From: Legionella londiniensis
GTDB taxonomy: Bacteria; Pseudomonadota; Gammaproteobacteria; Legionellales; Legionellaceae
Direction of reading: 5' to 3'
DNA: 64,000 bases
Assembly: GCF_001467825.1 (NCBI RefSeq)
Contig: NZ_LNYK01000016.1
Location: 258,097 to 322,096, forward strand
The position numbers were made by a program, and so were the translations under genes. Each line of letters opens with the position of its first letter. Within the stretch, counting starts at the first letter, position 1. Below the pieces are notes generated by a model. That model did no database searches. It had not been told where the DNA came from and saw nothing but the letters and a program-made list of their open reading frames with translations. Positions 1-64,000 of the stretch are shown here, piece after piece.

Positions 1-476
1 GACGCACTTACACGCCCCTTGCCAATGTCTTGATCAAAAAGGGGAAGATGACAAAGGACAATGCTTCAACCCAGCGAATCCGTAAGTATTTTAAAGAACA
101 CCCGGAAGACATCCGCCCGGTACTGAATCAAAATGAATCTTTTGTTTTTTTCCGCAAGCTTCATAAAAATAAAATTGTAGGTTCTCAGGGAGTTGAGCTC
201 ACACCAGGCTATTCATTGGCGGTAGATCGCAAATGGCTGCCAATGGGTGTTCCTGTCTGGCTTAGTACGACGCGACCGAATGATGAGGGAAAAGAGCAAA
301 TTCCTTTTAAAAGGTTAATGATAGCCCAGGATACAGGAGGCGCCATTAAGGGGCCGGTTCGAGGCGATGTATACTGGGGTGCTGGGGAAAAAGCTATAGC
401 AATAGCCGGTCATATGAAAAACCGGGGTACTTATTGGATTTTATTGCCAAAAACCATGGACAGCAGCCGGGAGTAG
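1..476 (+). CDS. mltA: Membrane-bound lytic murein transglycosylase A, C-terminal part
   Basis: MltA cleaves the glycan strands of peptidoglycan, forming 1,6-anhydromuramic ends, at the inner face of the outer membrane. Only the last ~157 codons are present; the frame is open to the left edge of the window, so the gene starts outside and the TTG near position 30 is not its start. The visible part covers the end of the MltA domain and the 3D domain. The three aspartates that name that domain can be read in order: the AVDR segment, AQDTGGAI and RGDVYWG. The characteristic LTPGYSLAVDR and GSQGVELTPG stretches are also present. The stop is TAG at 474-476. The lipobox and N-terminal half cannot be judged here. 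Confidence 0.93.
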   Translation, partial: RTYTPLANVLIKKGKMTKDNASTQRIRKYFKEHPEDIRPVLNQNESFVFFRKLHKNKIVGSQGVELTPGYSLAVDRKWLPMGVPVWLSTTRPNDEGKEQIPFKRLMIAQDTGGAIKGPVRGDVYWGAGEKAIAIAGHMKNRGTYWILLPKTMDSSRE

Positions 477-661
477 ACATTTTCGGCATTCATTTCACCG
501 CGCCGGTATTTTAATTTGATCTTCAATCCAACCTACAAAGGCGGTTTATCACACCTTTGGTTCGAGTGCAAAATTAAACGGACTTCACTTTAGGTCAAAA
601 ATTTACTTTATTGTGCGTATATTCTACGATCAAGATAGAGCATATTCTTTTCGGAGTATGA

Positions 662-1804
662 ATGCGCTTTCTGATAATCGGTATTATCCTCGCTGTAAGT
701 TCCGCATATGCTGATGATTTTATTGGTTTTTCTGCTTATGAAAATGAGGATTACAATACTGCCTATCAACATTTAATCGTTTCCGCGAAAGAAGGAAATG
801 AAGAAGCCATGTACGTCATTGGGCGTATGTACCAATATGGCCTGGGCGTGAATGAGGATATTAAAAAAGCGCTTTATTGGTATCAAAAAGCTGCCGAGAA
901 AAATAACGCAATGGCGCAAATGAGTTTGGGATTTCTTTATGATACTGGCCAAGGTGTGCCCAAAGATTATAAAAAAGCATTTGATTGGTATATGAAAGCA
1001 GCAAAACAGGGGCATCCCATTGCCCAACGGAACGTGGCTTTGATGTATTCCGTTGGCGAGGGAACTCAACCTGATCCACATGAGGCTTTTAAGTGGTTTA
1101 AAAAATCTGCGCTTCAGGGATATAGCAAATCACAAGTGAATTTGGCTTACCAATATATGACAGGGCAGGGTACTGAAAAAAATGTTGATAAGGCATTTTA
1201 CTGGTACAAAAAAGCTGCCATGCAGGGGGATGAGAAAGGCCAGTACAGCCTGGCGATATTATACAGCGGCCAATATGGAAGGCCTGCCGATCAAGAAGCG
1301 GTTACCTACTGGCTTGAGCAAGCCGCAAACCAGGGCCATGTCAATGCCCAGGCATATTTGGCATATCAATATTACAATGGGCTTGGCGTAAAGCAAAATT
1401 ATGAAAAAGCAGCTTATTGGTATGAACGGGCGTCAGAAAAGAATAATTCATATGCGCAAGCACAGCTTGGGCAAATGTACTTAAGCGGTACAGGATTGGC
1501 CAAGGATTATCAAAAAGCGGCTTATTGGTTTGGGAAAGCAGCAATGCACGGGAATGCCATGGCCCAGGGTAAACTTGGCTACTTATATGCTGCAGGCCTG
1601 GGGTTGGAAAAAGATGCTTCCAAAGCCTATGCCTGGCTTCTTTTGGCTTCTCAAAATAACAATGAGCAAGCGAAATCTGACTTGGAACGGCTCAAACCGC
1701 ATCTTTCTCCAGAAGATATCGCAGAGGGAAAAGGTTATCTGAATGAAGTTTCGCAAAAAATCAAGAAAGAACCTGCCGAAGAAGATGAGAGCCCGGAATG
1801 GTAG
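662..1804 (+). CDS. Secreted Sel1-like repeat (SLR) protein
   Basis: The 380-residue protein starts with a signal peptide (MRFLIIGIILAVSSAYA) and then carries about eight consecutive Sel1-like repeats of ~36 residues. Each repeat has an A-x-x-x-L-G/A-x-x-Y-x-x-G-x-G core followed by A-x-x-W-Y/F-x-x-A-A. The last ~50 residues are charged and end in an acidic run (EEDESPEW). SLR proteins act as alpha-solenoid scaffolds; in Legionella, members such as LpnE and EnhC influence host entry and intracellular trafficking, but this gene cannot be assigned to either from repeats alone. The ATG at 662 follows a GGAG-type ribosome site (cggagtatga). The gene is convergent with the type II secretion operon, with only six bases between the stop codons. 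Confidence 0.85.
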   Translation: MRFLIIGIILAVSSAYADDFIGFSAYENEDYNTAYQHLIVSAKEGNEEAMYVIGRMYQYGLGVNEDIKKALYWYQKAAEKNNAMAQMSLGFLYDTGQGVPKDYKKAFDWYMKAAKQGHPIAQRNVALMYSVGEGTQPDPHEAFKWFKKSALQGYSKSQVNLAYQYMTGQGTEKNVDKAFYWYKKAAMQGDEKGQYSLAILYSGQYGRPADQEAVTYWLEQAANQGHVNAQAYLAYQYYNGLGVKQNYEKAAYWYERASEKNNSYAQAQLGQMYLSGTGLAKDYQKAAYWFGKAAMHGNAMAQGKLGYLYAAGLGLEKDASKAYAWLLLASQNNNEQAKSDLERLKPHLSPEDIAEGKGYLNEVSQKIKKEPAEEDESPEW

Positions 1805-1810
1805 CGTATT

Positions 1811-2758
1811 TTATAGCGTATTTAGGCTCTCATACAGGATATTCACAGAAACTTTTCCTTTATTGCTTTTCACTCTTTGCAGGATAGTGTAGTTGGTTAA
1901 TTTCAAATTGTCTGACGATACTGTCGCAACACTCAGAAAATATGTGCTTTCAGCGGTAACTTGATGGTGTGGAATTTTAAATTTTTGCAATAAGGGGAAG
2001 ATTGAGCCTGGTTTTGACAAACTTTTTTCTTCACGATTTTTTAAAAGTTCCAAAGCTTGTGATTCTTTTAAACCATTGCCTAAAAGCATGAGGATGGGTT
2101 TGGGCGCGGTATTGATATTGATAGGCGTTACTTCTGGCAATGCTGTGAGGTATGGCATCAGAATTTGATATGATTTTTCATCAATTCCCTGAAGCAGGCG
2201 CAATTCCGAAATGCTGGCCATAGGCTGAAAAGCAGGATAGTAGGGAGGTTTTTGTTGCAAATAATAATTTAGAAAAGAGTCCTGTCCCCGCGCCAAATCT
2301 TGCGAACTGACCCAGCGGGCAACCCCCTGAACCACTGTTTGCCGTTCATTGGGGGATAAGTCCGGCGCCAATCGTTCTAATAAACGCAGCAATAGAATTC
2401 GGTAAGATTTATCCTGCAAGTTATTGATGTTCAATCTTGCCTGCAAATCAAAAAGAGCGCCTGTGATTTTCACCTCAGGATAGATGGATTGGTACCGTTT
2501 AGGAAAAATTAAAACTTTTCCTTGCTGATCAATGGCTTTTAAAATCACTTTATCGCGGCTTAGTTTATCCATGCTCCAAAAGGTTACTGCCTGTGAGGCA
2601 AGATATAGGCGATCGCTTGTTGCCGTCAAACGGAGGCGGTAGATATCAAGCTGCAAGCGGGCGCTCATCGCAGTTACGGCAATGGCCACCATGGTCATAA
2701 TGAATAAAGCGGTCAAAAGTGCGCTTCCATTCGCCCCTCTTGTTAACTCAGGATGCAT
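1811..2758 (-). CDS. lspK: Type II secretion minor pseudopilin GspK/LspK
   Basis: GspK-type minor pseudopilin, the tip component of the type II secretion pseudopilus. The start chosen is the ATG at 2758 (315 residues) and not the further upstream in-frame ATG at 2779, because it places the short positively charged leader directly before the prepilin cleavage site (ANG then SALLT). As usual for GspK, the fifth residue after cleavage is not glutamate, which fits its capping role. A hydrophobic helix (ALLTALFIMTMVAIAVTAM) follows and then a ~260-residue globular domain with an ININTAP helix-hairpin-helix-like segment typical of the family. It overlaps the end of lspJ by 11 bases and is the last gene of the lspFGHIJK run. 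Confidence 0.93.
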   Translation of the reverse strand: MHPELTRGANGSALLTALFIMTMVAIAVTAMSARLQLDIYRLRLTATSDRLYLASQAVTFWSMDKLSRDKVILKAIDQQGKVLIFPKRYQSIYPEVKITGALFDLQARLNINNLQDKSYRILLLRLLERLAPDLSPNERQTVVQGVARWVSSQDLARGQDSFLNYYLQQKPPYYPAFQPMASISELRLLQGIDEKSYQILMPYLTALPEVTPININTAPKPILMLLGNGLKESQALELLKNREEKSLSKPGSIFPLLQKFKIPHHQVTAESTYFLSVATVSSDNLKLTNYTILQRVKSNKGKVSVNILYESLNTL

Positions 2759-3356
2759 GATATAATGCCTCCGGCACAATAAAGAGCAGGCTTAAATGAC
2801 CCAGCTTTTCTATATCCAGGGTCAGCCTTATGGCAATGGGCAGGGGCTCATCGTTCTGATTCTTTTGAATGCCTTCATGCCATTCTGACAAGACTTGCCG
2901 GCTTTGGTTTAAATAAGAAAATGAGCAATTTGCAAGATTATCAAGCAGAATCTTATCTTCAAATAGATTACGGTTTGGCATATCCAAATGTATCCAACCG
3001 CGCCTTATGAGTTGCTTACCCTGGCAAAGGTAGGCAATGCGCTGAAGCGTGCTGCGTTTGTCTTTGCCATCTGGATTGGCCAGGCCATCACGGGTAAACT
3101 CCATATAATTAGAATGGCCGACAAAAGCCGGAATACGTTGCAGGCCATTCCCGAGCACAAAACGATCAATCATCTGTTCCGAATCACGTTCAATGATTGT
3201 CAAGGTGAGTTGCAAGGCATTAATACGGGAAGCTGCCTCGCTCAGCCGCTCTCTGGTATTGAATGCGTGATACATAGCTGAACCCGTAATGGCAGCTAAA
3301 ATAGCAAATACCGCAAGCGCAATCAGGATTTCTATTAAGGTGTAGCCTTGTTTCAT
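2748..3356 (-). CDS. lspJ: Type II secretion minor pseudopilin GspJ/LspJ
   Basis: 202-residue minor pseudopilin. The N-terminus shows a canonical prepilin peptidase site: MKQG, cleavage, then YTLIE with glutamate at +5, followed by a hydrophobic helix (ILIALAVFAILAAITGSAM). The rest matches GspJ in size and in the LTLTIIERDSEQMIDR segment. GspI, GspJ and GspK form the tip complex that starts pseudopilus assembly. Its start overlaps the stop of lspI (ATGA at 3353-3356) and its end overlaps lspK, so the block is translationally coupled. Confidence 0.94.
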   Translation of the reverse strand: MKQGYTLIEILIALAVFAILAAITGSAMYHAFNTRERLSEAASRINALQLTLTIIERDSEQMIDRFVLGNGLQRIPAFVGHSNYMEFTRDGLANPDGKDKRSTLQRIAYLCQGKQLIRRGWIHLDMPNRNLFEDKILLDNLANCSFSYLNQSRQVLSEWHEGIQKNQNDEPLPIAIRLTLDIEKLGHLSLLFIVPEALYHAS

Positions 3357-3718
3357 TGAACATACCTGAAGGCAAGAAGCGGGTATCCGAAGGGACCGGA
3401 CTGGTTTTTGCTGACGGTAATTTCTATTTTTTGTACTCTATTTATTTCTGTGGGGCTTAGTTTCACCCGCCAATACAAGCGCTCGCCAAGCATGGTTGTG
3501 ACTTCTGTTATCTCTTGTCCTGGAACCACCTGCAATAAGCCAAGTTGAACCATACTGACTCCCTGCTTGGCAACCCAGTGGCTCAGCGTTTTGTCTTTAA
3601 GGCGGCGGGCATAAGAAACATCCTGTGAGGTAACTTTTAACAGCGCTGTCAAGGCAATGGCTATCACTGCCAAGGCTAAAAGCACTTCAATCAGCGTAAA
3701 CGCTTTTTTATTGATCAT
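3353..3718 (-). CDS. lspI: Type II secretion minor pseudopilin GspI/LspI
   Basis: 121-residue minor pseudopilin. The leader MINKKA is followed by FTLIE, with glutamate at +5 and a hydrophobic helix (VLLALAVIAIALTALL). The segment ARRLKDKTLSHWVAKQ is typical of GspI. The residue at -1 of the prepilin cleavage site is alanine, not the usual glycine. Prepilin peptidases tolerate Ala but generally process it less well, so this may be a slow substrate. Both ends overlap neighbours by four bases (ATGA), which supports coupled translation with lspH and lspJ. Confidence 0.94.
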   Translation of the reverse strand: MINKKAFTLIEVLLALAVIAIALTALLKVTSQDVSYARRLKDKTLSHWVAKQGVSMVQLGLLQVVPGQEITEVTTMLGERLYWRVKLSPTEINRVQKIEITVSKNQSGPFGYPLLAFRYVQ

Positions 3719-4197
3719 AATTTTTTTGCTGGCTGCAATTCGACCTTGCCATTGTGAGAGCCTGTTACGATTATAACCGCTTCCCTATCCTTACCGCGAA
3801 AAAAAAGTTTAAAAGGAGTGATATCTCCTGAGGAATTAATAATAATTTCTGCTCCTCTTTGCGCTTGACTCTCTCTTTCAAGGTTGATGACTGCATCTTC
3901 TGGCAAATTTTGCGGGCGAAAAATGCGCTGCCCGGATAATGCCTGCCAACCTTGAGAGGGGATGAACCTCAAAAGCTGATAGGTATTTTTGTTGAAGCGG
4001 ATGCCCAGCGTGCCTGACTCCAAAATGGCTTGCTGTTTTGCAAGCTCGATATAGTTTGCAAACTGTTCTGCGCTCGCAACAATTCGTCTTTTCCCGCCAA
4101 AGTCGCCGAAGGCCAGCAATGCAAAGCTTAACGTAATTGCAATAATAACCAATACGACCAGTATTTCAAGCAGACTAAAACCATCTTTATTTTGCAT
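3715..4197 (-). CDS. lspH: Type II secretion minor pseudopilin GspH/LspH
   Basis: GspH-type minor pseudopilin that joins the tip complex to the GspG shaft. The open frame extends up to 4278, but the start at 4197 is preferred (160 residues): it gives MQNKDG before the cleavage site and FSLLE after it, with glutamate at +5 and a hydrophobic helix (ILVVLVIIAITLSFALLAF). Upstream starts would put 33 residues before the cleavage site, which prepilins do not normally have. It overlaps the end of lspG by 11 bases and the start of lspI by four. Confidence 0.92.
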   Translation of the reverse strand: MQNKDGFSLLEILVVLVIIAITLSFALLAFGDFGGKRRIVASAEQFANYIELAKQQAILESGTLGIRFNKNTYQLLRFIPSQGWQALSGQRIFRPQNLPEDAVINLERESQAQRGAEIIINSSGDITPFKLFFRGKDREAVIIVTGSHNGKVELQPAKKL

Positions 4198-4606
4198 CCC
4201 AGTTACCAATTTCGGCATTAACCCCTTCACCTCCAGGCTGGCCATCTGCTCCATAGGTAAAGATATCAAACTCACCATGCTCGCCAGGATTAAGATATAA
4301 ATAATCCCGCCCCCAAGGATCTTTGGGTAATGATTTGAGATAAGGCTTCCAGTTAGGCGGTGCCGGATTGGTATCCGGTTTTTCCACTAAAGCTGAAAGG
4401 CCCTGATCCGTTGATGGATAGAAGCCATTATCCAGCTTATAGAGTTCAATAGCGCTTTCAATGGCTGAAATATCCTGTTTGGCCTTAACAACTCGAGCCT
4501 CGTCTGGACGGTTGATGATTTTTGGCACGACAATAGAGGCAAGAATACCCAGGATAACAACGACCACCATGATCTCAATTAATGAAAAACCCGTTTGCTT
4601 GCTCAT
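4187..4606 (-). CDS. lspG: Type II secretion major pseudopilin GspG/LspG
   Basis: 139-residue major pseudopilin, the shaft subunit of the type II secretion pseudopilus. The leader MSKQTG is cleaved before FSLIE; a hydrophobic helix (IMVVVVILGILASIVVP) follows. The C-terminal domain has the hallmark LDNGFYPSTDQGL, DPWGRDYLYLNPG and FDIFTYGADGQPGGEG segments. Those acidic loop residues form the calcium site of GspG. The four-base overlap with lspF and the overlap with lspH place it second in the operon. Confidence 0.97.
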   Translation of the reverse strand: MSKQTGFSLIEIMVVVVILGILASIVVPKIINRPDEARVVKAKQDISAIESAIELYKLDNGFYPSTDQGLSALVEKPDTNPAPPNWKPYLKSLPKDPWGRDYLYLNPGEHGEFDIFTYGADGQPGGEGVNAEIGNWDAK

Positions 4607-5802
4607 ACGACTAACTGCTCCATGGAAAAAATGGGTAAAAGTGTTGCCAACACAATGAATAATACCACAGCCCCCATCATAAGAATGATGATTGGCTCAA
4701 GTAAAGTTAAAGCGGCATCAATCAGGCGATTTACTTCTTCTTCAAGATGTATGGCCGCCCGTTCCATCATCACTGATAATTGCCCGCTTTTCTCGCCGCT
4801 TGCGATTAAATGTACAGTCATCGGATTTAAAAATCCTGTTGCTTTTAATGCCTGATGGATGGCTGTGCCTTCTTTAACCCGAACCGCCGCGATTTCAAAA
4901 GCCTGCTTCATAAAAAGGTTATTGATTAAACTTGCAGAAACCCGCATGGCTTCAAGTACACTCACACCGGCGGCAAAGAGGATGCTGAAGGTATGAATAT
5001 AGCGGGCGCCATTAATGGATTTCACAAGATATGAAACTATGGGTAATTTTAACACAGTACGGTGAAAAAACAAACGAAATCGCATATGCTTTAGGCTTTG
5101 CTTAAAAGCAATCAGCAACAGAATAAAAATAAAAATGCAGTACACGCCATAATCTTTTAAAAATTCGCTGGCTGCAATCAGAGCGAGAGTCATGCCTGGC
5201 AATGTTTGTCCGCTTTCAGCAAAAACATCGATGATTTTGGGCACAACAAAGGCCAGTAAAAAGCCGATAATTGCTACTGACACAACAACCATTAAGGTCG
5301 GATAAATTAAAGCCTGCTGAATTTTGTGCCGGGTTTGCTGTTGCTTCTCGGTGTAATCAGCAAGTTTCTCAAGCACCAAATCAAGGCGACCTGTTTGTTC
5401 TCCGGCCGCGACCGTTGCGCAATACAGTTCAGGAAAGGCGAAAGGGTATTCGGCTAACGCCTGTGCAAGAGAGTATCCTTCGAGAACTTTCGATCGTACG
5501 CCAATGATAATTTGGCGGATTTTATCTTTTTCGGTTTGCTCACTGACCCCTTGCAATGACTCTTCAACAGGTATTCCAGCAGCGAGGAGTGTGGCTAACT
5601 GCCTTGTGAGCAAGGCCAAATCGCTGGAGGATAACTTCTTTCTGTTGCGGGTTCTTATTGTTTTTTTTAAAGCCAGGACATGAATGGGAATCAGTCCTTG
5701 CTCACGGAGGAGCTGACGTGCCTGGCGTTCAGAATCGGCTTCGATAATGCCTTTGCTTGTGGCTCCTGACTTTTTCAGCGCCTGATATTGAAATGCGCCC
5801 AT
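4603..5802 (-). CDS. lspF: Type II secretion inner-membrane platform protein GspF/LspF
   Basis: 399-residue polytopic inner-membrane protein that anchors the GspE ATPase and drives pseudopilus assembly. Two T2SSF domains are visible, roughly residues 65-190 and 270-390, each with the LLAAGIPVEESL or LFAAGVSVLEAM type motif. Three membrane segments lie near 165-190, 215-235 and 370-392. The N-terminal segment (MGAFQYQALKKSG) is typical. It is first in the lspFGHIJK operon; a start-proximal GGTGG/AAAGG region just upstream can serve as the ribosome site. No lspC, D or E gene is present here, as in Legionella where those map elsewhere. Confidence 0.96.
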   Translation of the reverse strand: MGAFQYQALKKSGATSKGIIEADSERQARQLLREQGLIPIHVLALKKTIRTRNRKKLSSSDLALLTRQLATLLAAGIPVEESLQGVSEQTEKDKIRQIIIGVRSKVLEGYSLAQALAEYPFAFPELYCATVAAGEQTGRLDLVLEKLADYTEKQQQTRHKIQQALIYPTLMVVVSVAIIGFLLAFVVPKIIDVFAESGQTLPGMTLALIAASEFLKDYGVYCIFIFILLLIAFKQSLKHMRFRLFFHRTVLKLPIVSYLVKSINGARYIHTFSILFAAGVSVLEAMRVSASLINNLFMKQAFEIAAVRVKEGTAIHQALKATGFLNPMTVHLIASGEKSGQLSVMMERAAIHLEEEVNRLIDAALTLLEPIIILMMGAVVLFIVLATLLPIFSMEQLVV

Positions 5803-5985
5803 AACCTTTAACCACCTTTTATCGAGAACCAGCTCATCTTGGGGAATGAAAAATCATGCATTGTCCTAAACAATCGAGAACAAGTTTAATCTATTGGGTT
5901 TCATATGTCACTTGGGGTAAGATATGCAAGCATGATAGATGCAATCCAGATCAAACCTTGAACCCACACGCCAATCACGGAGACC

Positions 5986-7398
5986 ATGATGAGTATAGAT
6001 GTATTGTTTGAGGCAATAAAAGAATATGATGCCAAGTTCATCGATTTGCGCTTTACTGATACTCGCGGTAAAGAGCAACATATTACCTTGCCGGTTTCAG
6101 CTGTAGATGAAGATCTGATTGAAAATGGCAAAATGATAGATGGTTCTTCAATTAAAGGATGGCAAAAAATCCATCAGTCTGATTTGGCATTGGTTCCAGA
6201 TTTAAGCTCGATACTGCCTGATCCTTTTTATCAGGAAAATACACTCTTTATTCGTTGCAATGTTGTCGACCCCCAAACCATGCTTGGATATGACCGCGAT
6301 CCGCGCTCCATAGCACAGCGGGCAGAATCATACCTCCAGTCTACCGGCATTGCCGATAATGTGTTTTTTGGGCCGGAACCTGAATTTTTCCTGTTCGATG
6401 ATGTCCGCTTTGAAACCAATATCAGCGGTTCTTTTTACAAAATTGACTCTGAAGAAGCACACTGGAATTCAGGGAAAATTTTGGAAGGGGGTAATATTGG
6501 ACATCGGCCAAGCATAAAAGGCGGGTATTTCCCTGTGCCGCCGGTTGATTCTTCGCAGGATATCCGCTCTGCAATATGCCAAACCTTGGAATCTTTAGGC
6601 ATTGTCGTAGAGGCGCATCATCACGAAGTTGCGACAGCCAATCAATGTGAAGTTGCAACGCGTTTTAATAGCTTGACCAAAAAAGCAGACGAAATTCAGA
6701 TTTTAAAGTATGTCGTTCATAATGTAGCGCACAATTATGGAAAAACAGCGACTTTTATGCCCAAACCGCTGGTCGGTGATAACGGCAGCGGTATGCATTG
6801 CCATCAATCTTTATCGAAAGATGGAGTCAATTTGTTTTCTGGCGATCAATATGCCGGCCTATCTGAAACAGCGTTATATTATCTCGGCGGAATTATTAAA
6901 CATGCCCGGGCTTTGAATGCCTTTACCAACCCTGCTACGAATAGTTATAAGCGCTTAGTTCCAGGCTTTGAAGCTCCGGTTTTATTGGCTTACTCCGCGC
7001 GCAACCGTTCTGCTGCCATTCGTATACCCCATGTTGGCAGTGCGCGAGCCCGCCGCATTGAAGTTCGTTTTCCGGATCCATCCGCAAATCCCTACCTGGC
7101 TTTTGCGGCAATGATGATGGCAGGCCTCGATGGCATTCAGAAGAAAATTCACCCCGGGCAGCCAATTGACAAGGATTTATACGATTTACCGCCAGAAGAA
7201 TTAATCGATGTACCTACTGTTTCAAGTTCCCTGGAAGAAGCAATCCACCACTTGAGAGAAGATCATGAGTTTCTATTGCAGGGTGACGTATTCAGCAAGG
7301 ATTTTATCGACAGCTATATCGCCTTGCGGGAAACAGAAATTTCCCAGGTTAGAAGCTTGGTTCATCCTTTTGAATTTGAGCTGTATTATAGTATTTAG
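5986..7398 (+). CDS. glnA: Glutamine synthetase type I
   Basis: Class I-beta glutamine synthetase, which makes glutamine from glutamate, ammonia and ATP as a dodecamer. The protein has 470 residues (E. coli 469). Visible signatures are DGSSIKGW, the catalytic [21 protein letters not shown], the [13 protein letters not shown] loop and the [10 protein letters not shown] adenylylation segment. The target tyrosine is about residue 398-399, so regulation by GlnE-type adenylylation is expected. Two in-frame ATGs follow an ACGGAG site at 5974-5979; either could be used. It is divergent from lspF across 183 bases, and I found no clear sigma-54 promoter there. Confidence 0.98.
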
Positions 7399-7419
7399 CT
7401 AAAGGTTTAAGATCCAATT

Positions 7420-7456
7420 GCCCCGGGTTATGGATGGCCTTCAACCTAATCCGGGC
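7420..7456. repeat. REP-like hairpin downstream of glnA
   Basis: An imperfect hairpin has arms GCCCCGGGTTA and TAATCCGGGC around a TGGATGGCCTTCAACC centre. The CCCGG(A)TTA/TAATCCGGG arms are the same as in the much larger inverted repeat at 20767-20855, so the two are probably diverged members of one dispersed REP-like family. Here it sits 22 bases after the glnA stop and could act as a terminator or mRNA 3' end stabiliser, although no run of T follows. Confidence 0.55.
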
Positions 7457-7507
7457 TAAATGGCGTATACTTATGTAATGCAGTTAATGATATCGCAGGG
7501 AATGTTC

Positions 7508-8047
7508 ATGAGACGGTTATTCATCCTAATCAGCCTTATGATTTTTTTGCCGATTCTTCATGCAGAGATATATAAATGGACTGATAGTGAAGGGAATGTT
7601 CATTTTTCAGATAAGCCTCATCCAGGCGCTGAAAAAATAGACCTGCCACCGGTACAAACATTTTCTCCCCCGCCAACACCTCCACCGGCTGAAACCATGG
7701 TGAACCCTGAAGTCGCCGCAAAAACGCCAGACTATGAAATTGCCATTTCTCAACCAGAAAACGATGCTACCATACGTAACAACCAGGGGAGTGTGAGTGT
7801 GGCTTTGGAAATCCAGCCACGGTTGAATCCTGGCGACAAAGTGCAAATTGTATTTGATGGCACCCCAATTGGTGAGCCGCAAACAGCAACGGTATTCCAA
7901 CTGAGCGATATTAACCGCGGAGCCCATACGCTTGCGGCTCAAATTGTTGGTTCAGATGGCAAAGTCATTTCTACCAGTGAAACAATTACTATTTATATGC
8001 ATAGACCCAGGGTCGGCATGGTTCCTGGAACGCGCAGGACCCCTTGA
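7508..8047 (+). CDS. Periplasmic DUF4124-domain protein
   Basis: 179-residue exported protein. The start at 7508 (MRRLFILISLMIF) is chosen over upstream in-frame ATGs because AGGGA lies seven bases before it and it begins a clean signal peptide cleaved after LHA. The mature N-terminus is a DUF4124 domain (EIYKWTDSEGNVHFSDKP), common in gammaproteobacterial envelope proteins of unknown role. A proline-rich linker (PPPTPPPAE) follows, then a ~90-residue beta-rich domain resembling an Ig-like fold (residues ~85-170). It stands alone between glnA and htpG. Confidence 0.8.
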   Translation: MRRLFILISLMIFLPILHAEIYKWTDSEGNVHFSDKPHPGAEKIDLPPVQTFSPPPTPPPAETMVNPEVAAKTPDYEIAISQPENDATIRNNQGSVSVALEIQPRLNPGDKVQIVFDGTPIGEPQTATVFQLSDINRGAHTLAAQIVGSDGKVISTSETITIYMHRPRVGMVPGTRRTP

Positions 8048-8186
8048 AATTCCTGAGGTTAATCCTTATATACTCTCCTGATAATTTTTTTGATGAAACA
8101 GATATTTTTGCTGATGGTTGATTTATTGAACTTTTTAAGCATCAACCTTGCCCACTTCAACTCGATTGTTAACAGGAGATTATTAA

Positions 8187-10049
8187 ATGGTGAGTAATCC
8201 GCAAACCATGGGATTTCAAACTGAAGTCAAACGAATGCTTGAGCTTGTCGTACATTCCTTATACAGCAATAAAGAAATTTTTTTGCGTGAATTGATTTCC
8301 AATGCATCTGACGCGTTGGATAAGCTTCGTTTTCTGGCTCTTTCAAAAAGCGAGCTGTACGAGGGAGATTCTGACCTCAAAATTTCGGTCGAATTTAACG
8401 AAAAGCTTAAAACCATCACCATTACCGATAACGGTATCGGCATGAGCCGTGATGAAGCTGTTGAAAATCTCGGGACCATTGCCAAGTCAGGCACGAAAGA
8501 GTTCATCAGCCATCTTTCCGGGGAAGACAGTAAAGATTCAAAATTAATCGGCCAGTTTGGAGTTGGCTTTTATTCCGCGTTCATTGTAGCAGACAAAGTA
8601 ACGGTCAAAAGCCGCAGGGCCGGGTTAAGTGCAGAGGAAGGAATTGTATGGGAATCCACAGGCGAGGGCGAATTCACAATTGGCAAAGAAGCCCGTAAAA
8701 AACGCGGAACAGAAATTATCTTACATCTAAAAAAAGAAGCGGAAGAGTTTTTAAGCCATTGGCGGTTGCGCAATATCATCAATAAATATTCTGATCATAT
8801 CTGCTGGCCAATTGTCATGAAAAAAGCATCCTCCGAAGAAAAAGAAGCCCAGGAGTTTGAAACCGTTAATAAGGCTACCGCATTATGGACATTACAAAAG
8901 TCTGAGATAAGCGATGAAGAATACAAAGAGCTTTATAAACACATCTCTCATGATTATCAGGATCCCATGATCTGGTCTCATAATCATGTAGAAGGAAAGC
9001 AGGATTATATCAGCCTGTTATACATTCCGAACCATGCTCCTTATGATTTATGGCAACATGAAGTCAAACATGGGTTAAAACTTTATGTAAAGCGGGTTTT
9101 TATTATGGATGATGCCTCGCAGTTTCTGCCGCGTTACTTAAGGTTTGTCAAGGGCATTGTAGATGCCAGCGATTTACCTTTAAATATTTCGCGAGAAATC
9201 TTGCAGGATAATAAACAAGTTGACAGCATTCGCGCCGCTTGCACAAAACGCGTATTATCCATGCTTGAGAAACTGAGCAAAGAAGACAGGGAAAAATATC
9301 AGCATTTTTGGGATGAATTTGGTTTGGTGATGAAAGAAGGGCCAATCGAAGATCACGCTAATCGCGAAAGTATCGCAAAATTGCTTCGTTTCGCAACGAC
9401 TGCCAAAGATTCAGAAAAGCAGTCTGTATCGCTCATGGAATATATTGAGCGCATGAAAGAAGGTCAGGATAAAATTTATTACATCACTGCTTCCAGCTAC
9501 AATGCGGCAAAATATAGCCCGCATCTTGAAATCTTTAAGAAAAAAGGCATTGAAGTATTGCTGTTAAGCGACCGTGTTGATGAATGGCTGGTGAACTATT
9601 TAAGCGAATTTGAAGGGAAAAAACTCCAATCCATCAGCAAGGGCAAAATTGATCTGGATGATAAAAAAGAAGTTGAGGCGCAGGAAAAAAATCTCGCCCC
9701 GCTGTTAAAACGGATTAAAGACGTGTTGGGTGAGCGTGTTAAGGATGTACAGGTTACGAACCGCCTGACAGACTCTCCAGCCTGCGTTGTGGCAGATGAA
9801 CAGGATATGGGACTTGAAATGCAGCGCATCCTCCAGGCAGCAGGGCAGAAATTACCTGAAAGCAAACCCATATTCGAAATTAACCCAGAACATGCATTAA
9901 TAAAACGATTGCATGTTTTTGAGGATAATGAGCATTTTGCACAATGGGTTGTCGTATTATTTGAACAAGCCGTATTGGCTGAAGGAGGACAACTTGACAA
10001 TCCGGCTGATTTTGTCAATCGGGTTAATCAATTATTGATAGGATCGTGA
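8187..10049 (+). CDS. htpG: Molecular chaperone HtpG (Hsp90)
   Basis: 620-residue bacterial Hsp90, an ATP-driven homodimeric cytosolic chaperone. The GHKL ATP-binding domain is at the N-terminus with [25 protein letters not shown] and [11 protein letters not shown]. The middle domain carries the catalytic-loop arginine in [11 protein letters not shown], and the C-terminal dimerisation domain ends near residue 620. A good ribosome site (ACAGGAG) precedes the ATG by nine bases. It is monocistronic and ends in a strong terminator shared with the convergent fis gene. Confidence 0.98.
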
Positions 10050-10053
10050 ATCT

Positions 10054-10079
10054 AAAAAAGCCCGCTTAAGCGGGCTTTT
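10054..10079. terminator. Bidirectional Rho-independent terminator between htpG and fis
   Basis: A perfect AGCCCGCTTAAGCGGGCT palindrome has an A-run on the left and a TTTT run on the right. It therefore works on both strands, ending htpG (plus) and the convergent fis gene (minus). Confidence 0.9.
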
Positions 10080-10092
10080 CAATCATTTGAGG

Positions 10093-10386
10093 TTACTCGT
10101 CTGTAAGACGAAAATACTTTGTGCCAAAATATTGCTGTAATTTTTTTCTAATGGTGCCTCGACTGATTCCCAGCATCTTGGCAGCCTGCAGTTGATTGCC
10201 TCTACGCTTTTCCATAACCGCTTGCAGTAAAGGAGGCTCAACTTCAGAGAGGATCATCTCATAAAGATTATCAATGGGTTTGGATTTGTTTTCTGATAGG
10301 AATCGATTTACCAGATTGTATACGATTTCTTGCAAGCCTTGCTCATGTTTAATGTTATCGGGGGTTTTTACTTCAGTAACATTCAT
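10093..10386 (-). CDS. fis: Fis-family DNA-binding regulator
   Basis: 97-residue Fis-family nucleoid protein. The start at 10386 is chosen because AAGGAAG lies just before it; the longer frame to 10449 adds 21 residues without a ribosome site. The C-terminal half is the Fis helix-turn-helix (NQLQAAKMLGISRGTIRKKLQQY). Legionella carries three Fis paralogues that repress or modulate Dot/Icm effector genes; this could be one of them, but which one cannot be told. In enterobacteria fis follows dusB; here it is a single gene convergent with htpG. It may act on the effector-like genes in this same window. Confidence 0.92.
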   Translation of the reverse strand: MNVTEVKTPDNIKHEQGLQEIVYNLVNRFLSENKSKPIDNLYEMILSEVEPPLLQAVMEKRRGNQLQAAKMLGISRGTIRKKLQQYFGTKYFRLTDE

Positions 10387-10519
10387 CTTAACTTCCTTAT
10401 TTTTGTTAATTCTTATCAGTCCAACTGCTTTCAATAACGCTGAAAGCAAAATTTATTGTACATGAAGGGTAAATAATAAGCCAGATGAATACGATACTTT
10501 TTCAATGAAGCAACACGCC

Positions 10520-11674
10520 CTAAGTTTTATCAAATCCCAATTCATTTTTAATCAAATCGCTGATGCTGCAATCAGCTTCCTCCAATGAAAGAGACTGTTT
10601 TACTTTTGCCAGGCGGGCGCTCATTTTTTCAGAATATTCAGAATCATTCAGCAAGCGCTCAATGACCTTCGTTAATTCCGTGGCATTACAATCATATTGC
10701 AGCAACTCAGGGACAATCATCGCATTTTGCAGCAAATTGCATAGCCCCAGATAGTTAACTTGAATCACTTTTACAGCGACCATATAAGTCAGTAATGACG
10801 CCTTATAGATAATGCACATGGGTTTATTGAGCAACGCGCATTCAAGAGAAGCGGTGCCTGAGGCAACAACGACACACCTGGAAGCAGCAACTGCAGCCAG
10901 TGCATTGCCGAAAAGAAGGGTAATCGGCGCCTTGCTTTTTGAGGTATAACGATGAATTATATCAGGATTGATTGTGCCCGCTACTGGAAGGACAAAATGA
11001 ATATCCTGAAAGCGTTTCGATAATTGTTCAGCGCTTTGTATTAATATCGGCATATGCTGTTCTATTTCATGTGTTCTGCTGCCAGGCAACATGGCGATTA
11101 GGCGCTTATTGGCTGGCAGTTGCAATTCGCTATAAATTGTTTCAGATGCCGCATAGTTTTTAACCTGCTCCACCAATGGATGGCCAACATAAGATACGGG
11201 AACGCCAGCTTTCTGATAGAGATATTTTTCAAAAGGAAAGATAACAGCCATTCTGTCTACATAGCTTCGTATGGTGTGAATACGATTTGCTTTCCAAGCC
11301 CAGATTTGCGGGCTGATATAATAAAGAACACGAATATTCAAAACCCGTTTAGCATACCTGGCGAGGCGCAGGTTAAAACCTGGATAATCAACCAATACCA
11401 GCAAATCGGGCTTACAGGCTTTAAGATGTGCCTGCATATCTTTGAACGCCCGTTTAATGGTGCGAAAATGCTTGATGACTTCTGAAAGCCCAGTCACGCC
11501 AAATCGGGCAAGGTCGCTAACCAATTCCGTGCCAGCTTCTTGCATATGCCGTCCGCCAATGCCGGTGATCCTTATATTTGGACAGGTTCTTTTGAGTTCC
11601 TTAATAAAAGAAGCCGCATGCATATCGCCGGATTCTTCTCCGGCTACAATAACTATATGCCTAGCTGACTGCAT
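10520..11674 (-). CDS. lpxB: Lipid-A-disaccharide synthase
   Basis: 384-residue GT19 glycosyltransferase that joins UDP-2,3-diacylglucosamine and lipid X to form the lipid A disaccharide at the inner face of the inner membrane. Recognisable motifs are VAGEESGDMHAA at the N-terminus, VDYPGFNLRLA, YYISPQIWAWK and the nucleotide-binding MLPGSRTHEI. A membrane-associating hydrophobic patch lies near LTYMVAVKVI. It overlaps the end of the upstream oxidoreductase gene by 14 bases, so the two are translated from one message. Confidence 0.97.
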   Translation of the reverse strand: MQSARHIVIVAGEESGDMHAASFIKELKRTCPNIRITGIGGRHMQEAGTELVSDLARFGVTGLSEVIKHFRTIKRAFKDMQAHLKACKPDLLVLVDYPGFNLRLARYAKRVLNIRVLYYISPQIWAWKANRIHTIRSYVDRMAVIFPFEKYLYQKAGVPVSYVGHPLVEQVKNYAASETIYSELQLPANKRLIAMLPGSRTHEIEQHMPILIQSAEQLSKRFQDIHFVLPVAGTINPDIIHRYTSKSKAPITLLFGNALAAVAASRCVVVASGTASLECALLNKPMCIIYKASLLTYMVAVKVIQVNYLGLCNLLQNAMIVPELLQYDCNATELTKVIERLLNDSEYSEKMSARLAKVKQSLSLEEADCSISDLIKNELGFDKT

Positions 11675-12623
11675 TTCTAACCAGTAGATTGTTGTTAATG
11701 AGCGAGGTTATTTTTTCAGCGGTAGCCAATGCTTCACAACCTTCTCTGCCGGTGACTAGAGGTTCAAGATCTTCATGAATACAATGAATAAAGGCTTTTA
11801 TTTCTTCAAGAAGCGCATCTCCTTTCTCAAAGGCGGATTGATGTCTTGCGATCTCTGGTATACCGGGAAACATCTCGCCTTCACCTTTTTGGAAAACCGC
11901 AAATTGTTTATTTTGAAAATCAATGGATATGTAGGAATTAGGTTGAAAAATTCTTGTTTTTCGTTCAGTCTTAAAACTGATTCGGCTTGCTGTTACATTC
12001 GCAACACATTGATTTTCAAAGGTAATTCTTGCGTTAGCAATATCAATTGATTTTGTTAGCACAGGGGCTCCCTGGGCATCAATATTTTTGATGGGGCTTT
12101 TAACGATGGTTTGAATAATATCGATATCATGGATCATTAAATCCAAAATAACGTTCACATCTGTGCCGCGGGGGTTAAAAGGAGCCAGACGATGCGATTC
12201 AATAAAAAGAGGGTTATCCAGATGAGCATCCAGTGCGAGGCGTGCGGCATTAAACCGCTCCAAATGACCAATCTGGAGTTTTGCGCCAGATTGTTTGGCA
12301 ATTGCAATTAACTCTTCGGCCTGGGCTACTGTTTCTGTCATTGGTTTTTCAAGCAAAACATGGATACCGCGGGATAAGCAATCTTTAGCAATTTGGTAGT
12401 GGGCATTTGTCGTTGCAGCAATGCTGACAGCTTCTACCTGGTTGAGTATATCCCGATAATCCGTATATCCAGGTACACGCAATTCTTCAGCGACAGCATG
12501 ACATATTTCGCTATTGACGTCACAAACAGCCACCAGTTCAACATTATTAAGAATTTGATATTTTTGTGCGTGAAAACGCCCGAGATATCCCACGCCAATG
12601 ACGGCACATCTAATTTTATTCAT
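11661..12623 (-). CDS. Gfo/Idh/MocA oxidoreductase, probable UDP-GlcNAc 3-dehydrogenase (GnnA-like)
   Basis: 320-residue NAD(P)-dependent oxidoreductase. The N-terminus is a Rossmann fold (GVGYLGRFHAQKY), followed by the family EKP motif (HVLLEKPMTE) and a substrate-site DLMIHDIDII. Overlap with lpxB points to lipid A synthesis. In Acidithiobacillus ferrooxidans and Leptospira the gnnA gene lies beside lpx genes; GnnA oxidises the 3-hydroxyl of UDP-GlcNAc so that GnnB can aminate it, giving 2,3-diamino lipid A. Legionella lipid A is built on that diamino sugar, so GnnA is the best guess. No gnnB transaminase is in the window. The assignment rests on context and superfamily, not a specific motif. 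Confidence 0.7.
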   Translation of the reverse strand: MNKIRCAVIGVGYLGRFHAQKYQILNNVELVAVCDVNSEICHAVAEELRVPGYTDYRDILNQVEAVSIAATTNAHYQIAKDCLSRGIHVLLEKPMTETVAQAEELIAIAKQSGAKLQIGHLERFNAARLALDAHLDNPLFIESHRLAPFNPRGTDVNVILDLMIHDIDIIQTIVKSPIKNIDAQGAPVLTKSIDIANARITFENQCVANVTASRISFKTERKTRIFQPNSYISIDFQNKQFAVFQKGEGEMFPGIPEIARHQSAFEKGDALLEEIKAFIHCIHEDLEPLVTGREGCEALATAEKITSLINNNLLVRNAVS

Positions 12624-12814
12624 GATTTAAAAAGGGTAATAAGTTGCGCATATTATTGCATTTTCCGCATACCTTATCAATTTTCAAACATAAATATCAT
12701 CAAGCACAGTAGATGAAAGATCAACATATTTGTTTTAAGACCAATATGTTTCAAATTAAACCAGATGGTGGTATATTTTGCATTTATTAGACATTTAATA
12801 TCGCGAGAAGAGAT

Positions 12815-14257
12815 ATGGTATCTGAAAATAAACAAATGTTTTTAAAGGCTCCGGAACACTCAAAGAGTATGAAAGCTTCTCAAATTGAGCCTATTGCTGA
12901 TCACTATAAAAATAAATATCAAATCGTGATTTATAAAAACGGGAGCACGGCTGTCGGAAAGCAATTTATTGCAAAAAAAATAGCAATATACAGGCATAGG
13001 TATGAGGAAACAGCAAGAGATTATCAGGATGAAAAAAGTAAATATGCAAATTATGTAATGCGGGGTTTTGAGCCGGGAGAATTTACCCTGAATGAGGAAA
13101 ACATTGGTAAAAAGAATTGCACGTTAATTAAGGAGCTATTAAAAGAATACCTAACGCCTGCTGTGGATGAGAATTCTGTTCAAGAACTCATAGAGCTTGA
13201 TGAAGAACAATTCAACAAAGTAAATACCATCCTGATGAGTAATCCAGCTGCCAAAAATATACTGGATCAAGAAATCCATCAATTTCTTCGTGAGGAGCAT
13301 AGGGAGCTTAAAGAAAATATAAGTCATTGCTGTCTTTCAATGAAAGAAGCCTGGACGGAGATTATCGCTATAAAGCAAGAACTTAAATCAAACGAGGCAG
13401 TAGGCTATGTTTATACAAATGGAGAAAGTAAAAGAAGCAGCCATTTTGAAGTATTGATTATTACCCGGCAGGCAATTATCAAACCCGTATCCTGGTATGG
13501 CAGTGAACTTGCTTTTACCAGGTCAGGCAAAAACCAATTTGCTGAACTTCCTTTAGATAAACCAGCCATTCTACAAGCTTCAAATGCTATTCCCGTACCT
13601 CAAGCAGATATATTTGCCTGTGGGACTTTGGGTTTTTTATATTTAAAGGAATTGCTGAAAGACGACAAGGCTCAACTTAAAGAGTATGCATTGATTTTTC
13701 CTTATTATGATGAAAATGACAATTTACAGTGGTTTTTTTATCCCTCGCCGCAGGTACTTAAGTATTCACAGTCATCAAAATATAATGAAGTTGTAAAGGC
13801 CATGCTGGTAGATTCTGATATACCTCAGTCCTTAAAGCTGCAGGAGGAGCAGTATAGAGTTGCGACATTGAAAGGTCTTTTGCGACAAAGTATTGCTAAA
13901 GCGAAAGAAAAGAAGATTGATGCGGTAGAAAAATACAACTTAAATATCTTATCCAGTCTGGATAATTACAGGGCGAAATGGTTGAAGGCCTATGAAAACG
14001 CCATGTTAAGCCGTGCCAGTATGGATTTGCCATTGCCTGAAAAAAATCAAACTATAAATTTCTTTCTGGCATATAGCAGCCACCGCTTACAAAAATATGC
14101 AAGTCCTCTATTGGCTGCCAATCATGCGCTCTTGAAGCAGGCAATAAAAGCTGAAAAGACTCAGGATTCTCTGCAGGAAAATATAGCGCAAAAAAACGAC
14201 ATACAGGCGGTCAGCGCTTCAGAGAATGAGGCAGCTGCTTTTTCGCCAAAGCTTTAA
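12815..14257 (+). CDS. Orphan protein with possible CE-clan (YopJ/Ulp-like) catalytic core; candidate effector
   Basis: 480 residues with no named domain that I recognise. There is no signal peptide or membrane segment, and the last third is helical and charged, ending in a Gln/Ala/Glu-rich tail. Residues ~208-285 look like the core of a CE-clan cysteine peptidase or YopJ acetyltransferase: SSHFEVLII (His210 leading a strand), an acidic candidate at Glu231, then Gln263 six residues before Cys269 in QADIFACGTLGFLYLKELL. YopJ has the same His, Glu, then Gln-x5-Cys-Gly-hydrophobic-helix order and similar His-Cys spacing (about 60). The gene stands alone between the lpx genes and a tRNA gene. Legionella-type effector is inference; the fold call is a motif reading only. 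Confidence 0.55.
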   Translation: MVSENKQMFLKAPEHSKSMKASQIEPIADHYKNKYQIVIYKNGSTAVGKQFIAKKIAIYRHRYEETARDYQDEKSKYANYVMRGFEPGEFTLNEENIGKKNCTLIKELLKEYLTPAVDENSVQELIELDEEQFNKVNTILMSNPAAKNILDQEIHQFLREEHRELKENISHCCLSMKEAWTEIIAIKQELKSNEAVGYVYTNGESKRSSHFEVLIITRQAIIKPVSWYGSELAFTRSGKNQFAELPLDKPAILQASNAIPVPQADIFACGTLGFLYLKELLKDDKAQLKEYALIFPYYDENDNLQWFFYPSPQVLKYSQSSKYNEVVKAMLVDSDIPQSLKLQEEQYRVATLKGLLRQSIAKAKEKKIDAVEKYNLNILSSLDNYRAKWLKAYENAMLSRASMDLPLPEKNQTINFFLAYSSHRLQKYASPLLAANHALLKQAIKAEKTQDSLQENIAQKNDIQAVSASENEAAAFSPKL

Positions 14258-14281
14258 CTATTATTGCTTTTTGTCATGAAT

Positions 14282-14358
14282 TGGCGTCCCAGGCAGGATT
14301 CGAACCTGCGACCTGCCCCTTAGGAGGGGGCCGCGCTATCCAGCTGCGCCACTGGGAC
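14282..14358 (-). tRNA. tRNA-Arg (anticodon CCT)
   Basis: 77-base cloverleaf on the minus strand. The acceptor stem is GTCCCAG/CTGGGAC, the D arm GCGC-AGCTGGATA-GCGC, the anticodon stem GCCCC/GGGGC with loop CTCCTAA (anticodon CCT, reading AGG), and the T arm GCAGG-TTCGAAT-CCTGC. The discriminator base is G and CCA is encoded. It reads AGG, a rare arginine codon in many gammaproteobacteria. Confidence 0.97.
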
Positions 14359-14493
14359 GTTGAGATGTCTTAGGTGCTCGCTCAACAGCCAAACTGGAAT
14401 TGAGGAGCACAGGGAAGGCAAACAACCAATAAAATCAAATGAAAGGCGCTATTTTACAATTACCACGCCTAAATAACAATCAATTATAAGCGG

Positions 14494-16110
14494 TTACATT
14501 CCAAGATAGTTTGGTCCGCCGCCGCCTTCTGGCGCCTGCCAGACAATATTTTGCCTTGGATCCTTGATATCGCAGGTTTTACAGTGAATGCAGTTTTGAG
14601 CGTTGATTTGCAATTTTGGTGAACTATCCTCATCAACGATTTCATACACGCTGGCAGGGCAGTACCGGCTTTCAGGAGAAGCGTAGAGTTTATAGTTAAC
14701 GTCGATAGCCAGGCTCTCATCCCTTAATTTTAAGTGGCAGGGCTGATTTTCTTCATGAAAGGTATTGGCCAGATAGACTGAGGAGAGGCGATCAAAAGTC
14801 AATACACCATCTGCCTTCGGGTAATTGATTTTTTCAGATTCAGAGGCTGGTTTTAAGGTTAAATGATCGGCATGGTTGGCAAGCGTCCATGGCGATCTTC
14901 CATGAGAAATATAAGTTTCAAATGCTGCATTAAGAAGACCAAAAAATAACCCGTAGCGAAATCCAGGACGCACATTACGCACTTTATACAATTCATCAGC
15001 TACCCAGGAATTTTTAAGCTTGAAGCTGTAGGCGGTCAACTCAACAGGGCTTTCTTCTGCGACCTTTGTTAATAATTCAAAGCAGGCTTCGGCTGCAAAC
15101 ATTCCCGACTGCATGGCGGTATGGATGCCTTTAATTTTAGGTACATTAAGAAAACCTGCGGAATCTCCAATTAATGCGCCTCCTGGAAAAGTAAGCTTGG
15201 GTAGGGATTGCCAGCCTCCTTCATTTAAAGCCCGCGCGCCATAAGCAATGCGCTCGCCGCCTTTTAGTATCTGACGCACAAAAGGATGGGTTTTAAAGCG
15301 CTGCATTTCAGAAAACGGATTCAACCAGGTATTTTTATAATCAAGTCCCACCACAAAACCAACGGCAACACGATCGTCAGATAGATGATATATGAACGAT
15401 CCCCCATACGTTGAATGGTCAAGAGGCCAACCGATTGTATGGATGACCAAACCGCGTTGATGTTGTTCAGATGGAATTTTCCAGAGCTCTTTAATTCCTA
15501 AACCATAAGTTTGGGGGTTTACGCCTTTTCTGAGATCAAAGCGATTCATTAAATTTTGACTTAATTGTCCCCGGCAACCTTCGGCAAAAAGTGTCTGCTT
15601 GGCGTGCAAGTGTATTCCTGGTTGGTAGTTTGCTGTTTTATTGCCTTCTTTATCAAGTCCCATGTCGCCTGTAGCAACGCCAATAACTTCGCCTGCGCCA
15701 TTATAAAGAACATCAACCGCAGCAAACCCGGGATATAGCTCGCAACCCAATTCTTCAGCAATTCCTGCTAAAAACTGACACAATTCACCAAGACTGATAA
15801 TGTAATTGCCTTGATTGTGCATGGGTTTGGGAGTAGGGAGCCGATATGCCCGTTTCTCGCTTAGATAATAAAAAAGATCGGAAGTTACAGCAGTGTTTAA
15901 GGGCGCTTCCTGCCACGAGTCTGGCAGCAAGGCTTTTAAGCTTCCTGGCTCAAGAACAGCGCCTGAGAGAATATGAGAACCAACCTGCGCGCCTTTTTCT
16001 AGAATGCAGACGTTTATCTCCCGATTCTCTTTGGCTGCCAGTTGCTTGAGTCTGATGCCTGCTGATAATCCTGAGGGCCCCGCGCCTACAATGATTACAT
16101 CATATTCCAT
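14494..16110 (-). CDS. Electron transfer flavoprotein-ubiquinone oxidoreductase
   Basis: 538-residue membrane-associated flavo/iron-sulfur enzyme that passes electrons from reduced ETF (fatty acid and amino acid oxidation) to ubiquinone. The start at 16110 follows ACAGGAAATA and begins MEYDVIIVGAGPSG, the FAD-binding motif; upstream in-frame codons encode an unrelated hydrophobic stretch. The C-terminal 4Fe-4S domain has cysteines in SRYCPASVYE and in NAQNCIHCKTCDIKDP, and the protein ends with the family signature PEGGGGPNYLGM. ETF subunits are not in the window. The fadD gene at 52 kb would feed the same pathway. Confidence 0.96.
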   Translation of the reverse strand: MEYDVIIVGAGPSGLSAGIRLKQLAAKENREINVCILEKGAQVGSHILSGAVLEPGSLKALLPDSWQEAPLNTAVTSDLFYYLSEKRAYRLPTPKPMHNQGNYIISLGELCQFLAGIAEELGCELYPGFAAVDVLYNGAGEVIGVATGDMGLDKEGNKTANYQPGIHLHAKQTLFAEGCRGQLSQNLMNRFDLRKGVNPQTYGLGIKELWKIPSEQHQRGLVIHTIGWPLDHSTYGGSFIYHLSDDRVAVGFVVGLDYKNTWLNPFSEMQRFKTHPFVRQILKGGERIAYGARALNEGGWQSLPKLTFPGGALIGDSAGFLNVPKIKGIHTAMQSGMFAAEACFELLTKVAEESPVELTAYSFKLKNSWVADELYKVRNVRPGFRYGLFFGLLNAAFETYISHGRSPWTLANHADHLTLKPASESEKINYPKADGVLTFDRLSSVYLANTFHEENQPCHLKLRDESLAIDVNYKLYASPESRYCPASVYEIVDEDSSPKLQINAQNCIHCKTCDIKDPRQNIVWQAPEGGGGPNYLGM

Positions 16111-16423
16111 TATTTCCTGTTCCACGCAAAACTCCAGCAAAAAATAAAAAATAATCGCCGTTATATGAGGCAAGATCAAGAGTAGCCACGATAATTTACT
16201 GAAATAGGGCAATTCCTTATATGTTCACGAAGCATAATCCGTTCATTTATTGTTTTCAATGGCGAAATGAAATCTAGCAGCGGTTTTTAGTTCCAGGAAG
16301 CAATGATTATGTTGTGAAAAGATAGCGATATTTCATCTATAATAAGCACAGAACAAGGCAATTTATGCTGATTAGGTTCCAGTCAAGCATTTTAAAATAG
16401 CCCGAAAATATTCAAGGAATGAT

Positions 16424-17542
16424 ATGAAGGCGTTGCCTTTTAAGAAATCTAAAGCAGTTTCAATTGGTGTGGAGCTGGAATATCAGATAATTGATAGAGA
16501 TACTTTCGCCTTGGCTTCCCGCGCAATAGATATATTTCGCTGCTTAAAAAGTAACCCCTTTAATTGCCGCATTAAACCCGAAATCAATCAGAGCATGATA
16601 GAAATTAACACGTCTATTCACCTCTCTGCTGAGGCGATGCTTGAAGAATTGCGGCAATTGCAAAGCTATCTCATTGATAAAACCAGTCATCTTAACATTG
16701 GTTTTTGTGGTGGAGGAATTCATCCTGAACAAAAATGGATATCTCAAAAAGTATTTCCTCGCGAAAGATATATAAAAATTGCGAAAATTTATGGCTACCT
16801 GGCAAAACAGGCTTCGGTATTTGGCCAGCATGTGCATGTCGGATGCGCCAATGCTGAAGATGCCTTATATTTAACCCATGCGTTCGCGCGATACATTCCC
16901 CAGTTTATTGCCATAAGCGCTTCATCGCCTTTTTATGAGGGGACTGATACGGGATATTTTTCGACAAGGTCTGCTGTGTTTAATGGATTCCCAATGAGCC
17001 GGGTTATGCCTTTTCTCCAAAACTGGCAAGAATTTACCGCCTATTTTTATAAGATGCGGGACTGGGGAATTATTGAAAGCATGAAGGATGTGTATTGGGA
17101 TGTGCGTCCAAAACCAGAATTCGGCACGGTAGAAATTCGAATTTTTGATACTCCCCTGAAACTTGAGAAAGCGGTTATGATTGCTGCCTATGTTCAAAGC
17201 CTGGCTCTGTATTTACTTGCCGAACGGCCATTTAAGCTCACAGAAGAATTGTATTTTGCCTATCAGCATAACCGATTTCAGGCAAGCCGCTATGGCTTGG
17301 AAGCCAAATTGGTTGATACGGACAACAATAAAGAATTGCCGCTCATGGACGATATCATGAGTACGGAAAAAAAAATCAAGACTTACAGCGCCCAGCTGGG
17401 CTGCGAAAAATATGTTCAAAAGCTCATGGATGAAGTCAATGATAACGGAAATGATGCGATGATTCTTAGAAATTTGTATAAAGAATATGGATCTTTTCCC
17501 AAGATAATCTCTATCCAGTACCAGTCCTGGCTGAACCAATAG
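16424..17542 (+). CDS. Carboxylate-amine ligase, YbdK/GCS2 family
   Basis: 372-residue member of the glutamate-cysteine ligase 2 family, whose members join the gamma-carboxyl of glutamate to an amine using ATP. Signatures are SIGVELEYQIID at the N-terminus, FCGGGIHPEQ, the HVHVGC metal/ATP-site motif and FGTVEIRIFDTP. Length matches YbdK (372). The start at 16424 follows AAGGAATGAT. It is first in a tight set with a cyclic-nucleotide-binding protein (16 bases away) and an EgtC-like amidotransferase, which suggests a gamma-glutamyl conjugate is made and later hydrolysed. E. coli YbdK has only weak glutamate-cysteine ligase activity, so the true substrate is open. Confidence 0.87.
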   Translation: MKALPFKKSKAVSIGVELEYQIIDRDTFALASRAIDIFRCLKSNPFNCRIKPEINQSMIEINTSIHLSAEAMLEELRQLQSYLIDKTSHLNIGFCGGGIHPEQKWISQKVFPRERYIKIAKIYGYLAKQASVFGQHVHVGCANAEDALYLTHAFARYIPQFIAISASSPFYEGTDTGYFSTRSAVFNGFPMSRVMPFLQNWQEFTAYFYKMRDWGIIESMKDVYWDVRPKPEFGTVEIRIFDTPLKLEKAVMIAAYVQSLALYLLAERPFKLTEELYFAYQHNRFQASRYGLEAKLVDTDNNKELPLMDDIMSTEKKIKTYSAQLGCEKYVQKLMDEVNDNGNDAMILRNLYKEYGSFPKIISIQYQSWLNQ

Positions 17543-17558
17543 GATGTGTTAAAAACCT

Positions 17559-18578
17559 ATGAATATCAATACCAACATCACTGAAAGCCTGATTGAAGAA
17601 GTTCAGGCAACAAAGCTCGGACGCCTTTTAACAAGGGATGAGTTAAATAGAATACTCGCTCATTCCGAAGTGCAATATTATCCTGTTGACTGCGTTATTT
17701 ATAAACAAGGAAAAGTATCCCATGGCCTGTATATCTTGCTTTCTGGTAAAGCCAATATTTTTGCGAGAACCATGGGAGATAAAATTGCTAAAATTGACAT
17801 ACGCAAAGCCGGTGAGTTTTTAGGAGAGATTTGCTTCATTGATAAAGAGCCTTCACGAACTTATGCGATAGCCAAGAGTCCTTGCAAATGTTTATTCATA
17901 AGTTCGGGCTATACTGAGTTGCTTCGATTCTATTATCCTGAAACAAAATACAAAATTCTTAAAGCCATCAGTATCCAGCTTTGCCAGCGGATAAAAAGCA
18001 TGCATGATAAGGTTAATGAATTTATCTTGGAATCGGATATGGTATCTTTATCCCTTTTTGGCCGGGTTATCCATTCGCTCACCCATGCAAAAGAAATGAC
18101 TTTCTCTCAAAGTGGAATAAATGAGGAACAATTATTACAAAAAGTTCTGTTTCAACATTTCAGTGATGACGAAGTTGGTGAATTACTGCACCACGCCTCC
18201 ATTTTGCAGGCGCCTAAAAATTATATTTTAATCCATGAGCAAGAGAAAAGTGCTTGCTGCTATATCGTCCTGAATGGCGCCGTGCAATCCAGTATCATGC
18301 AGGATAACAAACTTGCGAAACTTTCTGTCATCGGGCCAAACTTATTGTTTGCGAGCATCGGCTGCATAGACAAAGATTCAAAATTTACCATCACGTTCAT
18401 CACCTGCGAGAAGGCAACGCTCTTAAAAATACCCGAAAAACAACTGGAATACTTCAAACAACAAAAACCGGAGCTCTGGTATAAATTGTTTGAACTAATC
18501 TGCGAATCAATCGTAGCGCTCGGTAAATCTATCGATAAACTTGATGTGCGGTTACACATCGAGCTATACAACAGGTGA
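17559..18578 (+). CDS. Protein with two cyclic-nucleotide-binding-like domains
   Basis: 339 residues with two Crp-type beta-barrel domains, about residues 15-135 and 190-305, and no DNA-binding helix-turn-helix. Domain 1 has the phosphate-binding-cassette order GEFLGEICFIDKEPSRTYAIA, with the Glu and Arg needed for cyclic nucleotide contact. Domain 2 (ILIHEQEKSACCYIVLNGAV) keeps the barrel but has lost the cassette Arg-Thr pair, so it is probably non-binding. It lies between a carboxylate-amine ligase and an amidotransferase with gaps of 16 and 7 bases, so it may be a regulatory subunit that ties that chemistry to cAMP or another cNMP. No enzymatic domain is visible. Confidence 0.82.
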   Translation: MNINTNITESLIEEVQATKLGRLLTRDELNRILAHSEVQYYPVDCVIYKQGKVSHGLYILLSGKANIFARTMGDKIAKIDIRKAGEFLGEICFIDKEPSRTYAIAKSPCKCLFISSGYTELLRFYYPETKYKILKAISIQLCQRIKSMHDKVNEFILESDMVSLSLFGRVIHSLTHAKEMTFSQSGINEEQLLQKVLFQHFSDDEVGELLHHASILQAPKNYILIHEQEKSACCYIVLNGAVQSSIMQDNKLAKLSVIGPNLLFASIGCIDKDSKFTITFITCEKATLLKIPEKQLEYFKQQKPELWYKLFELICESIVALGKSIDKLDVRLHIELYNR

Positions 18579-18585
18579 GGGCAGC

Positions 18586-19503
18586 ATGTGCAGAGTGTTA
18601 TCTTATTTAGGCAAGCCAACCGTCATTGAAGACTTGCTGTACAAACCCGATAACTCATTCATTCAGCAAAGTTATCATCCAAAATACATGTCTTATCTCT
18701 TAAATCTTGCGGGTTTCGGAATGGCGGCATGGGATAGTCAATCCCATAACAAGCATCTGCCTTATCTTTATAAAACACCGCAGTTGCCGTTTTATGACCC
18801 AAATCTTAGAAATTTGGCACAAAAAATTTCACCGCATTGTTTTCTCGCGCATTTAAGGGGAGTTCCATACCAGGAAGAGCAGGTGGTAGCCAATCAAAAT
18901 GTGCACCCTTTTATTTTTCCAGAAACCAATATTGCGCTTGCGCATAACGGCTCGTTGCACGATTTTGAGAATATCCGTTACGGCCTTTTGGATTACATCA
19001 AGGATGAATATAAAAAGCATATACTGGGAACCACAGACAGCGAATGGATCTATGCTGTTTTTTTATCGCAGCTGTCAAAAGATTTGCAATCAGTTGATTC
19101 CGAAAAAATCATTGCCGCCATCATCAACACGCTTGAAATTATCGAAAAAGTACGAAAACTTTATGATGTTAATATTAATTCACCGGTCAATCTCTTCATC
19201 AGCAACGGAGATTTCATCGCCGCAACCCGTTTTGTATTTGATTATGGCTGGTATCCTCCGGAAGAAGAAACAGGCGCGCACTTTGCCTATCACTCACTTT
19301 GGTATACTTATGGTGAAAGTTATGGGTTTTATGAGGGAGAATATAAAATGAAAGGCGGGGTAAAAAACGCAAGCATCATCATTGCATCCGAACCTTTGAC
19401 TGAAGACAACACCACATGGCTTGAGGTGCCCGAATATACCTTAATTTACGCCCATCAGGAAGAAGGTGAAATTAACATTATTTCGCGAGACATCAATATT
19501 TAG
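18586..19503 (+). CDS. Class II glutamine amidotransferase, EgtC/YafJ-like
   Basis: The start at 18586 (305 residues) is decisive: it puts cysteine at position 2 (MCRVLSYLG), which becomes the N-terminal nucleophile after Met removal, and a GTGAGGG ribosome site precedes it. Upstream in-frame codons overlap the previous gene. Other Ntn-amidotransferase motifs are CFLAHLRGVPY, IALAHNGSLHDF and GTTDSEWIYAVFL. EgtC-type enzymes remove a gamma-glutamyl group from an amide or thioether. Paired with the YbdK-like ligase two genes upstream, it suggests gamma-glutamyl addition and removal on one substrate. No EgtB or EgtD gene is here, so ergothioneine synthesis is not supported. Confidence 0.87.
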   Translation: MCRVLSYLGKPTVIEDLLYKPDNSFIQQSYHPKYMSYLLNLAGFGMAAWDSQSHNKHLPYLYKTPQLPFYDPNLRNLAQKISPHCFLAHLRGVPYQEEQVVANQNVHPFIFPETNIALAHNGSLHDFENIRYGLLDYIKDEYKKHILGTTDSEWIYAVFLSQLSKDLQSVDSEKIIAAIINTLEIIEKVRKLYDVNINSPVNLFISNGDFIAATRFVFDYGWYPPEEETGAHFAYHSLWYTYGESYGFYEGEYKMKGGVKNASIIIASEPLTEDNTTWLEVPEYTLIYAHQEEGEINIISRDINI

Positions 19504-19510
19504 CACGCGA

Positions 19511-20734
19511 TTAATTATTTTCAGCGCCTGCCAAAGCCAATGAGTAACGGTTCATTAGAAACAACACAAGTCCAGTCAGGCTAAAGACAATCGCTGGTAG
19601 ACCTAAAGGAAGAGTACTTGCCACATTGTTACGGATCACAAGCATCCCAACGACTGAAGAAAAGATAAAGCGCAGCGTCCCGCCAAGCGCTGCGGCTGTT
19701 CCTGCCTGTTCGCCAAAGGGAGTCATTAAGCCGCCGCTTCCCGCGCCCATGCAAAATGTCCCGCCAATACCAATCAGCAGCATGGGATAGATAAAACCAT
19801 GCAGCGTTAATCCTGTATGGGTATACCAGGCGCACATCCAGATGCCGCCAATCAAGGTAATGACAAATCCCAACAGGCAGGTTTTATAAACCTTAAAACG
19901 CTCCACAATTTGGCTGCAAATTACACTGCCAAGAAAAAAAGAAACCCCCATGTAAAAAAAATAAAAACCGTATTCGCTTTCAGGTATATGAAGTTCACGA
20001 ATAATGAGATAGGGAGACAGGGCACAAAAGAGATATAAATACGATAAGCCAAAGCAGGTGGCCAGATTATAAACAGCAAATACAGGATTGCTAAAAATAG
20101 CACGGTATTGTCTTATGACCGCATGCCATGAAAAAGGTATTTTACTTGCTGCGGGGAGGGTTTCAGGCAGAAACAATTTTAACGATATAAAAGCATACAG
20201 GGCAATCCCCAATAGGCTTAAAAAAGTGGCCTGCCAGCCGAAATAAATATCGAGATAACCGCCAATGAAGGGTGCAAACATGGGTGAAAAAGAGATAATC
20301 CCATTGAGGTAGCTATAAACCTTTGCGCTTTTATCGCCGCTGAAGCAGTCGCGCACAATGGAAAAACCAAGTACCAACATCCCGCAGCTGCCAATAGCCT
20401 GAATCATGCGGGCAAAAATAAGAAACAGCGCATTGCTGGCCGAAGCGCATAAAATACACCCCGCAGCGAATATCAAAGTCACCAAAAGCGCGATTTTTTT
20501 TCTACCAAAACTGTCTGATAAAGGACCAACGACAAGCTGCATGATCCCGGCTGTCAGCATAAAAATGCTTAACGTCAAAAGCATGGTGCTATCTGAAACA
20601 GCAAACAAATGAGTTAAACCAGGAATAGCAGGTACATAAATATCCATAGCTAAAGGCAGCGCCAGAACGAGCGGGGCAAGGGCTAGTGTTAATTTGAATG
20701 GGGTGATATTGGTCAGCATATTTAAGTACTGCAT
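19511..20734 (-). CDS. Bcr/CflA-type multidrug MFS transporter
   Basis: 407-residue 12-helix major facilitator of the drug:H+ antiporter-1 group. The first helix contains PLAMDIYVPAIPGL, the DHA1 Bcr/CflA signature, and VGPLSDSFGRKK is MFS motif A in loop 2-3. Homologues export bicyclomycin, florfenicol/chloramphenicol or sulfonamides; the substrate cannot be predicted. The start at 20734 follows AAGAACG; a second ATG at 20719 is possible. It is convergent with the amidotransferase gene (7-base gap), and a large inverted repeat lies 32 bases upstream of its start. Confidence 0.93.
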   Translation of the reverse strand: MQYLNMLTNITPFKLTLALAPLVLALPLAMDIYVPAIPGLTHLFAVSDSTMLLTLSIFMLTAGIMQLVVGPLSDSFGRKKIALLVTLIFAAGCILCASASNALFLIFARMIQAIGSCGMLVLGFSIVRDCFSGDKSAKVYSYLNGIISFSPMFAPFIGGYLDIYFGWQATFLSLLGIALYAFISLKLFLPETLPAASKIPFSWHAVIRQYRAIFSNPVFAVYNLATCFGLSYLYLFCALSPYLIIRELHIPESEYGFYFFYMGVSFFLGSVICSQIVERFKVYKTCLLGFVITLIGGIWMCAWYTHTGLTLHGFIYPMLLIGIGGTFCMGAGSGGLMTPFGEQAGTAAALGGTLRFIFSSVVGMLVIRNNVASTLPLGLPAIVFSLTGLVLFLMNRYSLALAGAENN

Positions 20735-20766
20735 CGTTCTTGGGGTTTACATGCCCCGATTAATTT

Positions 20767-20855
20767 GTAGCCCGGATTAGACGCAGTCGTAATCCGGGAT
20801 CTAATAGTTTTTTTATGAATACTCCCGGATTACGACTGCGTCTAATCCGGGCTAC
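20767..20855. repeat. Perfect 33-bp inverted repeat (REP/BIME-like element)
   Basis: Two identical 33-base arms in opposite orientation (20767-20799 and 20823-20855) flank a 23-base AT-rich loop. Each arm is itself a hairpin: CCCGGATTA and TAATCCGGG around GACGCAGTCG. A related, diverged hairpin follows glnA. It lies between two same-strand genes (end of the coiled-coil gene, start of the MFS gene), so it can block read-through. No RAYT transposase is in the window. Confidence 0.9.
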
Positions 20856-20867
20856 GATAAAAGCATA

Positions 20868-23800
20868 TCATCCGCCATTTTGCATTTCGAGCGCAGCCAG
20901 CTTTTCTTCAATAGCATCTTCACGCCGCAAACGCTCTGAACGGTCCATAAAGAAGGCAAACCGGCCTGTTGACACTTTGGATGCGATAAGCTGTATACCT
21001 AAGGCAATGCCCAGGGTAAACACGGCAAGAGCAATGTTTGCAATCAAGGGCTTCCATGAATCATGTTTGCACATGATATCATCCTTGCTGTGCAGATGTA
21101 ACCTGAATTCTTTTTGAAAAGCAGTCATTTGCTCTTTGCTCGGCAAATCGTCCGAATGGGCAGTTACAAAACCATCAACCCGCGTTTTAAGTGATTCTGC
21201 GTGTTCATGCACAATTTTTTGGTCGTCTTCTTTCAGAGTAGACCCATACCTATCGAGCTCTTGTATTTTGCCATAAAGTGCCTCTATGGCTTCGGCATAT
21301 GCCAAATGGTCGCCTTGCTTTCCCTTAAAAAGGCGTAAAATTTCTTGAGCAGGCATTGGCGATTCAGCCGCTACTTGCTCATCCTCGTAATTGGCGGCCA
21401 CTTTTTTGGCTAAATCTGTAAGTCCCAAGGCAATCCGGTTTAACAGGGATTGCAAGTTGAACCCGATGAATTTGGACTTATTCTCCTCAATATAATCCAA
21501 TATTTCTTTACTGCTATTGCTTTCAGAATAATGCTGAAGTTTTTGTTTTAACTCTGAAATAAAGCTTTCCCGCTCGCTTTTGTCGCCAGCAAAAAACGTA
21601 TCTTTCACACGGTATTTATCATTTCTATTTTGGATGTAATCATCGAGTTCTTGAGATAATTTAGTGACCAGTGCTTCTCGTTCTTTAACACGCTCACCTA
21701 ATTGCTTATTGATTAACGCTTTTTTCTCAAGAGACTCAGTGAGCTTCACTTTATTTTCTAAAATTTCATCTATTTTTTGAGCTTGTTCTTTCAATGGTTC
21801 ATCTTTGGTAATTTCCTGTTTCAACCTTTGCAGCAATTCTTCACCAGGTAATTGGCTGAGGAACCGTTGTCTTTCCTCAAGTATTTGTTGATTCTTTTCA
21901 AAAATGGCTTTTGTTTCATCAAAAGCAATTTCATCAACAGCTTGCAAACTGCCGGCAACTTGGGAGGAATACTGCCCGAGCTCTTCCTTAATTTTGTTGT
22001 TTATCCTGGATTGCAAACCAGTCAGCAGTTTCTCGGCAGTTTGCAGCATTTGTTCATAATGATCTTTATTTTTAAGCTTGGCTATTTTTTCTGCTAACTT
22101 GGTAAGATCCTCATAATCGGATTGCAACCCTCTAATTTCATTAAGGAAGTTGACAAGGGACGAGATAAGCTCGCTTGGGCTACCGGAAAGTTCATTGGTT
22201 TTTTGATTTAAAGTTTCAAGTTTCTCTAATACGGGCTTTACTGCTTCGAGCACTTCAACCTCAGCGTTTATAGCAGACGCATTTTCATCATATTCTTTTC
22301 TCAATTTTTTTAATTCTTGTTTCTTCTTTAAATTGGATTCATATATTTCGACTGGTTTTTGCAAGTCTTGCAGCTTGCTTTTCATTTTATCAAGCATTTT
22401 GGAAATTTTTAAAAACGTCCGATTGGTTTTTTCCCAAATTTGATACCCTAGTAATTGGGTCTCATAAACATTGAGCTTTAACTTATAATCCTTATCGCCA
22501 CGTTTAGGCGGTAGCGGTTTTTCTATCTCCTTAGTAGTTTCGTAATTAATGAACAAGTTATTAACAAAATATAAGGCGTCACTAGCGCCTTTAACAGAAA
22601 GCAGCGCACCTTCAGCGAACAGTTGTTCAGGTTCTTTTTTTCTGTAAGCGAATTCTTTTATCTCGGATTCAATTTGTTTGAACAGGCCATGAACTTCGCT
22701 TGCGATGAGAGGACAAAAGTTCCAATCCTGAGCTTGATCAATTTCCGTCAAGGTTGTATCGATCTGCTTATTCTTTTCTATTATGGTTGATAATTCCTGT
22801 TTTTTATCGTCTATAAACCGTCCTATCATTTCCGCATTGCAGGATTCCAAAAGTTCTCTCTGTTTGGCTTTTTCAAGGGAGGATTGCAATTCTGCTGTCC
22901 TCAGCTCCAGAGTTTGAGTTGCTGACTCTATCTCTTTCTCACAATCACTTACGGCAGCTTGATAAGCTTTTTGGATGGTTTCTAAAGCAGTATTATCCGC
23001 GTTTTGCAGGATTTCAGAGCAAATGGATTCTTTAACTTTAAACTCATTCAGCGACTTTTTATGCTCAATTAATTGTCGCTGTTGCTCAAGCAGTTGCTGA
23101 ATTTGCTCTTCAATTTCTTTAGAAGATGACTTGATTGCAAAGTTTTCTGTGAGTTTCAGAATGTTTTGCTGAAGCTCTTGGATAGGCCCGATGTTTTTCC
23201 GGATTTCTTCTTCCAGAAAGCTTTTGATAGTATCTTGACGCAATCTCGTTACTTCTTCCCGTTTTTCCAGAAGTTTCTTTTTTGATTGTTGAAGTTCTTC
23301 CATTTTTTTTGTGTTTGCAGCCTCTAATGTCTTGCGGACTTCGACTGCTTTAAAATTGCTCGAATCTTGAATCACAATGGCAGCAGGGAGAGGATAGTTT
23401 AGATCCAATTCGCCATCTAGATTAATTTGATGCTCCGCGCAGAACTGAGAGATCTTATTTTCTTTATAATCACGCAACCTTTGTTGAAGCTTAAGAATTC
23501 TTTTATCGATAGCTTCCACCTGGCTCTCAAGCGATTGATCCAGTTTATTAATATCACCCAATTTTTCTTCAAAAGAATTATCTTGAACTGTTTGGATCAA
23601 AATTAAATGGCAAGCCTCAATGAACAGTTTTTCTTCTTCGCTTATTATTGTTTCTTTTTTAATCAGATCATTGATCAGTCTGTTTTTACTCAATTCATGT
23701 TTGACATGCTGGCTTTCAGGATAATCCTGATAATATTTACCCATGACTTCAGCCAAGAATTCGCTGATTTTAGGCAGAAAACTTTGAAAATATGCATTTG

Positions 23801-24653
23801 CATCGATCGTCTTATCTTCTTTTTTCTCCTCTTTATATACCAGCCGGTATTTAAAACCGCCTGTATGCTCAATCTTTTTAATGGGAATGCCTGCAGTAAG
23901 TTTCGCTACAAATGAGCTGCTTAAGTCAGTTGTGATTGCGTCTGGATTTAAAAATGGCAGTAAATCCTGCAGGGTAGGGGGCAAATCGCTTAGTTTTTCA
24001 AAAATTTCTTTAATGAACCCATAGGTCTCTTGATGAGTGATTTTTAAAGGGGGATGGTTGCCAAAAAACAATCCAGGCAAATCCTTTTGAATTTTCTCAA
24101 TTAAAACTTGTTCTTTAATATTTTCATTGTCGCTATCATATAAATCATCGAGATCGAGCGATAATTTATCAAAGCAATCCAGCAAATCTTTTAACAGATT
24201 TTGATCGCCGCTCATACGTGCCAGGGAGCCAATCGAGGAATCATTGGCAATCTGATTACAAAGCAACACTTTTAATTGTTTAATATACGCTTCTTTGGCT
24301 TCCAAACCGCTCAAAGACTCTGATTGCAAGCACTGCTTTGTAATTTCTGGAAATTGCTGGTTTAAATACAAGCTGACCATTTGTCTGAAAAAGCCAATTT
24401 CATTCAGCGCAGCAATCAACTCTTTCTTTTTGCCAAGCAGCGTTGCTTTCTGGATTAAACCTGGTTGGCAACCATTGTCAAAATAATAAAGTATATCTTG
24501 ACTTAAAATTGTAATGATTTTATTGATGGTATTGATTTGTTTTTGAGCATTGATTTCATCAGATGAATTTCCGAACTTTGCTTTTTCTAAACGCTTCTTA
24601 ATAGCGAAAAAAAACTGACCAATTGCGGTGGATTCAAAGCTTGGATACCCCAT
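20868..24653 (-). CDS. Large coiled-coil protein with C-terminal membrane anchor; candidate effector
   Basis: 1261 residues. About residues 1-370 look globular and are unrecognised; ~375-1150 are almost continuous coiled coil rich in Glu, Lys, Gln and Leu; one hydrophobic segment (ANIALAVFTLGIALGIQLIA, residues ~1203-1222) follows, then a ~35-residue basic/acidic tail. There is no signal peptide. Length, coiled coil and a tail anchor without export signal are typical of Legionella Dot/Icm effectors that sit on the host vacuole membrane, but no known effector is recognised. AGGATG lies 10 bases before the ATG. A possible PmrA box and -10 lie 40-75 bases upstream. It could also be an ordinary cell-envelope tether. 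Confidence 0.8.
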   Translation of the reverse strand: MGYPSFESTAIGQFFFAIKKRLEKAKFGNSSDEINAQKQINTINKIITILSQDILYYFDNGCQPGLIQKATLLGKKKELIAALNEIGFFRQMVSLYLNQQFPEITKQCLQSESLSGLEAKEAYIKQLKVLLCNQIANDSSIGSLARMSGDQNLLKDLLDCFDKLSLDLDDLYDSDNENIKEQVLIEKIQKDLPGLFFGNHPPLKITHQETYGFIKEIFEKLSDLPPTLQDLLPFLNPDAITTDLSSSFVAKLTAGIPIKKIEHTGGFKYRLVYKEEKKEDKTIDANAYFQSFLPKISEFLAEVMGKYYQDYPESQHVKHELSKNRLINDLIKKETIISEEEKLFIEACHLILIQTVQDNSFEEKLGDINKLDQSLESQVEAIDKRILKLQQRLRDYKENKISQFCAEHQINLDGELDLNYPLPAAIVIQDSSNFKAVEVRKTLEAANTKKMEELQQSKKKLLEKREEVTRLRQDTIKSFLEEEIRKNIGPIQELQQNILKLTENFAIKSSSKEIEEQIQQLLEQQRQLIEHKKSLNEFKVKESICSEILQNADNTALETIQKAYQAAVSDCEKEIESATQTLELRTAELQSSLEKAKQRELLESCNAEMIGRFIDDKKQELSTIIEKNKQIDTTLTEIDQAQDWNFCPLIASEVHGLFKQIESEIKEFAYRKKEPEQLFAEGALLSVKGASDALYFVNNLFINYETTKEIEKPLPPKRGDKDYKLKLNVYETQLLGYQIWEKTNRTFLKISKMLDKMKSKLQDLQKPVEIYESNLKKKQELKKLRKEYDENASAINAEVEVLEAVKPVLEKLETLNQKTNELSGSPSELISSLVNFLNEIRGLQSDYEDLTKLAEKIAKLKNKDHYEQMLQTAEKLLTGLQSRINNKIKEELGQYSSQVAGSLQAVDEIAFDETKAIFEKNQQILEERQRFLSQLPGEELLQRLKQEITKDEPLKEQAQKIDEILENKVKLTESLEKKALINKQLGERVKEREALVTKLSQELDDYIQNRNDKYRVKDTFFAGDKSERESFISELKQKLQHYSESNSSKEILDYIEENKSKFIGFNLQSLLNRIALGLTDLAKKVAANYEDEQVAAESPMPAQEILRLFKGKQGDHLAYAEAIEALYGKIQELDRYGSTLKEDDQKIVHEHAESLKTRVDGFVTAHSDDLPSKEQMTAFQKEFRLHLHSKDDIMCKHDSWKPLIANIALAVFTLGIALGIQLIASKVSTGRFAFFMDRSERLRREDAIEEKLAALEMQNGG

Positions 24654-24693
24654 AACACAATCATCCTGTATGGCTAAAGTATAAGATAGGGTA

Positions 24694-24726
24694 AGTTTAC
24701 CGCATTAAGCTTAAATAAAACTTAAG
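24694..24726 (-). promoter_or_regulatory. Possible PmrA-type tandem box and -10
   Basis: On the minus strand CTTAAGTTT (24726-24718) and TTTAAGCTT (24715-24707) form a direct repeat with an 11-base period. This is the layout of the Legionella PmrA box (cTTAATatT, two bases, repeat), with 7 and 6 of 9 matches. Seven bases further, TAAACT (24699-24694) can serve as a -10. The box is upstream of the 1261-residue coiled-coil gene. The region is AT-rich, so chance is possible. Confidence 0.35.
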
Positions 24727-24780
24727 CATCAAAAAAAAAGTGACGCAAATCATTGTCGAGTGAACCTCATGCAACAGCTT

Positions 24781-25272
24781 TTAAGTCTGATTATTGTGAT
24801 AATCAGACTTAGTGGGGTGCGGTAAATGAGTGTGTTCTGTTGTTGTTTTATTTTCTTTATTTATATTCTTTATATTATGGTCTACTGTTGTAGACGTTAA
24901 AAGTCTATGGTTGTGGACGTTTGAGTCTACGGTTGTAGACGTTTGTTCTTCTTCAAGACAATCAGTTTCTATTATTTTTTCGGGCTTCATCAAATATCTT
25001 TTACCATTCAATTTGACTCTTTTTAACTCAATGTGTTTTTCAAAAAAAGATAAAGCCTTATATATTACTGCTCGCTTGTATCCTGTCCGCTGACATAAAG
25101 ATTCTTCGCCAAGATAACAATTTTTATTTTTATTCCAGAATTGGAAAATGGTTTCATAAACATCGAGATAAGCAAGGGTTATTCCTGGAAGGTGGCGAAT
25201 ATAACGTGGAATTAGGTAAAAAGTGTCTTGATAGTGTTTGCTATCAGTATTGCTAGTGTTATAATTTCCCAT
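24781..25272 (-). CDS. Winged-helix protein resembling a plasmid/phage replication initiator
   Basis: 163 residues. Residues ~20-100 form a winged-helix-like domain (TLAYLDVYETIFQFWNKN, then EESLCQRTGYKRAVIYKALSFFEKH) of the type found in plasmid and phage replication proteins. The C-terminal 55 residues are low complexity (Thr, His, Asn) and contain two TSTTVD copies, which are the translation of three palindromic DNA repeats at 24880-24940. Rep proteins whose origin repeats lie inside the gene are known (for example RepA_N plasmids). The last nine codons also form a 12-4-12 palindrome. GGAG-type AAGGAGATAATTGC precedes the ATG. Alternatives are an island transcription factor or a remnant of a larger replicon. 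Confidence 0.6.
   Translation of the reverse strand: MGNYNTSNTDSKHYQDTFYLIPRYIRHLPGITLAYLDVYETIFQFWNKNKNCYLGEESLCQRTGYKRAVIYKALSFFEKHIELKRVKLNGKRYLMKPEKIIETDCLEEEQTSTTVDSNVHNHRLLTSTTVDHNIKNINKENKTTTEHTHLPHPTKSDYHNNQT
24783..24810. repeat. Perfect 12-4-12 palindrome at the end of the winged-helix gene
   Basis: AAGTCTGATTAT and ATAATCAGACTT surround TGTG. It covers the last codons and stop of the winged-helix gene. There is no T-run on either strand, so it is not a standard terminator. With the nearby iteron-like repeats it may belong to an origin or recombination site. Confidence 0.7.
24880..24940. repeat. Three iteron-like palindromic repeats inside a coding region
   Basis: Copies are at 24880-24895, 24903-24918 and 24925-24940, each GTCTAY-NGTT-GTRGAC; the first and third are perfect 6-4-6 palindromes. 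They recur every 22-23 bases, two helical turns, placing all on the same face of DNA. They encode the TSTTVD/VHNHRL repeat of the winged-helix protein. Spacing and number fit binding sites for that protein. Confidence 0.8.
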
Positions 25273-25482
25273 GCAATTATCTCCTTTTAGTTGTGTTTAA
25301 GGGGTGTTGTAAGGATGCTCATGTAAATGATTGCCAATATGGCATCCGAGGTTAAAAAAGAATGAATAGAGTGCTTGGCGGCTACAGTATTCATTCGCTT
25401 GTTTTAAGTTCCCGCGCTGGGAACATGAAGTGCCCAGCCGAAACCTTCCTGATTATGCCTTAAAATAAATCTCAAGTCTTTA

Positions 25483-25710
25483 TTAATAATACCTGCAATA
25501 ACACCTACCCATATCTATATTCGGATTGGGAAATTTACATATACCCTTTTCAAAACCATTGCTTTTGCAGGCATCAGTGCAATGTCTGGTATCTTTACTA
25601 ATGCACTTAGTTCCGATGGGTATGGTATAAGTGTCTTGATCACCATGGGCATAACTGTTCATAGCGCATGCCATCAGGAATAAAGCGGATAATGTTTTTT
25701 TTAAATTCAT
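25483..25710 (-). CDS. Secreted six-cysteine peptide with CS-alpha-beta (defensin/toxin-like) spacing
   Basis: 75-residue precursor. The start at 25710 follows GGAGG with seven-base spacing; longer in-frame starts run into the upstream gene. Residues 1-21 are a signal peptide (KK, then TLSALFLMACAM, cleaved after SYA). The ~54-residue mature part has cysteines at 36, 44, 48, 58, 70 and 72: C-x7-C-x3-C-x9-C-x11-C-x-C. The Cx3C and CxC pair is the defining CS-alpha-beta pattern, and GIC before the fourth Cys matches the GxC of the gamma-core. Such folds are defensins and scorpion toxins, rare in bacteria. It follows a small membrane-protein gene by 19 bases. Function (toxin, bacteriocin, host-directed) is not known. 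LMAC could also be a weak lipobox. Confidence 0.75.
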   Translation of the reverse strand: MNLKKTLSALFLMACAMNSYAHGDQDTYTIPIGTKCISKDTRHCTDACKSNGFEKGICKFPNPNIDMGRCYCRYY

Positions 25711-25729
25711 ATTAAGGCCTCCATTAATC

Positions 25730-25951
25730 TCACATGCATCCATAGGGATTATGGGTCTGCTCAACACATAACTTATATACCTTGTGCCCTGCCTCATAAA
25801 CATTATTATTAATTGACTCAAGCGTGTTTAGCACTTTATAACCAAAGAACAATAGGCCTGCTCCAAATAAAATTTCTTTCCATGAGGAAATTAATTTGTT
25901 AACAAATTGGTTCTCTCTGATTTTCTGGGTAGTTTTTTCAATTGTAGACAT
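25730..25951 (-). CDS. Small single-span membrane protein upstream of the defensin-like peptide
   Basis: 73 residues with a charged N-terminal helix, one membrane segment (EILFGAGLLFFGYKVL, residues ~26-41) and a short tail with two cysteines (KLCVEQTHNPYGCM). AGGTG precedes the ATG at 25951. Nineteen bases separate its stop from the peptide gene, so they are probably co-transcribed. It could be an immunity or export partner of the peptide, or a holin-like phage-type protein; nothing in the sequence decides. Two TTCCCTG direct repeats 20 bases apart (25980-26006) lie upstream. Confidence 0.6.
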   Translation of the reverse strand: MSTIEKTTQKIRENQFVNKLISSWKEILFGAGLLFFGYKVLNTLESINNNVYEAGHKVYKLCVEQTHNPYGCM

Positions 25952-26012
25952 AGAACACCTATAGTTTATTGTTACTGTGTTCCCTGTTGTTTTTATTATT
26001 TCCCTGAATTCT

Positions 26013-26183
26013 TTATTGTTCGCCCTGTATACGCCTGAGCATATCTTCTTTGCTCAGATCAATTGGCAAGTTCTCCCCTGTCAGCATGTTAATTTTTAAT
26101 TGCTGGGCAACAGGGATAAAGTTTTGTTTTTTCCAGCGGACAAGATTTGAGTGAGCAATATTTAATTGTTTGCACAAGTACAC
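26013..26183 (-). pseudogene. Remnant of a Cro-like helix-turn-helix regulator
   Basis: The 56 codons to the stop at 26013 read as the C-terminal part of a Cro/YdaS-type repressor: recognition helix LCKQLNIAHSNLVRWKKQNF, then IPVAQQLKIN, LTGENLPIDLS and a short tail. There is no ATG and no first helix; the in-frame stop upstream is at 26202-26204. The missing 5' end is replaced by the tail of a Cys-rich peptide read in another frame, so the gene looks truncated by a deletion or recombination. A GTG at 26183 could in principle start a shortened product. Confidence 0.6.
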
Positions 26184-26251
26184 GTGGCATAGTTGCCTGA
26201 GTTAGCTTCCGTGCCGTAGGGCGGCGACAAATTGCACTGCTCTTTGCGCAT
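26162..26251 (-). pseudogene. Tail fragment of a second Cys-rich peptide
   Basis: A 29-codon frame from an ATG at 26251 reads MRKEQCNLSPPYGTEANSGN and ends YATCTCANN. Its C-x17-C-x-C pattern resembles the C-terminal end of the intact six-cysteine peptide at 25483-25710. It has no signal peptide and lacks the Cx3C part, so if it is a relative it has lost its 5' half. The frame begins one base after the relE stop and overlaps the helix-turn-helix remnant in a different frame. It may be a chance frame. Confidence 0.35.
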
Positions 26252-26252
26252 G

Positions 26253-26519
26253 TTAATCGTAAACCTTTTTCCTATGGCCAACGGTCACGACAATGATGGT
26301 TAGTTCGTCATCTTTTATCTGGCAAATAACGCGATAATCTCCAATGCGATAGCGCCAAAACCCTGACTTGTCAAAAGACAGTCCTTTGCCTGTCTGCCTT
26401 GGATTACCAAGAATCTTTATATTTGCCTCCATGTAATGAACGATTCTTTTAGCCATGGATTTATCTAATTTCTTTAGTTGCTTTAAAGCAACATCAGTGT
26501 AATTAATCGTCCAGGCCAA
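26253..26519 (-). CDS. relE: RelE/ParE-superfamily toxin
   Basis: 88-residue RelE-type toxin. Visible are the N-terminal WTINYTDVALKQLKKLD, the core GFWRYRIGDYRVICQI and the C-terminal TVGHRKKVYD, with the Arg/His/Lys residues used for ribosome-dependent mRNA cutting in RelE members. It overlaps the antitoxin gene by 17 bases. ParE members with the same fold poison gyrase, but the HRKKVY ending favours RelE. Confidence 0.93.
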   Translation of the reverse strand: MAWTINYTDVALKQLKKLDKSMAKRIVHYMEANIKILGNPRQTGKGLSFDKSGFWRYRIGDYRVICQIKDDELTIIVVTVGHRKKVYD

Positions 26520-26718
26520 GCTCTTTCCTTACTTCTTCAAAAGAATAAAGACGTTCAGTATTTTTTAATGCGTCTGTTGCCTCTTGGTAATCTCTAATAT
26601 CTTCAAGGTAGTGAGAAATCGCCTCCCTAACCATAAAGCTTTTAGAGCGTCGCATTTTTTTTGCCACCATAGAAAGCTCTTTTTCAAGCTCTTCAGGCAG
26701 CCTGATTGCAATAGCCAT
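26503..26718 (-). CDS. relB: RelB-like ribbon-helix-helix antitoxin
   Basis: 71-residue antitoxin. Residues 1-45 form a ribbon-helix-helix DNA-binding domain (AIAIRLPEELEKELSMVAKK, then SKSFMVREAISHYLED), and the acidic C-terminal half (YSFEEVRKELGLDD) would wrap the toxin. AGGAAT lies before the ATG. Three TATACA boxes over the promoter are likely its operator, giving negative autoregulation with RelE as co-repressor. Confidence 0.93.
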   Translation of the reverse strand: MAIAIRLPEELEKELSMVAKKMRRSKSFMVREAISHYLEDIRDYQEATDALKNTERLYSFEEVRKELGLDD

Positions 26719-26743
26719 TTTATTCCTGCTTATCTTGTTTTCT

Positions 26744-26779
26744 TATACACTATTATACATAACTATACATTAAAATCAA
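26744..26779 (-). promoter_or_regulatory. relBE promoter with three 10-bp-spaced operator boxes
   Basis: On the plus strand TATACA occurs at 26744, 26754 and 26764, exactly one helical turn apart (TGTATA on the transcribed sense strand). On the minus strand TTGATT (26779-26774), a 16-base spacer and TATAAT (26757-26752) form a sigma-70 promoter. The boxes cover the -10, which fits repression by a cooperative ribbon-helix-helix dimer. Confidence 0.75.
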
Positions 26780-26993
26780 GATAAATGACTTGCTCTCTTC
26801 AATCCTCTTTTTCATGGGTCCTTTATCCATCAGTTTTTTAATTGCCAATAGGCTGTCGCATAGGAAACCATAAAGGCATCAGCAATTTGTAGATTTAAAT
26901 TGACTTTAAAGCCTTCGTTGAATAAGGTTTATGAAATTCTGGATGTTACTCGCTTTTGGACTATTAAAACAATAATTTAACAAAGGTACTCAA

Positions 26994-27617
26994 ATGAAAA
27001 CCATTACCAAAGAACTTCAAAAAAAAATTACCCCTGCGGATGCTCTTAAATTGCTCAAGCAGGGAAATCAGCGCTTTATCCAAAATCTGCGCTTAAATCG
27101 AAATCTCTTACAGCAAGTCAATGAAACAGCTGAAGGACAGTATCCTTTTGCCACTATTTTAAGCTGTATTGATTCGAGAACTCCTGCAGAGCTGATTTTT
27201 GATCAAGGCCTGGGTGATATCTTCAGCATACGCATTGCAGGCAATATAATCAACGATGATATAATTGGCAGCATGGAATTTGCCTGTGAAATTGCCGGTT
27301 CAAAACTGATAATGGTTTTAGGACACACCAACTGCGGTGCAGTGAAAGGCGCATGTAACCATGCCCAACTTGGGCATTTAACCGCCCTTTTGGAAAAAAT
27401 AAAGCCTGCAATTGAACAAGAAAACACAATAATAAAAGATCGCGATGGCAATAACTCTGAGTTTGTCAATGAAGTTGCCAAGCGAAACGTACAAATAGCC
27501 ATGAGCAGTATTCCTGCAAAAAGCAGCATCATCAAAAAACTTGTTGAATCCTCCGCTGTCGCTATTGTTGGAGGTTTATATGATGTTTCTACTGGGGAAG
27601 TCACTTTTTTCCAGTAA
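26994..27617 (+). CDS. Beta-class carbonic anhydrase
   Basis: 207-residue beta-carbonic anhydrase that interconverts CO2 and bicarbonate. The zinc ligands and the catalytic Asp-Arg pair are visible: CIDSRTPAE (Cys, Asp, Arg) and GHTNCGAVKGA (His and Cys). FSIRIAGNI and SMEFACEIAGSKLIMVLGH are typical. No signal peptide is seen, so it should be cytosolic. AAAGGTACTC precedes the ATG, and a clear terminator follows. Confidence 0.95.
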   Translation: MKTITKELQKKITPADALKLLKQGNQRFIQNLRLNRNLLQQVNETAEGQYPFATILSCIDSRTPAELIFDQGLGDIFSIRIAGNIINDDIIGSMEFACEIAGSKLIMVLGHTNCGAVKGACNHAQLGHLTALLEKIKPAIEQENTIIKDRDGNNSEFVNEVAKRNVQIAMSSIPAKSSIIKKLVESSAVAIVGGLYDVSTGEVTFFQ

Positions 27618-27639
27618 TTCTTTGGTTTGCTCTTTATCA

Positions 27640-27661
27640 GGGCGGCAGCAACCGCCCTTTT
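27640..27661 (+). terminator. Rho-independent terminator of the carbonic anhydrase gene
   Basis: GGGCGG, a six-base loop CAGCAA, CCGCCC and TTTT, starting 23 bases after the stop. Confidence 0.85.
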
Positions 27662-27838
27662 CTATATTCCCCACCAATTCATTCCCCATATTCGAAAATT
27701 AGTTCTATAATTAAGCAGAAAGTCTAATAAATAAGATTTATTGAGTAAATTATTTTTTGCTCAGAAAACCTTAAGAATAATAAAGTATTATTTATTAATC
27801 AGACTGAATTTAATCGCCACAAACAACTGGATTATGCT

Positions 27839-30800
27839 ATGTATAACTTAGAGAATACTATCAAAAGCGTACAAAACGCCGTTTTAAATGATGTTAAGTC
27901 AAAATTAGAAGATTCCTGGTTGCGGGCAAATCGATCCAACATTGAAAAAGAAGTGAATGAAAAAGTCAAAGAACAGCAAAAAATATATGACGAGCAATAT
28001 AAACAAGATCAGGAAGAATATCGTCAAAAGCTTCAGGAGTGGCAAAGTTCTATTCCACAGCACTCATCGTTAAAGCCAAATCCGCCTTTGAAAGCTACCG
28101 CTCATGCTTTTCAGTTCGAACGTGAGATTCAAAACAAATATACAGAACAATTCAAGAGCCTGTGGGAAAAAGATCTAAAATCCATTTTTGAAACACAATT
28201 GAAACAATTGAATGCAGAATCTTTTATTGGAGCATTGCTGAAACGGCATCCCTGGCTTGATCTTGGCTACGCAAGCGAAGGCCAGTTACCATTTATTTTT
28301 TTAGAACACTATTTGAAACACCAGTTAATTTCACTCATTGAAAACCCTCACATCAAATCCTGGGGGGAGTTACAGATAAGCCATTTTACCAAACCGAATT
28401 TTTCATGGCGTGACATTGAAGAGGGGGTATTTCAAAACCTTATCGAAGGTTATCCATTCCATGATGTTGATGATAATTATATCAGTCGATATATTGGCTG
28501 TTCTTCTTACCCGCAATTTTTGTCTCAGACGAACCTTGCGGGGAGTAGGCCAACCCACATTGACTTGATTCGCTTTCTTTACTCTCAAGACAGTTCAGGC
28601 ATGGTTGCCAAAGAACTCAAGAGCCAGTCACGCAAAGGTAACATTTACTGCACAAAATATGCTCCCTCCCACTATACCAAATTAGCCGATTTTGATCCCG
28701 CGCAATGGGAGCATTACCAATCACTGCTTGTTAACGTAGGTTCAGAGCAAAATCCCTTGTGGGTTCTTTTACATAAGACAAGCTCAAATAATTGGACAGC
28801 CTATGTACCGAATGATAAGCAAAATTATGCGTCATTTTTTGAAAAAGTTCCGGGAACAGTTAATATCCACCCCGTTGACTATCAGTTAAACGCTAAAAAC
28901 GATGATGATTCTCTATCTAAAGAAAATCAGTGGCATGCGGTGCTGCTGGGAAGAGTATTCCCCTGGTGCTTTTTGAAGAGCATCAATAAACCCGAATTAG
29001 AAAAATATCGCCACGATGTTCCTGCTTCCCTCTTATGGGAGAATGTAATTGACCAGATGATTTCACATACTTATTGGGGCTCTTCCAAGCAAAAAATTCA
29101 TTCTGCTTTTGTTCACCGCGCTCCTTTTAGCAAATTTGATTTGCAATCATGTTATGCACAAAGCTGGCGTTTAGAAAATCAGGGTTTCCTCTTTGGAGAC
29201 GGGCGTTCTGAGTTTGAAAAAAATATCCGATATATGCATATGATTGAATCATTTGAAACACATATATTTTCTATATCGGAAGACAGCAAAACATTCACTT
29301 ACCAGCCTACTGAAGCCGATGCCACACTGCAGCATCAGGCATATAAAACCATTTATCACTCACCTGTAGAACGTCTGGTGATGGCCAATCCTGTCTATAC
29401 TCATGGTTTTGTTAAAGATTTGGCAACTTACGATATCAATTTAAAAACAGTACGCCCCATTAACCCACAAAATTTCCAGCAAAACAAAGACAACTTTACC
29501 TACCCAATGCACGCTGCCGCCCGCAACCGGTTTCTGCAAAGTTTTGCCCCTGATTTATTAGCTTCCGCCAAGAACAGTATTGAAGGTCGTCAGGCATTAT
29601 GGGCTTCTGTTGGAAAAGAAATGATTAGTTTCTTCCAGCAAGAGCCGATCTTGGATCTTGATTTATACAATCAGGTTAGAAAACCACTGAACGAATGGAA
29701 ACAAGAATACTGCGATCATGAACAGCATAGCGGTTTGTCTGGCAAAGCCTGGTCCTATGCGCAAATTGCGGAAATGGGCAAGGATGGTTTGGATGCGCTA
29801 TTTACCCAATTAAATGCACTATTCCCAACAAGCTGGAAGCCTCAATATAAAGAGCCCGCCCCGAACCTCAATGCAACTTTTGATCTTGCCGGCAGCTTAA
29901 CTGATTCTGCCAGTGATTATATTAATCACCTGGCTTCTAAAATAGAAGATTTTGATAAAAGACAATATTTCTATACAAAAGATTACCGCACGCGATGCAT
30001 GCCGCTCTTTAAGTCCTTATCGTTAGTTTTTCCAGAAACGCTCGACAAACAAAATATCGAGGCCATCGGCAGATTGCTGAAAGCAGTCAATCAGCGTAAA
30101 GAGGATTTCCAGGAAGAAACGCCCGAAGTCGTTTTGTATAACCTCCCTAATAATAAGCAGGGTGAAGCTTTTATTGAGCAAATGGAAGAATTGCTGCAGA
30201 AAAACCCTAACTGGCAACTGCAAATCCGTATTCCCGTTTGGGACCGGGAAGCTTATATAGAAAATGAAGAGCAAAGAAAGCTAAAAGATCGCTATCGCCT
30301 CATCCAAAATAAAATTCAAGATAATCAGCGTAAAGTCAATCACCAAAAGCTCGCAAAGCAAACTGAGAATATTTACAACTATGCACGCAACGACCTTAAG
30401 GCAGAATTGATTTTATCAGCCACTATGCACGCCAATGAGCAGCCATGGGATGAACAAGGCATGACTTATCCTCTGGTTTCCCAGGCGCCAGGTATCCAGC
30501 AGCAAATGCAGCAAGAGCAGCAGCAGGAAATGCAACAAGAGGAACAACAACAGGAAGAACAGCAGCAGGAACAGGAACAGGAGCAGCAGATTGAAGCTTA
30601 TGGCGGCAATGAAGGTCTGCTGATTACGCGCGGCAATATTAATGAGAATGAAACCTGTAAGCAATATTGGCAAAATCTTGCGGGAGAAATCAAAGACTTA
30701 TCAGGCTTTAGCGGACAATTAAGCGACCTGTTCTCGCAATGGGTTGGCAGTGAGCGTGATGCAAGGCATGTCATTGAAAAGATTGAGCCCGAAGCCGTAA

Positions 30801-33800
30801 AAAAAATGATGGACTACGCGCCGCAGTTTCGCCTGGGTATTGCCAAAGACAACCTGCCTCCTGGTTTTTATCTCGCTTATTCAAGGGAGTCCAAACAAGG
30901 TTTAATCTTATGTTTTAGTGCAAAACGTGAAATCGATGATCTACGAAAACGTGCTGATTTAACCTTAAAACAGCGTAACCCCTTTACCGTTGAACTCCAT
31001 CCGCGAAAAAAAGCCATTGAATTTCGCGGTGATTTTCGCCAATTCACACCCCTTGATAGCAAAGGCGATTTAACCATCAAAGAAACTTTGTGGAAATATT
31101 TGGCAACGGAAGATAAGGACGCACAAAGACTCAACCGTGCCAAACAAGGCATAGACCTTCTTAGAGAAGACGAGGAAACGATCTCGAGCGAAGACGCATC
31201 AGTTACCCTGCAGCGCTATGAAGCCTATAAGGAAATCAAGGTTCCCGGAAATGATGAAGATTGCCTGAACGCATTGAAGGCATGGGCAGAAGGCAATAAA
31301 GCATCCAAGGAACTTTGCTCTATTCTCTTCAATAAAAATCGACTCACCGATAAAAACTTAAAAGCATTCGGCCAGTTATTTAATTTTTATGACGTTGATT
31401 TTACTCAACAATCCAATAAAAAAACAAACGGCACTGAACACTGGTTGTTCATTGCTGACCAAATGCTTGAAACTTTTGGTGAGAAGCATTTCGCTATCTG
31501 GAAAGAACGGCTGCTTGATCCCTCAGAAAACTGGACTGAATTATTAGAAAAAGAAGAAGTGGATGCCATGGCCTTGAGCATGCAAAGCCTGAAAGGCCAT
31601 AAAACTGAATCAGAAATCTGGTGGCGGCTCGTTGATGCTCACGGCAAGGCCACAGGCCACATGTCCTATGCCAAGTTATGGCATGCCTATCAAACCCTTC
31701 TCACTTATATTGAACAAAAAAAATTAACGCTCAATGAAGATGCGATTTCCAACTATCTGCAAGCCACATCCAACTTTAATGGTTTGGTCTTTTGCGACCG
31801 CCTGCATCGGGTGTTAAAAAATGCTGAAAACCAATTGGATCGCGACCTCGTTCAACAGCATATTCTGGATAATATTGACAAGATTGACTGGCGGCATAAT
31901 GGCTACTATTACGCGAGCCGCTATGAATCCTATCCTTATTGGAAGGAAGGATTGCAACTTGAAAAGCTCACGAGTACCAATAAGTCCCTTGCAGCTACTT
32001 ATATGCCCCGCTGGGATGAAGGTGAAATTAAGGATCTCAAAACCCATGCGCTTCGCTTTGCCAGTGAGCGCATGCAGCTTCGGTATAACGAGTTTGACCA
32101 GTATCAAAAATTGATTGAGGTTGCAAAACTTGCTGAAAACCCTGAATTGTTACGCCTTTTTACAGCGTCGCTTGCCATAGGCGTGAATAATCTCAATCAT
32201 TTTAAAGAGCCAAGCACCCTCACTTCACTCGTGAACACTTTAAGTGATACGAAAGAAGTTAACTCTGATTTGATCGTCTGGATCAATAAACAACTGTTAC
32301 TGGACAAAGAGCTACTGCCCGATACGTTACACTTGCGTTTTGAGGATATTGTCCATTTCGCTAAAGCCTTACAACAAAACAAGATTGGTTTGGGCGATCT
32401 TCAACTTGATGATGATGAACTTGAATTTATCAATGCCTGCGGCCGTGCCCTGCAATGCCATCAGGACAAGCCGCAAGACAAGCTTGCCCGCTTGCTAAAA
32501 ATTGATAAACCAGGAAAGATCCTGGATCACGGATTGTTTACTGCCTATCCTTGGCTTCTGGAAGATTATGAAAAAAATAGCCAAAATTGGCAAGAAATCG
32601 ACCCGCTTGCCGGCGTTAAACGTACGCTCCAGATTAAGCTTTTTCTTGCACAACTGGAATCGATCGATTTTGCAAAATCAACCTACCTGCCCTCTCGTGA
32701 AGAACTGAGAGAAGCATTCAGCGCGATTGCCAGCAAATCACAACGCGTGGAAGCAAGAAACACCAGACAAGAGATAGTGAATCAATGGATTGAAAAAGGA
32801 TGCGCCATCACTGTCCAGGACTCCCCTTTCCGCAAACTCGAGAACAAAGAACCCAAAGAAACCCTGGAGTTTCTCGAAAAACGCTTTTTATCGACCTTTA
32901 AAGAGCATAATAAAACTTTAATGCAGCAATTGCTCGGCCATGTTGCTGTTAAAGATGAAGGCAATGAAGAAGCGGTTAAAAAACAACTGGAATCATTTCA
33001 GCGTTTGATGATCGGGCTTGACAATAAAACGCATTATAACGATTTAGGCCAGGTTCTTGGCTTACTGCTGCAAAAAGCCAAAAGCGCCAAACCGGAATGT
33101 ATTTATTCTTTACCGCAGCTGACTTCCTGGCTCGAGAAACTGGTAAACCAAGAGGAAAGGGCCTTCGCGCACTATCCCGTTAACCTTTTGGAAGAACTGT
33201 TAAGCCATGAATTGAATAACCCCAAGTCTTCTCTTTTAAATTCCAACCTTCATCATTTAAACGAGAATGGAGATGCGGAAAAACAGAAGTTAGTTCAAAC
33301 AATTACCTATAATGATCTGCCGAATCATTATAAACCCGTCTTGGTGCGATGGGCTTTAAAAAGCGAAAAAATTGAAACAAAAGTAATTCATTATGTAGTC
33401 AGGCAACTGGGAAGCCTGGATGAAGATGAATCCATCAGTTCAAAATGGCCAGAAGCCGTTTGCCGGTTAATTAATAATTATCTTGATTTATCGATGCCTC
33501 CGGAATTAGGTGTTCTAAAGGCAGTTGTTGAACAACCTGATTTACTTCCAAACTATCTCAAGCCTGTATGGCAAGAAAGTCAAATCAAATTAATCAATTT
33601 ATTAATTGATGAAAGTACGCGTCATAACAGTTTTGACAAAGATGAGGCTATTTCACTTCTTACAGCCTTAAGGGGCGAAGGAAGAAATGCATATGCCATT
33701 CAAATTATCCTGGTGCAGGCCATAAATCATTTATCATTCAATGAAAATGCCAAAGTCTTTTTAGACATTTCTAATGAGTTACAAACATGGTCTAAAGACG

Positions 33801-36800
33801 AAGCAGAACAGCTGGCGCTTTACATGGCGGACGAGCCAAGACCCTCTGAAAAACTGCTTTGCGACTTGCTTAAACGTTGCCCAACTAAATCAGCAAGCGA
33901 TTTAATTCATGAATTTGAAAGTGTTGAACAGGCTAAAGACAAAAATGGCTCATCCAAGCGTATTTACAGCATTGACGAGAAAGACCGTGAGGATTTAGCC
34001 CGCGTATTAAAAGGCCTGAAACTCAAAGGCAGAGGATACATCAGCATTGATGAGCAAAAAAAGCTGCTCAATCTCTTGTATTACACCAATGATTACAGCG
34101 ATGTGCAGCAACTGCACCGCATGAGAATGGAAGATTTAAAGAAAACCCTGGAACAGGGCATTCAGGAAATCAAAAACAGCCAAAATATCGATAAAGATTA
34201 CGCCTCTGCCCGGGTATTAGCCTGCATGAGGGAGATTTTGCTGCGCAAATCAGGCAAATTCGCGAACCACACCCAAATGCTTGATTTGCTTTATGCAGCC
34301 ACACACAACGATGAAAGCCTTATTCATCAACTGCGTACTGGCCAGGGTAAAAGTATCATCACTATCATGCGCTCTTCTTTCCTCGCATTAACAGGTCATG
34401 TGGTAGATGTGTTCAGCGCCAAAGCGAGCTTGTCAGAACGAGATCACGAAGAATTCGCACCCGTACTTGATGCCATGGGAATCCCTCATGCGTACATCAG
34501 TGAAGGCTCCCCTGCCGCCAAATACAAAACAAAACCTTCTAACTCTGATATTGGCGCAATCAATTATGCGACCATTGGCAACTTCAGCCTGTTCCACTCC
34601 CGCCATATCTGGGATGGAAAAGATAAGATTGATCTGGATAGAGAAAAACGCGTTGCCTTTATCGATGAATGCGATCATGTCCTTAAAGATGAGCAAACCC
34701 AGTTCAATTTTTCTGATTCAGAAGAAGGCAATAGCGATAATAAAATCTATAACCTTGATGAATGGGTGTACCGCATTACCTATGATTTTTATCTAAAGCA
34801 TAAAGAAAACGAACAATATTTCTTTCCCAATAAAAGCGGTATTTTAACCGTTACTGAAAATCCAGGCCTTAAAGCGCTCTGTGATGCCCTCTATCGTGAA
34901 CTTAAAAACAGCCCCAAAGGCTCAACTTTTTGGGGTAAATACATCAGCCCCGCTGCTGAACAAAACAATGAAGATGCAATCAGGCTGCGTAATGGCAAAT
35001 TAAAAGACTTATTGACCGCTGCCCACATCGCGCATCATATGGAACCTGATGACAAATTCTGTGTGCGCCCCGACTTAAAACAGGTCAGCGGCATGAAAAT
35101 CACAACTCGCGCTGCGAAAGTGATGATTAACAATCAGGTCATCGAAGGCTCAACCTATAGTGATTTGGTGCAGCAGTTTTTACATGTACGCTTAAATCAT
35201 GACGCCGTAGAAAAAGGGCAAAAACCGGATTTCTTTGTTGATCCGGTCACCCAAATTGCCCTCTCGCAAAACGCGCAGTATTTGCTGAAAAAATATTATA
35301 AAAAACTCGAAGGCTGCACAGGAACCGCCGGTAATGAGGTTGATTTAGAATTCTATGAAAAAGAGTATGGCATCAGAAATGTCATTAAAATGCCAACTCA
35401 CGAAAAAATCAGAACAGAATTTCTGCCTGCAGAATTCGCTGAATCATTTAATGATCAGATTGATAAACTGGTAAAACAAATTCTTGCTAACCAGGACCAG
35501 CCAATCTTAATTACCTGTAAAGACGATAAAGCCGTAAAACGCATTGCAGCCGCCATTCAAAAAAAATTAAAAGAGACAGAAGAATTTAAAGGCACGCTTA
35601 CCGTAGACACTAATGACAGCGGTAAATCTGAAAGTCAGGTTGTGCCTCTCGCCGGTAAAATAGGTGCAGTCACCATCAGTTCACGCCTGGGACGTGGTAC
35701 GGATATTAAGCCTGAATCTACAAAGGGATTGATGGTACTGCGAACCTATCCTGCTATCCCCCGGGTTGAGAAACAAGAGCGCGGCCGCCAGGGCCGAAAC
35801 GGCGCTTTGGGAACCTGTCAGGATATCATCAACTATGCAGAGGTTCTTAATGAGCATAAAGCTTTATATGAAAATCACCAAGAAAGGCTTTTACAGATTG
35901 AAAAAGAACAACAGCAGCATTTAACTAAAAAACTGGAAAAAAACAGCAAGCGCGGTTCTCAAAAATGGAAATGGTTAGAAAAATCAGAAGAAACGCAAAA
36001 TAAAATTGTCATTACCCGAGCTACCCAGCAGTTAAAACATGAGCTCAAGCAGGAGCAGGATAAATTTATCCGCCGCAAGGAAAATCTGCTTGCAGTACTT
36101 TCAGGCAATGTGATGGATGTGCTGCATCAAAACATGAAAAGTGAGGCTTTCGGGTATGAGCAAAGCCGCAAATCGCTAAAAACTCAATGGCTTGATGCGC
36201 GCAAGAAAATTGATGAAGCCTGGAACTCACGCCTCGCTGGCAAACAGTGCGACAGTGAAGAAGTTTATCAAGAATTTTTTGAAAAAGTGGAAAACATATG
36301 GGCTGGCCTCTCATTCAATCATCGTGAGCTTGACGGGCATTGCCTAACCAAATTACAGCAACAATCTAAAACAGAGAAAAAAGAGAAAAAAGTGATTCTG
36401 GAATCCGAGCATAGAATTGAATCACAACCCAAAAATATGGATGCGTTTATTCAATGCTATCAGGCATGGTTTGCAGAGGCTCAGAAAAAAAGAGAATACA
36501 AACTCAATGATGAGCAAAAAAATGTACTCTATGGTATTGAAACCAAAATCATCCCGGTGAATATTCCGAATATGGGGGATGTTGATGAAGGCATAGAAAA
36601 GATACGCATTGTCTCTTATCCCAAACACCATGAGCTCCTGTTCAAAATGTTGTTAGCTGCAAGCGGGAAAAGCGAGAATCCTGAAGCGTTATTTAATGGA
36701 TTAAGCGCCCTGATTAAAAAGCATGGTTCAATGCATCGCATGCCTTGCCAATCACTCGCTTATATGGTAGACAAATTAAGCGAACGCAGCGGGGATGAGG

Positions 36801-39478
36801 AGAAACTCCAGGAGTATATTGCTGTTTTTGAGAAATTCTTTGGGCACGAAAAGCTCAATGAAAAAATTTTCCCCAATGCCGAAACCATCACGCTCAATGG
36901 CAAGTTGCTATTCCTTGCTGTGAACACGATTACAACCCACCTGGTAGCTGATGGGAAAGGCTCAGCTTCTTTTGTTGAAAAACTGATAACCGTGATGCAT
37001 GAAGCGCGTTTCAGGGATCGCCTGGATGATACGAATCTATCAAGGCTCAATCAAATATTTGCTGATAACCATCATTCAACCGATGTGTTAACGCGTTACT
37101 TTGCTGACGCCAACACGGGAGATCTGGGTTATTTTATTAACAATATCTTGACGCTTGATGAAAGGATCGCAAAAGACCGTATCGCTCGGCTGCATCAATA
37201 CCTTAAAGAGCATCAAGAGAAGTTAAATCAAAAAGACTTGCGTCCCATGATGCGTCCTTTACTGGCTATTGTCCTGCTAAACAGCAAGGATTATTTGCCT
37301 GATTTGGCTATGCTCGCAAACCTTGAGCCGGTCCATCGCGGCCGCTTGCTGCATTTTATGGCTGCTCGTTTGCCTCTTGATGAGGATACTGTCAATGAGC
37401 TTTTGGAAAAAATTTCAACTCAGGAAGAAAGTCAAGAATTCATCGAAGATGTGATAAAACCATTAACCAGTTTGCCGCTTGAGACTTCTTTAGAGTATAT
37501 CAATAAGGAGCTTCAGGACATTGACAGCCAGCATGAATTTGGCGCGATGAAGAAAAGATTGCAAACGCTGCATGAGGCTGGTGATTACTTTAACCAGTAT
37601 GTGAAGCAAAAAAATATTACAGGAACTGAGAACCATCATATCCTGGCTGACTTATATGAAAAAATGCCTTGTGAAAAAGCAAAACGGTTTTTTGCTGTTG
37701 CTGCAAATCGCAATTACGTTCATGTACCAGCCGAAGATGCCATCGAGCTGGCTACTCAATTCAATAAAGAATCCGATATGAGTTATGCGCTGTTGAACTT
37801 CACTGCCCATGAAGTCACGGCATTAAAAAAACTGCTGGGAAGCCTTAATAAAAAAATTCAGCAGCTTGAGCCGGGCGACGAGCATAAAAAGATTTTATTC
37901 AATCAGGATGAAATTTCCACCATCAAGCAAAGGCTTGCTCAAATAAACACGGAAGAGGCCCAAAATTTCAGTAAAAAACTTGAAGAGAAAGATACCCGGG
38001 TTGCCGATCAGTTAGATGGTTATTTTGATTTATACGCTCATTTCAACTCTTGCGCAATGCATAGTAACATCACTGATAAAAAATCGTTACAAGCGTTATT
38101 CTTTAAACCCAACTCTCCTTCGGCTTTAGAATGGAAAGTTTTCTATGAAAAAGCAATAAATCATTCTCATCTCAAAGAAAAGAATATCAAAGCAATTGCG
38201 GCGCTTTTTGTTGAGAAGAAAATTTCTAATCAGGATTTGGCTAAATATTTTGAATATTTCAATGCGCTGAATCAATTAGATACCGCCAAAAGAAATTTTG
38301 CGGAGAGGATATTGCCTCCTGTAACTCAAGATACGCTGCCAGGCGAGGAAACCCTTCGTTTGTGGCTTGATGTTATACAAGCGCTCAAAGATTATAAGGG
38401 TAAGGTTACTGAAGATTTGCTCATGAACCTTTATGAACATGTTTGCAAGAATCAATTGGCTACATTCAGATCTAAACTGGTAAAACTTCAGGAAGAGTTA
38501 GAAACGGTAACACATGACGCGACTGAACTTGACCGCAATAATCAATATATGTCTTATTTTAAGGAATATGATAGCCCAAATCAGGAAAAGCGCGCCAAAA
38601 TCATGCAGTATCTGCATCATGGTTTGCTGGATTTGGGAGAGCAATTTAAGAAAACATGCTGGGATCATTTTAATAAGCTGGCCAATAGTTTACTAGAAAA
38701 GATTATCATTCCTGAAAGTTTGGGTGGCGCAAACAGTTCCTCCCGCGCAAAATTTAAAAAGTCGTTTCAGAATCTGATTGCCTTCACCCAGGAAATGGTT
38801 GGCATCAGCCGCCACCCCATGGAATATCGCGGTGATATTAAAGGTTCAAAAGAGGATGCGGGCATTTCTGGAAAATACGCCGCATATTTTGAGCAGCAGC
38901 GAAACCGCTACGCCAGTTTTTGGTGGACAAATCAAAGCCGGAAGTGGCAGGCAGAAAGTTTATTTTCTAACCTCAGCCTAATCGATGAGAAAAAGACAGA
39001 TAAAACGCAATTTTATAAAAGCGCCCTGGAGCAGATTTTGTGTACCCAAAATGACATCATGGAAAATGATAAAAATAATTACAATTTTAAGGGCTACAGC
39101 CGCCTAATGGACATTAGCATGCAAATGTTTGTCAAGTTGGCCAAAGACGGTTTGTCTCAGCCTGATATCAAGGAAGATATGGTTACGGTCTTAAACGATA
39201 TCCTTGAATCACAACTGGCCATGCATATCAAGTATTTGGCAGACTTTATGCCAGATACAAAATCTACCAATGGGTTTAAGAAGATATTGATGGAATATAA
39301 AGAGAAGATGGATAACAATTCAGGAAAACTTGATTCGCAAGAGTTGGCAGAGTTTGCGGATGGTCTGAAAAAGAACCGAAATTCCATCCCCTATCGCTTG
39401 CAATACCTGGCAAATAATCTTGAAGCCCTGATTGCCTTGCCAAAAGCAGGCGACAGCAGTCATGGGCTTAAGCGTTAA
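27839..39478 (+). CDS. Giant protein (3879 residues) with internal SecA-type ATPase motor
   Basis: One uninterrupted frame. Residues 1-880 and ~900-2100 are mostly helical and unrecognised, split by a Gln/Glu tract (887-917). Residues ~2085-2665 align in order with the SecA motor: QLRTGQGKS (Walker A, ~2164-2172), VVDVFSAKASLSERD, FIDECD (DEAD-like box, ~2276-2279), a ~215-residue stretch with VIEGSTYSDLVQQF like the SecA PPXD region, LEGCTGTAG (~2490-2498), SSRLGRGTDI and QERGRQGRNG (arginine finger, ~2646-2655). The last ~1200 residues are helical with no named domain. There is no signal peptide or membrane segment. Canonical SecA is ~900 residues, so this is not the housekeeping translocase. 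It may be an exported effector or a specialised protein remodeller. It is followed by a 63-residue gene. Confidence 0.85.
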   Translation: MYNLENTIKSVQNAVLNDVKSKLEDSWLRANRSNIEKEVNEKVKEQQKIYDEQYKQDQEEYRQKLQEWQSSIPQHSSLKPNPPLKATAHAFQFEREIQNKYTEQFKSLWEKDLKSIFETQLKQLNAESFIGALLKRHPWLDLGYASEGQLPFIFLEHYLKHQLISLIENPHIKSWGELQISHFTKPNFSWRDIEEGVFQNLIEGYPFHDVDDNYISRYIGCSSYPQFLSQTNLAGSRPTHIDLIRFLYSQDSSGMVAKELKSQSRKGNIYCTKYAPSHYTKLADFDPAQWEHYQSLLVNVGSEQNPLWVLLHKTSSNNWTAYVPNDKQNYASFFEKVPGTVNIHPVDYQLNAKNDDDSLSKENQWHAVLLGRVFPWCFLKSINKPELEKYRHDVPASLLWENVIDQMISHTYWGSSKQKIHSAFVHRAPFSKFDLQSCYAQSWRLENQGFLFGDGRSEFEKNIRYMHMIESFETHIFSISEDSKTFTYQPTEADATLQHQAYKTIYHSPVERLVMANPVYTHGFVKDLATYDINLKTVRPINPQNFQQNKDNFTYPMHAAARNRFLQSFAPDLLASAKNSIEGRQALWASVGKEMISFFQQEPILDLDLYNQVRKPLNEWKQEYCDHEQHSGLSGKAWSYAQIAEMGKDGLDALFTQLNALFPTSWKPQYKEPAPNLNATFDLAGSLTDSASDYINHLASKIEDFDKRQYFYTKDYRTRCMPLFKSLSLVFPETLDKQNIEAIGRLLKAVNQRKEDFQEETPEVVLYNLPNNKQGEAFIEQMEELLQKNPNWQLQIRIPVWDREAYIENEEQRKLKDRYRLIQNKIQDNQRKVNHQKLAKQTENIYNYARNDLKAELILSATMHANEQPWDEQGMTYPLVSQAPGIQQQMQQEQQQEMQQEEQQQEEQQQEQEQEQQIEAYGGNEGLLITRGNINENETCKQYWQNLAGEIKDLSGFSGQLSDLFSQWVGSERDARHVIEKIEPEAVKKMMDYAPQFRLGIAKDNLPPGFYLAYSRESKQGLILCFSAKREIDDLRKRADLTLKQRNPFTVELHPRKKAIEFRGDFRQFTPLDSKGDLTIKETLWKYLATEDKDAQRLNRAKQGIDLLREDEETISSEDASVTLQRYEAYKEIKVPGNDEDCLNALKAWAEGNKASKELCSILFNKNRLTDKNLKAFGQLFNFYDVDFTQQSNKKTNGTEHWLFIADQMLETFGEKHFAIWKERLLDPSENWTELLEKEEVDAMALSMQSLKGHKTESEIWWRLVDAHGKATGHMSYAKLWHAYQTLLTYIEQKKLTLNEDAISNYLQATSNFNGLVFCDRLHRVLKNAENQLDRDLVQQHILDNIDKIDWRHNGYYYASRYESYPYWKEGLQLEKLTSTNKSLAATYMPRWDEGEIKDLKTHALRFASERMQLRYNEFDQYQKLIEVAKLAENPELLRLFTASLAIGVNNLNHFKEPSTLTSLVNTLSDTKEVNSDLIVWINKQLLLDKELLPDTLHLRFEDIVHFAKALQQNKIGLGDLQLDDDELEFINACGRALQCHQDKPQDKLARLLKIDKPGKILDHGLFTAYPWLLEDYEKNSQNWQEIDPLAGVKRTLQIKLFLAQLESIDFAKSTYLPSREELREAFSAIASKSQRVEARNTRQEIVNQWIEKGCAITVQDSPFRKLENKEPKETLEFLEKRFLSTFKEHNKTLMQQLLGHVAVKDEGNEEAVKKQLESFQRLMIGLDNKTHYNDLGQVLGLLLQKAKSAKPECIYSLPQLTSWLEKLVNQEERAFAHYPVNLLEELLSHELNNPKSSLLNSNLHHLNENGDAEKQKLVQTITYNDLPNHYKPVLVRWALKSEKIETKVIHYVVRQLGSLDEDESISSKWPEAVCRLINNYLDLSMPPELGVLKAVVEQPDLLPNYLKPVWQESQIKLINLLIDESTRHNSFDKDEAISLLTALRGEGRNAYAIQIILVQAINHLSFNENAKVFLDISNELQTWSKDEAEQLALYMADEPRPSEKLLCDLLKRCPTKSASDLIHEFESVEQAKDKNGSSKRIYSIDEKDREDLARVLKGLKLKGRGYISIDEQKKLLNLLYYTNDYSDVQQLHRMRMEDLKKTLEQGIQEIKNSQNIDKDYASARVLACMREILLRKSGKFANHTQMLDLLYAATHNDESLIHQLRTGQGKSIITIMRSSFLALTGHVVDVFSAKASLSERDHEEFAPVLDAMGIPHAYISEGSPAAKYKTKPSNSDIGAINYATIGNFSLFHSRHIWDGKDKIDLDREKRVAFIDECDHVLKDEQTQFNFSDSEEGNSDNKIYNLDEWVYRITYDFYLKHKENEQYFFPNKSGILTVTENPGLKALCDALYRELKNSPKGSTFWGKYISPAAEQNNEDAIRLRNGKLKDLLTAAHIAHHMEPDDKFCVRPDLKQVSGMKITTRAAKVMINNQVIEGSTYSDLVQQFLHVRLNHDAVEKGQKPDFFVDPVTQIALSQNAQYLLKKYYKKLEGCTGTAGNEVDLEFYEKEYGIRNVIKMPTHEKIRTEFLPAEFAESFNDQIDKLVKQILANQDQPILITCKDDKAVKRIAAAIQKKLKETEEFKGTLTVDTNDSGKSESQVVPLAGKIGAVTISSRLGRGTDIKPESTKGLMVLRTYPAIPRVEKQERGRQGRNGALGTCQDIINYAEVLNEHKALYENHQERLLQIEKEQQQHLTKKLEKNSKRGSQKWKWLEKSEETQNKIVITRATQQLKHELKQEQDKFIRRKENLLAVLSGNVMDVLHQNMKSEAFGYEQSRKSLKTQWLDARKKIDEAWNSRLAGKQCDSEEVYQEFFEKVENIWAGLSFNHRELDGHCLTKLQQQSKTEKKEKKVILESEHRIESQPKNMDAFIQCYQAWFAEAQKKREYKLNDEQKNVLYGIETKIIPVNIPNMGDVDEGIEKIRIVSYPKHHELLFKMLLAASGKSENPEALFNGLSALIKKHGSMHRMPCQSLAYMVDKLSERSGDEEKLQEYIAVFEKFFGHEKLNEKIFPNAETITLNGKLLFLAVNTITTHLVADGKGSASFVEKLITVMHEARFRDRLDDTNLSRLNQIFADNHHSTDVLTRYFADANTGDLGYFINNILTLDERIAKDRIARLHQYLKEHQEKLNQKDLRPMMRPLLAIVLLNSKDYLPDLAMLANLEPVHRGRLLHFMAARLPLDEDTVNELLEKISTQEESQEFIEDVIKPLTSLPLETSLEYINKELQDIDSQHEFGAMKKRLQTLHEAGDYFNQYVKQKNITGTENHHILADLYEKMPCEKAKRFFAVAANRNYVHVPAEDAIELATQFNKESDMSYALLNFTAHEVTALKKLLGSLNKKIQQLEPGDEHKKILFNQDEISTIKQRLAQINTEEAQNFSKKLEEKDTRVADQLDGYFDLYAHFNSCAMHSNITDKKSLQALFFKPNSPSALEWKVFYEKAINHSHLKEKNIKAIAALFVEKKISNQDLAKYFEYFNALNQLDTAKRNFAERILPPVTQDTLPGEETLRLWLDVIQALKDYKGKVTEDLLMNLYEHVCKNQLATFRSKLVKLQEELETVTHDATELDRNNQYMSYFKEYDSPNQEKRAKIMQYLHHGLLDLGEQFKKTCWDHFNKLANSLLEKIIIPESLGGANSSSRAKFKKSFQNLIAFTQEMVGISRHPMEYRGDIKGSKEDAGISGKYAAYFEQQRNRYASFWWTNQSRKWQAESLFSNLSLIDEKKTDKTQFYKSALEQILCTQNDIMENDKNNYNFKGYSRLMDISMQMFVKLAKDGLSQPDIKEDMVTVLNDILESQLAMHIKYLADFMPDTKSTNGFKKILMEYKEKMDNNSGKLDSQELAEFADGLKKNRNSIPYRLQYLANNLEALIALPKAGDSSHGLKR
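30497..30589 (+). repeat. Gln/Glu low-complexity tract within the giant gene
   Basis: 31 codons, nearly all CAG/CAA/GAA/GAG with two ATG, encode a Q/E-rich run at residues 887-917. It separates the N-terminal region from the rest and probably forms a flexible or single-helix linker. Length variation by slippage is expected. Confidence 0.85.
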
Positions 39479-39541
39479 ATATGGAGCCGAATGGAGATTC
39501 CAGGTTATGATAGATAAAACTATTTTTAAAAGGAACTGTTT

Positions 39542-39733
39542 ATGCATCGGATGGATTTGGAGCTGTTAATTGAGCAAACCCTGGCTGCTGTTAAAAAACA
39601 TACCAGCGCGCAAGTTGAGATAGAGTTCGATCTATGTGTAGGAGCCGATGAAACTGAAAAGAAACTTATGGTCTACCCAACCGGCGGGCAAAGCACAGAA
39701 GTATCCAGAGTGCACTTTATCATTGAATCCTGA
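39542..39733 (+). CDS. Small companion protein, possibly trypco2-like
   Basis: 63 residues. AAAAGGAAC lies seven bases before the ATG, and the gene starts 63 bases after the giant gene without a terminator between them, so co-transcription is likely. The layout, a helix (LELLIEQTLAAVKKH), strands QVEIEFDLCV and KKLMVYP, then VSRVHFIIES, resembles trypsin-co-occurring domain 2, a small domain seen near proteases and NTPase-based conflict systems. The match is by pattern only. Confidence 0.55.
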   Translation: MHRMDLELLIEQTLAAVKKHTSAQVEIEFDLCVGADETEKKLMVYPTGGQSTEVSRVHFIIES

Positions 39734-39838
39734 CTATTGTTCCAAACCCAAAGGCACTGATTTTTTTGGGTAATAATTTAATCTTTGCCTTTTAAGGTTC
39801 GAATTTTATTATAGAACATGGCGGCCATTGTCCGTTTG

Positions 39839-40429
39839 TCAGCCGTTTTTTTGTACTCTAAACCAGGTTAAGGCAAGCAAGGTGGCAGAATCGAGGATTT
39901 TAAATTCATCCATCAGGGAAAACACTTCTTTTCGGTTGATAATCACGGTCTTTATTTCCTCATTGCCTACCCCGTAAAAACCGCTTTTCGGAGAGCCTGT
40001 AATTTCAGCATAATAAAGATAGGCTTTTTCCGTCAGGATGCCCGGGCTTTTATACACTGCGGCAATTGGTTGAAGCGTTTTAATCTCAAGGCCTGTTTCT
40101 TCGTAAACTTCTTTATGGGCAGTTTCTTCAGGTCGCTCATGATTTTCTATAGTTCCAGCAACGCCTTGCAGGATAAAAGGATCGTCCTTTGCATGATTCA
40201 AAAAAACGCCTGGACGAAACTCCCGGCATAAAACAAAACTGTCTGATTTCGGAACATATACCAATACCAGTACCGAGTCTGAAGTATTTACTATTTCCTG
40301 CTCTCGTACTATTCTTGCCGCTTTCTTCTCGCTTAAGCTGGGAACTTGCAAGTCATATTTAGCCACACTCAGATAACCCTGGTGTAATTGTTCTTTCCTG
40401 ATGATTTTTGTTTTATTAAACATGCTCAC
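39839..40429 (-). CDS. NUDIX hydrolase, ADP-ribose pyrophosphatase-like
   Basis: 196-residue NUDIX enzyme of the NudF/ADP-ribose pyrophosphatase group. The catalytic box is G-TIENHE-RPEETAHKEVYEETGL; the usual REx2EE arginine is replaced by lysine (HKEVYEE), which leaves the metal-binding glutamates intact. The upstream FVLCREFRPGVF and downstream YKSPGILTEKAYLYYAE segments fit NudF-type enzymes. Substrate is inferred from family. It is downstream of der on the same strand. Confidence 0.85.
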   Translation of the reverse strand: MSMFNKTKIIRKEQLHQGYLSVAKYDLQVPSLSEKKAARIVREQEIVNTSDSVLVLVYVPKSDSFVLCREFRPGVFLNHAKDDPFILQGVAGTIENHERPEETAHKEVYEETGLEIKTLQPIAAVYKSPGILTEKAYLYYAEITGSPKSGFYGVGNEEIKTVIINRKEVFSLMDEFKILDSATLLALTWFRVQKNG

Positions 40430-40469
40430 AATATCCTGGCTCGCCCGGCTGTCTTAAGGCGGGCAGGGT

Positions 40470-41858
40470 CTAACGTTTTTTTACATGGCGCATCAGCCTT
40501 TTCTTCTGCTTGATTTGCCTTGGCGTCAATTTATTTTTTTTACCTTGAAATGGGTTGATGGTGCCTTTAAATTCCAGTTTTAATGGGGTTCCCACAAGAC
40601 CAAGCGCTTCTGTATAGGAATTTGCAAGATATCTTTTATAACTGTCCGGCAGTGCCTCCAATTGATTGCCGTGAATCACGATAACAGGGGGATTATGTCC
40701 GCCAGGATGGGCATAACGAAGTTTAATGCGGCGGCCTTTGACTAACGGCGGCTCATGTTGGCTGACAAAATCCTGCAGCAAACGGGTTAATCGCGGAGTG
40801 GAAAAAGTTTGCATCGCAGAAGCATAAGCTTGATCGATATCCTGAAATAATAAACCAACGCCGCTTCCATGAAGGGCTGAGATGAATCTGATTTTTGCAA
40901 ACTGTACAAATTGAAGTTTTCTATCAATCATTTGCCGGACGCGTTCTTTCTGTTCGGCATCAAGACCGTCCCACTTGTTGACTGCAATAACCAATGCCTT
41001 GCCTGTCTCGATGATAAATCCCAACAAATGTAAATCCTGATCGGTTAATCCTTCTCGCGCATCCAGGAGCATGAGGCACACATGGGCCTCACGAATGCTT
41101 TGCAGCGTTTTTATGACAGAAAATTTTTCGATTTTTTCGTCCACTTTGGCGCGCCTTCGGACACCTGCTGTGTCAATTAAGACATAATCCTGCCCCTCTC
41201 TTGCAAAAGGGATGGCAATGCTGTCTCTTGTCGTGCCAGGCATGTCGTATACAACCACCCTTTCTTCACCCAGCATGCGATTGACGAGCGTTGATTTGCC
41301 GACATTCGGACGCCCGACAAAAGCGATTTTTGTGCCTTTTTCCGGGATTTTCTCAGCCTCTTTTATGGGAGGAAAAGTTACTGTCACTCTTTTTAAGAGA
41401 GCCTGGATGCCTCGGCCATGAGTTGCAGAGACAGGATAAAGCTCGCCAAAACCCAGGCTTTGAAAATCTGCGGAAGCTAATGCTTCATCCAGGCCATCGG
41501 TTTTGTTAATAACGAGAAATACAGGTTTGCTGATTTTCCTGAGTTTATCAGCAATCGTTTGATCAATGGGGGTTAACCCTGCGCGCCCATCAACCAGAAA
41601 AAAAATAATATCAGCCTCATGCAATGCAACTTCTGATTGCCTGGACATCAATTCATCAACAGCCTCATCATCTACCCCGACTCCTCCGGTATCTATCACG
41701 ATAAATGGTTTATCATCATAGATAGCCTCGCCGTATTGCCGATCCCTTGTTAATCCCGGGAAATCAGCAACGATTGCATCCTGCGTGCGGGTCAAACGAT
41801 TAAATAAAGTAGATTTGCCGACATTTGGCCGGCCTACTAACGCAATAACCGGTACCAT
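40470..41858 (-). CDS. der: Ribosome biogenesis GTPase Der (EngA)
   Basis: 462-residue double-GTPase needed for 50S maturation. Both G domains are present, each with a [10 protein letters not shown]-loop (residues ~8-16 and ~184-192), DFPGLTRD or DMPGTTRD, and NKTD or NKWD base-recognition motifs. The KH-like C-terminal domain ends in a basic tail ([11 protein letters not shown]). It is four bases from bamB in the conserved bamB-der order. Confidence 0.98.
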
Positions 41859-41862
41859 AATC

Positions 41863-43059
41863 TCAGCTCACCGAAAAATGATTAAGCTTGCCATTTGCCG
41901 TCAGTACATAAAGTTCTGAATTGGAAACAACAGGAGCTGTCTGTACAGGAGCACCAAGTTCTTTCCTGTATATAAAATCGCCATTATGTACTGAAAGAAC
42001 ATGAAGATATCCCGTTTTATCGCCGAGTACCAATCGATTTCCCATGATCACAGGCTCAGTAACCCCACGGGCTTTCAAGGCTGGTTGTTTCCATTGCACT
42101 TGTCCGCTTTGAAGATCAAATGCCCAAATCACATCGTCACTGTCAGTCATATATAAAGAGCGATTGTCTATCGCAATGTTTTTAAAAGTTGAGGCAGGTT
42201 TTCTCCAGATAAATTCCCCATTATCTAGAGACAGTGCACCAACATAACCTTGATAGGTTGCCAAAAATAAAGTCTTGCCGCGAATGACTGGATCAGCGTC
42301 AATATCGACTAAACGTTCAACATCGCTTGCGCCATTTGCGTAAGCAATGCTTCTTTGCCAGACAATACCACCGGTTTGTAAATCAATCGCATCTAATTTG
42401 CCATCTGAAAAACCGACGAGAGCCAGCTTATCAAGGATTTTTGGCGAAGAACTGGCTTTTAAAATTAATCCGGGCGCGCCATGATCAAACACCCATTGTT
42501 TTTCCCCGGTTGCAGCATTAAAAGAATACAAGTTCCCGTTAATGGTTTTGACAATCACTTTTCCCTGGGCAATGGCAGGCTTTGCAAGCACATCACCAGA
42601 AACTTTTGCCTGCCATAATTCTTTTCCATCAGAAAGGCGAAGCATGATTATTTTTGATGAATCGGTTCCAAGCGCCAAATATCCCTCAGCAACACTTGGC
42701 CCGCTTTGTAATTTATCAGTTAGTTGCGTAGACCATAGCACCTTTGCTGTATCTGCATCGATTGCCTGAACAAGCCCGCTGACATCTGCGGTATAAATTG
42801 TTTTGTTGCGGACAACCGGCTGCAGCTTCAAGTAGGTATCCTGCAAATTGGGTTTTCCAACCGGAGCGGACCATTTTTCAGCAAGTTTAATTTTTGGTGT
42901 TACAGGCGTTAATGATGCGGGTTTTGGAGCATTGTCCTTGCCCAGCATAAACTCGTCTACTTTTGAGCAGCCAGATACCAATAAGGCGGCACAAAATACT
43001 CCATATCCTGCTAACTTCCAACCAATCCTGCAAAAGCTAAAATTATTATACAAATTCAT
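41863..43059 (-). CDS. bamB: Outer membrane assembly lipoprotein BamB
   Basis: 398-residue PQQ-type beta-propeller lipoprotein of the BAM complex, which inserts beta-barrel proteins in the outer membrane. The lipobox is LLVSGC (Cys31), giving a ~368-residue mature propeller with repeated blade motifs such as VYALDADTGK-like [19 protein letters not shown] and [10 protein letters not shown]. It lies between yfgM and der, as in other gammaproteobacteria. Confidence 0.96.
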
Positions 43060-43106
43060 AAATCCTCAATTCTATCATCAATCATCTTGTGTCAGAGAAA
43101 CAGCAT

Positions 43107-43781
43107 TCACCCTACCGACAGAGTTTTATCATCTCTCTTTTGTGATTGTGTAAGAGCCGCCATTTCATTAGTTTTCATTTCCAGAAAAATATTACCTAAA
43201 TCCTGAGTTTCCGCAGCTTTCAGCGCTTGTTGATATGAAGCCGCGGCTTGCGGCAACTGGCCCGATGCCGCATATACATCCCCTTTTATCTCGTTAATTA
43301 GGGGCAAGTAAGTTGTATCTACGGTTTGATCCAATTCATTTAAGGCTTTTTCATACGATTTTTGTGCGAGCAAGAGGCGCGCAGTGCGGATTTTTGCAAT
43401 CTGCCTTAATGCGGGCATCTTTGAATTCGCCGCAACAAACTGCAAATGCTCTTGTGCCTTCTCGTATTTCAAACGTGTCACCATAAGTTTGGCCAGAGTT
43501 AAATGCGCAACATCGGCATAGACAGTACCATTATATTCCTTAATGAGCTGGTTGGCATAAGACTGGATACTTTTATTATCCTGATTCGAATAGGCAATGA
43601 GCAAGTGTTCATAAGTATTAGAGGCAAGCTTGTCAATTTTTTCCTGATGCCAGTGCCAATACTTATAGGCAGCGGTTGCCAGGAGAATAAGCGAAACGGC
43701 AATAATAATGATGTTGTTATATTTTTGCCACCATTTTTTAATTGCTTCAATTTGTTCTTCTTCCGTCATGTAAACCGACAT
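43107..43781 (-). CDS. YfgM-like TPR protein (ancillary SecYEG translocon subunit)
   Basis: 224 residues. The N-terminal cytosolic segment (MTEEEQIEAIKKWWQKYNN) precedes one membrane helix (IIIIAVSLILLATAAYKYW) and a periplasmic TPR-like domain, the layout of YfgM/UPF0070. YfgM works with PpiD at the Sec translocon in E. coli. The position between hisS and bamB is conserved. M1 or M5 could start the protein. Confidence 0.92.
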   Translation of the reverse strand: MSVYMTEEEQIEAIKKWWQKYNNIIIIAVSLILLATAAYKYWHWHQEKIDKLASNTYEHLLIAYSNQDNKSIQSYANQLIKEYNGTVYADVAHLTLAKLMVTRLKYEKAQEHLQFVAANSKMPALRQIAKIRTARLLLAQKSYEKALNELDQTVDTTYLPLINEIKGDVYAASGQLPQAAASYQQALKAAETQDLGNIFLEMKTNEMAALTQSQKRDDKTLSVG

Positions 43782-43795
43782 GCTGTTCTCCTGCC

Positions 43796-45073
43796 TTACT
43801 GCAAATAATTCTGTATATAAAAACCCAGCTCTTGCTGAGGTATTGTTTTCTGTTCATCAGGTTCACGCAAGTTCTTGATGCTGATTTTTCCTTGCTGGAT
43901 TTCATCGCTGCCAAGTATAAGCGCTAGACGTGCCCTGCTTTTATCCGCCTTTTTAAACTGGCTTTTAAAACTACCCCCTGCCGTATTGACAATAATCTGC
44001 AATTCTCCATGGTCATTACGCAATTTTTCTGCAAGCTTTACTGCACGAATTACAGCCTCATCACCCACCGCGATGAAAAAGATATCAGGCACAGATTCAG
44101 GTATTTCAATTTGTGATACCTTTTCTTGCAGGAGGAGCAAACGCTCAAGACCTATAGCAAATCCAACAGCAGGCGTAGGATTACCGCCAATCTGCTCTAT
44201 TAAGCCATCATAACGGCCGCCTGCGCAAACGGTTCCCTGGCTGCCCAAATGCCCTGTGACCCACTCAAATACAGTGTGGCCATAATAATCCAGCCCGCGA
44301 ACCAAAAACGGATTAATTGTATAGTTGATGCCGAGTTCTTCTAATCCTGCGCAAAGACCAAAAAAATGGCTTTTACTTCGTTCACTGATTACATCAATTA
44401 ATTTTGGCGCGGCACTTATCAGGGATTGCATGTCAGGGTTTTTACTATCCAAAATCCGCAAGGGATTGCGCAGAAGCCGCTTCTTGCTGTCCTCATCGAG
44501 AAGCGAGTAATTGGCTTCAAAATAACTGACTAATTGCTCCCGATAAACCTGACGCTCTTCCAATTCTCCAAGAGTATTGATTTCTAACTCCACGGCATGG
44601 CCCAGCCCAAGCTTTTGCCATAATCGTTGGCAAATTGAGATAAGCTCAAGTTCAATGCCAATGCCTTCTATTCCCAATGCCTCAACGCCAAATTGATAAA
44701 ATTGCCGGTAACGGCCTTTCTGCGGCTTTTCATGGCGAAACATAGGCCCGCAATACCAAAGTTTTTGCTGCTGGTTGTGCAAAAGCCCGTGCTCCAGGCA
44801 GGCGCGCACGCAACCTGCAGTACCTTCTGGCCTTAATGTCAGGCTATCTCCATTCAGATCAGTGAAAGTATACATTTCTTTTTCAACGATATCGGTCACT
44901 TCACCAATGGTGCGCTTGAACAGTTGCGTGCTTTCCAGCAGCGGTGTCTTGATTTCTTTGTAGCCGTATTGTATTAAACAGCGGGCAAAAGCATCCGTTA
45001 AAAAGCGCCAACGGCAGCTCTCTTCAGGCAATATATCATTCATTCCCCGTACTGCTTGAATCCTTTCAGTCAT
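43796..45073 (-). CDS. hisS: Histidyl-tRNA synthetase
   Basis: 425-residue class II synthetase. Motifs include AVRGMNDILPEE at the N-terminus, TLRPEGTAG (motif 2 region), the HisA/HisB motifs LVRGLDYYGHTVFEW and AGGRYDGL, and GFAIGLERL (motif 3). The C-terminal anticodon-binding domain is complete. It overlaps the rodZ-like gene by eight bases; the ispG gene found here in many gammaproteobacteria is absent. Confidence 0.98.
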   Translation of the reverse strand: MTERIQAVRGMNDILPEESCRWRFLTDAFARCLIQYGYKEIKTPLLESTQLFKRTIGEVTDIVEKEMYTFTDLNGDSLTLRPEGTAGCVRACLEHGLLHNQQQKLWYCGPMFRHEKPQKGRYRQFYQFGVEALGIEGIGIELELISICQRLWQKLGLGHAVELEINTLGELEERQVYREQLVSYFEANYSLLDEDSKKRLLRNPLRILDSKNPDMQSLISAAPKLIDVISERSKSHFFGLCAGLEELGINYTINPFLVRGLDYYGHTVFEWVTGHLGSQGTVCAGGRYDGLIEQIGGNPTPAVGFAIGLERLLLLQEKVSQIEIPESVPDIFFIAVGDEAVIRAVKLAEKLRNDHGELQIIVNTAGGSFKSQFKKADKSRARLALILGSDEIQQGKISIKNLREPDEQKTIPQQELGFYIQNYLQ

Positions 45074-45635
45074 GCTGAATCTCCAAAGCGCTGTAATTGC
45101 TGTTCTTTGAAGACAATATGGAACGCATGTTGGATAAATCTGTCAGGCGGATGTCTGCTTCAGACCGGGTATTTTTGGGCTCATTTTGCTGGCTGACATT
45201 TTTGGGGAACAAGCGTTCATTTTCCTTATTTTTGTACCACCACATGGCGACAGCAACCAAAACACTGATCGCAAAAAGCGCGGTCACTATCTTCACAATA
45301 TGTTCAGCCCGATTTGTTTCCCGCCGGCTTTGCCACAATGCCCTTTCTGGTTTTCTTTCAACTGCATGAAGGCTGTTAAACGTTTCAACTAAAGGCTCAG
45401 CCGGTATATCCAGGAGTTTTGCGTAAGCGCGCAAATACCCTTTGATAAAAACTGGTTCTGGCATGCTATGGTAATCATCCGCTTCAAGCAGTTCAATAAT
45501 GCGCACGCGCAAATGTAATTTCCCGGCAACATAATCAGTACTGAATCCTTTTTCCTTGCGAATTGCCGCAAGTTTTGCTCCTGGTTTTTCCTGTTCTTGC
45601 TCTTCTATTTCATCCAAGGTCGTTACTGTGTTCAT
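45066..45635 (-). CDS. rodZ: RodZ-like transmembrane helix-turn-helix protein, short form
   Basis: 189 residues. Residues ~18-85 are the RodZ cytoplasmic helix-turn-helix (LAAIRKEKGFSTDYVAGKLH, then PVFIKGYLRAYAKLL), which binds MreB; one membrane helix follows (IVKIVTALFAISVLVAVAMWW, ~112-133). The periplasmic part is only ~55 residues and lacks the C-terminal beta domain of the 337-residue E. coli RodZ. It overlaps pilW (26 bases) and hisS (8 bases). GGAGTGAAAG precedes its ATG. Confidence 0.87.
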   Translation of the reverse strand: MNTVTTLDEIEEQEQEKPGAKLAAIRKEKGFSTDYVAGKLHLRVRIIELLEADDYHSMPEPVFIKGYLRAYAKLLDIPAEPLVETFNSLHAVERKPERALWQSRRETNRAEHIVKIVTALFAISVLVAVAMWWYKNKENERLFPKNVSQQNEPKNTRSEADIRLTDLSNMRSILSSKNSNYSALEIQHD

Positions 45636-46383
45636 CTTTCACTCCGGTATTTTCCGAAAAATTGCTTAATCGCTGTAAATAGGATCGATAGTTTGCCTCG
45701 AGGTCTTTATCACCTGCGCGGTGCGCAATATCCGCCGCTAAAGAAAGCAAGCGGGAGTCTCGCAATGAAAGCGCCGGGTATTGTCGAAGTAAATTGAGCG
45801 CTTCATTAAGATGATTCCTGTTTGCTTCGAGTTTGACTAATTCATAGAGCGACTGTTTTCGCGAAGGATCCTGCTCCAGAGCCTTGTTAAAATAAAACGC
45901 TGCTTTTGCAGTATCAGGAATAGCCAAGGCGCATAAACCGGCATTCTCATATGCAGCCGCCGTATTTTCATATTGCACATCTTTAACCGCACGCAAAAAA
46001 TAGTTTTCTGCTTGTTTATATTGTCCCTGCCGGCATAAAAACGCGCCATAATTATTTAATTGGGCGCCGTTATTGGGGGCAAGGGACATAGCCTTTTGAT
46101 AATAGACCTGCGCTTTATCCAGAACTCCCGTTTTTTCCAGAAAGTAAGCCATTGCTGCATTTACATTAGGTGAATCGGGCGCCTGTTCAAGCGCTATCAA
46201 TAATTTTCTCTTGGCTCGCGGCCTGTCTCCCTGCTTTAAATAGGCAAGGCCAAGCCTTGTATTAAAAGAGGCAGCCTCATTCAGGTTGTGCTCTTTCACA
46301 ACAGATTCATTTTCTTCTGCATTTTTTCCGCATGAGGTAGCGAATGCCAAGACAACAGCACAAAAAAAGCAACGAAATTTCAA
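45610..46383 (-). CDS. pilW: Type IV pilus biogenesis lipoprotein PilW/PilF
   Basis: 257-residue TPR lipoprotein that guides the PilQ secretin to the outer membrane. The lipobox is FATSC (Cys18). About six TPR units follow, with clear segments such as NTRLGLAYLKQGDRPRAKRK, NAAMAYFLEKTGVLDKAQVY and NNYGAFLCRQGQYKQAENYF. The rlmN-pilW-rodZ order is conserved in gammaproteobacteria. Confidence 0.93.
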   Translation of the reverse strand: MKFRCFFCAVVLAFATSCGKNAEENESVVKEHNLNEAASFNTRLGLAYLKQGDRPRAKRKLLIALEQAPDSPNVNAAMAYFLEKTGVLDKAQVYYQKAMSLAPNNGAQLNNYGAFLCRQGQYKQAENYFLRAVKDVQYENTAAAYENAGLCALAIPDTAKAAFYFNKALEQDPSRKQSLYELVKLEANRNHLNEALNLLRQYPALSLRDSRLLSLAADIAHRAGDKDLEANYRSYLQRLSNFSENTGVKDEHSNDLG

Positions 46384-46537
46384 ATGTTACTCACAATGAA
46401 GTTTGAATGGGAGTCATTATAACCGTGAATAGAGATGAGTCACAAATTAATTTCCTGACAAATTGCTTGCTATTAAAAAATGGCTACAGCATGTAGCTTT
46501 TTTATCAGCGATTGTCAAAAAAACCGTAATTTGGACA

Positions 46538-47656
46538 TTATTCCGTTGCTTTTGCCTTGACTGGCATAAAATGCAGTTTTTGCCAACGCGCCGAGCGGCT
46601 TGTTCTATCATTTACATTGCCAGCCAGCTGGCCGCAAGCTGCATCAATATCATCACCGCGGGTTTTTCTGGTAATGGTGTTAATCCCCTTTGCCATCAGC
46701 TGCTCCCGAAAGGCATTGATAACAGGTAAAGGCGAGCGTTCATACTGTGTCATAGGAAAAGGGTTAAATGGAATGAGGTTTACCTTTGCAGGAACATTGT
46801 GTAACAGTTTAATTAATTGCGCAGCATGCTCAGGCTGATCATTAATCCCTTTTAGCATCACATACTCAAAGGTAACTTTTCGCTTTGGCTCATCCTTAAA
46901 ATAGTTTTTGCATATATCCATCAATTGTGCCAGAGGATATTTTTTGTTAATGGGTACAAGCTCATTCCTTAATTCGTCATTAGGGGCATGCAGGGAGACA
47001 GCAAGCGATACAGGGCTTACTTCACGCAAGCGCTCCATATAAGGCAAAACACCGGAGGTACTTAAGGTTACTCTTCTTTTGGATAAGCCGTAGGCATAGT
47101 CATCCATCATGATATCCATAGCGGATACAACATTTTCAAAATTAAGCAGCGGCTCTCCCATGCCCATCATAACCACATTGGTTATACGCTTATCGTGCGT
47201 AAAATTATTTCTGGATAATTCTCTGACTGCGAGCCATACCTGACCAATAATTTCCGCAGTAGAAAGGTTGCGGTTAAAGCCTTGTTTTGCAGTTGAACAA
47301 AAACTGCAATTTAACGAACAGCCAACCTGAGAGGATACACAGAGCGTGCCTCGTGTCGCTTCTGGAATAAAAACGGTTTCAATACAGTTATTACAATCCA
47401 GTTTCAGTAACCATTTATGTGTACCGTCGCTGGATTGTTGACAGTGAATCATTTCCGGCAAGCGTATTTCGGCAATCCGACTGAGCAATTCACGCAATTT
47501 TTTACTCAAATTTGTCATTTGGGTAAAATCTCTGCAACCTGCCTGGTGAATCCACTGCATCAATTGCTGGGCGCGGTAAGGCTGTTCGCCGTATTCTTTT
47601 AAAAATTGACGCATTTGCTGATGGTTGTAATTCAGCAGGTTGATTTTTTCACTCAT
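46538..47656 (-). CDS. rlmN: Dual-specificity 23S rRNA/tRNA adenine-C2 methyltransferase RlmN
   Basis: 372-residue radical SAM enzyme that methylates A2503 of 23S rRNA and A37 of some tRNAs. The cluster motif is C-x3-C-x2-C in [20 protein letters not shown], the LSTSGVLP segment and the late catalytic cysteine in [10 protein letters not shown] are all present. It is separated from ndk by 36 bases on the same strand. Confidence 0.97.
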
Positions 47657-47692
47657 AACATTCTCACAAAACCGGTCGCCGAATCCGTCGCA

Positions 47693-48121
47693 TCATTTCC
47701 TTGTGTGGATTTCTTCTGGTTTGAAGAAATAGGCAATTTCCTGAGCTGCTGTTTCAGGGCTGTCTGAACCATGTACGGCATTCGCATCAATACTCTCAGC
47801 AAAATCCGCACGGATTGTTCCGGGTGCCGCTTCTTTCGGATTGGTAGCTCCCATAATCTCACGATTTTTGGCAATTGCATTTTCTCCTCGCAACACCTGA
47901 ATCATCACCGGACCTGAAATCATAAAAGAAACCAAGTCATTGAAAAAAGGTCTATTTTTATGCACGGCATAAAATCCTTCAGCCTGTTCTCGAGTCAGAT
48001 GCATCATTTTCGCAGCAACAATATCCAGTCCAGCTTCTTCAAATCGTGTATAAATTTTACCAATAACGGATTTAGCAACAGCATCTGGTTTAATAATAGA
48101 CAAAGTTAACTCGGTTGTCAT
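47693..48121 (-). CDS. ndk: Nucleoside diphosphate kinase
   Basis: 142-residue kinase that equalises NTP and dNTP pools. The start at 48121 is chosen because GGAG lies 6-7 bases upstream; an in-frame ATG four codons earlier would overlap that site. [10 protein letters not shown] is the N-terminal motif and NAVHGSDS holds the phosphorylated histidine. Confidence 0.98.
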
Positions 48122-48254
48122 TTCAGGCTCCAATTTAGGTTAAAAAGCCAGCATTATACATGAAATGAAGGCACACTGACTAGGAGCAGAGAATAGCGAG
48201 CCAGGACAAAATCATATTTTGACTGCATTATGCTGGAGGAAATCATCCATCTGC

Positions 48255-49145
48255 TCATGATTCAGGATGTACTTCTCCAATCTCCCGGTCAAAATTTAAT
48301 GATTGTAAATTTTCCTTTTCCCTGGCTTCATCAGGGTGATAATCGGGAAGTGATTTAATCAATTCATTTGCTTTGAGAATCGTGTCAAAAAAGCGCTTGC
48401 GAAAAAGACGCAAATTTTGTGCAATTTCTTCAGCCCTGGTTAAATACGAGGAAAGGAGTTGATCTATTTCCGCTTTATGTTGGTGAAACTGGGTAATACT
48501 CGGGCTCAGCTCGGAACGCATTTCTCGGTTGAGGCTTATTCCAAGGTTTTTTTCAATTTCATCCCAAAATGATGAAGATTCAGCGAGCATTTCATCACTT
48601 AAATCATAATGAATGATCGCAACTTTGATGGCCTGCATGACTGCTTCCTGGGATTGATTGACGCCATGATGCTGTAGAATCGCTTTACATTTTTTAGCCG
48701 CAGTGTTTAATGAATTTTGGAGCTCACGCGATAACTTAATTAAACTTAACTGGCTTTCGCCAATTAACGTTTGATGGGCAATTTCCAGCTGGCTAAACTC
48801 ATCACCCAAATTAATCAGTTTTTTTCTTTCCTCTTCAATCTCTTCGCGCGTGTTGGCGCCTGGCGCGCTTGCATCTTTCTCATTCTCCCCTGATAGCAGG
48901 TAATCAATGAATAATTTTTGCGCATAGACCTGATAATCTTGCGTTTGCTGAAGAATGATTCCATTGAATATATTCTTTAAGGGAACCCGCAACAGCTGAT
49001 AATAAATGCTGCGGGGATTTTTTATCGCTGTAATCAATTCATCATGCTTAAGACGAATATTAAATGTTTCAAGCACCCGTTCTGCGGTTAGGATCCCATA
49101 GGTTGAGAGCCATTTTTTTAAATCAAGATCAGTCGCTTCATTCAT
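48255..49145 (-). CDS. Unrecognised helical protein
   Basis: 296 residues with no signal peptide, membrane segment or named domain. The N-terminal ~75 residues look globular. Residues ~95-165 are a charged coiled-coil-like stretch (REEIEEERKKLINLGDEFSQ and following). The C-terminus is acidic and ends REIGEVHPES. It stands alone between ndk and miaE. An acidic C-terminal tail is common in Dot/Icm substrates, but that alone is not evidence of export. Confidence 0.7.
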   Translation of the reverse strand: MNEATDLDLKKWLSTYGILTAERVLETFNIRLKHDELITAIKNPRSIYYQLLRVPLKNIFNGIILQQTQDYQVYAQKLFIDYLLSGENEKDASAPGANTREEIEEERKKLINLGDEFSQLEIAHQTLIGESQLSLIKLSRELQNSLNTAAKKCKAILQHHGVNQSQEAVMQAIKVAIIHYDLSDEMLAESSSFWDEIEKNLGISLNREMRSELSPSITQFHQHKAEIDQLLSSYLTRAEEIAQNLRLFRKRFFDTILKANELIKSLPDYHPDEAREKENLQSLNFDREIGEVHPES

Positions 49146-49387
49146 AATTCATCTTATAAAAAACCATTTATTTTTATAAGTATATACAGATTATCACCTG
49201 ATGCGAATGTTTTTAGGCTCTGTTGGATAGGGAAGGCTGCCAGTTAAACTCCTGCTGTGAATGCGCCAACTTGATTTTTTTTGAACAGGCTGATAAAAAG
49301 CATCTCCTGACAACAAACTGACATTTTTCTGCTGACGAGTGGATAGTCGAAAAAATGTCGCCAAAAAAAACCGGAACACCATTTGTT

Positions 49388-50011
49388 ATGAAAGAAACAA
49401 AAGAAATAGATGAGCTGTTGCAGTTTCTTCGGATTCCTTCACCCAGGGAATGGTTAAGCCATGCGGTTCTGCAACTGCCGCTCCTCCTCGTTGATCATGC
49501 GCATTGCGAAAGAAAGGCCGCGGCTACCGCAGTTAATTTTATCAGCAAATATCCAGAAAAAACCGATTTGGTTGCGGTTATGTCGCCCCTCGCCCGGGAA
49601 GAATTATTGCATTTTGAAAAAGTAGTGGCTTTGTTAAAGGCAAGAAATATTGCCTTTACAGCCCTTAAGCCTTGCTCCTATATGCTTAGGCTCCATCAGG
49701 AAGTGGCGGTAAATGGGACAAATGAACGGCTATGTGATCAGCTTATTGTCGGCGCCATTATCGAAGCGCGTTCTTGCGAACGATTTTATGCCTTGAGTTC
49801 CTTAATTAATGATAGTGATTTAGCCAGATTTTATCTTACTCTTGCCCGATCTGAAGCCCGGCATTTTAGAGATTATTTGCGGCTTTCGCGGTTATATGGA
49901 AAAAACACAGACAAGCGGATTGAGGATTTTCTCAATATTGAAAACGAACACATTTATCAAATTGAAGAAGTATTCCGCTTTCACAGCGGAATACCTAAAG
50001 CAGTCTCTTGA
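49388..50011 (+). CDS. miaE: tRNA-(ms2io6A)-hydroxylase MiaE
   Basis: 207-residue diiron oxygenase that hydroxylates the isopentenyl group of ms2i6A37 in tRNA. The ferritin-like iron ligands are visible: HAHCERKAA, REELLHFEKV (E-x-x-H), EARSCERF and SEARHFRDYL (E-x-x-H). The start at 49388 is preferred over the ATG at 49355 since family members begin only a few residues before the EIDELL helix; no strong ribosome site decides. Confidence 0.93.
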   Translation: MKETKEIDELLQFLRIPSPREWLSHAVLQLPLLLVDHAHCERKAAATAVNFISKYPEKTDLVAVMSPLAREELLHFEKVVALLKARNIAFTALKPCSYMLRLHQEVAVNGTNERLCDQLIVGAIIEARSCERFYALSSLINDSDLARFYLTLARSEARHFRDYLRLSRLYGKNTDKRIEDFLNIENEHIYQIEEVFRFHSGIPKAVS

Positions 50012-50044
50012 TCAACTTCGGGCAAGGCGGCATGGTTCAATGGA

Positions 50045-50716
50045 TTATAGGCTAGGTCTTGGGGAATTATATTCGACATTAACCTCATGGCGTTGGCCAA
50101 GATAGTTGGCAAGCCCGCTCTCACCGTCATTTAAAAGCTCCTGAAATCCGTCTTTGGTAAGCCTGTGCCCATTCCGGTCAACAAAAACATTTGCCTCATC
50201 GCGGGACTGCTGATACCCATTAGTCTGCAGCCAGGAAATAACGCCTCTTTTAAATATTTCATCCGTGCCCGGCGGCAATATGGTACCGTCTGAAGCCGTG
50301 ACATTTAAACCATTCAAATCGAGTTTGTTATCGTCGGTAAATTCAACGCCCTGAACTTTAAAATCCGGCATTTTATTGCCGAATTTATCTTCGAGTTTGT
50401 GAAGAAGCGGTCGGAATGTTTTGTCAAAAATAGCTCCAGCAACCTGGCCGCCTAAATCAGAGGCACTGATGGCTTCATTTAACTTCAGACAGACATTTAC
50501 AATCTGGCTGTATGCGGAAGTCCAGTTATCAAATCCCTGGTAACCGCTCTCAATCATCTTTTCGGCCAGGTCTTTAACAGCTTTCCATTTTGGTTCGGCA
50601 TTTGCATTTTTTTGTTCCTGCTCTCCCTGTCTTTTTAAAGCCTGAATGCGGCGTTCTTCATCCCTCTTTTTTTGCAGGTTCTCTTTGATATGCCGTTGTA
50701 ATTCTGTGTCTGCCAT
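50045..50716 (-). CDS. Unrecognised soluble protein coupled to lpxH
   Basis: 223 residues. The start at 50716 follows GGAGG inside the end of lpxH, one base after the lpxH stop, so translation is coupled. The first ~55 residues are a highly charged helix (HIKENLQKKRDEERRIQALK); the rest is mixed alpha/beta with no known domain, signal peptide or membrane segment. The region DGFQELLNDGESGLANYLGQ may be helical. I do not recognise it. Being the last gene of minC-lpxH does not by itself point to a role. Confidence 0.75.
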   Translation of the reverse strand: MADTELQRHIKENLQKKRDEERRIQALKRQGEQEQKNANAEPKWKAVKDLAEKMIESGYQGFDNWTSAYSQIVNVCLKLNEAISASDLGGQVAGAIFDKTFRPLLHKLEDKFGNKMPDFKVQGVEFTDDNKLDLNGLNVTASDGTILPPGTDEIFKRGVISWLQTNGYQQSRDEANVFVDRNGHRLTKDGFQELLNDGESGLANYLGQRHEVNVEYNSPRPSL

Positions 50717-50717
50717 G

Positions 50718-51446
50718 TTAATCCTCCACAAGAAGGTCAAAATAAAAACCACTTGACTTATGATAGCACAACAATAATGGATTGTCATCCCAATCGCTCA
50801 AGACATACTGCTGTAAAATTTTGTCTTGAGTTTCATGGTCGTGCGAGCCTGGCCTGTGTATATGGCCGTGTATGATGGTATCAGCTTTTAACTGTTGCAT
50901 ATGTTTCAGCATGGCTGATGGCACAATTTGGAGCATATATTCACTTTTGCCGCGGTTTCGCTGACTGGTTTGCCGCATTTTTCGCACAATTTTGCTTCGG
51001 ATTTTCCACGGCAATTTTAAAAAAAAGGCTGGGAATAATGGATTTCTGGTCAACAATCGCAGTAACTGATGCCCGCGATCTTTGGTGCAATAGCGATCGC
51101 CGTGTACCAGCAAGATCTGCTTTTGTCCAAGCGTGATGATCGCCGGTTCTTCAAGCATTTTTATTTGAGCATGTTTTGCAAATTCCTGACCCAGCAAAAA
51201 ATCCCGATTTCCCCGAATAAAATAAACTGCGATATCATGTTCCGCAAGAAGCGACAAACGCCTTGCGATAGAAAGGTTCCAGTCATCCAGGGCATCATCA
51301 CCCGGCCACACATGAAAAAAATCGCCAAGAATATAGACTGATTTTGTATTTTTAATTGCCCAATCAATGAATAAGTTAAAGCGCTGTGTAATTGCTGACT
51401 CTTCAGGGTGAAGATGCAGGTCTGAAATGAATACTGCTTCAATCAT
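50718..51446 (-). CDS. lpxH: UDP-2,3-diacylglucosamine pyrophosphatase LpxH
   Basis: 242-residue calcineurin-type metallophosphoesterase that converts UDP-2,3-diacylglucosamine to lipid X, the step before LpxB. Metal-site motifs are SDLHLHPEE, LGDFFHVWPGDD, GNRDFLLG, LVHGDRY and HGHIHRPGSH. Four-base overlap with minC (ATGA). The lpxB partner lies 39 kb away in this window. Confidence 0.96.
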   Translation of the reverse strand: MIEAVFISDLHLHPEESAITQRFNLFIDWAIKNTKSVYILGDFFHVWPGDDALDDWNLSIARRLSLLAEHDIAVYFIRGNRDFLLGQEFAKHAQIKMLEEPAIITLGQKQILLVHGDRYCTKDRGHQLLRLLTRNPLFPAFFLKLPWKIRSKIVRKMRQTSQRNRGKSEYMLQIVPSAMLKHMQQLKADTIIHGHIHRPGSHDHETQDKILQQYVLSDWDDNPLLLCYHKSSGFYFDLLVED

Positions 51447-52138
51447 ACTGGTTCAATATGGATGCGATCATCCTGAAGATATATTTGGCAAGGCCCGCCA
51501 AGAGGCTCAATCGCATCACTCAAGCGATAAAAACCAGCGATGGAAACCAGCTCTGCCTCAAGTGACTGGCAAAAAATTCGGGCTTGCTTGTTGCCTTCAA
51601 TGCCCGCGAGCGCCCTGCCTCGCAAAGGGCCGTATACATGAATATGCCCATCGGCTAACAGTTCAGCGCCATGACTGACAGCCGCGGTAATAACCAAATC
51701 GCCTTTACTGACAACCTGCTGGCCGGATCGTACGGGATGGGTTATCAACTTACTGCGTATGGGTTCAAAAACCGTGACTGGTTCTGGCTCATGAGAATCG
51801 AACGCCGTCTTATCAAAGCTCGAGTTTGCATGCAAAATAGCAAGGCCGGCACTTTGGGCGGCTGAAACAAGCCACCCTTGCTCCCCTTGTACAGCAACCG
51901 GGATTAACCCATGCGCCCGTATATGGCGGCAATAGATCCCAAGGTTCAACGGCTGACTAATAACAGAACAATCAATTACCACAGGCGTATTCGTGAACAA
52001 TCGCGGAGCCTTGGCAACAATTTCAGCAAGCTGGGCGGTAAACAAATCCTCGTCGGGCTCCAGAAGCGATATCACCGTGAAGGTAAAGAGCCTTCCTTTA
52101 AGCTTGAAAGCCTGGGTTTTAAGTAGGGTTTCTGCCAT
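51443..52138 (-). CDS. minC: Septum site-determining protein MinC
   Basis: 231-residue FtsZ inhibitor. The start at 52138 (MAETLLKTQAFKLKGRLFTF) matches where MinC proteins begin; the frame stays open to 52249 but that part is unlike MinC. The N-terminal FtsZ-binding domain is followed by the C-terminal beta-helix with PVRSGQQV, GDLVITAAVSHGAELLADGH and RGRALAGIEG, which binds MinD. No minD or minE is adjacent; the downstream neighbour is lpxH. Confidence 0.94.
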   Translation of the reverse strand: MAETLLKTQAFKLKGRLFTFTVISLLEPDEDLFTAQLAEIVAKAPRLFTNTPVVIDCSVISQPLNLGIYCRHIRAHGLIPVAVQGEQGWLVSAAQSAGLAILHANSSFDKTAFDSHEPEPVTVFEPIRSKLITHPVRSGQQVVSKGDLVITAAVSHGAELLADGHIHVYGPLRGRALAGIEGNKQARIFCQSLEAELVSIAGFYRLSDAIEPLGGPCQIYLQDDRIHIEPV

Positions 52139-52377
52139 AGTTGTCTTGTTAAAATTTGACAAAATAAAAATCCCCTGGTTTTTGCAATCATATTTAACGG
52201 CGTTGGCGGTTTCTCGATGCCCAAGCGCTATGAATACCGCAGAAGGCACAGGGTTCTGGCAAGAAACGTCAACATATCGTATAGGAAATACTGAAAAAGC
52301 AATGAGATAAGATCGCTAATTACCAGCCAATGAGTATATACTAGCATGCATCAATCAATAACAGAAGGTTTTCTATA

Positions 52378-54033
52378 GTGGAGAAATTGTGGCTTAAGCA
52401 TTATCAAGAAGGCGTTTCACATGATATTGATATGAGTCGGTATTCATCCATTAACGCTTTATTTGAGGAATCCGCAAAACAACATCAAGATAAAATTGCC
52501 TATGCCAATATGGGTACAGGTCTGACCTTCAGGCGACTGGATCAATTAAGCCGGCAATTTGCCATATATCTTCAGCAGCTTGGTTTGGAAAAAGGCGAAA
52601 GAGTTGCCATCATGATGCCCAACTTGCTGCAATACCCCATCGCTCTTTTTGGAATATTGCGAGCCGGATTGATTGTTGTCAATACGAATCCATTGTATAC
52701 GCCGGATGAAGTTATGCATCAAATGAATGATTCCGGCGCAAAAGCCATCGTTGTAGCGGCCAATTTTGCACAAACCGTAGAAAAAGCTTTGCCAGATATG
52801 CCTATGCTGCAGCATGTTGTCGTGACACAAATTGGCGACATGTTTCCATTAATCAAGCGCTCTATTGTAAACTCTGTTGTGCGGCATGTTAAAAAAATGA
52901 TTCCTGACTATCATCTTCCCCAGGCAGTTGGCTTTAGAAAAGCGCTGCACATTGGGAAACGCGGCAGCCTGAAGAACAATCCTTTAAATCATGATGATAT
53001 CGCTTTTTTACAGTATACAGGCGGCACAACAGGAATCGCCAAGGGCGCGATGTTGACGCACGGCAATATGGTAGCCAACATCCTTCAGGCGACAAGCTGG
53101 CTTAAGCCGCTGGATTTAGATAGCGAAGAGATTATTGTTACCGCCCTGCCGCTTTATCATATATTCTCCCTGACTGCCAATTGCCTGACGTTTTTAGCAC
53201 TTGGGGCAAAGAATATCCTGATAACCAATCCGCGGGATATTACCCAATTTATCAGGGAAATTAAGAAAACGGGCTTCACTGCCATTACAGGGGTGAATAC
53301 CTTATTTAACGCATTATTAAACCACCCTCAATTTGATGAAATTGATTTCAGCCGGTTAAAGCTTGCCCTTGCTGGCGGTATGCCTCTGAAAAAAAGTGTC
53401 GCCATTAAATGGAAAGAAAAAACAAATGCGCCAATTCTTGAGGCTTATGGACTTACCGAAACCAGCCCTGCTGTAACCATTAATCCTCTGTATCTTCAAG
53501 AATATAATGGCAGTATTGGTTTACCGTTGCCATCGACCGAGATTTCGATACGGGATGATGATGGTCAAGAACTTCCCCCGGGTGATAAAGGCGAATTATG
53601 CGTTAAAGGTCCACAGGTTATGCCTGGATACTGGCAACGGCCGGATGAAACTTCGCTTGTTTTTTGGCCTGATGGTTTTCTGCGTACGGGCGATATCGCA
53701 ACTGTTGATGAAAATGGATTTGTTTATCTCATTGACCGAAAAAAAGAAATGATTCTGGTTTCAGGCTTTAACGTTTACCCTAATGAAGTAGAACAAGTCA
53801 TAAGCCTTATGCCGGGTATCCTTGAAGTAGGCGTTATTGGCGTTCCTGAAAACGACAGCGGAGAAAAAGTCAAAGCCTGCATCGTCAAAAGGGACGATAA
53901 TCTCACCGAAGAAGCCATTATCACCCATTGCCGCAAACATCTAACCCCTTATAAAGTTCCAAAGATTATTGAATTTTACGATGACTTGCCCAAATCCAAT
54001 GTGGGCAAGATTTTAAGACGGGCTTTAAAATAA
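52378..54033 (+). CDS. fadD: Long-chain-fatty-acid--CoA ligase
   Basis: 551-residue adenylate-forming enzyme that activates fatty acids to acyl-CoA. It starts with GTG at 52378 after AGAAGG. The AMP-binding motif is FLQYTGGTTGIAKGAMLTHG; EAYGLTETSPAV, the DGFLRTGDIA segment and the catalytic-lysine end PKSNVGKILRRALK are complete. Length matches E. coli FadD (561). Products would enter beta-oxidation, feeding the ETF-ubiquinone oxidoreductase at 14.5 kb. Confidence 0.96.
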   Translation: MEKLWLKHYQEGVSHDIDMSRYSSINALFEESAKQHQDKIAYANMGTGLTFRRLDQLSRQFAIYLQQLGLEKGERVAIMMPNLLQYPIALFGILRAGLIVVNTNPLYTPDEVMHQMNDSGAKAIVVAANFAQTVEKALPDMPMLQHVVVTQIGDMFPLIKRSIVNSVVRHVKKMIPDYHLPQAVGFRKALHIGKRGSLKNNPLNHDDIAFLQYTGGTTGIAKGAMLTHGNMVANILQATSWLKPLDLDSEEIIVTALPLYHIFSLTANCLTFLALGAKNILITNPRDITQFIREIKKTGFTAITGVNTLFNALLNHPQFDEIDFSRLKLALAGGMPLKKSVAIKWKEKTNAPILEAYGLTETSPAVTINPLYLQEYNGSIGLPLPSTEISIRDDDGQELPPGDKGELCVKGPQVMPGYWQRPDETSLVFWPDGFLRTGDIATVDENGFVYLIDRKKEMILVSGFNVYPNEVEQVISLMPGILEVGVIGVPENDSGEKVKACIVKRDDNLTEEAIITHCRKHLTPYKVPKIIEFYDDLPKSNVGKILRRALK

Positions 54034-54144
54034 AGGCATGACGCGCGGGATTGGGAGAGTAATACCTGCATAGCTCATATCAATAAAACGAATAAAATGA
54101 TGAGCAAATTTTTGACTAACCGTTATTTAAATTGCCAAATGACC

Positions 54145-54660
54145 CTATTTGATCAGAGTTTTAATCTCGCATAATTGTTTCATAATGCGAGCTGTCGCTC
54201 CCCAGACAAAGTGCTGGGAAGCAATAAATTGGCAGCTTTGGATAACTTTTCCGTATTTGGAAACAATAATGTCTTGATAATTCTCCTGACAGGTGACTTC
54301 CCTCACTGGAAGGGCAATAACCGCAGAGACTTCATTCTCATTCATTAAAAACGGTTGAAGCTTTGTAATGGTTGCAAGCCATGGGTAAATGACTGTTTTG
54401 GCATGAGTCCTTTCTGGAGATAATGCCTCAATGCGGTGTACACGATCCGCCTGAATGCCCAGTTCTTCTTCTAATTCCCGCAAAGCTGTTGTCCATAAAT
54501 CCTTGTCACATGACTCCCACCCTCCTCCAGGAAAACAGATTTCTCCAGGATGGGTACGCAAATGCTGACTGCGTTTTGTCAGTATTATAGAATCTGAATC
54601 CTGTTCATGAAGCACAACAACAGCAGATTTATTACACATTAAATTGCGATTACTGGTCAT
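54145..54660 (-). CDS. NUDIX hydrolase, CoA pyrophosphatase-like
   Basis: 171 residues. The segment LTKRSQHLRTHPGEICFPGG is the NUDIX CoA-pyrophosphatase signature, and it runs into the catalytic box GGWESCDKDLWTTALRELEEELG (RELEEELG). Family members split CoA to phosphopantetheine and ADP. Gap to pabB is 25 bases, with pabB upstream on the same strand. Confidence 0.9.
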   Translation of the reverse strand: MTSNRNLMCNKSAVVVLHEQDSDSIILTKRSQHLRTHPGEICFPGGGWESCDKDLWTTALRELEEELGIQADRVHRIEALSPERTHAKTVIYPWLATITKLQPFLMNENEVSAVIALPVREVTCQENYQDIIVSKYGKVIQSCQFIASQHFVWGATARIMKQLCEIKTLIK

Positions 54661-54685
54661 TTACTCCTCAAGGTGTCTGGATATT

Positions 54686-56002
54686 TTAAAAACTTTCTAC
54701 AATTGCTTTAATTTTAGTATAGCATTCGTCATATTCTTCCTCGCACTTTGAGTCAATCACAATCCCTCCGCCAGCAGATAAATACATATTCTCTTTTGTA
54801 GCAGTTATGGTACGGATAGCAATATTCGTATCAAACCGGCCATGCCGGGAAAAGTATCCAATGCTTCCGCAATATACTCCTCGCGCGTATGCTTCTTGTT
54901 CAAAGATTATCTTCATGGCTTCTCGCTTGGGCGCGCCGGTTATGGAACCTCCTGGAAAACAGGCAGCCAAAGCATTGATCGGGGCGCAATCTGTCCGGCA
55001 CTGGGCAGATATATCGCTCACCAGATGGTGGACTGAGTGATAACTCTGCACGGAACAGAGGGATTCAACCCTTACGCTGCCAGGTACTGCTATCCTGCCC
55101 AGATCGTTACGCATCAAATCCACTATCATGGTATTTTCCGCCCGGTTTTTTTCTGAGGCTATAAGAGCCGCTTGCAGTTTTTGATCTTCTGCAGGATCCA
55201 GGGAGCGTTGAATGGAACCTTTGATTGGCGAGGTTAAAAGATGACCTTGGTTGCAAAATAAAAATCGCTCAGGTGAAAAACTAATCACATCTGCTTCAGC
55301 AAGACGTAAGAACGCAGCGTATGGAGTAGGGTTTTTTCTGCTGACGCATTTATAAAACAGCCAGGGATCTCCACTAAATTGCGCAATAAAAGGCTGCGTG
55401 TAGTTAACCTGGTAGGCTCTTCCCCGTCTCAAATCACGATGGATGGCATTAAAAGCTGCTTTATACTCATCTTTGGATATTAGAGGAACAAATGATTGGC
55501 TCAGAGAAAAAGTCCTTATATTCTGAGCATGATTCCAGCGCTTTAGAATATCTTGAACAAGATATGCTGTCTCAGGTTGCTGATTGGCTGCGATTAGGAA
55601 TACTTTTTTTTCTAAATGATCGGCAATGATAGCCCAGTCATAAAAGCCCAAATCAACAACCGGCATATTGGCGAGCAAAGGATGCCTTGTTGCATGAAAA
55701 CCTGTCAGATGAGCTGCAAAATCATAAGCTATATACCCTAATGCCCCTCCCTGAAAGGGCAAATCATTGTGATTTTTTGCCTCAGGAAGCAAGCGCAGTA
55801 TTTCATTGTAAGTTTGGACAATTTCCTTGCTTTCTGCAGTATACCGCAAGCGATGATATGGACAGGCTGTAACAATGTCATAACGTCCCCGCCTTTTGTC
55901 AGAGCTTTCAAGCAAGGCAAAACCGGGAAGGCTGCTTAATGCCTGGTAGCGCTCAATTAAATCTGGCTCATAGGCCAGCAACGAAACGGATATACTGCTC
56001 AT
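54686..56002 (-). CDS. pabB: Aminodeoxychorismate synthase component I
   Basis: 438-residue chorismate-utilising enzyme of folate synthesis; with PabA glutaminase it makes 4-amino-4-deoxychorismate. The start at 56002 (MSSISVSLL) is preferred to 56095 because upstream residues do not match the family. Key segments are YQVNYTQPF, SPERFLF, the SPIKGSIQR lysine motif, AENTMIVDLMRND and GSITGAPKREAM, ending SAGGGIVIDS. An anthranilate synthase is less likely given the PIKG motif. No pabA or pabC is nearby. Confidence 0.93.
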   Translation of the reverse strand: MSSISVSLLAYEPDLIERYQALSSLPGFALLESSDKRRGRYDIVTACPYHRLRYTAESKEIVQTYNEILRLLPEAKNHNDLPFQGGALGYIAYDFAAHLTGFHATRHPLLANMPVVDLGFYDWAIIADHLEKKVFLIAANQQPETAYLVQDILKRWNHAQNIRTFSLSQSFVPLISKDEYKAAFNAIHRDLRRGRAYQVNYTQPFIAQFSGDPWLFYKCVSRKNPTPYAAFLRLAEADVISFSPERFLFCNQGHLLTSPIKGSIQRSLDPAEDQKLQAALIASEKNRAENTMIVDLMRNDLGRIAVPGSVRVESLCSVQSYHSVHHLVSDISAQCRTDCAPINALAACFPGGSITGAPKREAMKIIFEQEAYARGVYCGSIGYFSRHGRFDTNIAIRTITATKENMYLSAGGGIVIDSKCEEEYDECYTKIKAIVESF

Positions 56003-56179
56003 TTTATCGCCAAAAAAATAATGGAAGGTTATTTCATATTCACGTAAAAAGTAAAGTAACATTTTTTTGGTAAGTACAGTGAGCCCAAATGACACCGGAA
56101 CTGATTTTTAAATTCTTGCCTATAATTAAAGTATTAAATTGCAGGCATTGTCGATTTTAACTGGATTATTCTTGCCCTT

Positions 56180-57220
56180 ATGGTAAGCAGAGTTATGGCC
56201 CAAAAACAAAAAAACTTAAATCTAGCTCTACAGGGAGGCGGCGCGCATGGTGCTTTAACCTGGGGCATTCTTGATAAGCTTTTAGAAGATGGCCGAGTCA
56301 GGTTTGATGCCATATCTGCTACCAGTGCCGGTGCAATGAATGCTGTTATTTTAGCTCATGGCCTCATCAAAGGCGGGAATGATGGCGCAAGGGAGGCACT
56401 CCACGAATTCTGGAAAAGAGTCAGCGAAGTGGGAGAGTTTTTTAGCCCAGTAAGGCTCACCCCTATCGAAGAATTTTTCGGCGTTAAGCCTGAACAATCC
56501 ATTTCCTTTTATTTCTTTGATTTAATGCAAAGAATGTTTACCCCAAGCCAACTAAATCCGGCTAACTTCAATCCATTGAGAGACATTTTGGTTGATCAGG
56601 TTGATTTTGCAAAAATCAGGGATACCGGGTTAGTAAAAGTTTTTATTTCCGCGACTAATGTTAAAACAGGAAAAATTAAAATTTTTACCAATAATGAACT
56701 GTCTGCTGATGCCGTTATGGCTTCTGCCTGTCTGCCATTCATTTTTCCCACAGTTGAAATCGATGGGGAGTTTTATTGGGATGGAGGGTATATGGGGAAC
56801 CCTGCCCTTTTTCCGCTTATCTACAATTCTTTATGTCCGGATATTCTAATTTTGCATATTAATCCAATTAACCGCGATCAATTACCTGAAAACGCCACAG
56901 ATATCTTAAATCGTATGAATGAAATCAGTTTTAATTCTTCCTTGCTTAGGGAAATGCGGGTTATCGCCTTTATCAGCAGGCTGTTGGACGAAGGAAAAAT
57001 TAAACCTGAATATCGAAAAGAAATGAAGCGGGTTTACATGCACGCCATACGCTCAGATATCACCATGCAATCCTATTCGGTTGCCAGTAAACTATTGCCT
57101 TCCTGGAAATTTCTCAAAAGCCTGTATGAGGAAGGCAGAAGAGAAGCTGAAGACTGGCTAAAACAACATTACCGCCACATAGGGAAAAAAGCTTCGATTG
57201 ACATCAACGAATATCTTTAA
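56180..57220 (+). CDS. Patatin-like phospholipase
   Basis: 346-residue patatin-type acyl hydrolase with a Ser-Asp dyad. The oxyanion hole is LQGGGAHGALTWG. The nucleophile elbow reads SATSAGAMNA, where the first Gly of G-x-S-x-G is Ala. The catalytic Asp lies in FYWDGGYMGNP. No signal peptide is seen, so it could be cytosolic or exported another way; Legionella uses patatins both as housekeeping enzymes and as effectors (VipD), and nothing here separates these. Starts at 56180 or 56195 are both possible. Confidence 0.9.
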   Translation: MVSRVMAQKQKNLNLALQGGGAHGALTWGILDKLLEDGRVRFDAISATSAGAMNAVILAHGLIKGGNDGAREALHEFWKRVSEVGEFFSPVRLTPIEEFFGVKPEQSISFYFFDLMQRMFTPSQLNPANFNPLRDILVDQVDFAKIRDTGLVKVFISATNVKTGKIKIFTNNELSADAVMASACLPFIFPTVEIDGEFYWDGGYMGNPALFPLIYNSLCPDILILHINPINRDQLPENATDILNRMNEISFNSSLLREMRVIAFISRLLDEGKIKPEYRKEMKRVYMHAIRSDITMQSYSVASKLLPSWKFLKSLYEEGRREAEDWLKQHYRHIGKKASIDINEYL

Positions 57221-57314
57221 CGAGGATTAATTTGGAATCCGGCAGCTTCTGCTAGATGAAGTTGCGATCGAAGAGTCTCTTGGCTGCCTTTTAACAGATC
57301 TAACAAATCCCAAT

Positions 57315-58784
57315 CTAATTTGGGCAAATGAGTCTTAAGGCATTTTTCCATTCGTTATACCATGAATTTACCTGCTCATCCTGAGAGGGGATAAAACTTC
57401 TTTCACACTGCCATTTTTCTTCCAGTTCATTTAATGAAGTATATAATCCAGAGCCAAGCCCGGCAGCCATTGCCGCTCCCCGGGCAGTTGTTTCAACATC
57501 TTTTGGCCGTTCAATTGTTAAGTCACACTGGGAAGAAAGATATTGCAAAAACCAGGAATTGGCAGCCATGCCTCCATCAACACGAAAACATGATATCGGC
57601 TGCTGATAATCCTGACGCATAGCGAGCAATACGTCACGTGTTTGATAGGCTACACTTTCAAGGGCTGCACGGGCAAAATGTGAAGCGGTGCTGGTTCTTG
57701 ACAGTCCGGTAATTATCGCCCCGTGTCTGGATAGCCAATGGGGAGCGCCAAGTCCGGTAAATGATGGGATTAAATAAACTCCTTCATTACTGGACAAACT
57801 CCGGGCCAGTGATTCCGTATCTGATGCCTGTGAAAACAGTTTGAGTTCATCGCGCAACCACTTTATAGTAGTTCCTGCATGATAAATGCCCCCTTCAAGC
57901 CCATAGGCTGTTTTCCCCTGTAGACGGTAGGCAACGGTCGAGAGCAGCTTGAATTGTGAAGAGATGACATCCTCACCGGTATTCAACAGTAAAAAACCGC
58001 CTGTGCCGTAAGTCGCTTTCATTGCTCCTTGAGTAAAGCAACATTGTCCAATCAAGGCAGCCTGTTGATCTCCTGCCACCCCGGTAATTGGGATGGTTCT
58101 GCCAAATAGGCGTTTGTCTATCTCACCAAATGCGGCATCACAGTCCCTAATCTCAGGCAAAATACCAAAAGGGATATTGAATATCGCTAATAACTCCTTG
58201 TCCCAGATTTGCTCATGGATATTGAACAACATTGTTCTTGAGGCATTGGTGATATCAGTCAGGTGTTTTTTGCCTCCAGTTAAACGCCAGATGAGAAAGC
58301 TATCAATGGTACCAAAAGCAAGCTGTTCCTTTTTAGCAAGTTTGTTTGCCTCTTTTATATGATTGAGCAGCCAATGGATTTTCGAAGCAGAAAAATAGGG
58401 ATCAATAACCAGGCCAGTTTTTGCAAGAATAATCTCTTGGCAATCATTTTTTAAATTTTGACAGAATTTTTCCGTACGTCTATCCTGCCAAACAATGGCA
58501 GGTGAAAGACAATGGCCGGTTTTTTTGTCCCAAAGCAAGGTAGTTTCACGCTGATTGGTGATGCCGCAGGCAACAATTTTTTTACTGTCTACACAAGAAA
58601 TAACATCTTTTATCGCTTGCAGGGTTTTTTGCCAGATCTCTTCCGCATCTTGCTCGACCCACCCTGCTGCAGGATAATGTTGCGTTATGGGATACTGACT
58701 GTTTTGAATCAACTCTCCCGAGGATGAGTAAAGCATAGCTCTTGTGCTGCTGGTTCCTTGATCGATTGCGACAAGATAGCTCAT
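57315..58784 (-). CDS. glpK: Glycerol kinase
   Basis: 489-residue FGGY kinase that phosphorylates glycerol. N-terminal DQGTSSTRAMLY, WVEQDAEEIW, GVAGDQQAALIGQ, YGTGGFLLLNTG and the C-terminal DGGMAANSWFLQYL are typical. It is divergent from glpD, 62 bases apart, so both probably share a control region. No glpF or glpR is in the window. Confidence 0.97.
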   Translation of the reverse strand: MSYLVAIDQGTSSTRAMLYSSSGELIQNSQYPITQHYPAAGWVEQDAEEIWQKTLQAIKDVISCVDSKKIVACGITNQRETTLLWDKKTGHCLSPAIVWQDRRTEKFCQNLKNDCQEIILAKTGLVIDPYFSASKIHWLLNHIKEANKLAKKEQLAFGTIDSFLIWRLTGGKKHLTDITNASRTMLFNIHEQIWDKELLAIFNIPFGILPEIRDCDAAFGEIDKRLFGRTIPITGVAGDQQAALIGQCCFTQGAMKATYGTGGFLLLNTGEDVISSQFKLLSTVAYRLQGKTAYGLEGGIYHAGTTIKWLRDELKLFSQASDTESLARSLSSNEGVYLIPSFTGLGAPHWLSRHGAIITGLSRTSTASHFARAALESVAYQTRDVLLAMRQDYQQPISCFRVDGGMAANSWFLQYLSSQCDLTIERPKDVETTARGAAMAAGLGSGLYTSLNELEEKWQCERSFIPSQDEQVNSWYNEWKNALRLICPN

Positions 58785-58846
58785 GGATAATGGCCTCTCT
58801 TCAAAAAGATGATTATAAACAGATTATTAGTAAGGAAAAAATAAGA

Positions 58847-60328
58847 ATGCAGCAGGTTTATGATATTGCCATTATTGGAGGCGGTATTAACGGTTGTGGC
58901 TGTGCGGCAGACGCTTCATCGCGAGGGTTGAGCGTGTTTCTTTGTGAACAGGATGATCTCGCGGCACATACTTCATCACGCAGTACCAAATTAATCCATG
59001 GCGGTCTGCGTTACCTTGAACAGCGAGATTTTTCCCTGGTTAAACATGCGCTTGAAGAGCGGGAAGTGCTCATGCAATCAGTGCCTTATCTGGTTCGCCC
59101 TTTGCCCCTGTTTCTTCCTTATAAAAAAAACATGCGTCCCCAGTGGTTTATTCGTCTTGGACTATTTATCTATGATCATTTAAGCCGGAAAAATAGCCTG
59201 CCCAAAAGCAAGTGGTTAAAACGCCTTAAGGATCCAGTCTACTTCAAGTCTCTTCAAGATACGTTCGATAGAGGATTTTTATTTTATGACTGCACCGCTG
59301 ATGATGCCAGGCTTACTTTAGTCAATGCGCTGTCCGCCAAAAACAATGGCGCTAAAATTTGCACCCGTACCCGATTGCTTAAGGCTGAAGTCCAGGATAA
59401 TCAGTGGATTTTAACCATGCACACTGCAAATCAGACACAATTTTCAATACGGGCAAAAGCAGTCATTAATGCCGCAGGCCCCTGGGCGGAAGGTGTAAAT
59501 CATTTACTGAATGTGAGCAACACTAAAAGCCTAAGCCTTATCAAAGGCAGCCATCTGGTTGTTCATAAGTTGTATGAAGGCAATCATGCCTATTTTTTAC
59601 AGCATAGCGACCAGCGTATTGTGTTTGTTATCCCCTATTACAACCATACCATGATAGGAACCACTGATGTGCCTTATTCAGGTGACAGATCACCAATTCA
59701 TATTGATCCGAATGAAATCGATTATCTATTAAACATTGTTAATCAATATTTTAAGAAACAGGTTAAGCCCCATGAGATTATTCATAGCTGGAGCGGCCTA
59801 AGGCCGCTAATTGCAGCACCCGGCAGATCGCCACAAGCTCTAAGCCGAGATTACACCTGGCAGTTTTTTACAAACCCTGCGCCAACTTTAACCATTTACG
59901 GAGGGAAAATCACCACATACCGGCAACTCAGCAAAAAAATTGTGGATACGCTCCGGCCAATTTTTCCGGACATGGGCGAGTCAGTTACAGATAAAATACA
60001 TTTGCCAGGCGCAAACTATAAGGGAAAGTCCTTTGCTGATTATTCTTATTGGGCAAAAGAAAAATATCACTGGCTGGCAGAAGATACCTTAAACCGCTAT
60101 CTCTCTTTATATGGAACGAGAGCAGAACTCATCCTAAAAGATGCTAGGCAAATATCAGATTTGGGAACTCATTTTGGCTGTACACTCTATCAGGCCGAAG
60201 TGGATTATTTAATTCAGGAGGAGTGGGCTAAAACTTCTGAAGATATTTTATGGAGGCGAACAAAACTCGGCTTTGATGTAAAGAAAGCGACAAAGTCAGC
60301 TTTGGAAAATTATATGAGCTCCATATAA
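58847..60328 (+). CDS. glpD: Aerobic glycerol-3-phosphate dehydrogenase
   Basis: 493-residue FAD-dependent membrane-associated dehydrogenase that oxidises glycerol-3-phosphate and reduces ubiquinone. The start at 58847 (MQQVYDIAIIGGG) has the FAD motif at once, as in GlpD (501 residues in E. coli), with AAGGAA upstream; in-frame ATGs further upstream are less likely. SSRSTKLIHGGLRYLEQ and IYGGKITTYRQL are family signatures. With glpK it converts glycerol to dihydroxyacetone phosphate. Confidence 0.96.
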   Translation: MQQVYDIAIIGGGINGCGCAADASSRGLSVFLCEQDDLAAHTSSRSTKLIHGGLRYLEQRDFSLVKHALEEREVLMQSVPYLVRPLPLFLPYKKNMRPQWFIRLGLFIYDHLSRKNSLPKSKWLKRLKDPVYFKSLQDTFDRGFLFYDCTADDARLTLVNALSAKNNGAKICTRTRLLKAEVQDNQWILTMHTANQTQFSIRAKAVINAAGPWAEGVNHLLNVSNTKSLSLIKGSHLVVHKLYEGNHAYFLQHSDQRIVFVIPYYNHTMIGTTDVPYSGDRSPIHIDPNEIDYLLNIVNQYFKKQVKPHEIIHSWSGLRPLIAAPGRSPQALSRDYTWQFFTNPAPTLTIYGGKITTYRQLSKKIVDTLRPIFPDMGESVTDKIHLPGANYKGKSFADYSYWAKEKYHWLAEDTLNRYLSLYGTRAELILKDARQISDLGTHFGCTLYQAEVDYLIQEEWAKTSEDILWRRTKLGFDVKKATKSALENYMSSI

Positions 60329-60341
60329 TCCTGGACGTTAT

Positions 60342-60363
60342 CAGGTAATTGCTTACCTGTTTT
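60342..60363 (+). terminator. Probable terminator after glpD
   Basis: CAGGTAA and TTACCTG form a seven-base stem around TTGC, followed by TTTT, 14 bases after the stop. Confidence 0.65.
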
Positions 60364-60440
60364 GATGCCGTCGGAACGCAGCGATGGAGCTCTTGAATCA
60401 GCCACAATGGAAACTGTGAAATCCACAGGGCTTTAATTGT

Positions 60441-61403
60441 TTATTGCTGTAGAGAAAAAGAAGGCTCCTCTTGCTCATCTTCATGAGAGTCATCATTGCC
60501 ATCAAAACCAAGTAACTGAACTCTTGCCTGCTGGGCAGTCATCCCTAAATTGCGCAGATGGGTTGCAGATTCAATTACCGGAAGAGGCAGAGATTGGTCC
60601 TCAAGCCCATCTTCAAGAGAATCGTCATTACCATTAAAAGCAGACATCTGCCCTCTTAGCTGCTCGATAGCCAGCTCCAAACGCGCAAGAGCTGCAAAAT
60701 CAATGGTCGGAAAGCTTTCCTGATGGGAATAATCAATTGGGTTGATTAGATTAGCACGAGGGATGCCGTGAGATCCAAAAAAACCATAATTGCTCAAATG
60801 GCTATTTTCTTCACCTTGGGTTCTCAAATGTTCAATAGCAATACCCTTTTTGTCTGCCAAAGTTTTTATATGAACCGCATCTTTGGGATGGAATTTATCA
60901 TTAGTTAGGGGATTAAGCAGCCATTTGGAGTCATATCGTTCACCTAAGGGATTACCGCGGTAAGCACGGGTATTATGATATTCGATTAAGTTTTTTAGAG
61001 AAAATTGATGCCCTGTCGAAACAAAAATCTTATCCTCCTCCTCGATTTCATCACAAGAGATAGGATCATTTTTATTAATGGGCTTGAATTTGGCCAAATC
61101 TATTAAAGCTTCAAAAGCAACATCAGAAAGAGAGCTATGGCCTTGTTTCAAATTATTTTGGGAAAGTAATTTATTGAATCGGGCTCTTAAATTTTCAATT
61201 ATTTCCTCCTGGATCGTGCCTGGATCTAATTGATTTATCTTATTTAGCTCACTTAGTATTGCGATAATTTCTTGAGAAAGATTTTGATCCGCCAAGTTAG
61301 AAAATTTGGCCAGGTTTTCAATGGTTGCGCCAAATTTCCCTGTGATAATTTTTACGTCTGAAAACTTAAGATCTTTGTCTTTGGAAGATGCAAATAAGGT
61401 CAT
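60441..61403 (-). CDS. U-box-like protein; candidate effector ubiquitin ligase
   Basis: 320 residues, no signal peptide. Residues ~113-185 follow the U-box pattern: DPISCDE, hydrophobic IFVSTGHQFSLKNLIEYHN, then WLLNPLTNDKFHP, corresponding to the DPI, GH-x-F/Y, L-x-x-W/Y and NP-x-T positions of U-boxes, with a ~15-residue insertion before NPLT. The N-terminal ~110 residues are helical. The C-terminus contains a duplicated F-x-G-N-D-D-S-x-E-D motif (256-265 and 300-309) and an acidic end. U-box E3 ligases such as LubX and GobX are Legionella Dot/Icm effectors, so a host-directed role is plausible. E2-binding residues cannot be verified by eye. Confidence 0.65.
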   Translation of the reverse strand: MTLFASSKDKDLKFSDVKIITGKFGATIENLAKFSNLADQNLSQEIIAILSELNKINQLDPGTIQEEIIENLRARFNKLLSQNNLKQGHSSLSDVAFEALIDLAKFKPINKNDPISCDEIEEEDKIFVSTGHQFSLKNLIEYHNTRAYRGNPLGERYDSKWLLNPLTNDKFHPKDAVHIKTLADKKGIAIEHLRTQGEENSHLSNYGFFGSHGIPRANLINPIDYSHQESFPTIDFAALARLELAIEQLRGQMSAFNGNDDSLEDGLEDQSLPLPVIESATHLRNLGMTAQQARVQLLGFDGNDDSHEDEQEEPSFSLQQ

Positions 61404-61434
61404 GATTAAGATATTTGTTAAGGTTAATTGCTAA

Positions 61435-61463
61435 ATTGTACTAATAATTATCATAAAATGCAA
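61435..61463 (-). promoter_or_regulatory. Predicted sigma-70 promoter of the U-box-like gene
   Basis: On the minus strand TTGCAT (61463-61458), a 17-base spacer and TACAAT (61440-61435). The -10 matches 5 of 6, the -35 only 3 of 6. The expected start would leave a ~25-base leader before the ATG at 61403. Confidence 0.45.
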
Positions 61464-61554
61464 TAAATGATCAAATATCTCAAAACTGATAAACGCTTGA
61501 ATTTTTTTAGCGGCCTGCCTGCCTCCTCGCTTATAGGGGAATATGCATTACCCG

Positions 61555-61935
61555 CTAACTATTTTTTTCCTCATCTTCAAGCTGTTTTCGGATTTTACTG
61601 ACATCGACACTTAAGGACTGCTCAACCAATTCTTCCAGAGTTGAGGCAGGCATGCTGCCGGATTCAGAATAAATGGCAATTCCCTGTTTAAAGACCATGA
61701 GATGTGGGATAGAACGAATTTGAAACAGTTCAGCAAGCTCTTGTTCTTTTTCAATATTAACAGATGCAAATAAAATTTTATCTGAAAATTGAGCTGCAAT
61801 TTTTTCATATATTTTGGCAAATTGCTTACAAGGCGCGCACCACTCTGCCCAGAAATCAACGAAAAAGATTTCATGTTCGGCAATTAATACTTCAAACTGA
61901 TCCTTGCCTATCGCTTGTACATCGCTTCCAGACAT
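61555..61935 (-). CDS. Thioredoxin-family protein with WCAPC active site
   Basis: 126 residues with a thioredoxin fold: FVDFWAEWCAPCKQFA, FASVNIEKEQELAELFQIRS and the cis-proline segment SIPHLMVFKQG. The active site is WCAPC, not WCGPC; the Gly-to-Ala change can shift redox potential. The C-terminus extends ~15 charged residues past ordinary thioredoxin. It begins one base after the adk stop with GGAGG inside adk, so they are coupled. No signal peptide, so cytosolic. Confidence 0.92.
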   Translation of the reverse strand: MSGSDVQAIGKDQFEVLIAEHEIFFVDFWAEWCAPCKQFAKIYEKIAAQFSDKILFASVNIEKEQELAELFQIRSIPHLMVFKQGIAIYSESGSMPASTLEELVEQSLSVDVSKIRKQLEDEEKNS

Positions 61936-61936
61936 A

Positions 61937-62605
61937 TCACCCTCCTTGTTTTATCGCCTGTAATATCCGGTTGAAAATGGTTTCAACATCTCCTATTCCT
62001 TCAATATGATGAAATCGTGGAGCACGCTCATCACGCCCTGCCCATTCGCGATAATATGCAATCAGAGGCTCTGTCTGCTCGTGGTAAACTTTAAGACGCT
62101 TTCGTACAATGTCCTCTTTATCATCATCCCTTTGAATCAATGGCTCCCCTGTTATATCATCAACGCCTTCTTTTTTAGGCGGATTATATTCAGTGTGATA
62201 AACCCTTCCCGAACCTGGATGGATTCTGCGGCCGCTGATTCTTTTAACGATTTCTTCATCATCTACGGCAATTTCTATCACATGATCAAGATCTACCTCT
62301 GAATTGGTCAAGGCTTCAGCCTGAACAATGGTTCTTGGAAATCCATCCAGCAAAAAACCTCCTCGGCAATCATCAAGTTGCAGGCGGGATTCTACAAGTT
62401 TTATCATGACCTCATCAGGCACTAAGCGCCCCTCGTCCATGATTTTTTTTGCGGTGAGCCCAAGCTCCGTTCTTGTTGCGATTGCAGTCCGCAACATATC
62501 TCCAGTTGAGATTTGAGGAATATTAAAATAGCTGGCCAATTTTTCTGCCTGTGTTCCTTTTCCAGCACCAGGGCCGCCTAATAACATTAACCGCATAAGT
62601 CCCAT
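61937..62605 (-). CDS. adk: Adenylate kinase
   Basis: 222-residue AMP kinase. P-loop [24 protein letters not shown], the DGFPRT segment and a long LID domain ([20 protein letters not shown]) without zinc cysteines. The start at 62605 follows GGGGAG by six bases; the ATG three codons later is less well placed. Confidence 0.97.
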
Positions 62606-62868
62606 TTTTAACTCCCCTATAATTTATGGCCAGAAGATGTTGGATTTGCTGACTGACTATAAATATGCACAACAAAATCTCATATCGTACCGGTTCATTT
62701 AGTTTTTGTCATCCCAATGCGCAGCTAAATCAAACCCACTCATCAAAAAAACCTGGCATCATCGCGAACTTCATTGCAAAATCCAGAAATGATTTTATGG
62801 CAAGCTGACTGAATACGGAACTTTTTATACCAGACTTTGTCTCTTGCGGGCGCCGGCCCATGATGATT

Positions 62869-63486
62869 TCACCACAAGGCCAGCCAGTTTTTTCGCCGCA
62901 ACGATTGTTCACATCCCGTTAACTGCACCTCATAAATTCGAGCACGTCTTTTAACTTTTTGCGCAACGTGGATAAGCCACTGCTTTTTTAAATATGTTTT
63001 TCGTTGAAAACCGCCGATACCTTCGTGATAGGCAAGATATAAAGCATAAGGATCGTTGCGTGCAATTCCTGCCTTTTGATAGGCAAGATTCGTATACCAT
63101 CCGATAAAATCAACCGCATCACCAAAATCATCTCTGGAAGACCAAATACTTCCGTTATGTTTTTTATAATCACTCCAGGTTGTTTTAAGGGCCTGCGTGT
63201 ATCCATATGCAGAAGACGGCCTCTTCCATGGAATAATCCAGAGAAGTTTGGTGCGCTCAGGGCGCGCTTTGCCGTTAAATTTAGATTCCTGATGAATAAT
63301 AGCCATTTGTACTGGAATAGGCACGCGCCAACGGCGTTGCACATCTTTTGCTTCTCTGTACCAGTTCGGATATTGTTTAAATATATGGCAAATATTCTCA
63401 ACATTGGCTGGAGGCGGTTTCACGCAGCCTGTCAGGAATAAAACGGGCAGTATGAACAAAATCCTGATATTGATGAAATAATTCAC
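62869..63486 (-). CDS. Lytic transglycosylase (SLT-type) lipoprotein
   Basis: A GTG at 63486 is proposed as start (205 residues), giving a lipoprotein signal peptide with lipobox FLTGC; no ribosome site is strong, and other starts up to 63522 are possible. The soluble part has the SLT motifs AIIHQESKFNGKARPE (catalytic Glu in HQES), YGYTQALKTTW and LAYHEGIGGF. It should cut peptidoglycan from the outer membrane, like EmtA/MltC-type enzymes. Confidence 0.85.
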   Translation of the reverse strand: MNYFINIRILFILPVLFLTGCVKPPPANVENICHIFKQYPNWYREAKDVQRRWRVPIPVQMAIIHQESKFNGKARPERTKLLWIIPWKRPSSAYGYTQALKTTWSDYKKHNGSIWSSRDDFGDAVDFIGWYTNLAYQKAGIARNDPYALYLAYHEGIGGFQRKTYLKKQWLIHVAQKVKRRARIYEVQLTGCEQSLRRKNWLALW

Positions 63487-63768
63487 AATGAGATTGATTC
63501 CCAAATAAGATAAGGCAAACAAATTTAAGCAAACTCAAAAAAAATAGCAAGAACGAGCCGTGTCATCGCCAAGCTCGCTGATCCTGAAATGACGAGGCGG
63601 CTCTTATCTTTGCCCTGCTCCGGCCTGATGATGGAAGGAAAAATCATCATTTGATCCCAAACACGGTAGTTGGTTAAACATGGCCGAGATAGAATTAAGC
63701 CATTTGTTTCGGCAGTGTTTGAATCGACGATTAACAAATATGGATGAGATGGCAAATGAAGTGAAGGC

Positions 63769-64000
63769 TTAGGTAGACTGAGGGTTGTTTTGCTCGATCA
63801 AGTTTATTTTCCATTGTCTGTTCCATTTTTTGATGTGTTTTTCTCTGATTATTGCTTCATAAACATCAGAGTGAATTTCGTAATAAACTAGGCGATGAAC
63901 ACTATATCTTTTAGTGAATCCCTCAGCCAAACCTTTCTTATGTTGGTAAATTCGTTGCACAAGATTACTGGTAATCCCAGTATAAAGGGTTCCATATGCC
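63769..64000 (-). CDS. GIY-YIG nuclease superfamily protein (UPF0213-like), partial
   Basis: The frame runs off the right edge of the window; ~76 codons are visible. GTLYTGITSNLVQRIYQHKK and TKRYSVHRLVYYE, then REKHIKKWNRQWKINLIE, match small stand-alone GIY-YIG proteins of unknown role. The C-terminus stops shortly after NPQ, a few residues earlier than typical members that continue with W-x-D-L. Confidence 0.85.
   Translation of the reverse strand, partial: AYGTLYTGITSNLVQRIYQHKKGLAEGFTKRYSVHRLVYYEIHSDVYEAIIREKHIKKWNRQWKINLIEQNNPQST

What the first reader, a model, noticed from the sequence alone, without database searches (positions are those of the whole stretch)
27839..39478. Giant 3879-residue protein built around a SecA-type motor
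Seen: one intact frame with the SecA motif series in the right order and spacing (QLRTGQGKS, SERD, FIDECD, VIEGSTYSDL, EGCTGTAG, GRGTDI, QERGRQGRNG). Known: only SecA and close relatives combine the G-x-TGTA motif with an EG-x3-SD segment in the PPXD region; standard SecA is ~900 residues. Here the motor sits after ~2150 residues and before ~1200 more. Inferred: a specialised protein translocase/unfoldase, possibly exported to the host. I do not recall a characterised family of this layout.
Basis: partly seen in the sequence, partly recalled or inferred. Interest (0 to 1): 0.88.

Follow-up and report, generated by a model that had tools for sequence, protein, structure and literature searches.

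The report
Giant Legionella protein with SecA motor
A 3,879-residue protein of a Legionella-family bacterium carries the ATPase motifs of the SecA protein-pulling motor in its second half, belongs to a large family of such giants that in a 369-genome sample occurred only beside a gene of the Dot/Icm injection system, and is therefore likely an injected protein that would unfold or thread proteins of the host cell.

The parts
27839..39478 (+). Whole gene: giant SecA-motor protein, 3,879 aa
27639..27658 (+). Terminator-like hairpin after the upstream carbonic anhydrase gene; the giant appears to be its own transcription unit (inferred)
   Evidence: 1 found, shuffles mean 0.1; no sigma-70-like promoter found in the same scan; flanking genes
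28514..29074 (+). Residues 226-412: predicted CE-clan (Ulp1/YopJ-like) fold, catalytic positions not conserved; likely a binding module
   Evidence: residue counts
29600..30325 (+). [not shown]
30461..31978 (+). Residues ~875-1380: block partly shared with the paralogous giants of the same genome
30476..30595 (+). Residues 880-919: Q/E-rich tract (78% Q+E), about 1,290 residues before the Walker A motif; many homologues have one at a similar distance (not counted)
34031..36328 (+). Residues 2065-2830: predicted SecA-type translocase core (NBD1, PPXD, NBD2, scaffold/wing/two-helix region, by aligned range)
34337..34354 (+). Walker A TGQGKS (2167-2172)
   Evidence: loose pattern found somewhere in 86 of 87 homologues
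34664..34675 (+). Walker B DECD (2276-2279)
35144..35176 (+). EGSTYSDLVQQ (2436-2446), matching the SecA EG-x3-SDGLHQ segment (SecA motif recalled)
35309..35332 (+). EGCTGTAG (2491-2498)
35690..35707 (+). GRGTDI (2618-2623)
35774..35803 (+). QERGRQGRNG (2646-2655), motif VI
36155..36319 (+). Residues 2773-2827: two consecutive predicted helices at the place of SecA's two-helix finger (assignment inferred)
36329..39478 (+). Residues 2831-3879: C-terminal region, variable in homologues; some carry a J-domain-like insert at its start, this one does not; only its first part was modelled, with low confidence

Best explanation
This is one of a large family of giant proteins, found in Legionella and in other bacteria that have a Dot/Icm gene, whose centre is a SecA-type motor, and it is likely delivered into the host cell, where the motor would grip and pull host polypeptides. 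Shown: the motor's ATPase motifs, the family, the housekeeping secA in the same genome, the co-occurrence with DotH in a 369-genome sample. Predicted: the complete SecA core (clamp domain and two-helix region included), and an N-terminal CE-clan-like domain without its catalytic residues. Inferred: that domain binds a ubiquitin-like or other host target, the motor unfolds or threads the bound polypeptide with ATP, and relatives with a J-domain-like insert recruit an Hsp70 to the same work.
Confidence: 0.45

Rival explanations
1. An intrabacterial accessory translocase or unfoldase: a specialised SecA2-like ATPase that works inside the bacterium, for example feeding large substrates to a secretion system, Dot/Icm included, without being exported itself.
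For: The motor fold is that of SecA/SecA2; a dependence on Dot/Icm would give the same co-occurrence; no secretion signal was recognised.
Against: Five giants in one genome and an N-terminal fold seen mainly in injected effectors fit a host-directed protein better; the zinc-type SecA C-terminus pattern is absent in the window protein and in 87 of 87 homologues.
Confidence: 0.25
2. A scaffold whose ATPase drives conformational change only: a giant adaptor with helical and LRR-like arms, with no polypeptide transport.
For: Of the two stretches modelled (residues 110-1300 and 2040-2990), much outside the motor is helical or weakly repeat-like; CE-like catalytic residues are lost.
Against: The motor holds the most conserved blocks, and the clamp and two-helix elements that grip polypeptide in SecA (roles recalled) are predicted present.
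Confidence: 0.15
3. A nucleic-acid helicase of superfamily 2 that only resembles SecA.
Against: The SecA rows stand above every helicase row shown, in Foldseek (ranks 1-35) and in VIA (ranks 1-28); the alignment to SecA spans the PPXD and the region beyond NBD2 (model 26-791).
Confidence: 0.04
4. A protein for conflicts between bacteria or against phages.
For: SecA-like domains occur in some giant actinobacterial toxins (PMC8195603, passage read).
Against: Restricted to DotH-positive genomes in the sample; only weak partial matches in the phage collection. The defence library was not searched.
Confidence: 0.07

Closest known systems
SecA / SecA2 preprotein translocase ATPases
   Same: All ATPase motifs; predicted fold aligned from the N-terminal lobe to the two-helix region
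   Different: About four times longer; split from 8 housekeeping SecAs by a branch at 100/100; no zinc-type C-terminus; far under the NCBIfam SecA cut-offs it was scored against (best 77.5 of 862 bits)
L. fallonii lfa2470 'protein of unknown function [SecA DEAD-like]' (PMC4256840, section 18 and passages read)
   Same: Legionella protein with the SecA DEAD-like domain, listed there among genes transferred from eukaryotes
   Different: Only a table entry in what I read, no length, layout or function; whether it is a close relative of the window protein was not tested
Wolbachia wBol1_1092 (11,829 nt) and its insect homologues (PMC3639933, passages read)
   Same: SecA domain in a giant symbiont gene of nearly the same length
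   Different: Not compared by sequence here; that paper groups it with eukaryotic proteins
Amoebophilus effectors with SecA-like domains (PMC3482391, one passage read)
   Same: Host-directed proteins with SecA-like domains proposed in an amoeba symbiont
   Different: Not compared by sequence here; the passage gives no layout
CE-clan effector proteases (OtDUB, SseL, SnCE1, SdeA DUB, NopD)
   Same: Predicted fold of residues 226-412
   Different: No His at the HW-type column in 82 of 82 aligned giants and no Cys in the helix segment in 76 of 82 (columns placed by motif)
p97/Cdc48 unfoldase (recalled, functional analogy only)
   Same: The proposed logic of recognising a tagged protein and pulling it
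   Different: AAA+ hexamer, unrelated motor; no evidence here for ubiquitin binding

Membership tests
SecA-type motor (superfamily level) | Ordered ATPase motifs incl. TG-x-GKS, DExD, TGT, GRG-x-D, Q-x2-GR-x2-R | tested here: met
SecA-type motor (superfamily level) | PPXD clamp insert and scaffold/two-helix region beyond the RecA-like lobes | tested here: met
   By predicted structure only: model 26-791 aligned to SecA 12-820, pLDDT 81.9
SecA equivalog (housekeeping secA / SecA2) | Score over the curated NCBIfam cut-off | tested here: not met
   77.5 of 862, 70.8 of 725, 65.6 of 1493 bits for the three SecA models matched
SecA equivalog (housekeeping secA / SecA2) | Groups with housekeeping SecA in a tree | tested here: not met
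   36 giants against 8 housekeeping rows, one branch 100/100; unrooted, with long branches, and no SecA2 row was in the tree
SecA equivalog (housekeeping secA / SecA2) | C-terminal zinc-type CxC...C[HC] tail (many SecA2 lack it, recalled) | tested here: not met
   absent in the window protein and in 87 of 87 homologues; visible in the printed tails of the 8 fetched housekeeping proteins
SecA equivalog (housekeeping secA / SecA2) | Works with SecYEG | not testable with these tools
   no assay or complex model
CE-clan peptidase fold | Fold of residues 226-412 | tested here: met
   [not shown]
CE-clan peptidase (active enzyme) | Catalytic His and Cys | tested here: not met
   0 of 82 His at the column, Cys in the helix segment in 6 of 82; columns placed by motif, not by a printed structural alignment
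CE-clan peptidase fold | Sequence-profile match | tested here: inconclusive
   no CE-clan match in PDB sequences or Pfam
Dot/Icm effector | Host genome has the Dot/Icm system | tested here: met
   One component only: DotH/IcmK at G000:C16:41659-42366, E 6.8e-104
Dot/Icm effector | C-terminal translocation signal (E-block, recalled) | tested here: inconclusive
   1 Glu in the last 30 residues; homologues vary from 0 to 5
Dot/Icm effector | Demonstrated translocation | not tested
   bench step referred
J-domain co-chaperone | HPD motif in J-domain context | tested here: not met
   no HPD in the window protein; J-like in 11 of 87 homologues

The most novel reading that the evidence does not exclude
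Legionella and other Dot/Icm bacteria have turned SecA into an injected protein-unfolding machine: the dead CE-clan domain reads a ubiquitin-like mark on a host protein, and the SecA motor, in some relatives with a captured Hsp70, pulls that protein apart or through a membrane. It would be a SecA-built counterpart of p97 and a SecA motor that works in a eukaryotic cytosol.
Probability: 0.22. Interest if true: 0.92.

Novelty: new variant of a known kind. Interest (0 to 1): 0.74.

Why it matters
SecA is known as the engine that pushes proteins through SecY. A family present in most sampled Legionellaceae genomes, with up to several giants per genome, that keeps this engine's motifs inside proteins of 2,200-4,700 residues and, in a 369-genome sample, occurs only beside a Dot/Icm gene would mean that the SecA motor has a second life outside the Sec pathway, likely inside host cells. 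It makes testable whether intracellular bacteria inject ATP-driven protein unfoldases, and gives a lead on the unexplained SecA-domain giants of Wolbachia, insects and Amoebophilus.

Tried and rejected
DUF3638 (PF12340) as an alternative family: no match in the own genome, but the control rang nowhere either, so this shows nothing. RecG (C16:352414, 715-aa frame) first appeared among the SecA_DEAD matches, under the cut-off; Pfam shows it is RecG and it was dropped. Viral contigs: no relative. Phages: 5 records with weak partial matches. Plasmids: 9 records, one a Legionella adelaidensis giant, the other eight weak partial matches to genes annotated as SecA or helicase. The N-terminal part (residues 110-880) in proteins of 0.55-1.75 times that length: none of 5,796 candidates at E <= 0.001; longer proteins could not appear there. 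Phylum sample: no giant in 397 other genomes at E <= 1e-52; more divergent giants would be missed, and Wolbachia-type giants were not compared. Helicase reading: rejected. LRR reading of residues 588-829: too weak. C-terminal secretion signal: inconclusive. Four of the 15 HPD hits in the post-motor stretch were dropped as lacking J-domain context (P0027, P0037, P0051, P0060). The 31 of 143 genomes without a clear giant were not checked for broken copies. P0005 and P0025 were left out of the orthologue alignment, and P0002, the window protein's own database copy, out of the homologue counts. L063 was left out of alignments A2, A4 and A5 as too short or without a match, and L026, L034, L036 and L037 out of A1.

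Full report
Observation. The frame 27839-39478 (+) is real and uninterrupted, 3,879 aa. Pfam at E <= 1 finds only SecA_DEAD (residues 2090-2500, E 6.1e-21) and a sub-threshold SecA P-loop match. PDB phmmer gives SecA2 of C. difficile at 2e-16, in two blocks on either side of the clamp region. Upstream on the same strand lies a carbonic anhydrase gene with a terminator-like hairpin behind it; downstream, on the other strand, lie a NUDIX gene and genes with EngA/Der-, BamB- and histidyl-tRNA-synthetase-type domains.

Where it is. The window lies on contig C16 of a 2.4-Mb genome in 34 contigs. Its nearest named relatives are Legionella: L. cardiaca, L. jamestowniensis, L. erythra and L. dresdenensis by protein and Legionella sp. 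W10-070 at 61% by locus. The species itself was not identified. The genome has its own housekeeping secA (577 aa, cut by a contig start) and four further giants with the same motor: 3,590 aa (C10), and 3,111, 3,051 and 1,865 aa (C14).

Family and distribution. One search gave 88 hits with the window's motor (one being the window protein itself), lengths 2,214-4,693 aa; one search gave 603 with a paralogue's motor, of which 120 were listed. A motor profile (A3) scores 36 giants at 273-823 bits and nine housekeeping SecA sequences at 119-162 bits. With it, 112 of 143 Legionellaceae genomes have a best match under 1e-55, 24 lie between 1e-55 and 1e-38, where housekeeping SecA is expected from its bit scores, and 7 are weaker; the gap runs from 5.1e-60 to 1.6e-50. 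The match list was cut at 1e-103; most listed frames are over 1,300 aa, three are under 1,000 (764, 932, 982). One genome (G100) has two giant frames about 12 kb apart. In an evenly drawn sample of 369 genomes of the class, 10 have a giant at E <= 1e-50: 4 Legionellaceae and 6 genomes of five other families, of 1.0-3.0 Mb. All 10 are among the 48 that have DotH/IcmK; none of the 321 without DotH has a giant (Fisher p 5.7e-10, or 2.2e-6 without Legionellaceae). Kinship among the ten makes these p-values too small, only one Dot/Icm gene was tested, and 38 DotH-positive genomes have no giant. DotH was not looked for in the other Legionellaceae genomes. In a phylum sample 0 of 397 other genomes matched at E <= 1e-52.

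How it likely works. The motor is shown by sequence and predicted fold. Delivery through Dot/Icm is likely, from co-occurrence and from the effector-type N-terminal fold, but no signal was found: the last 30 residues have one Glu. The step from there to unfolding or threading a host protein rests on the clamp and two-helix parts being predicted present. The rival that most deserves respect is an intrabacterial ATPase serving a secretion system, which would give the same co-occurrence.

What is in print. L. fallonii lfa2470 is listed as 'protein of unknown function [SecA DEAD-like]' in a table of genes transferred from eukaryotes to Legionella (PMC4256840, section 18 read). Wolbachia wBol1 has secA genes of 4,488 and 11,829 nt with insect homologues, and two Amoebophilus genes cluster with eukaryotic ones (PMC3639933, passages read). 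SecA-like domains in Amoebophilus effectors and in actinobacterial toxins are mentioned in passing (PMC3482391 and PMC8195603, passages read), and a Daphnia transcript with a SecA DEAD-like domain is listed in a table (PMC5037449, passage read). Ten full-text searches found no description of the function of a Legionella giant of this layout; most subscription papers are missing from that library. The proposed eukaryotic origin of lfa2470 was not tested here.

Noticed in passing
L008 4825-15597 (-); L009 5431-14766 (+); L011 3173-12328 (+); L010 6208-11805 (+): Four more SecA-motor giants in the same genome (3,590, 3,111, 3,051 and 1,865 aa), the last two with GRSGRFG instead of GRQGRNG in motif VI.
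   Followed up: partly
homologues P0003, P0006, P0010, P0011, P0012, P0014, P0019, P0023, P0029, P0030, P0041; L026 3851-15445: J-domain-like HPD segment inserted about 720-805 residues after Walker A in some homologues but not in the window protein.
   Followed up: partly
window 20868-24653 (-) and 24781-25272 (-): A 1,261-aa and a 163-aa frame near the giant with no Pfam or NCBIfam match at E <= 0.001; the long one could be another unrecognised host-directed protein.
   Followed up: no
G100:C20 about 59-73 kb: Two giant frames (4,045 and 3,976 aa) lie about 12 kb apart in one genome, a likely tandem duplication.
   Followed up: no
L066 (NZ_LR134418.1): Record called 'plasmid 9' of L. adelaidensis holds lptF, lptG, murJ and proC beside a 3,010-aa giant, so it may be a chromosome piece labelled as a plasmid.
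   Followed up: no
window 8187-10049 (+): HtpG (Hsp90) gene in the same window, about 18 kb from the giant; no link shown.
   Followed up: no
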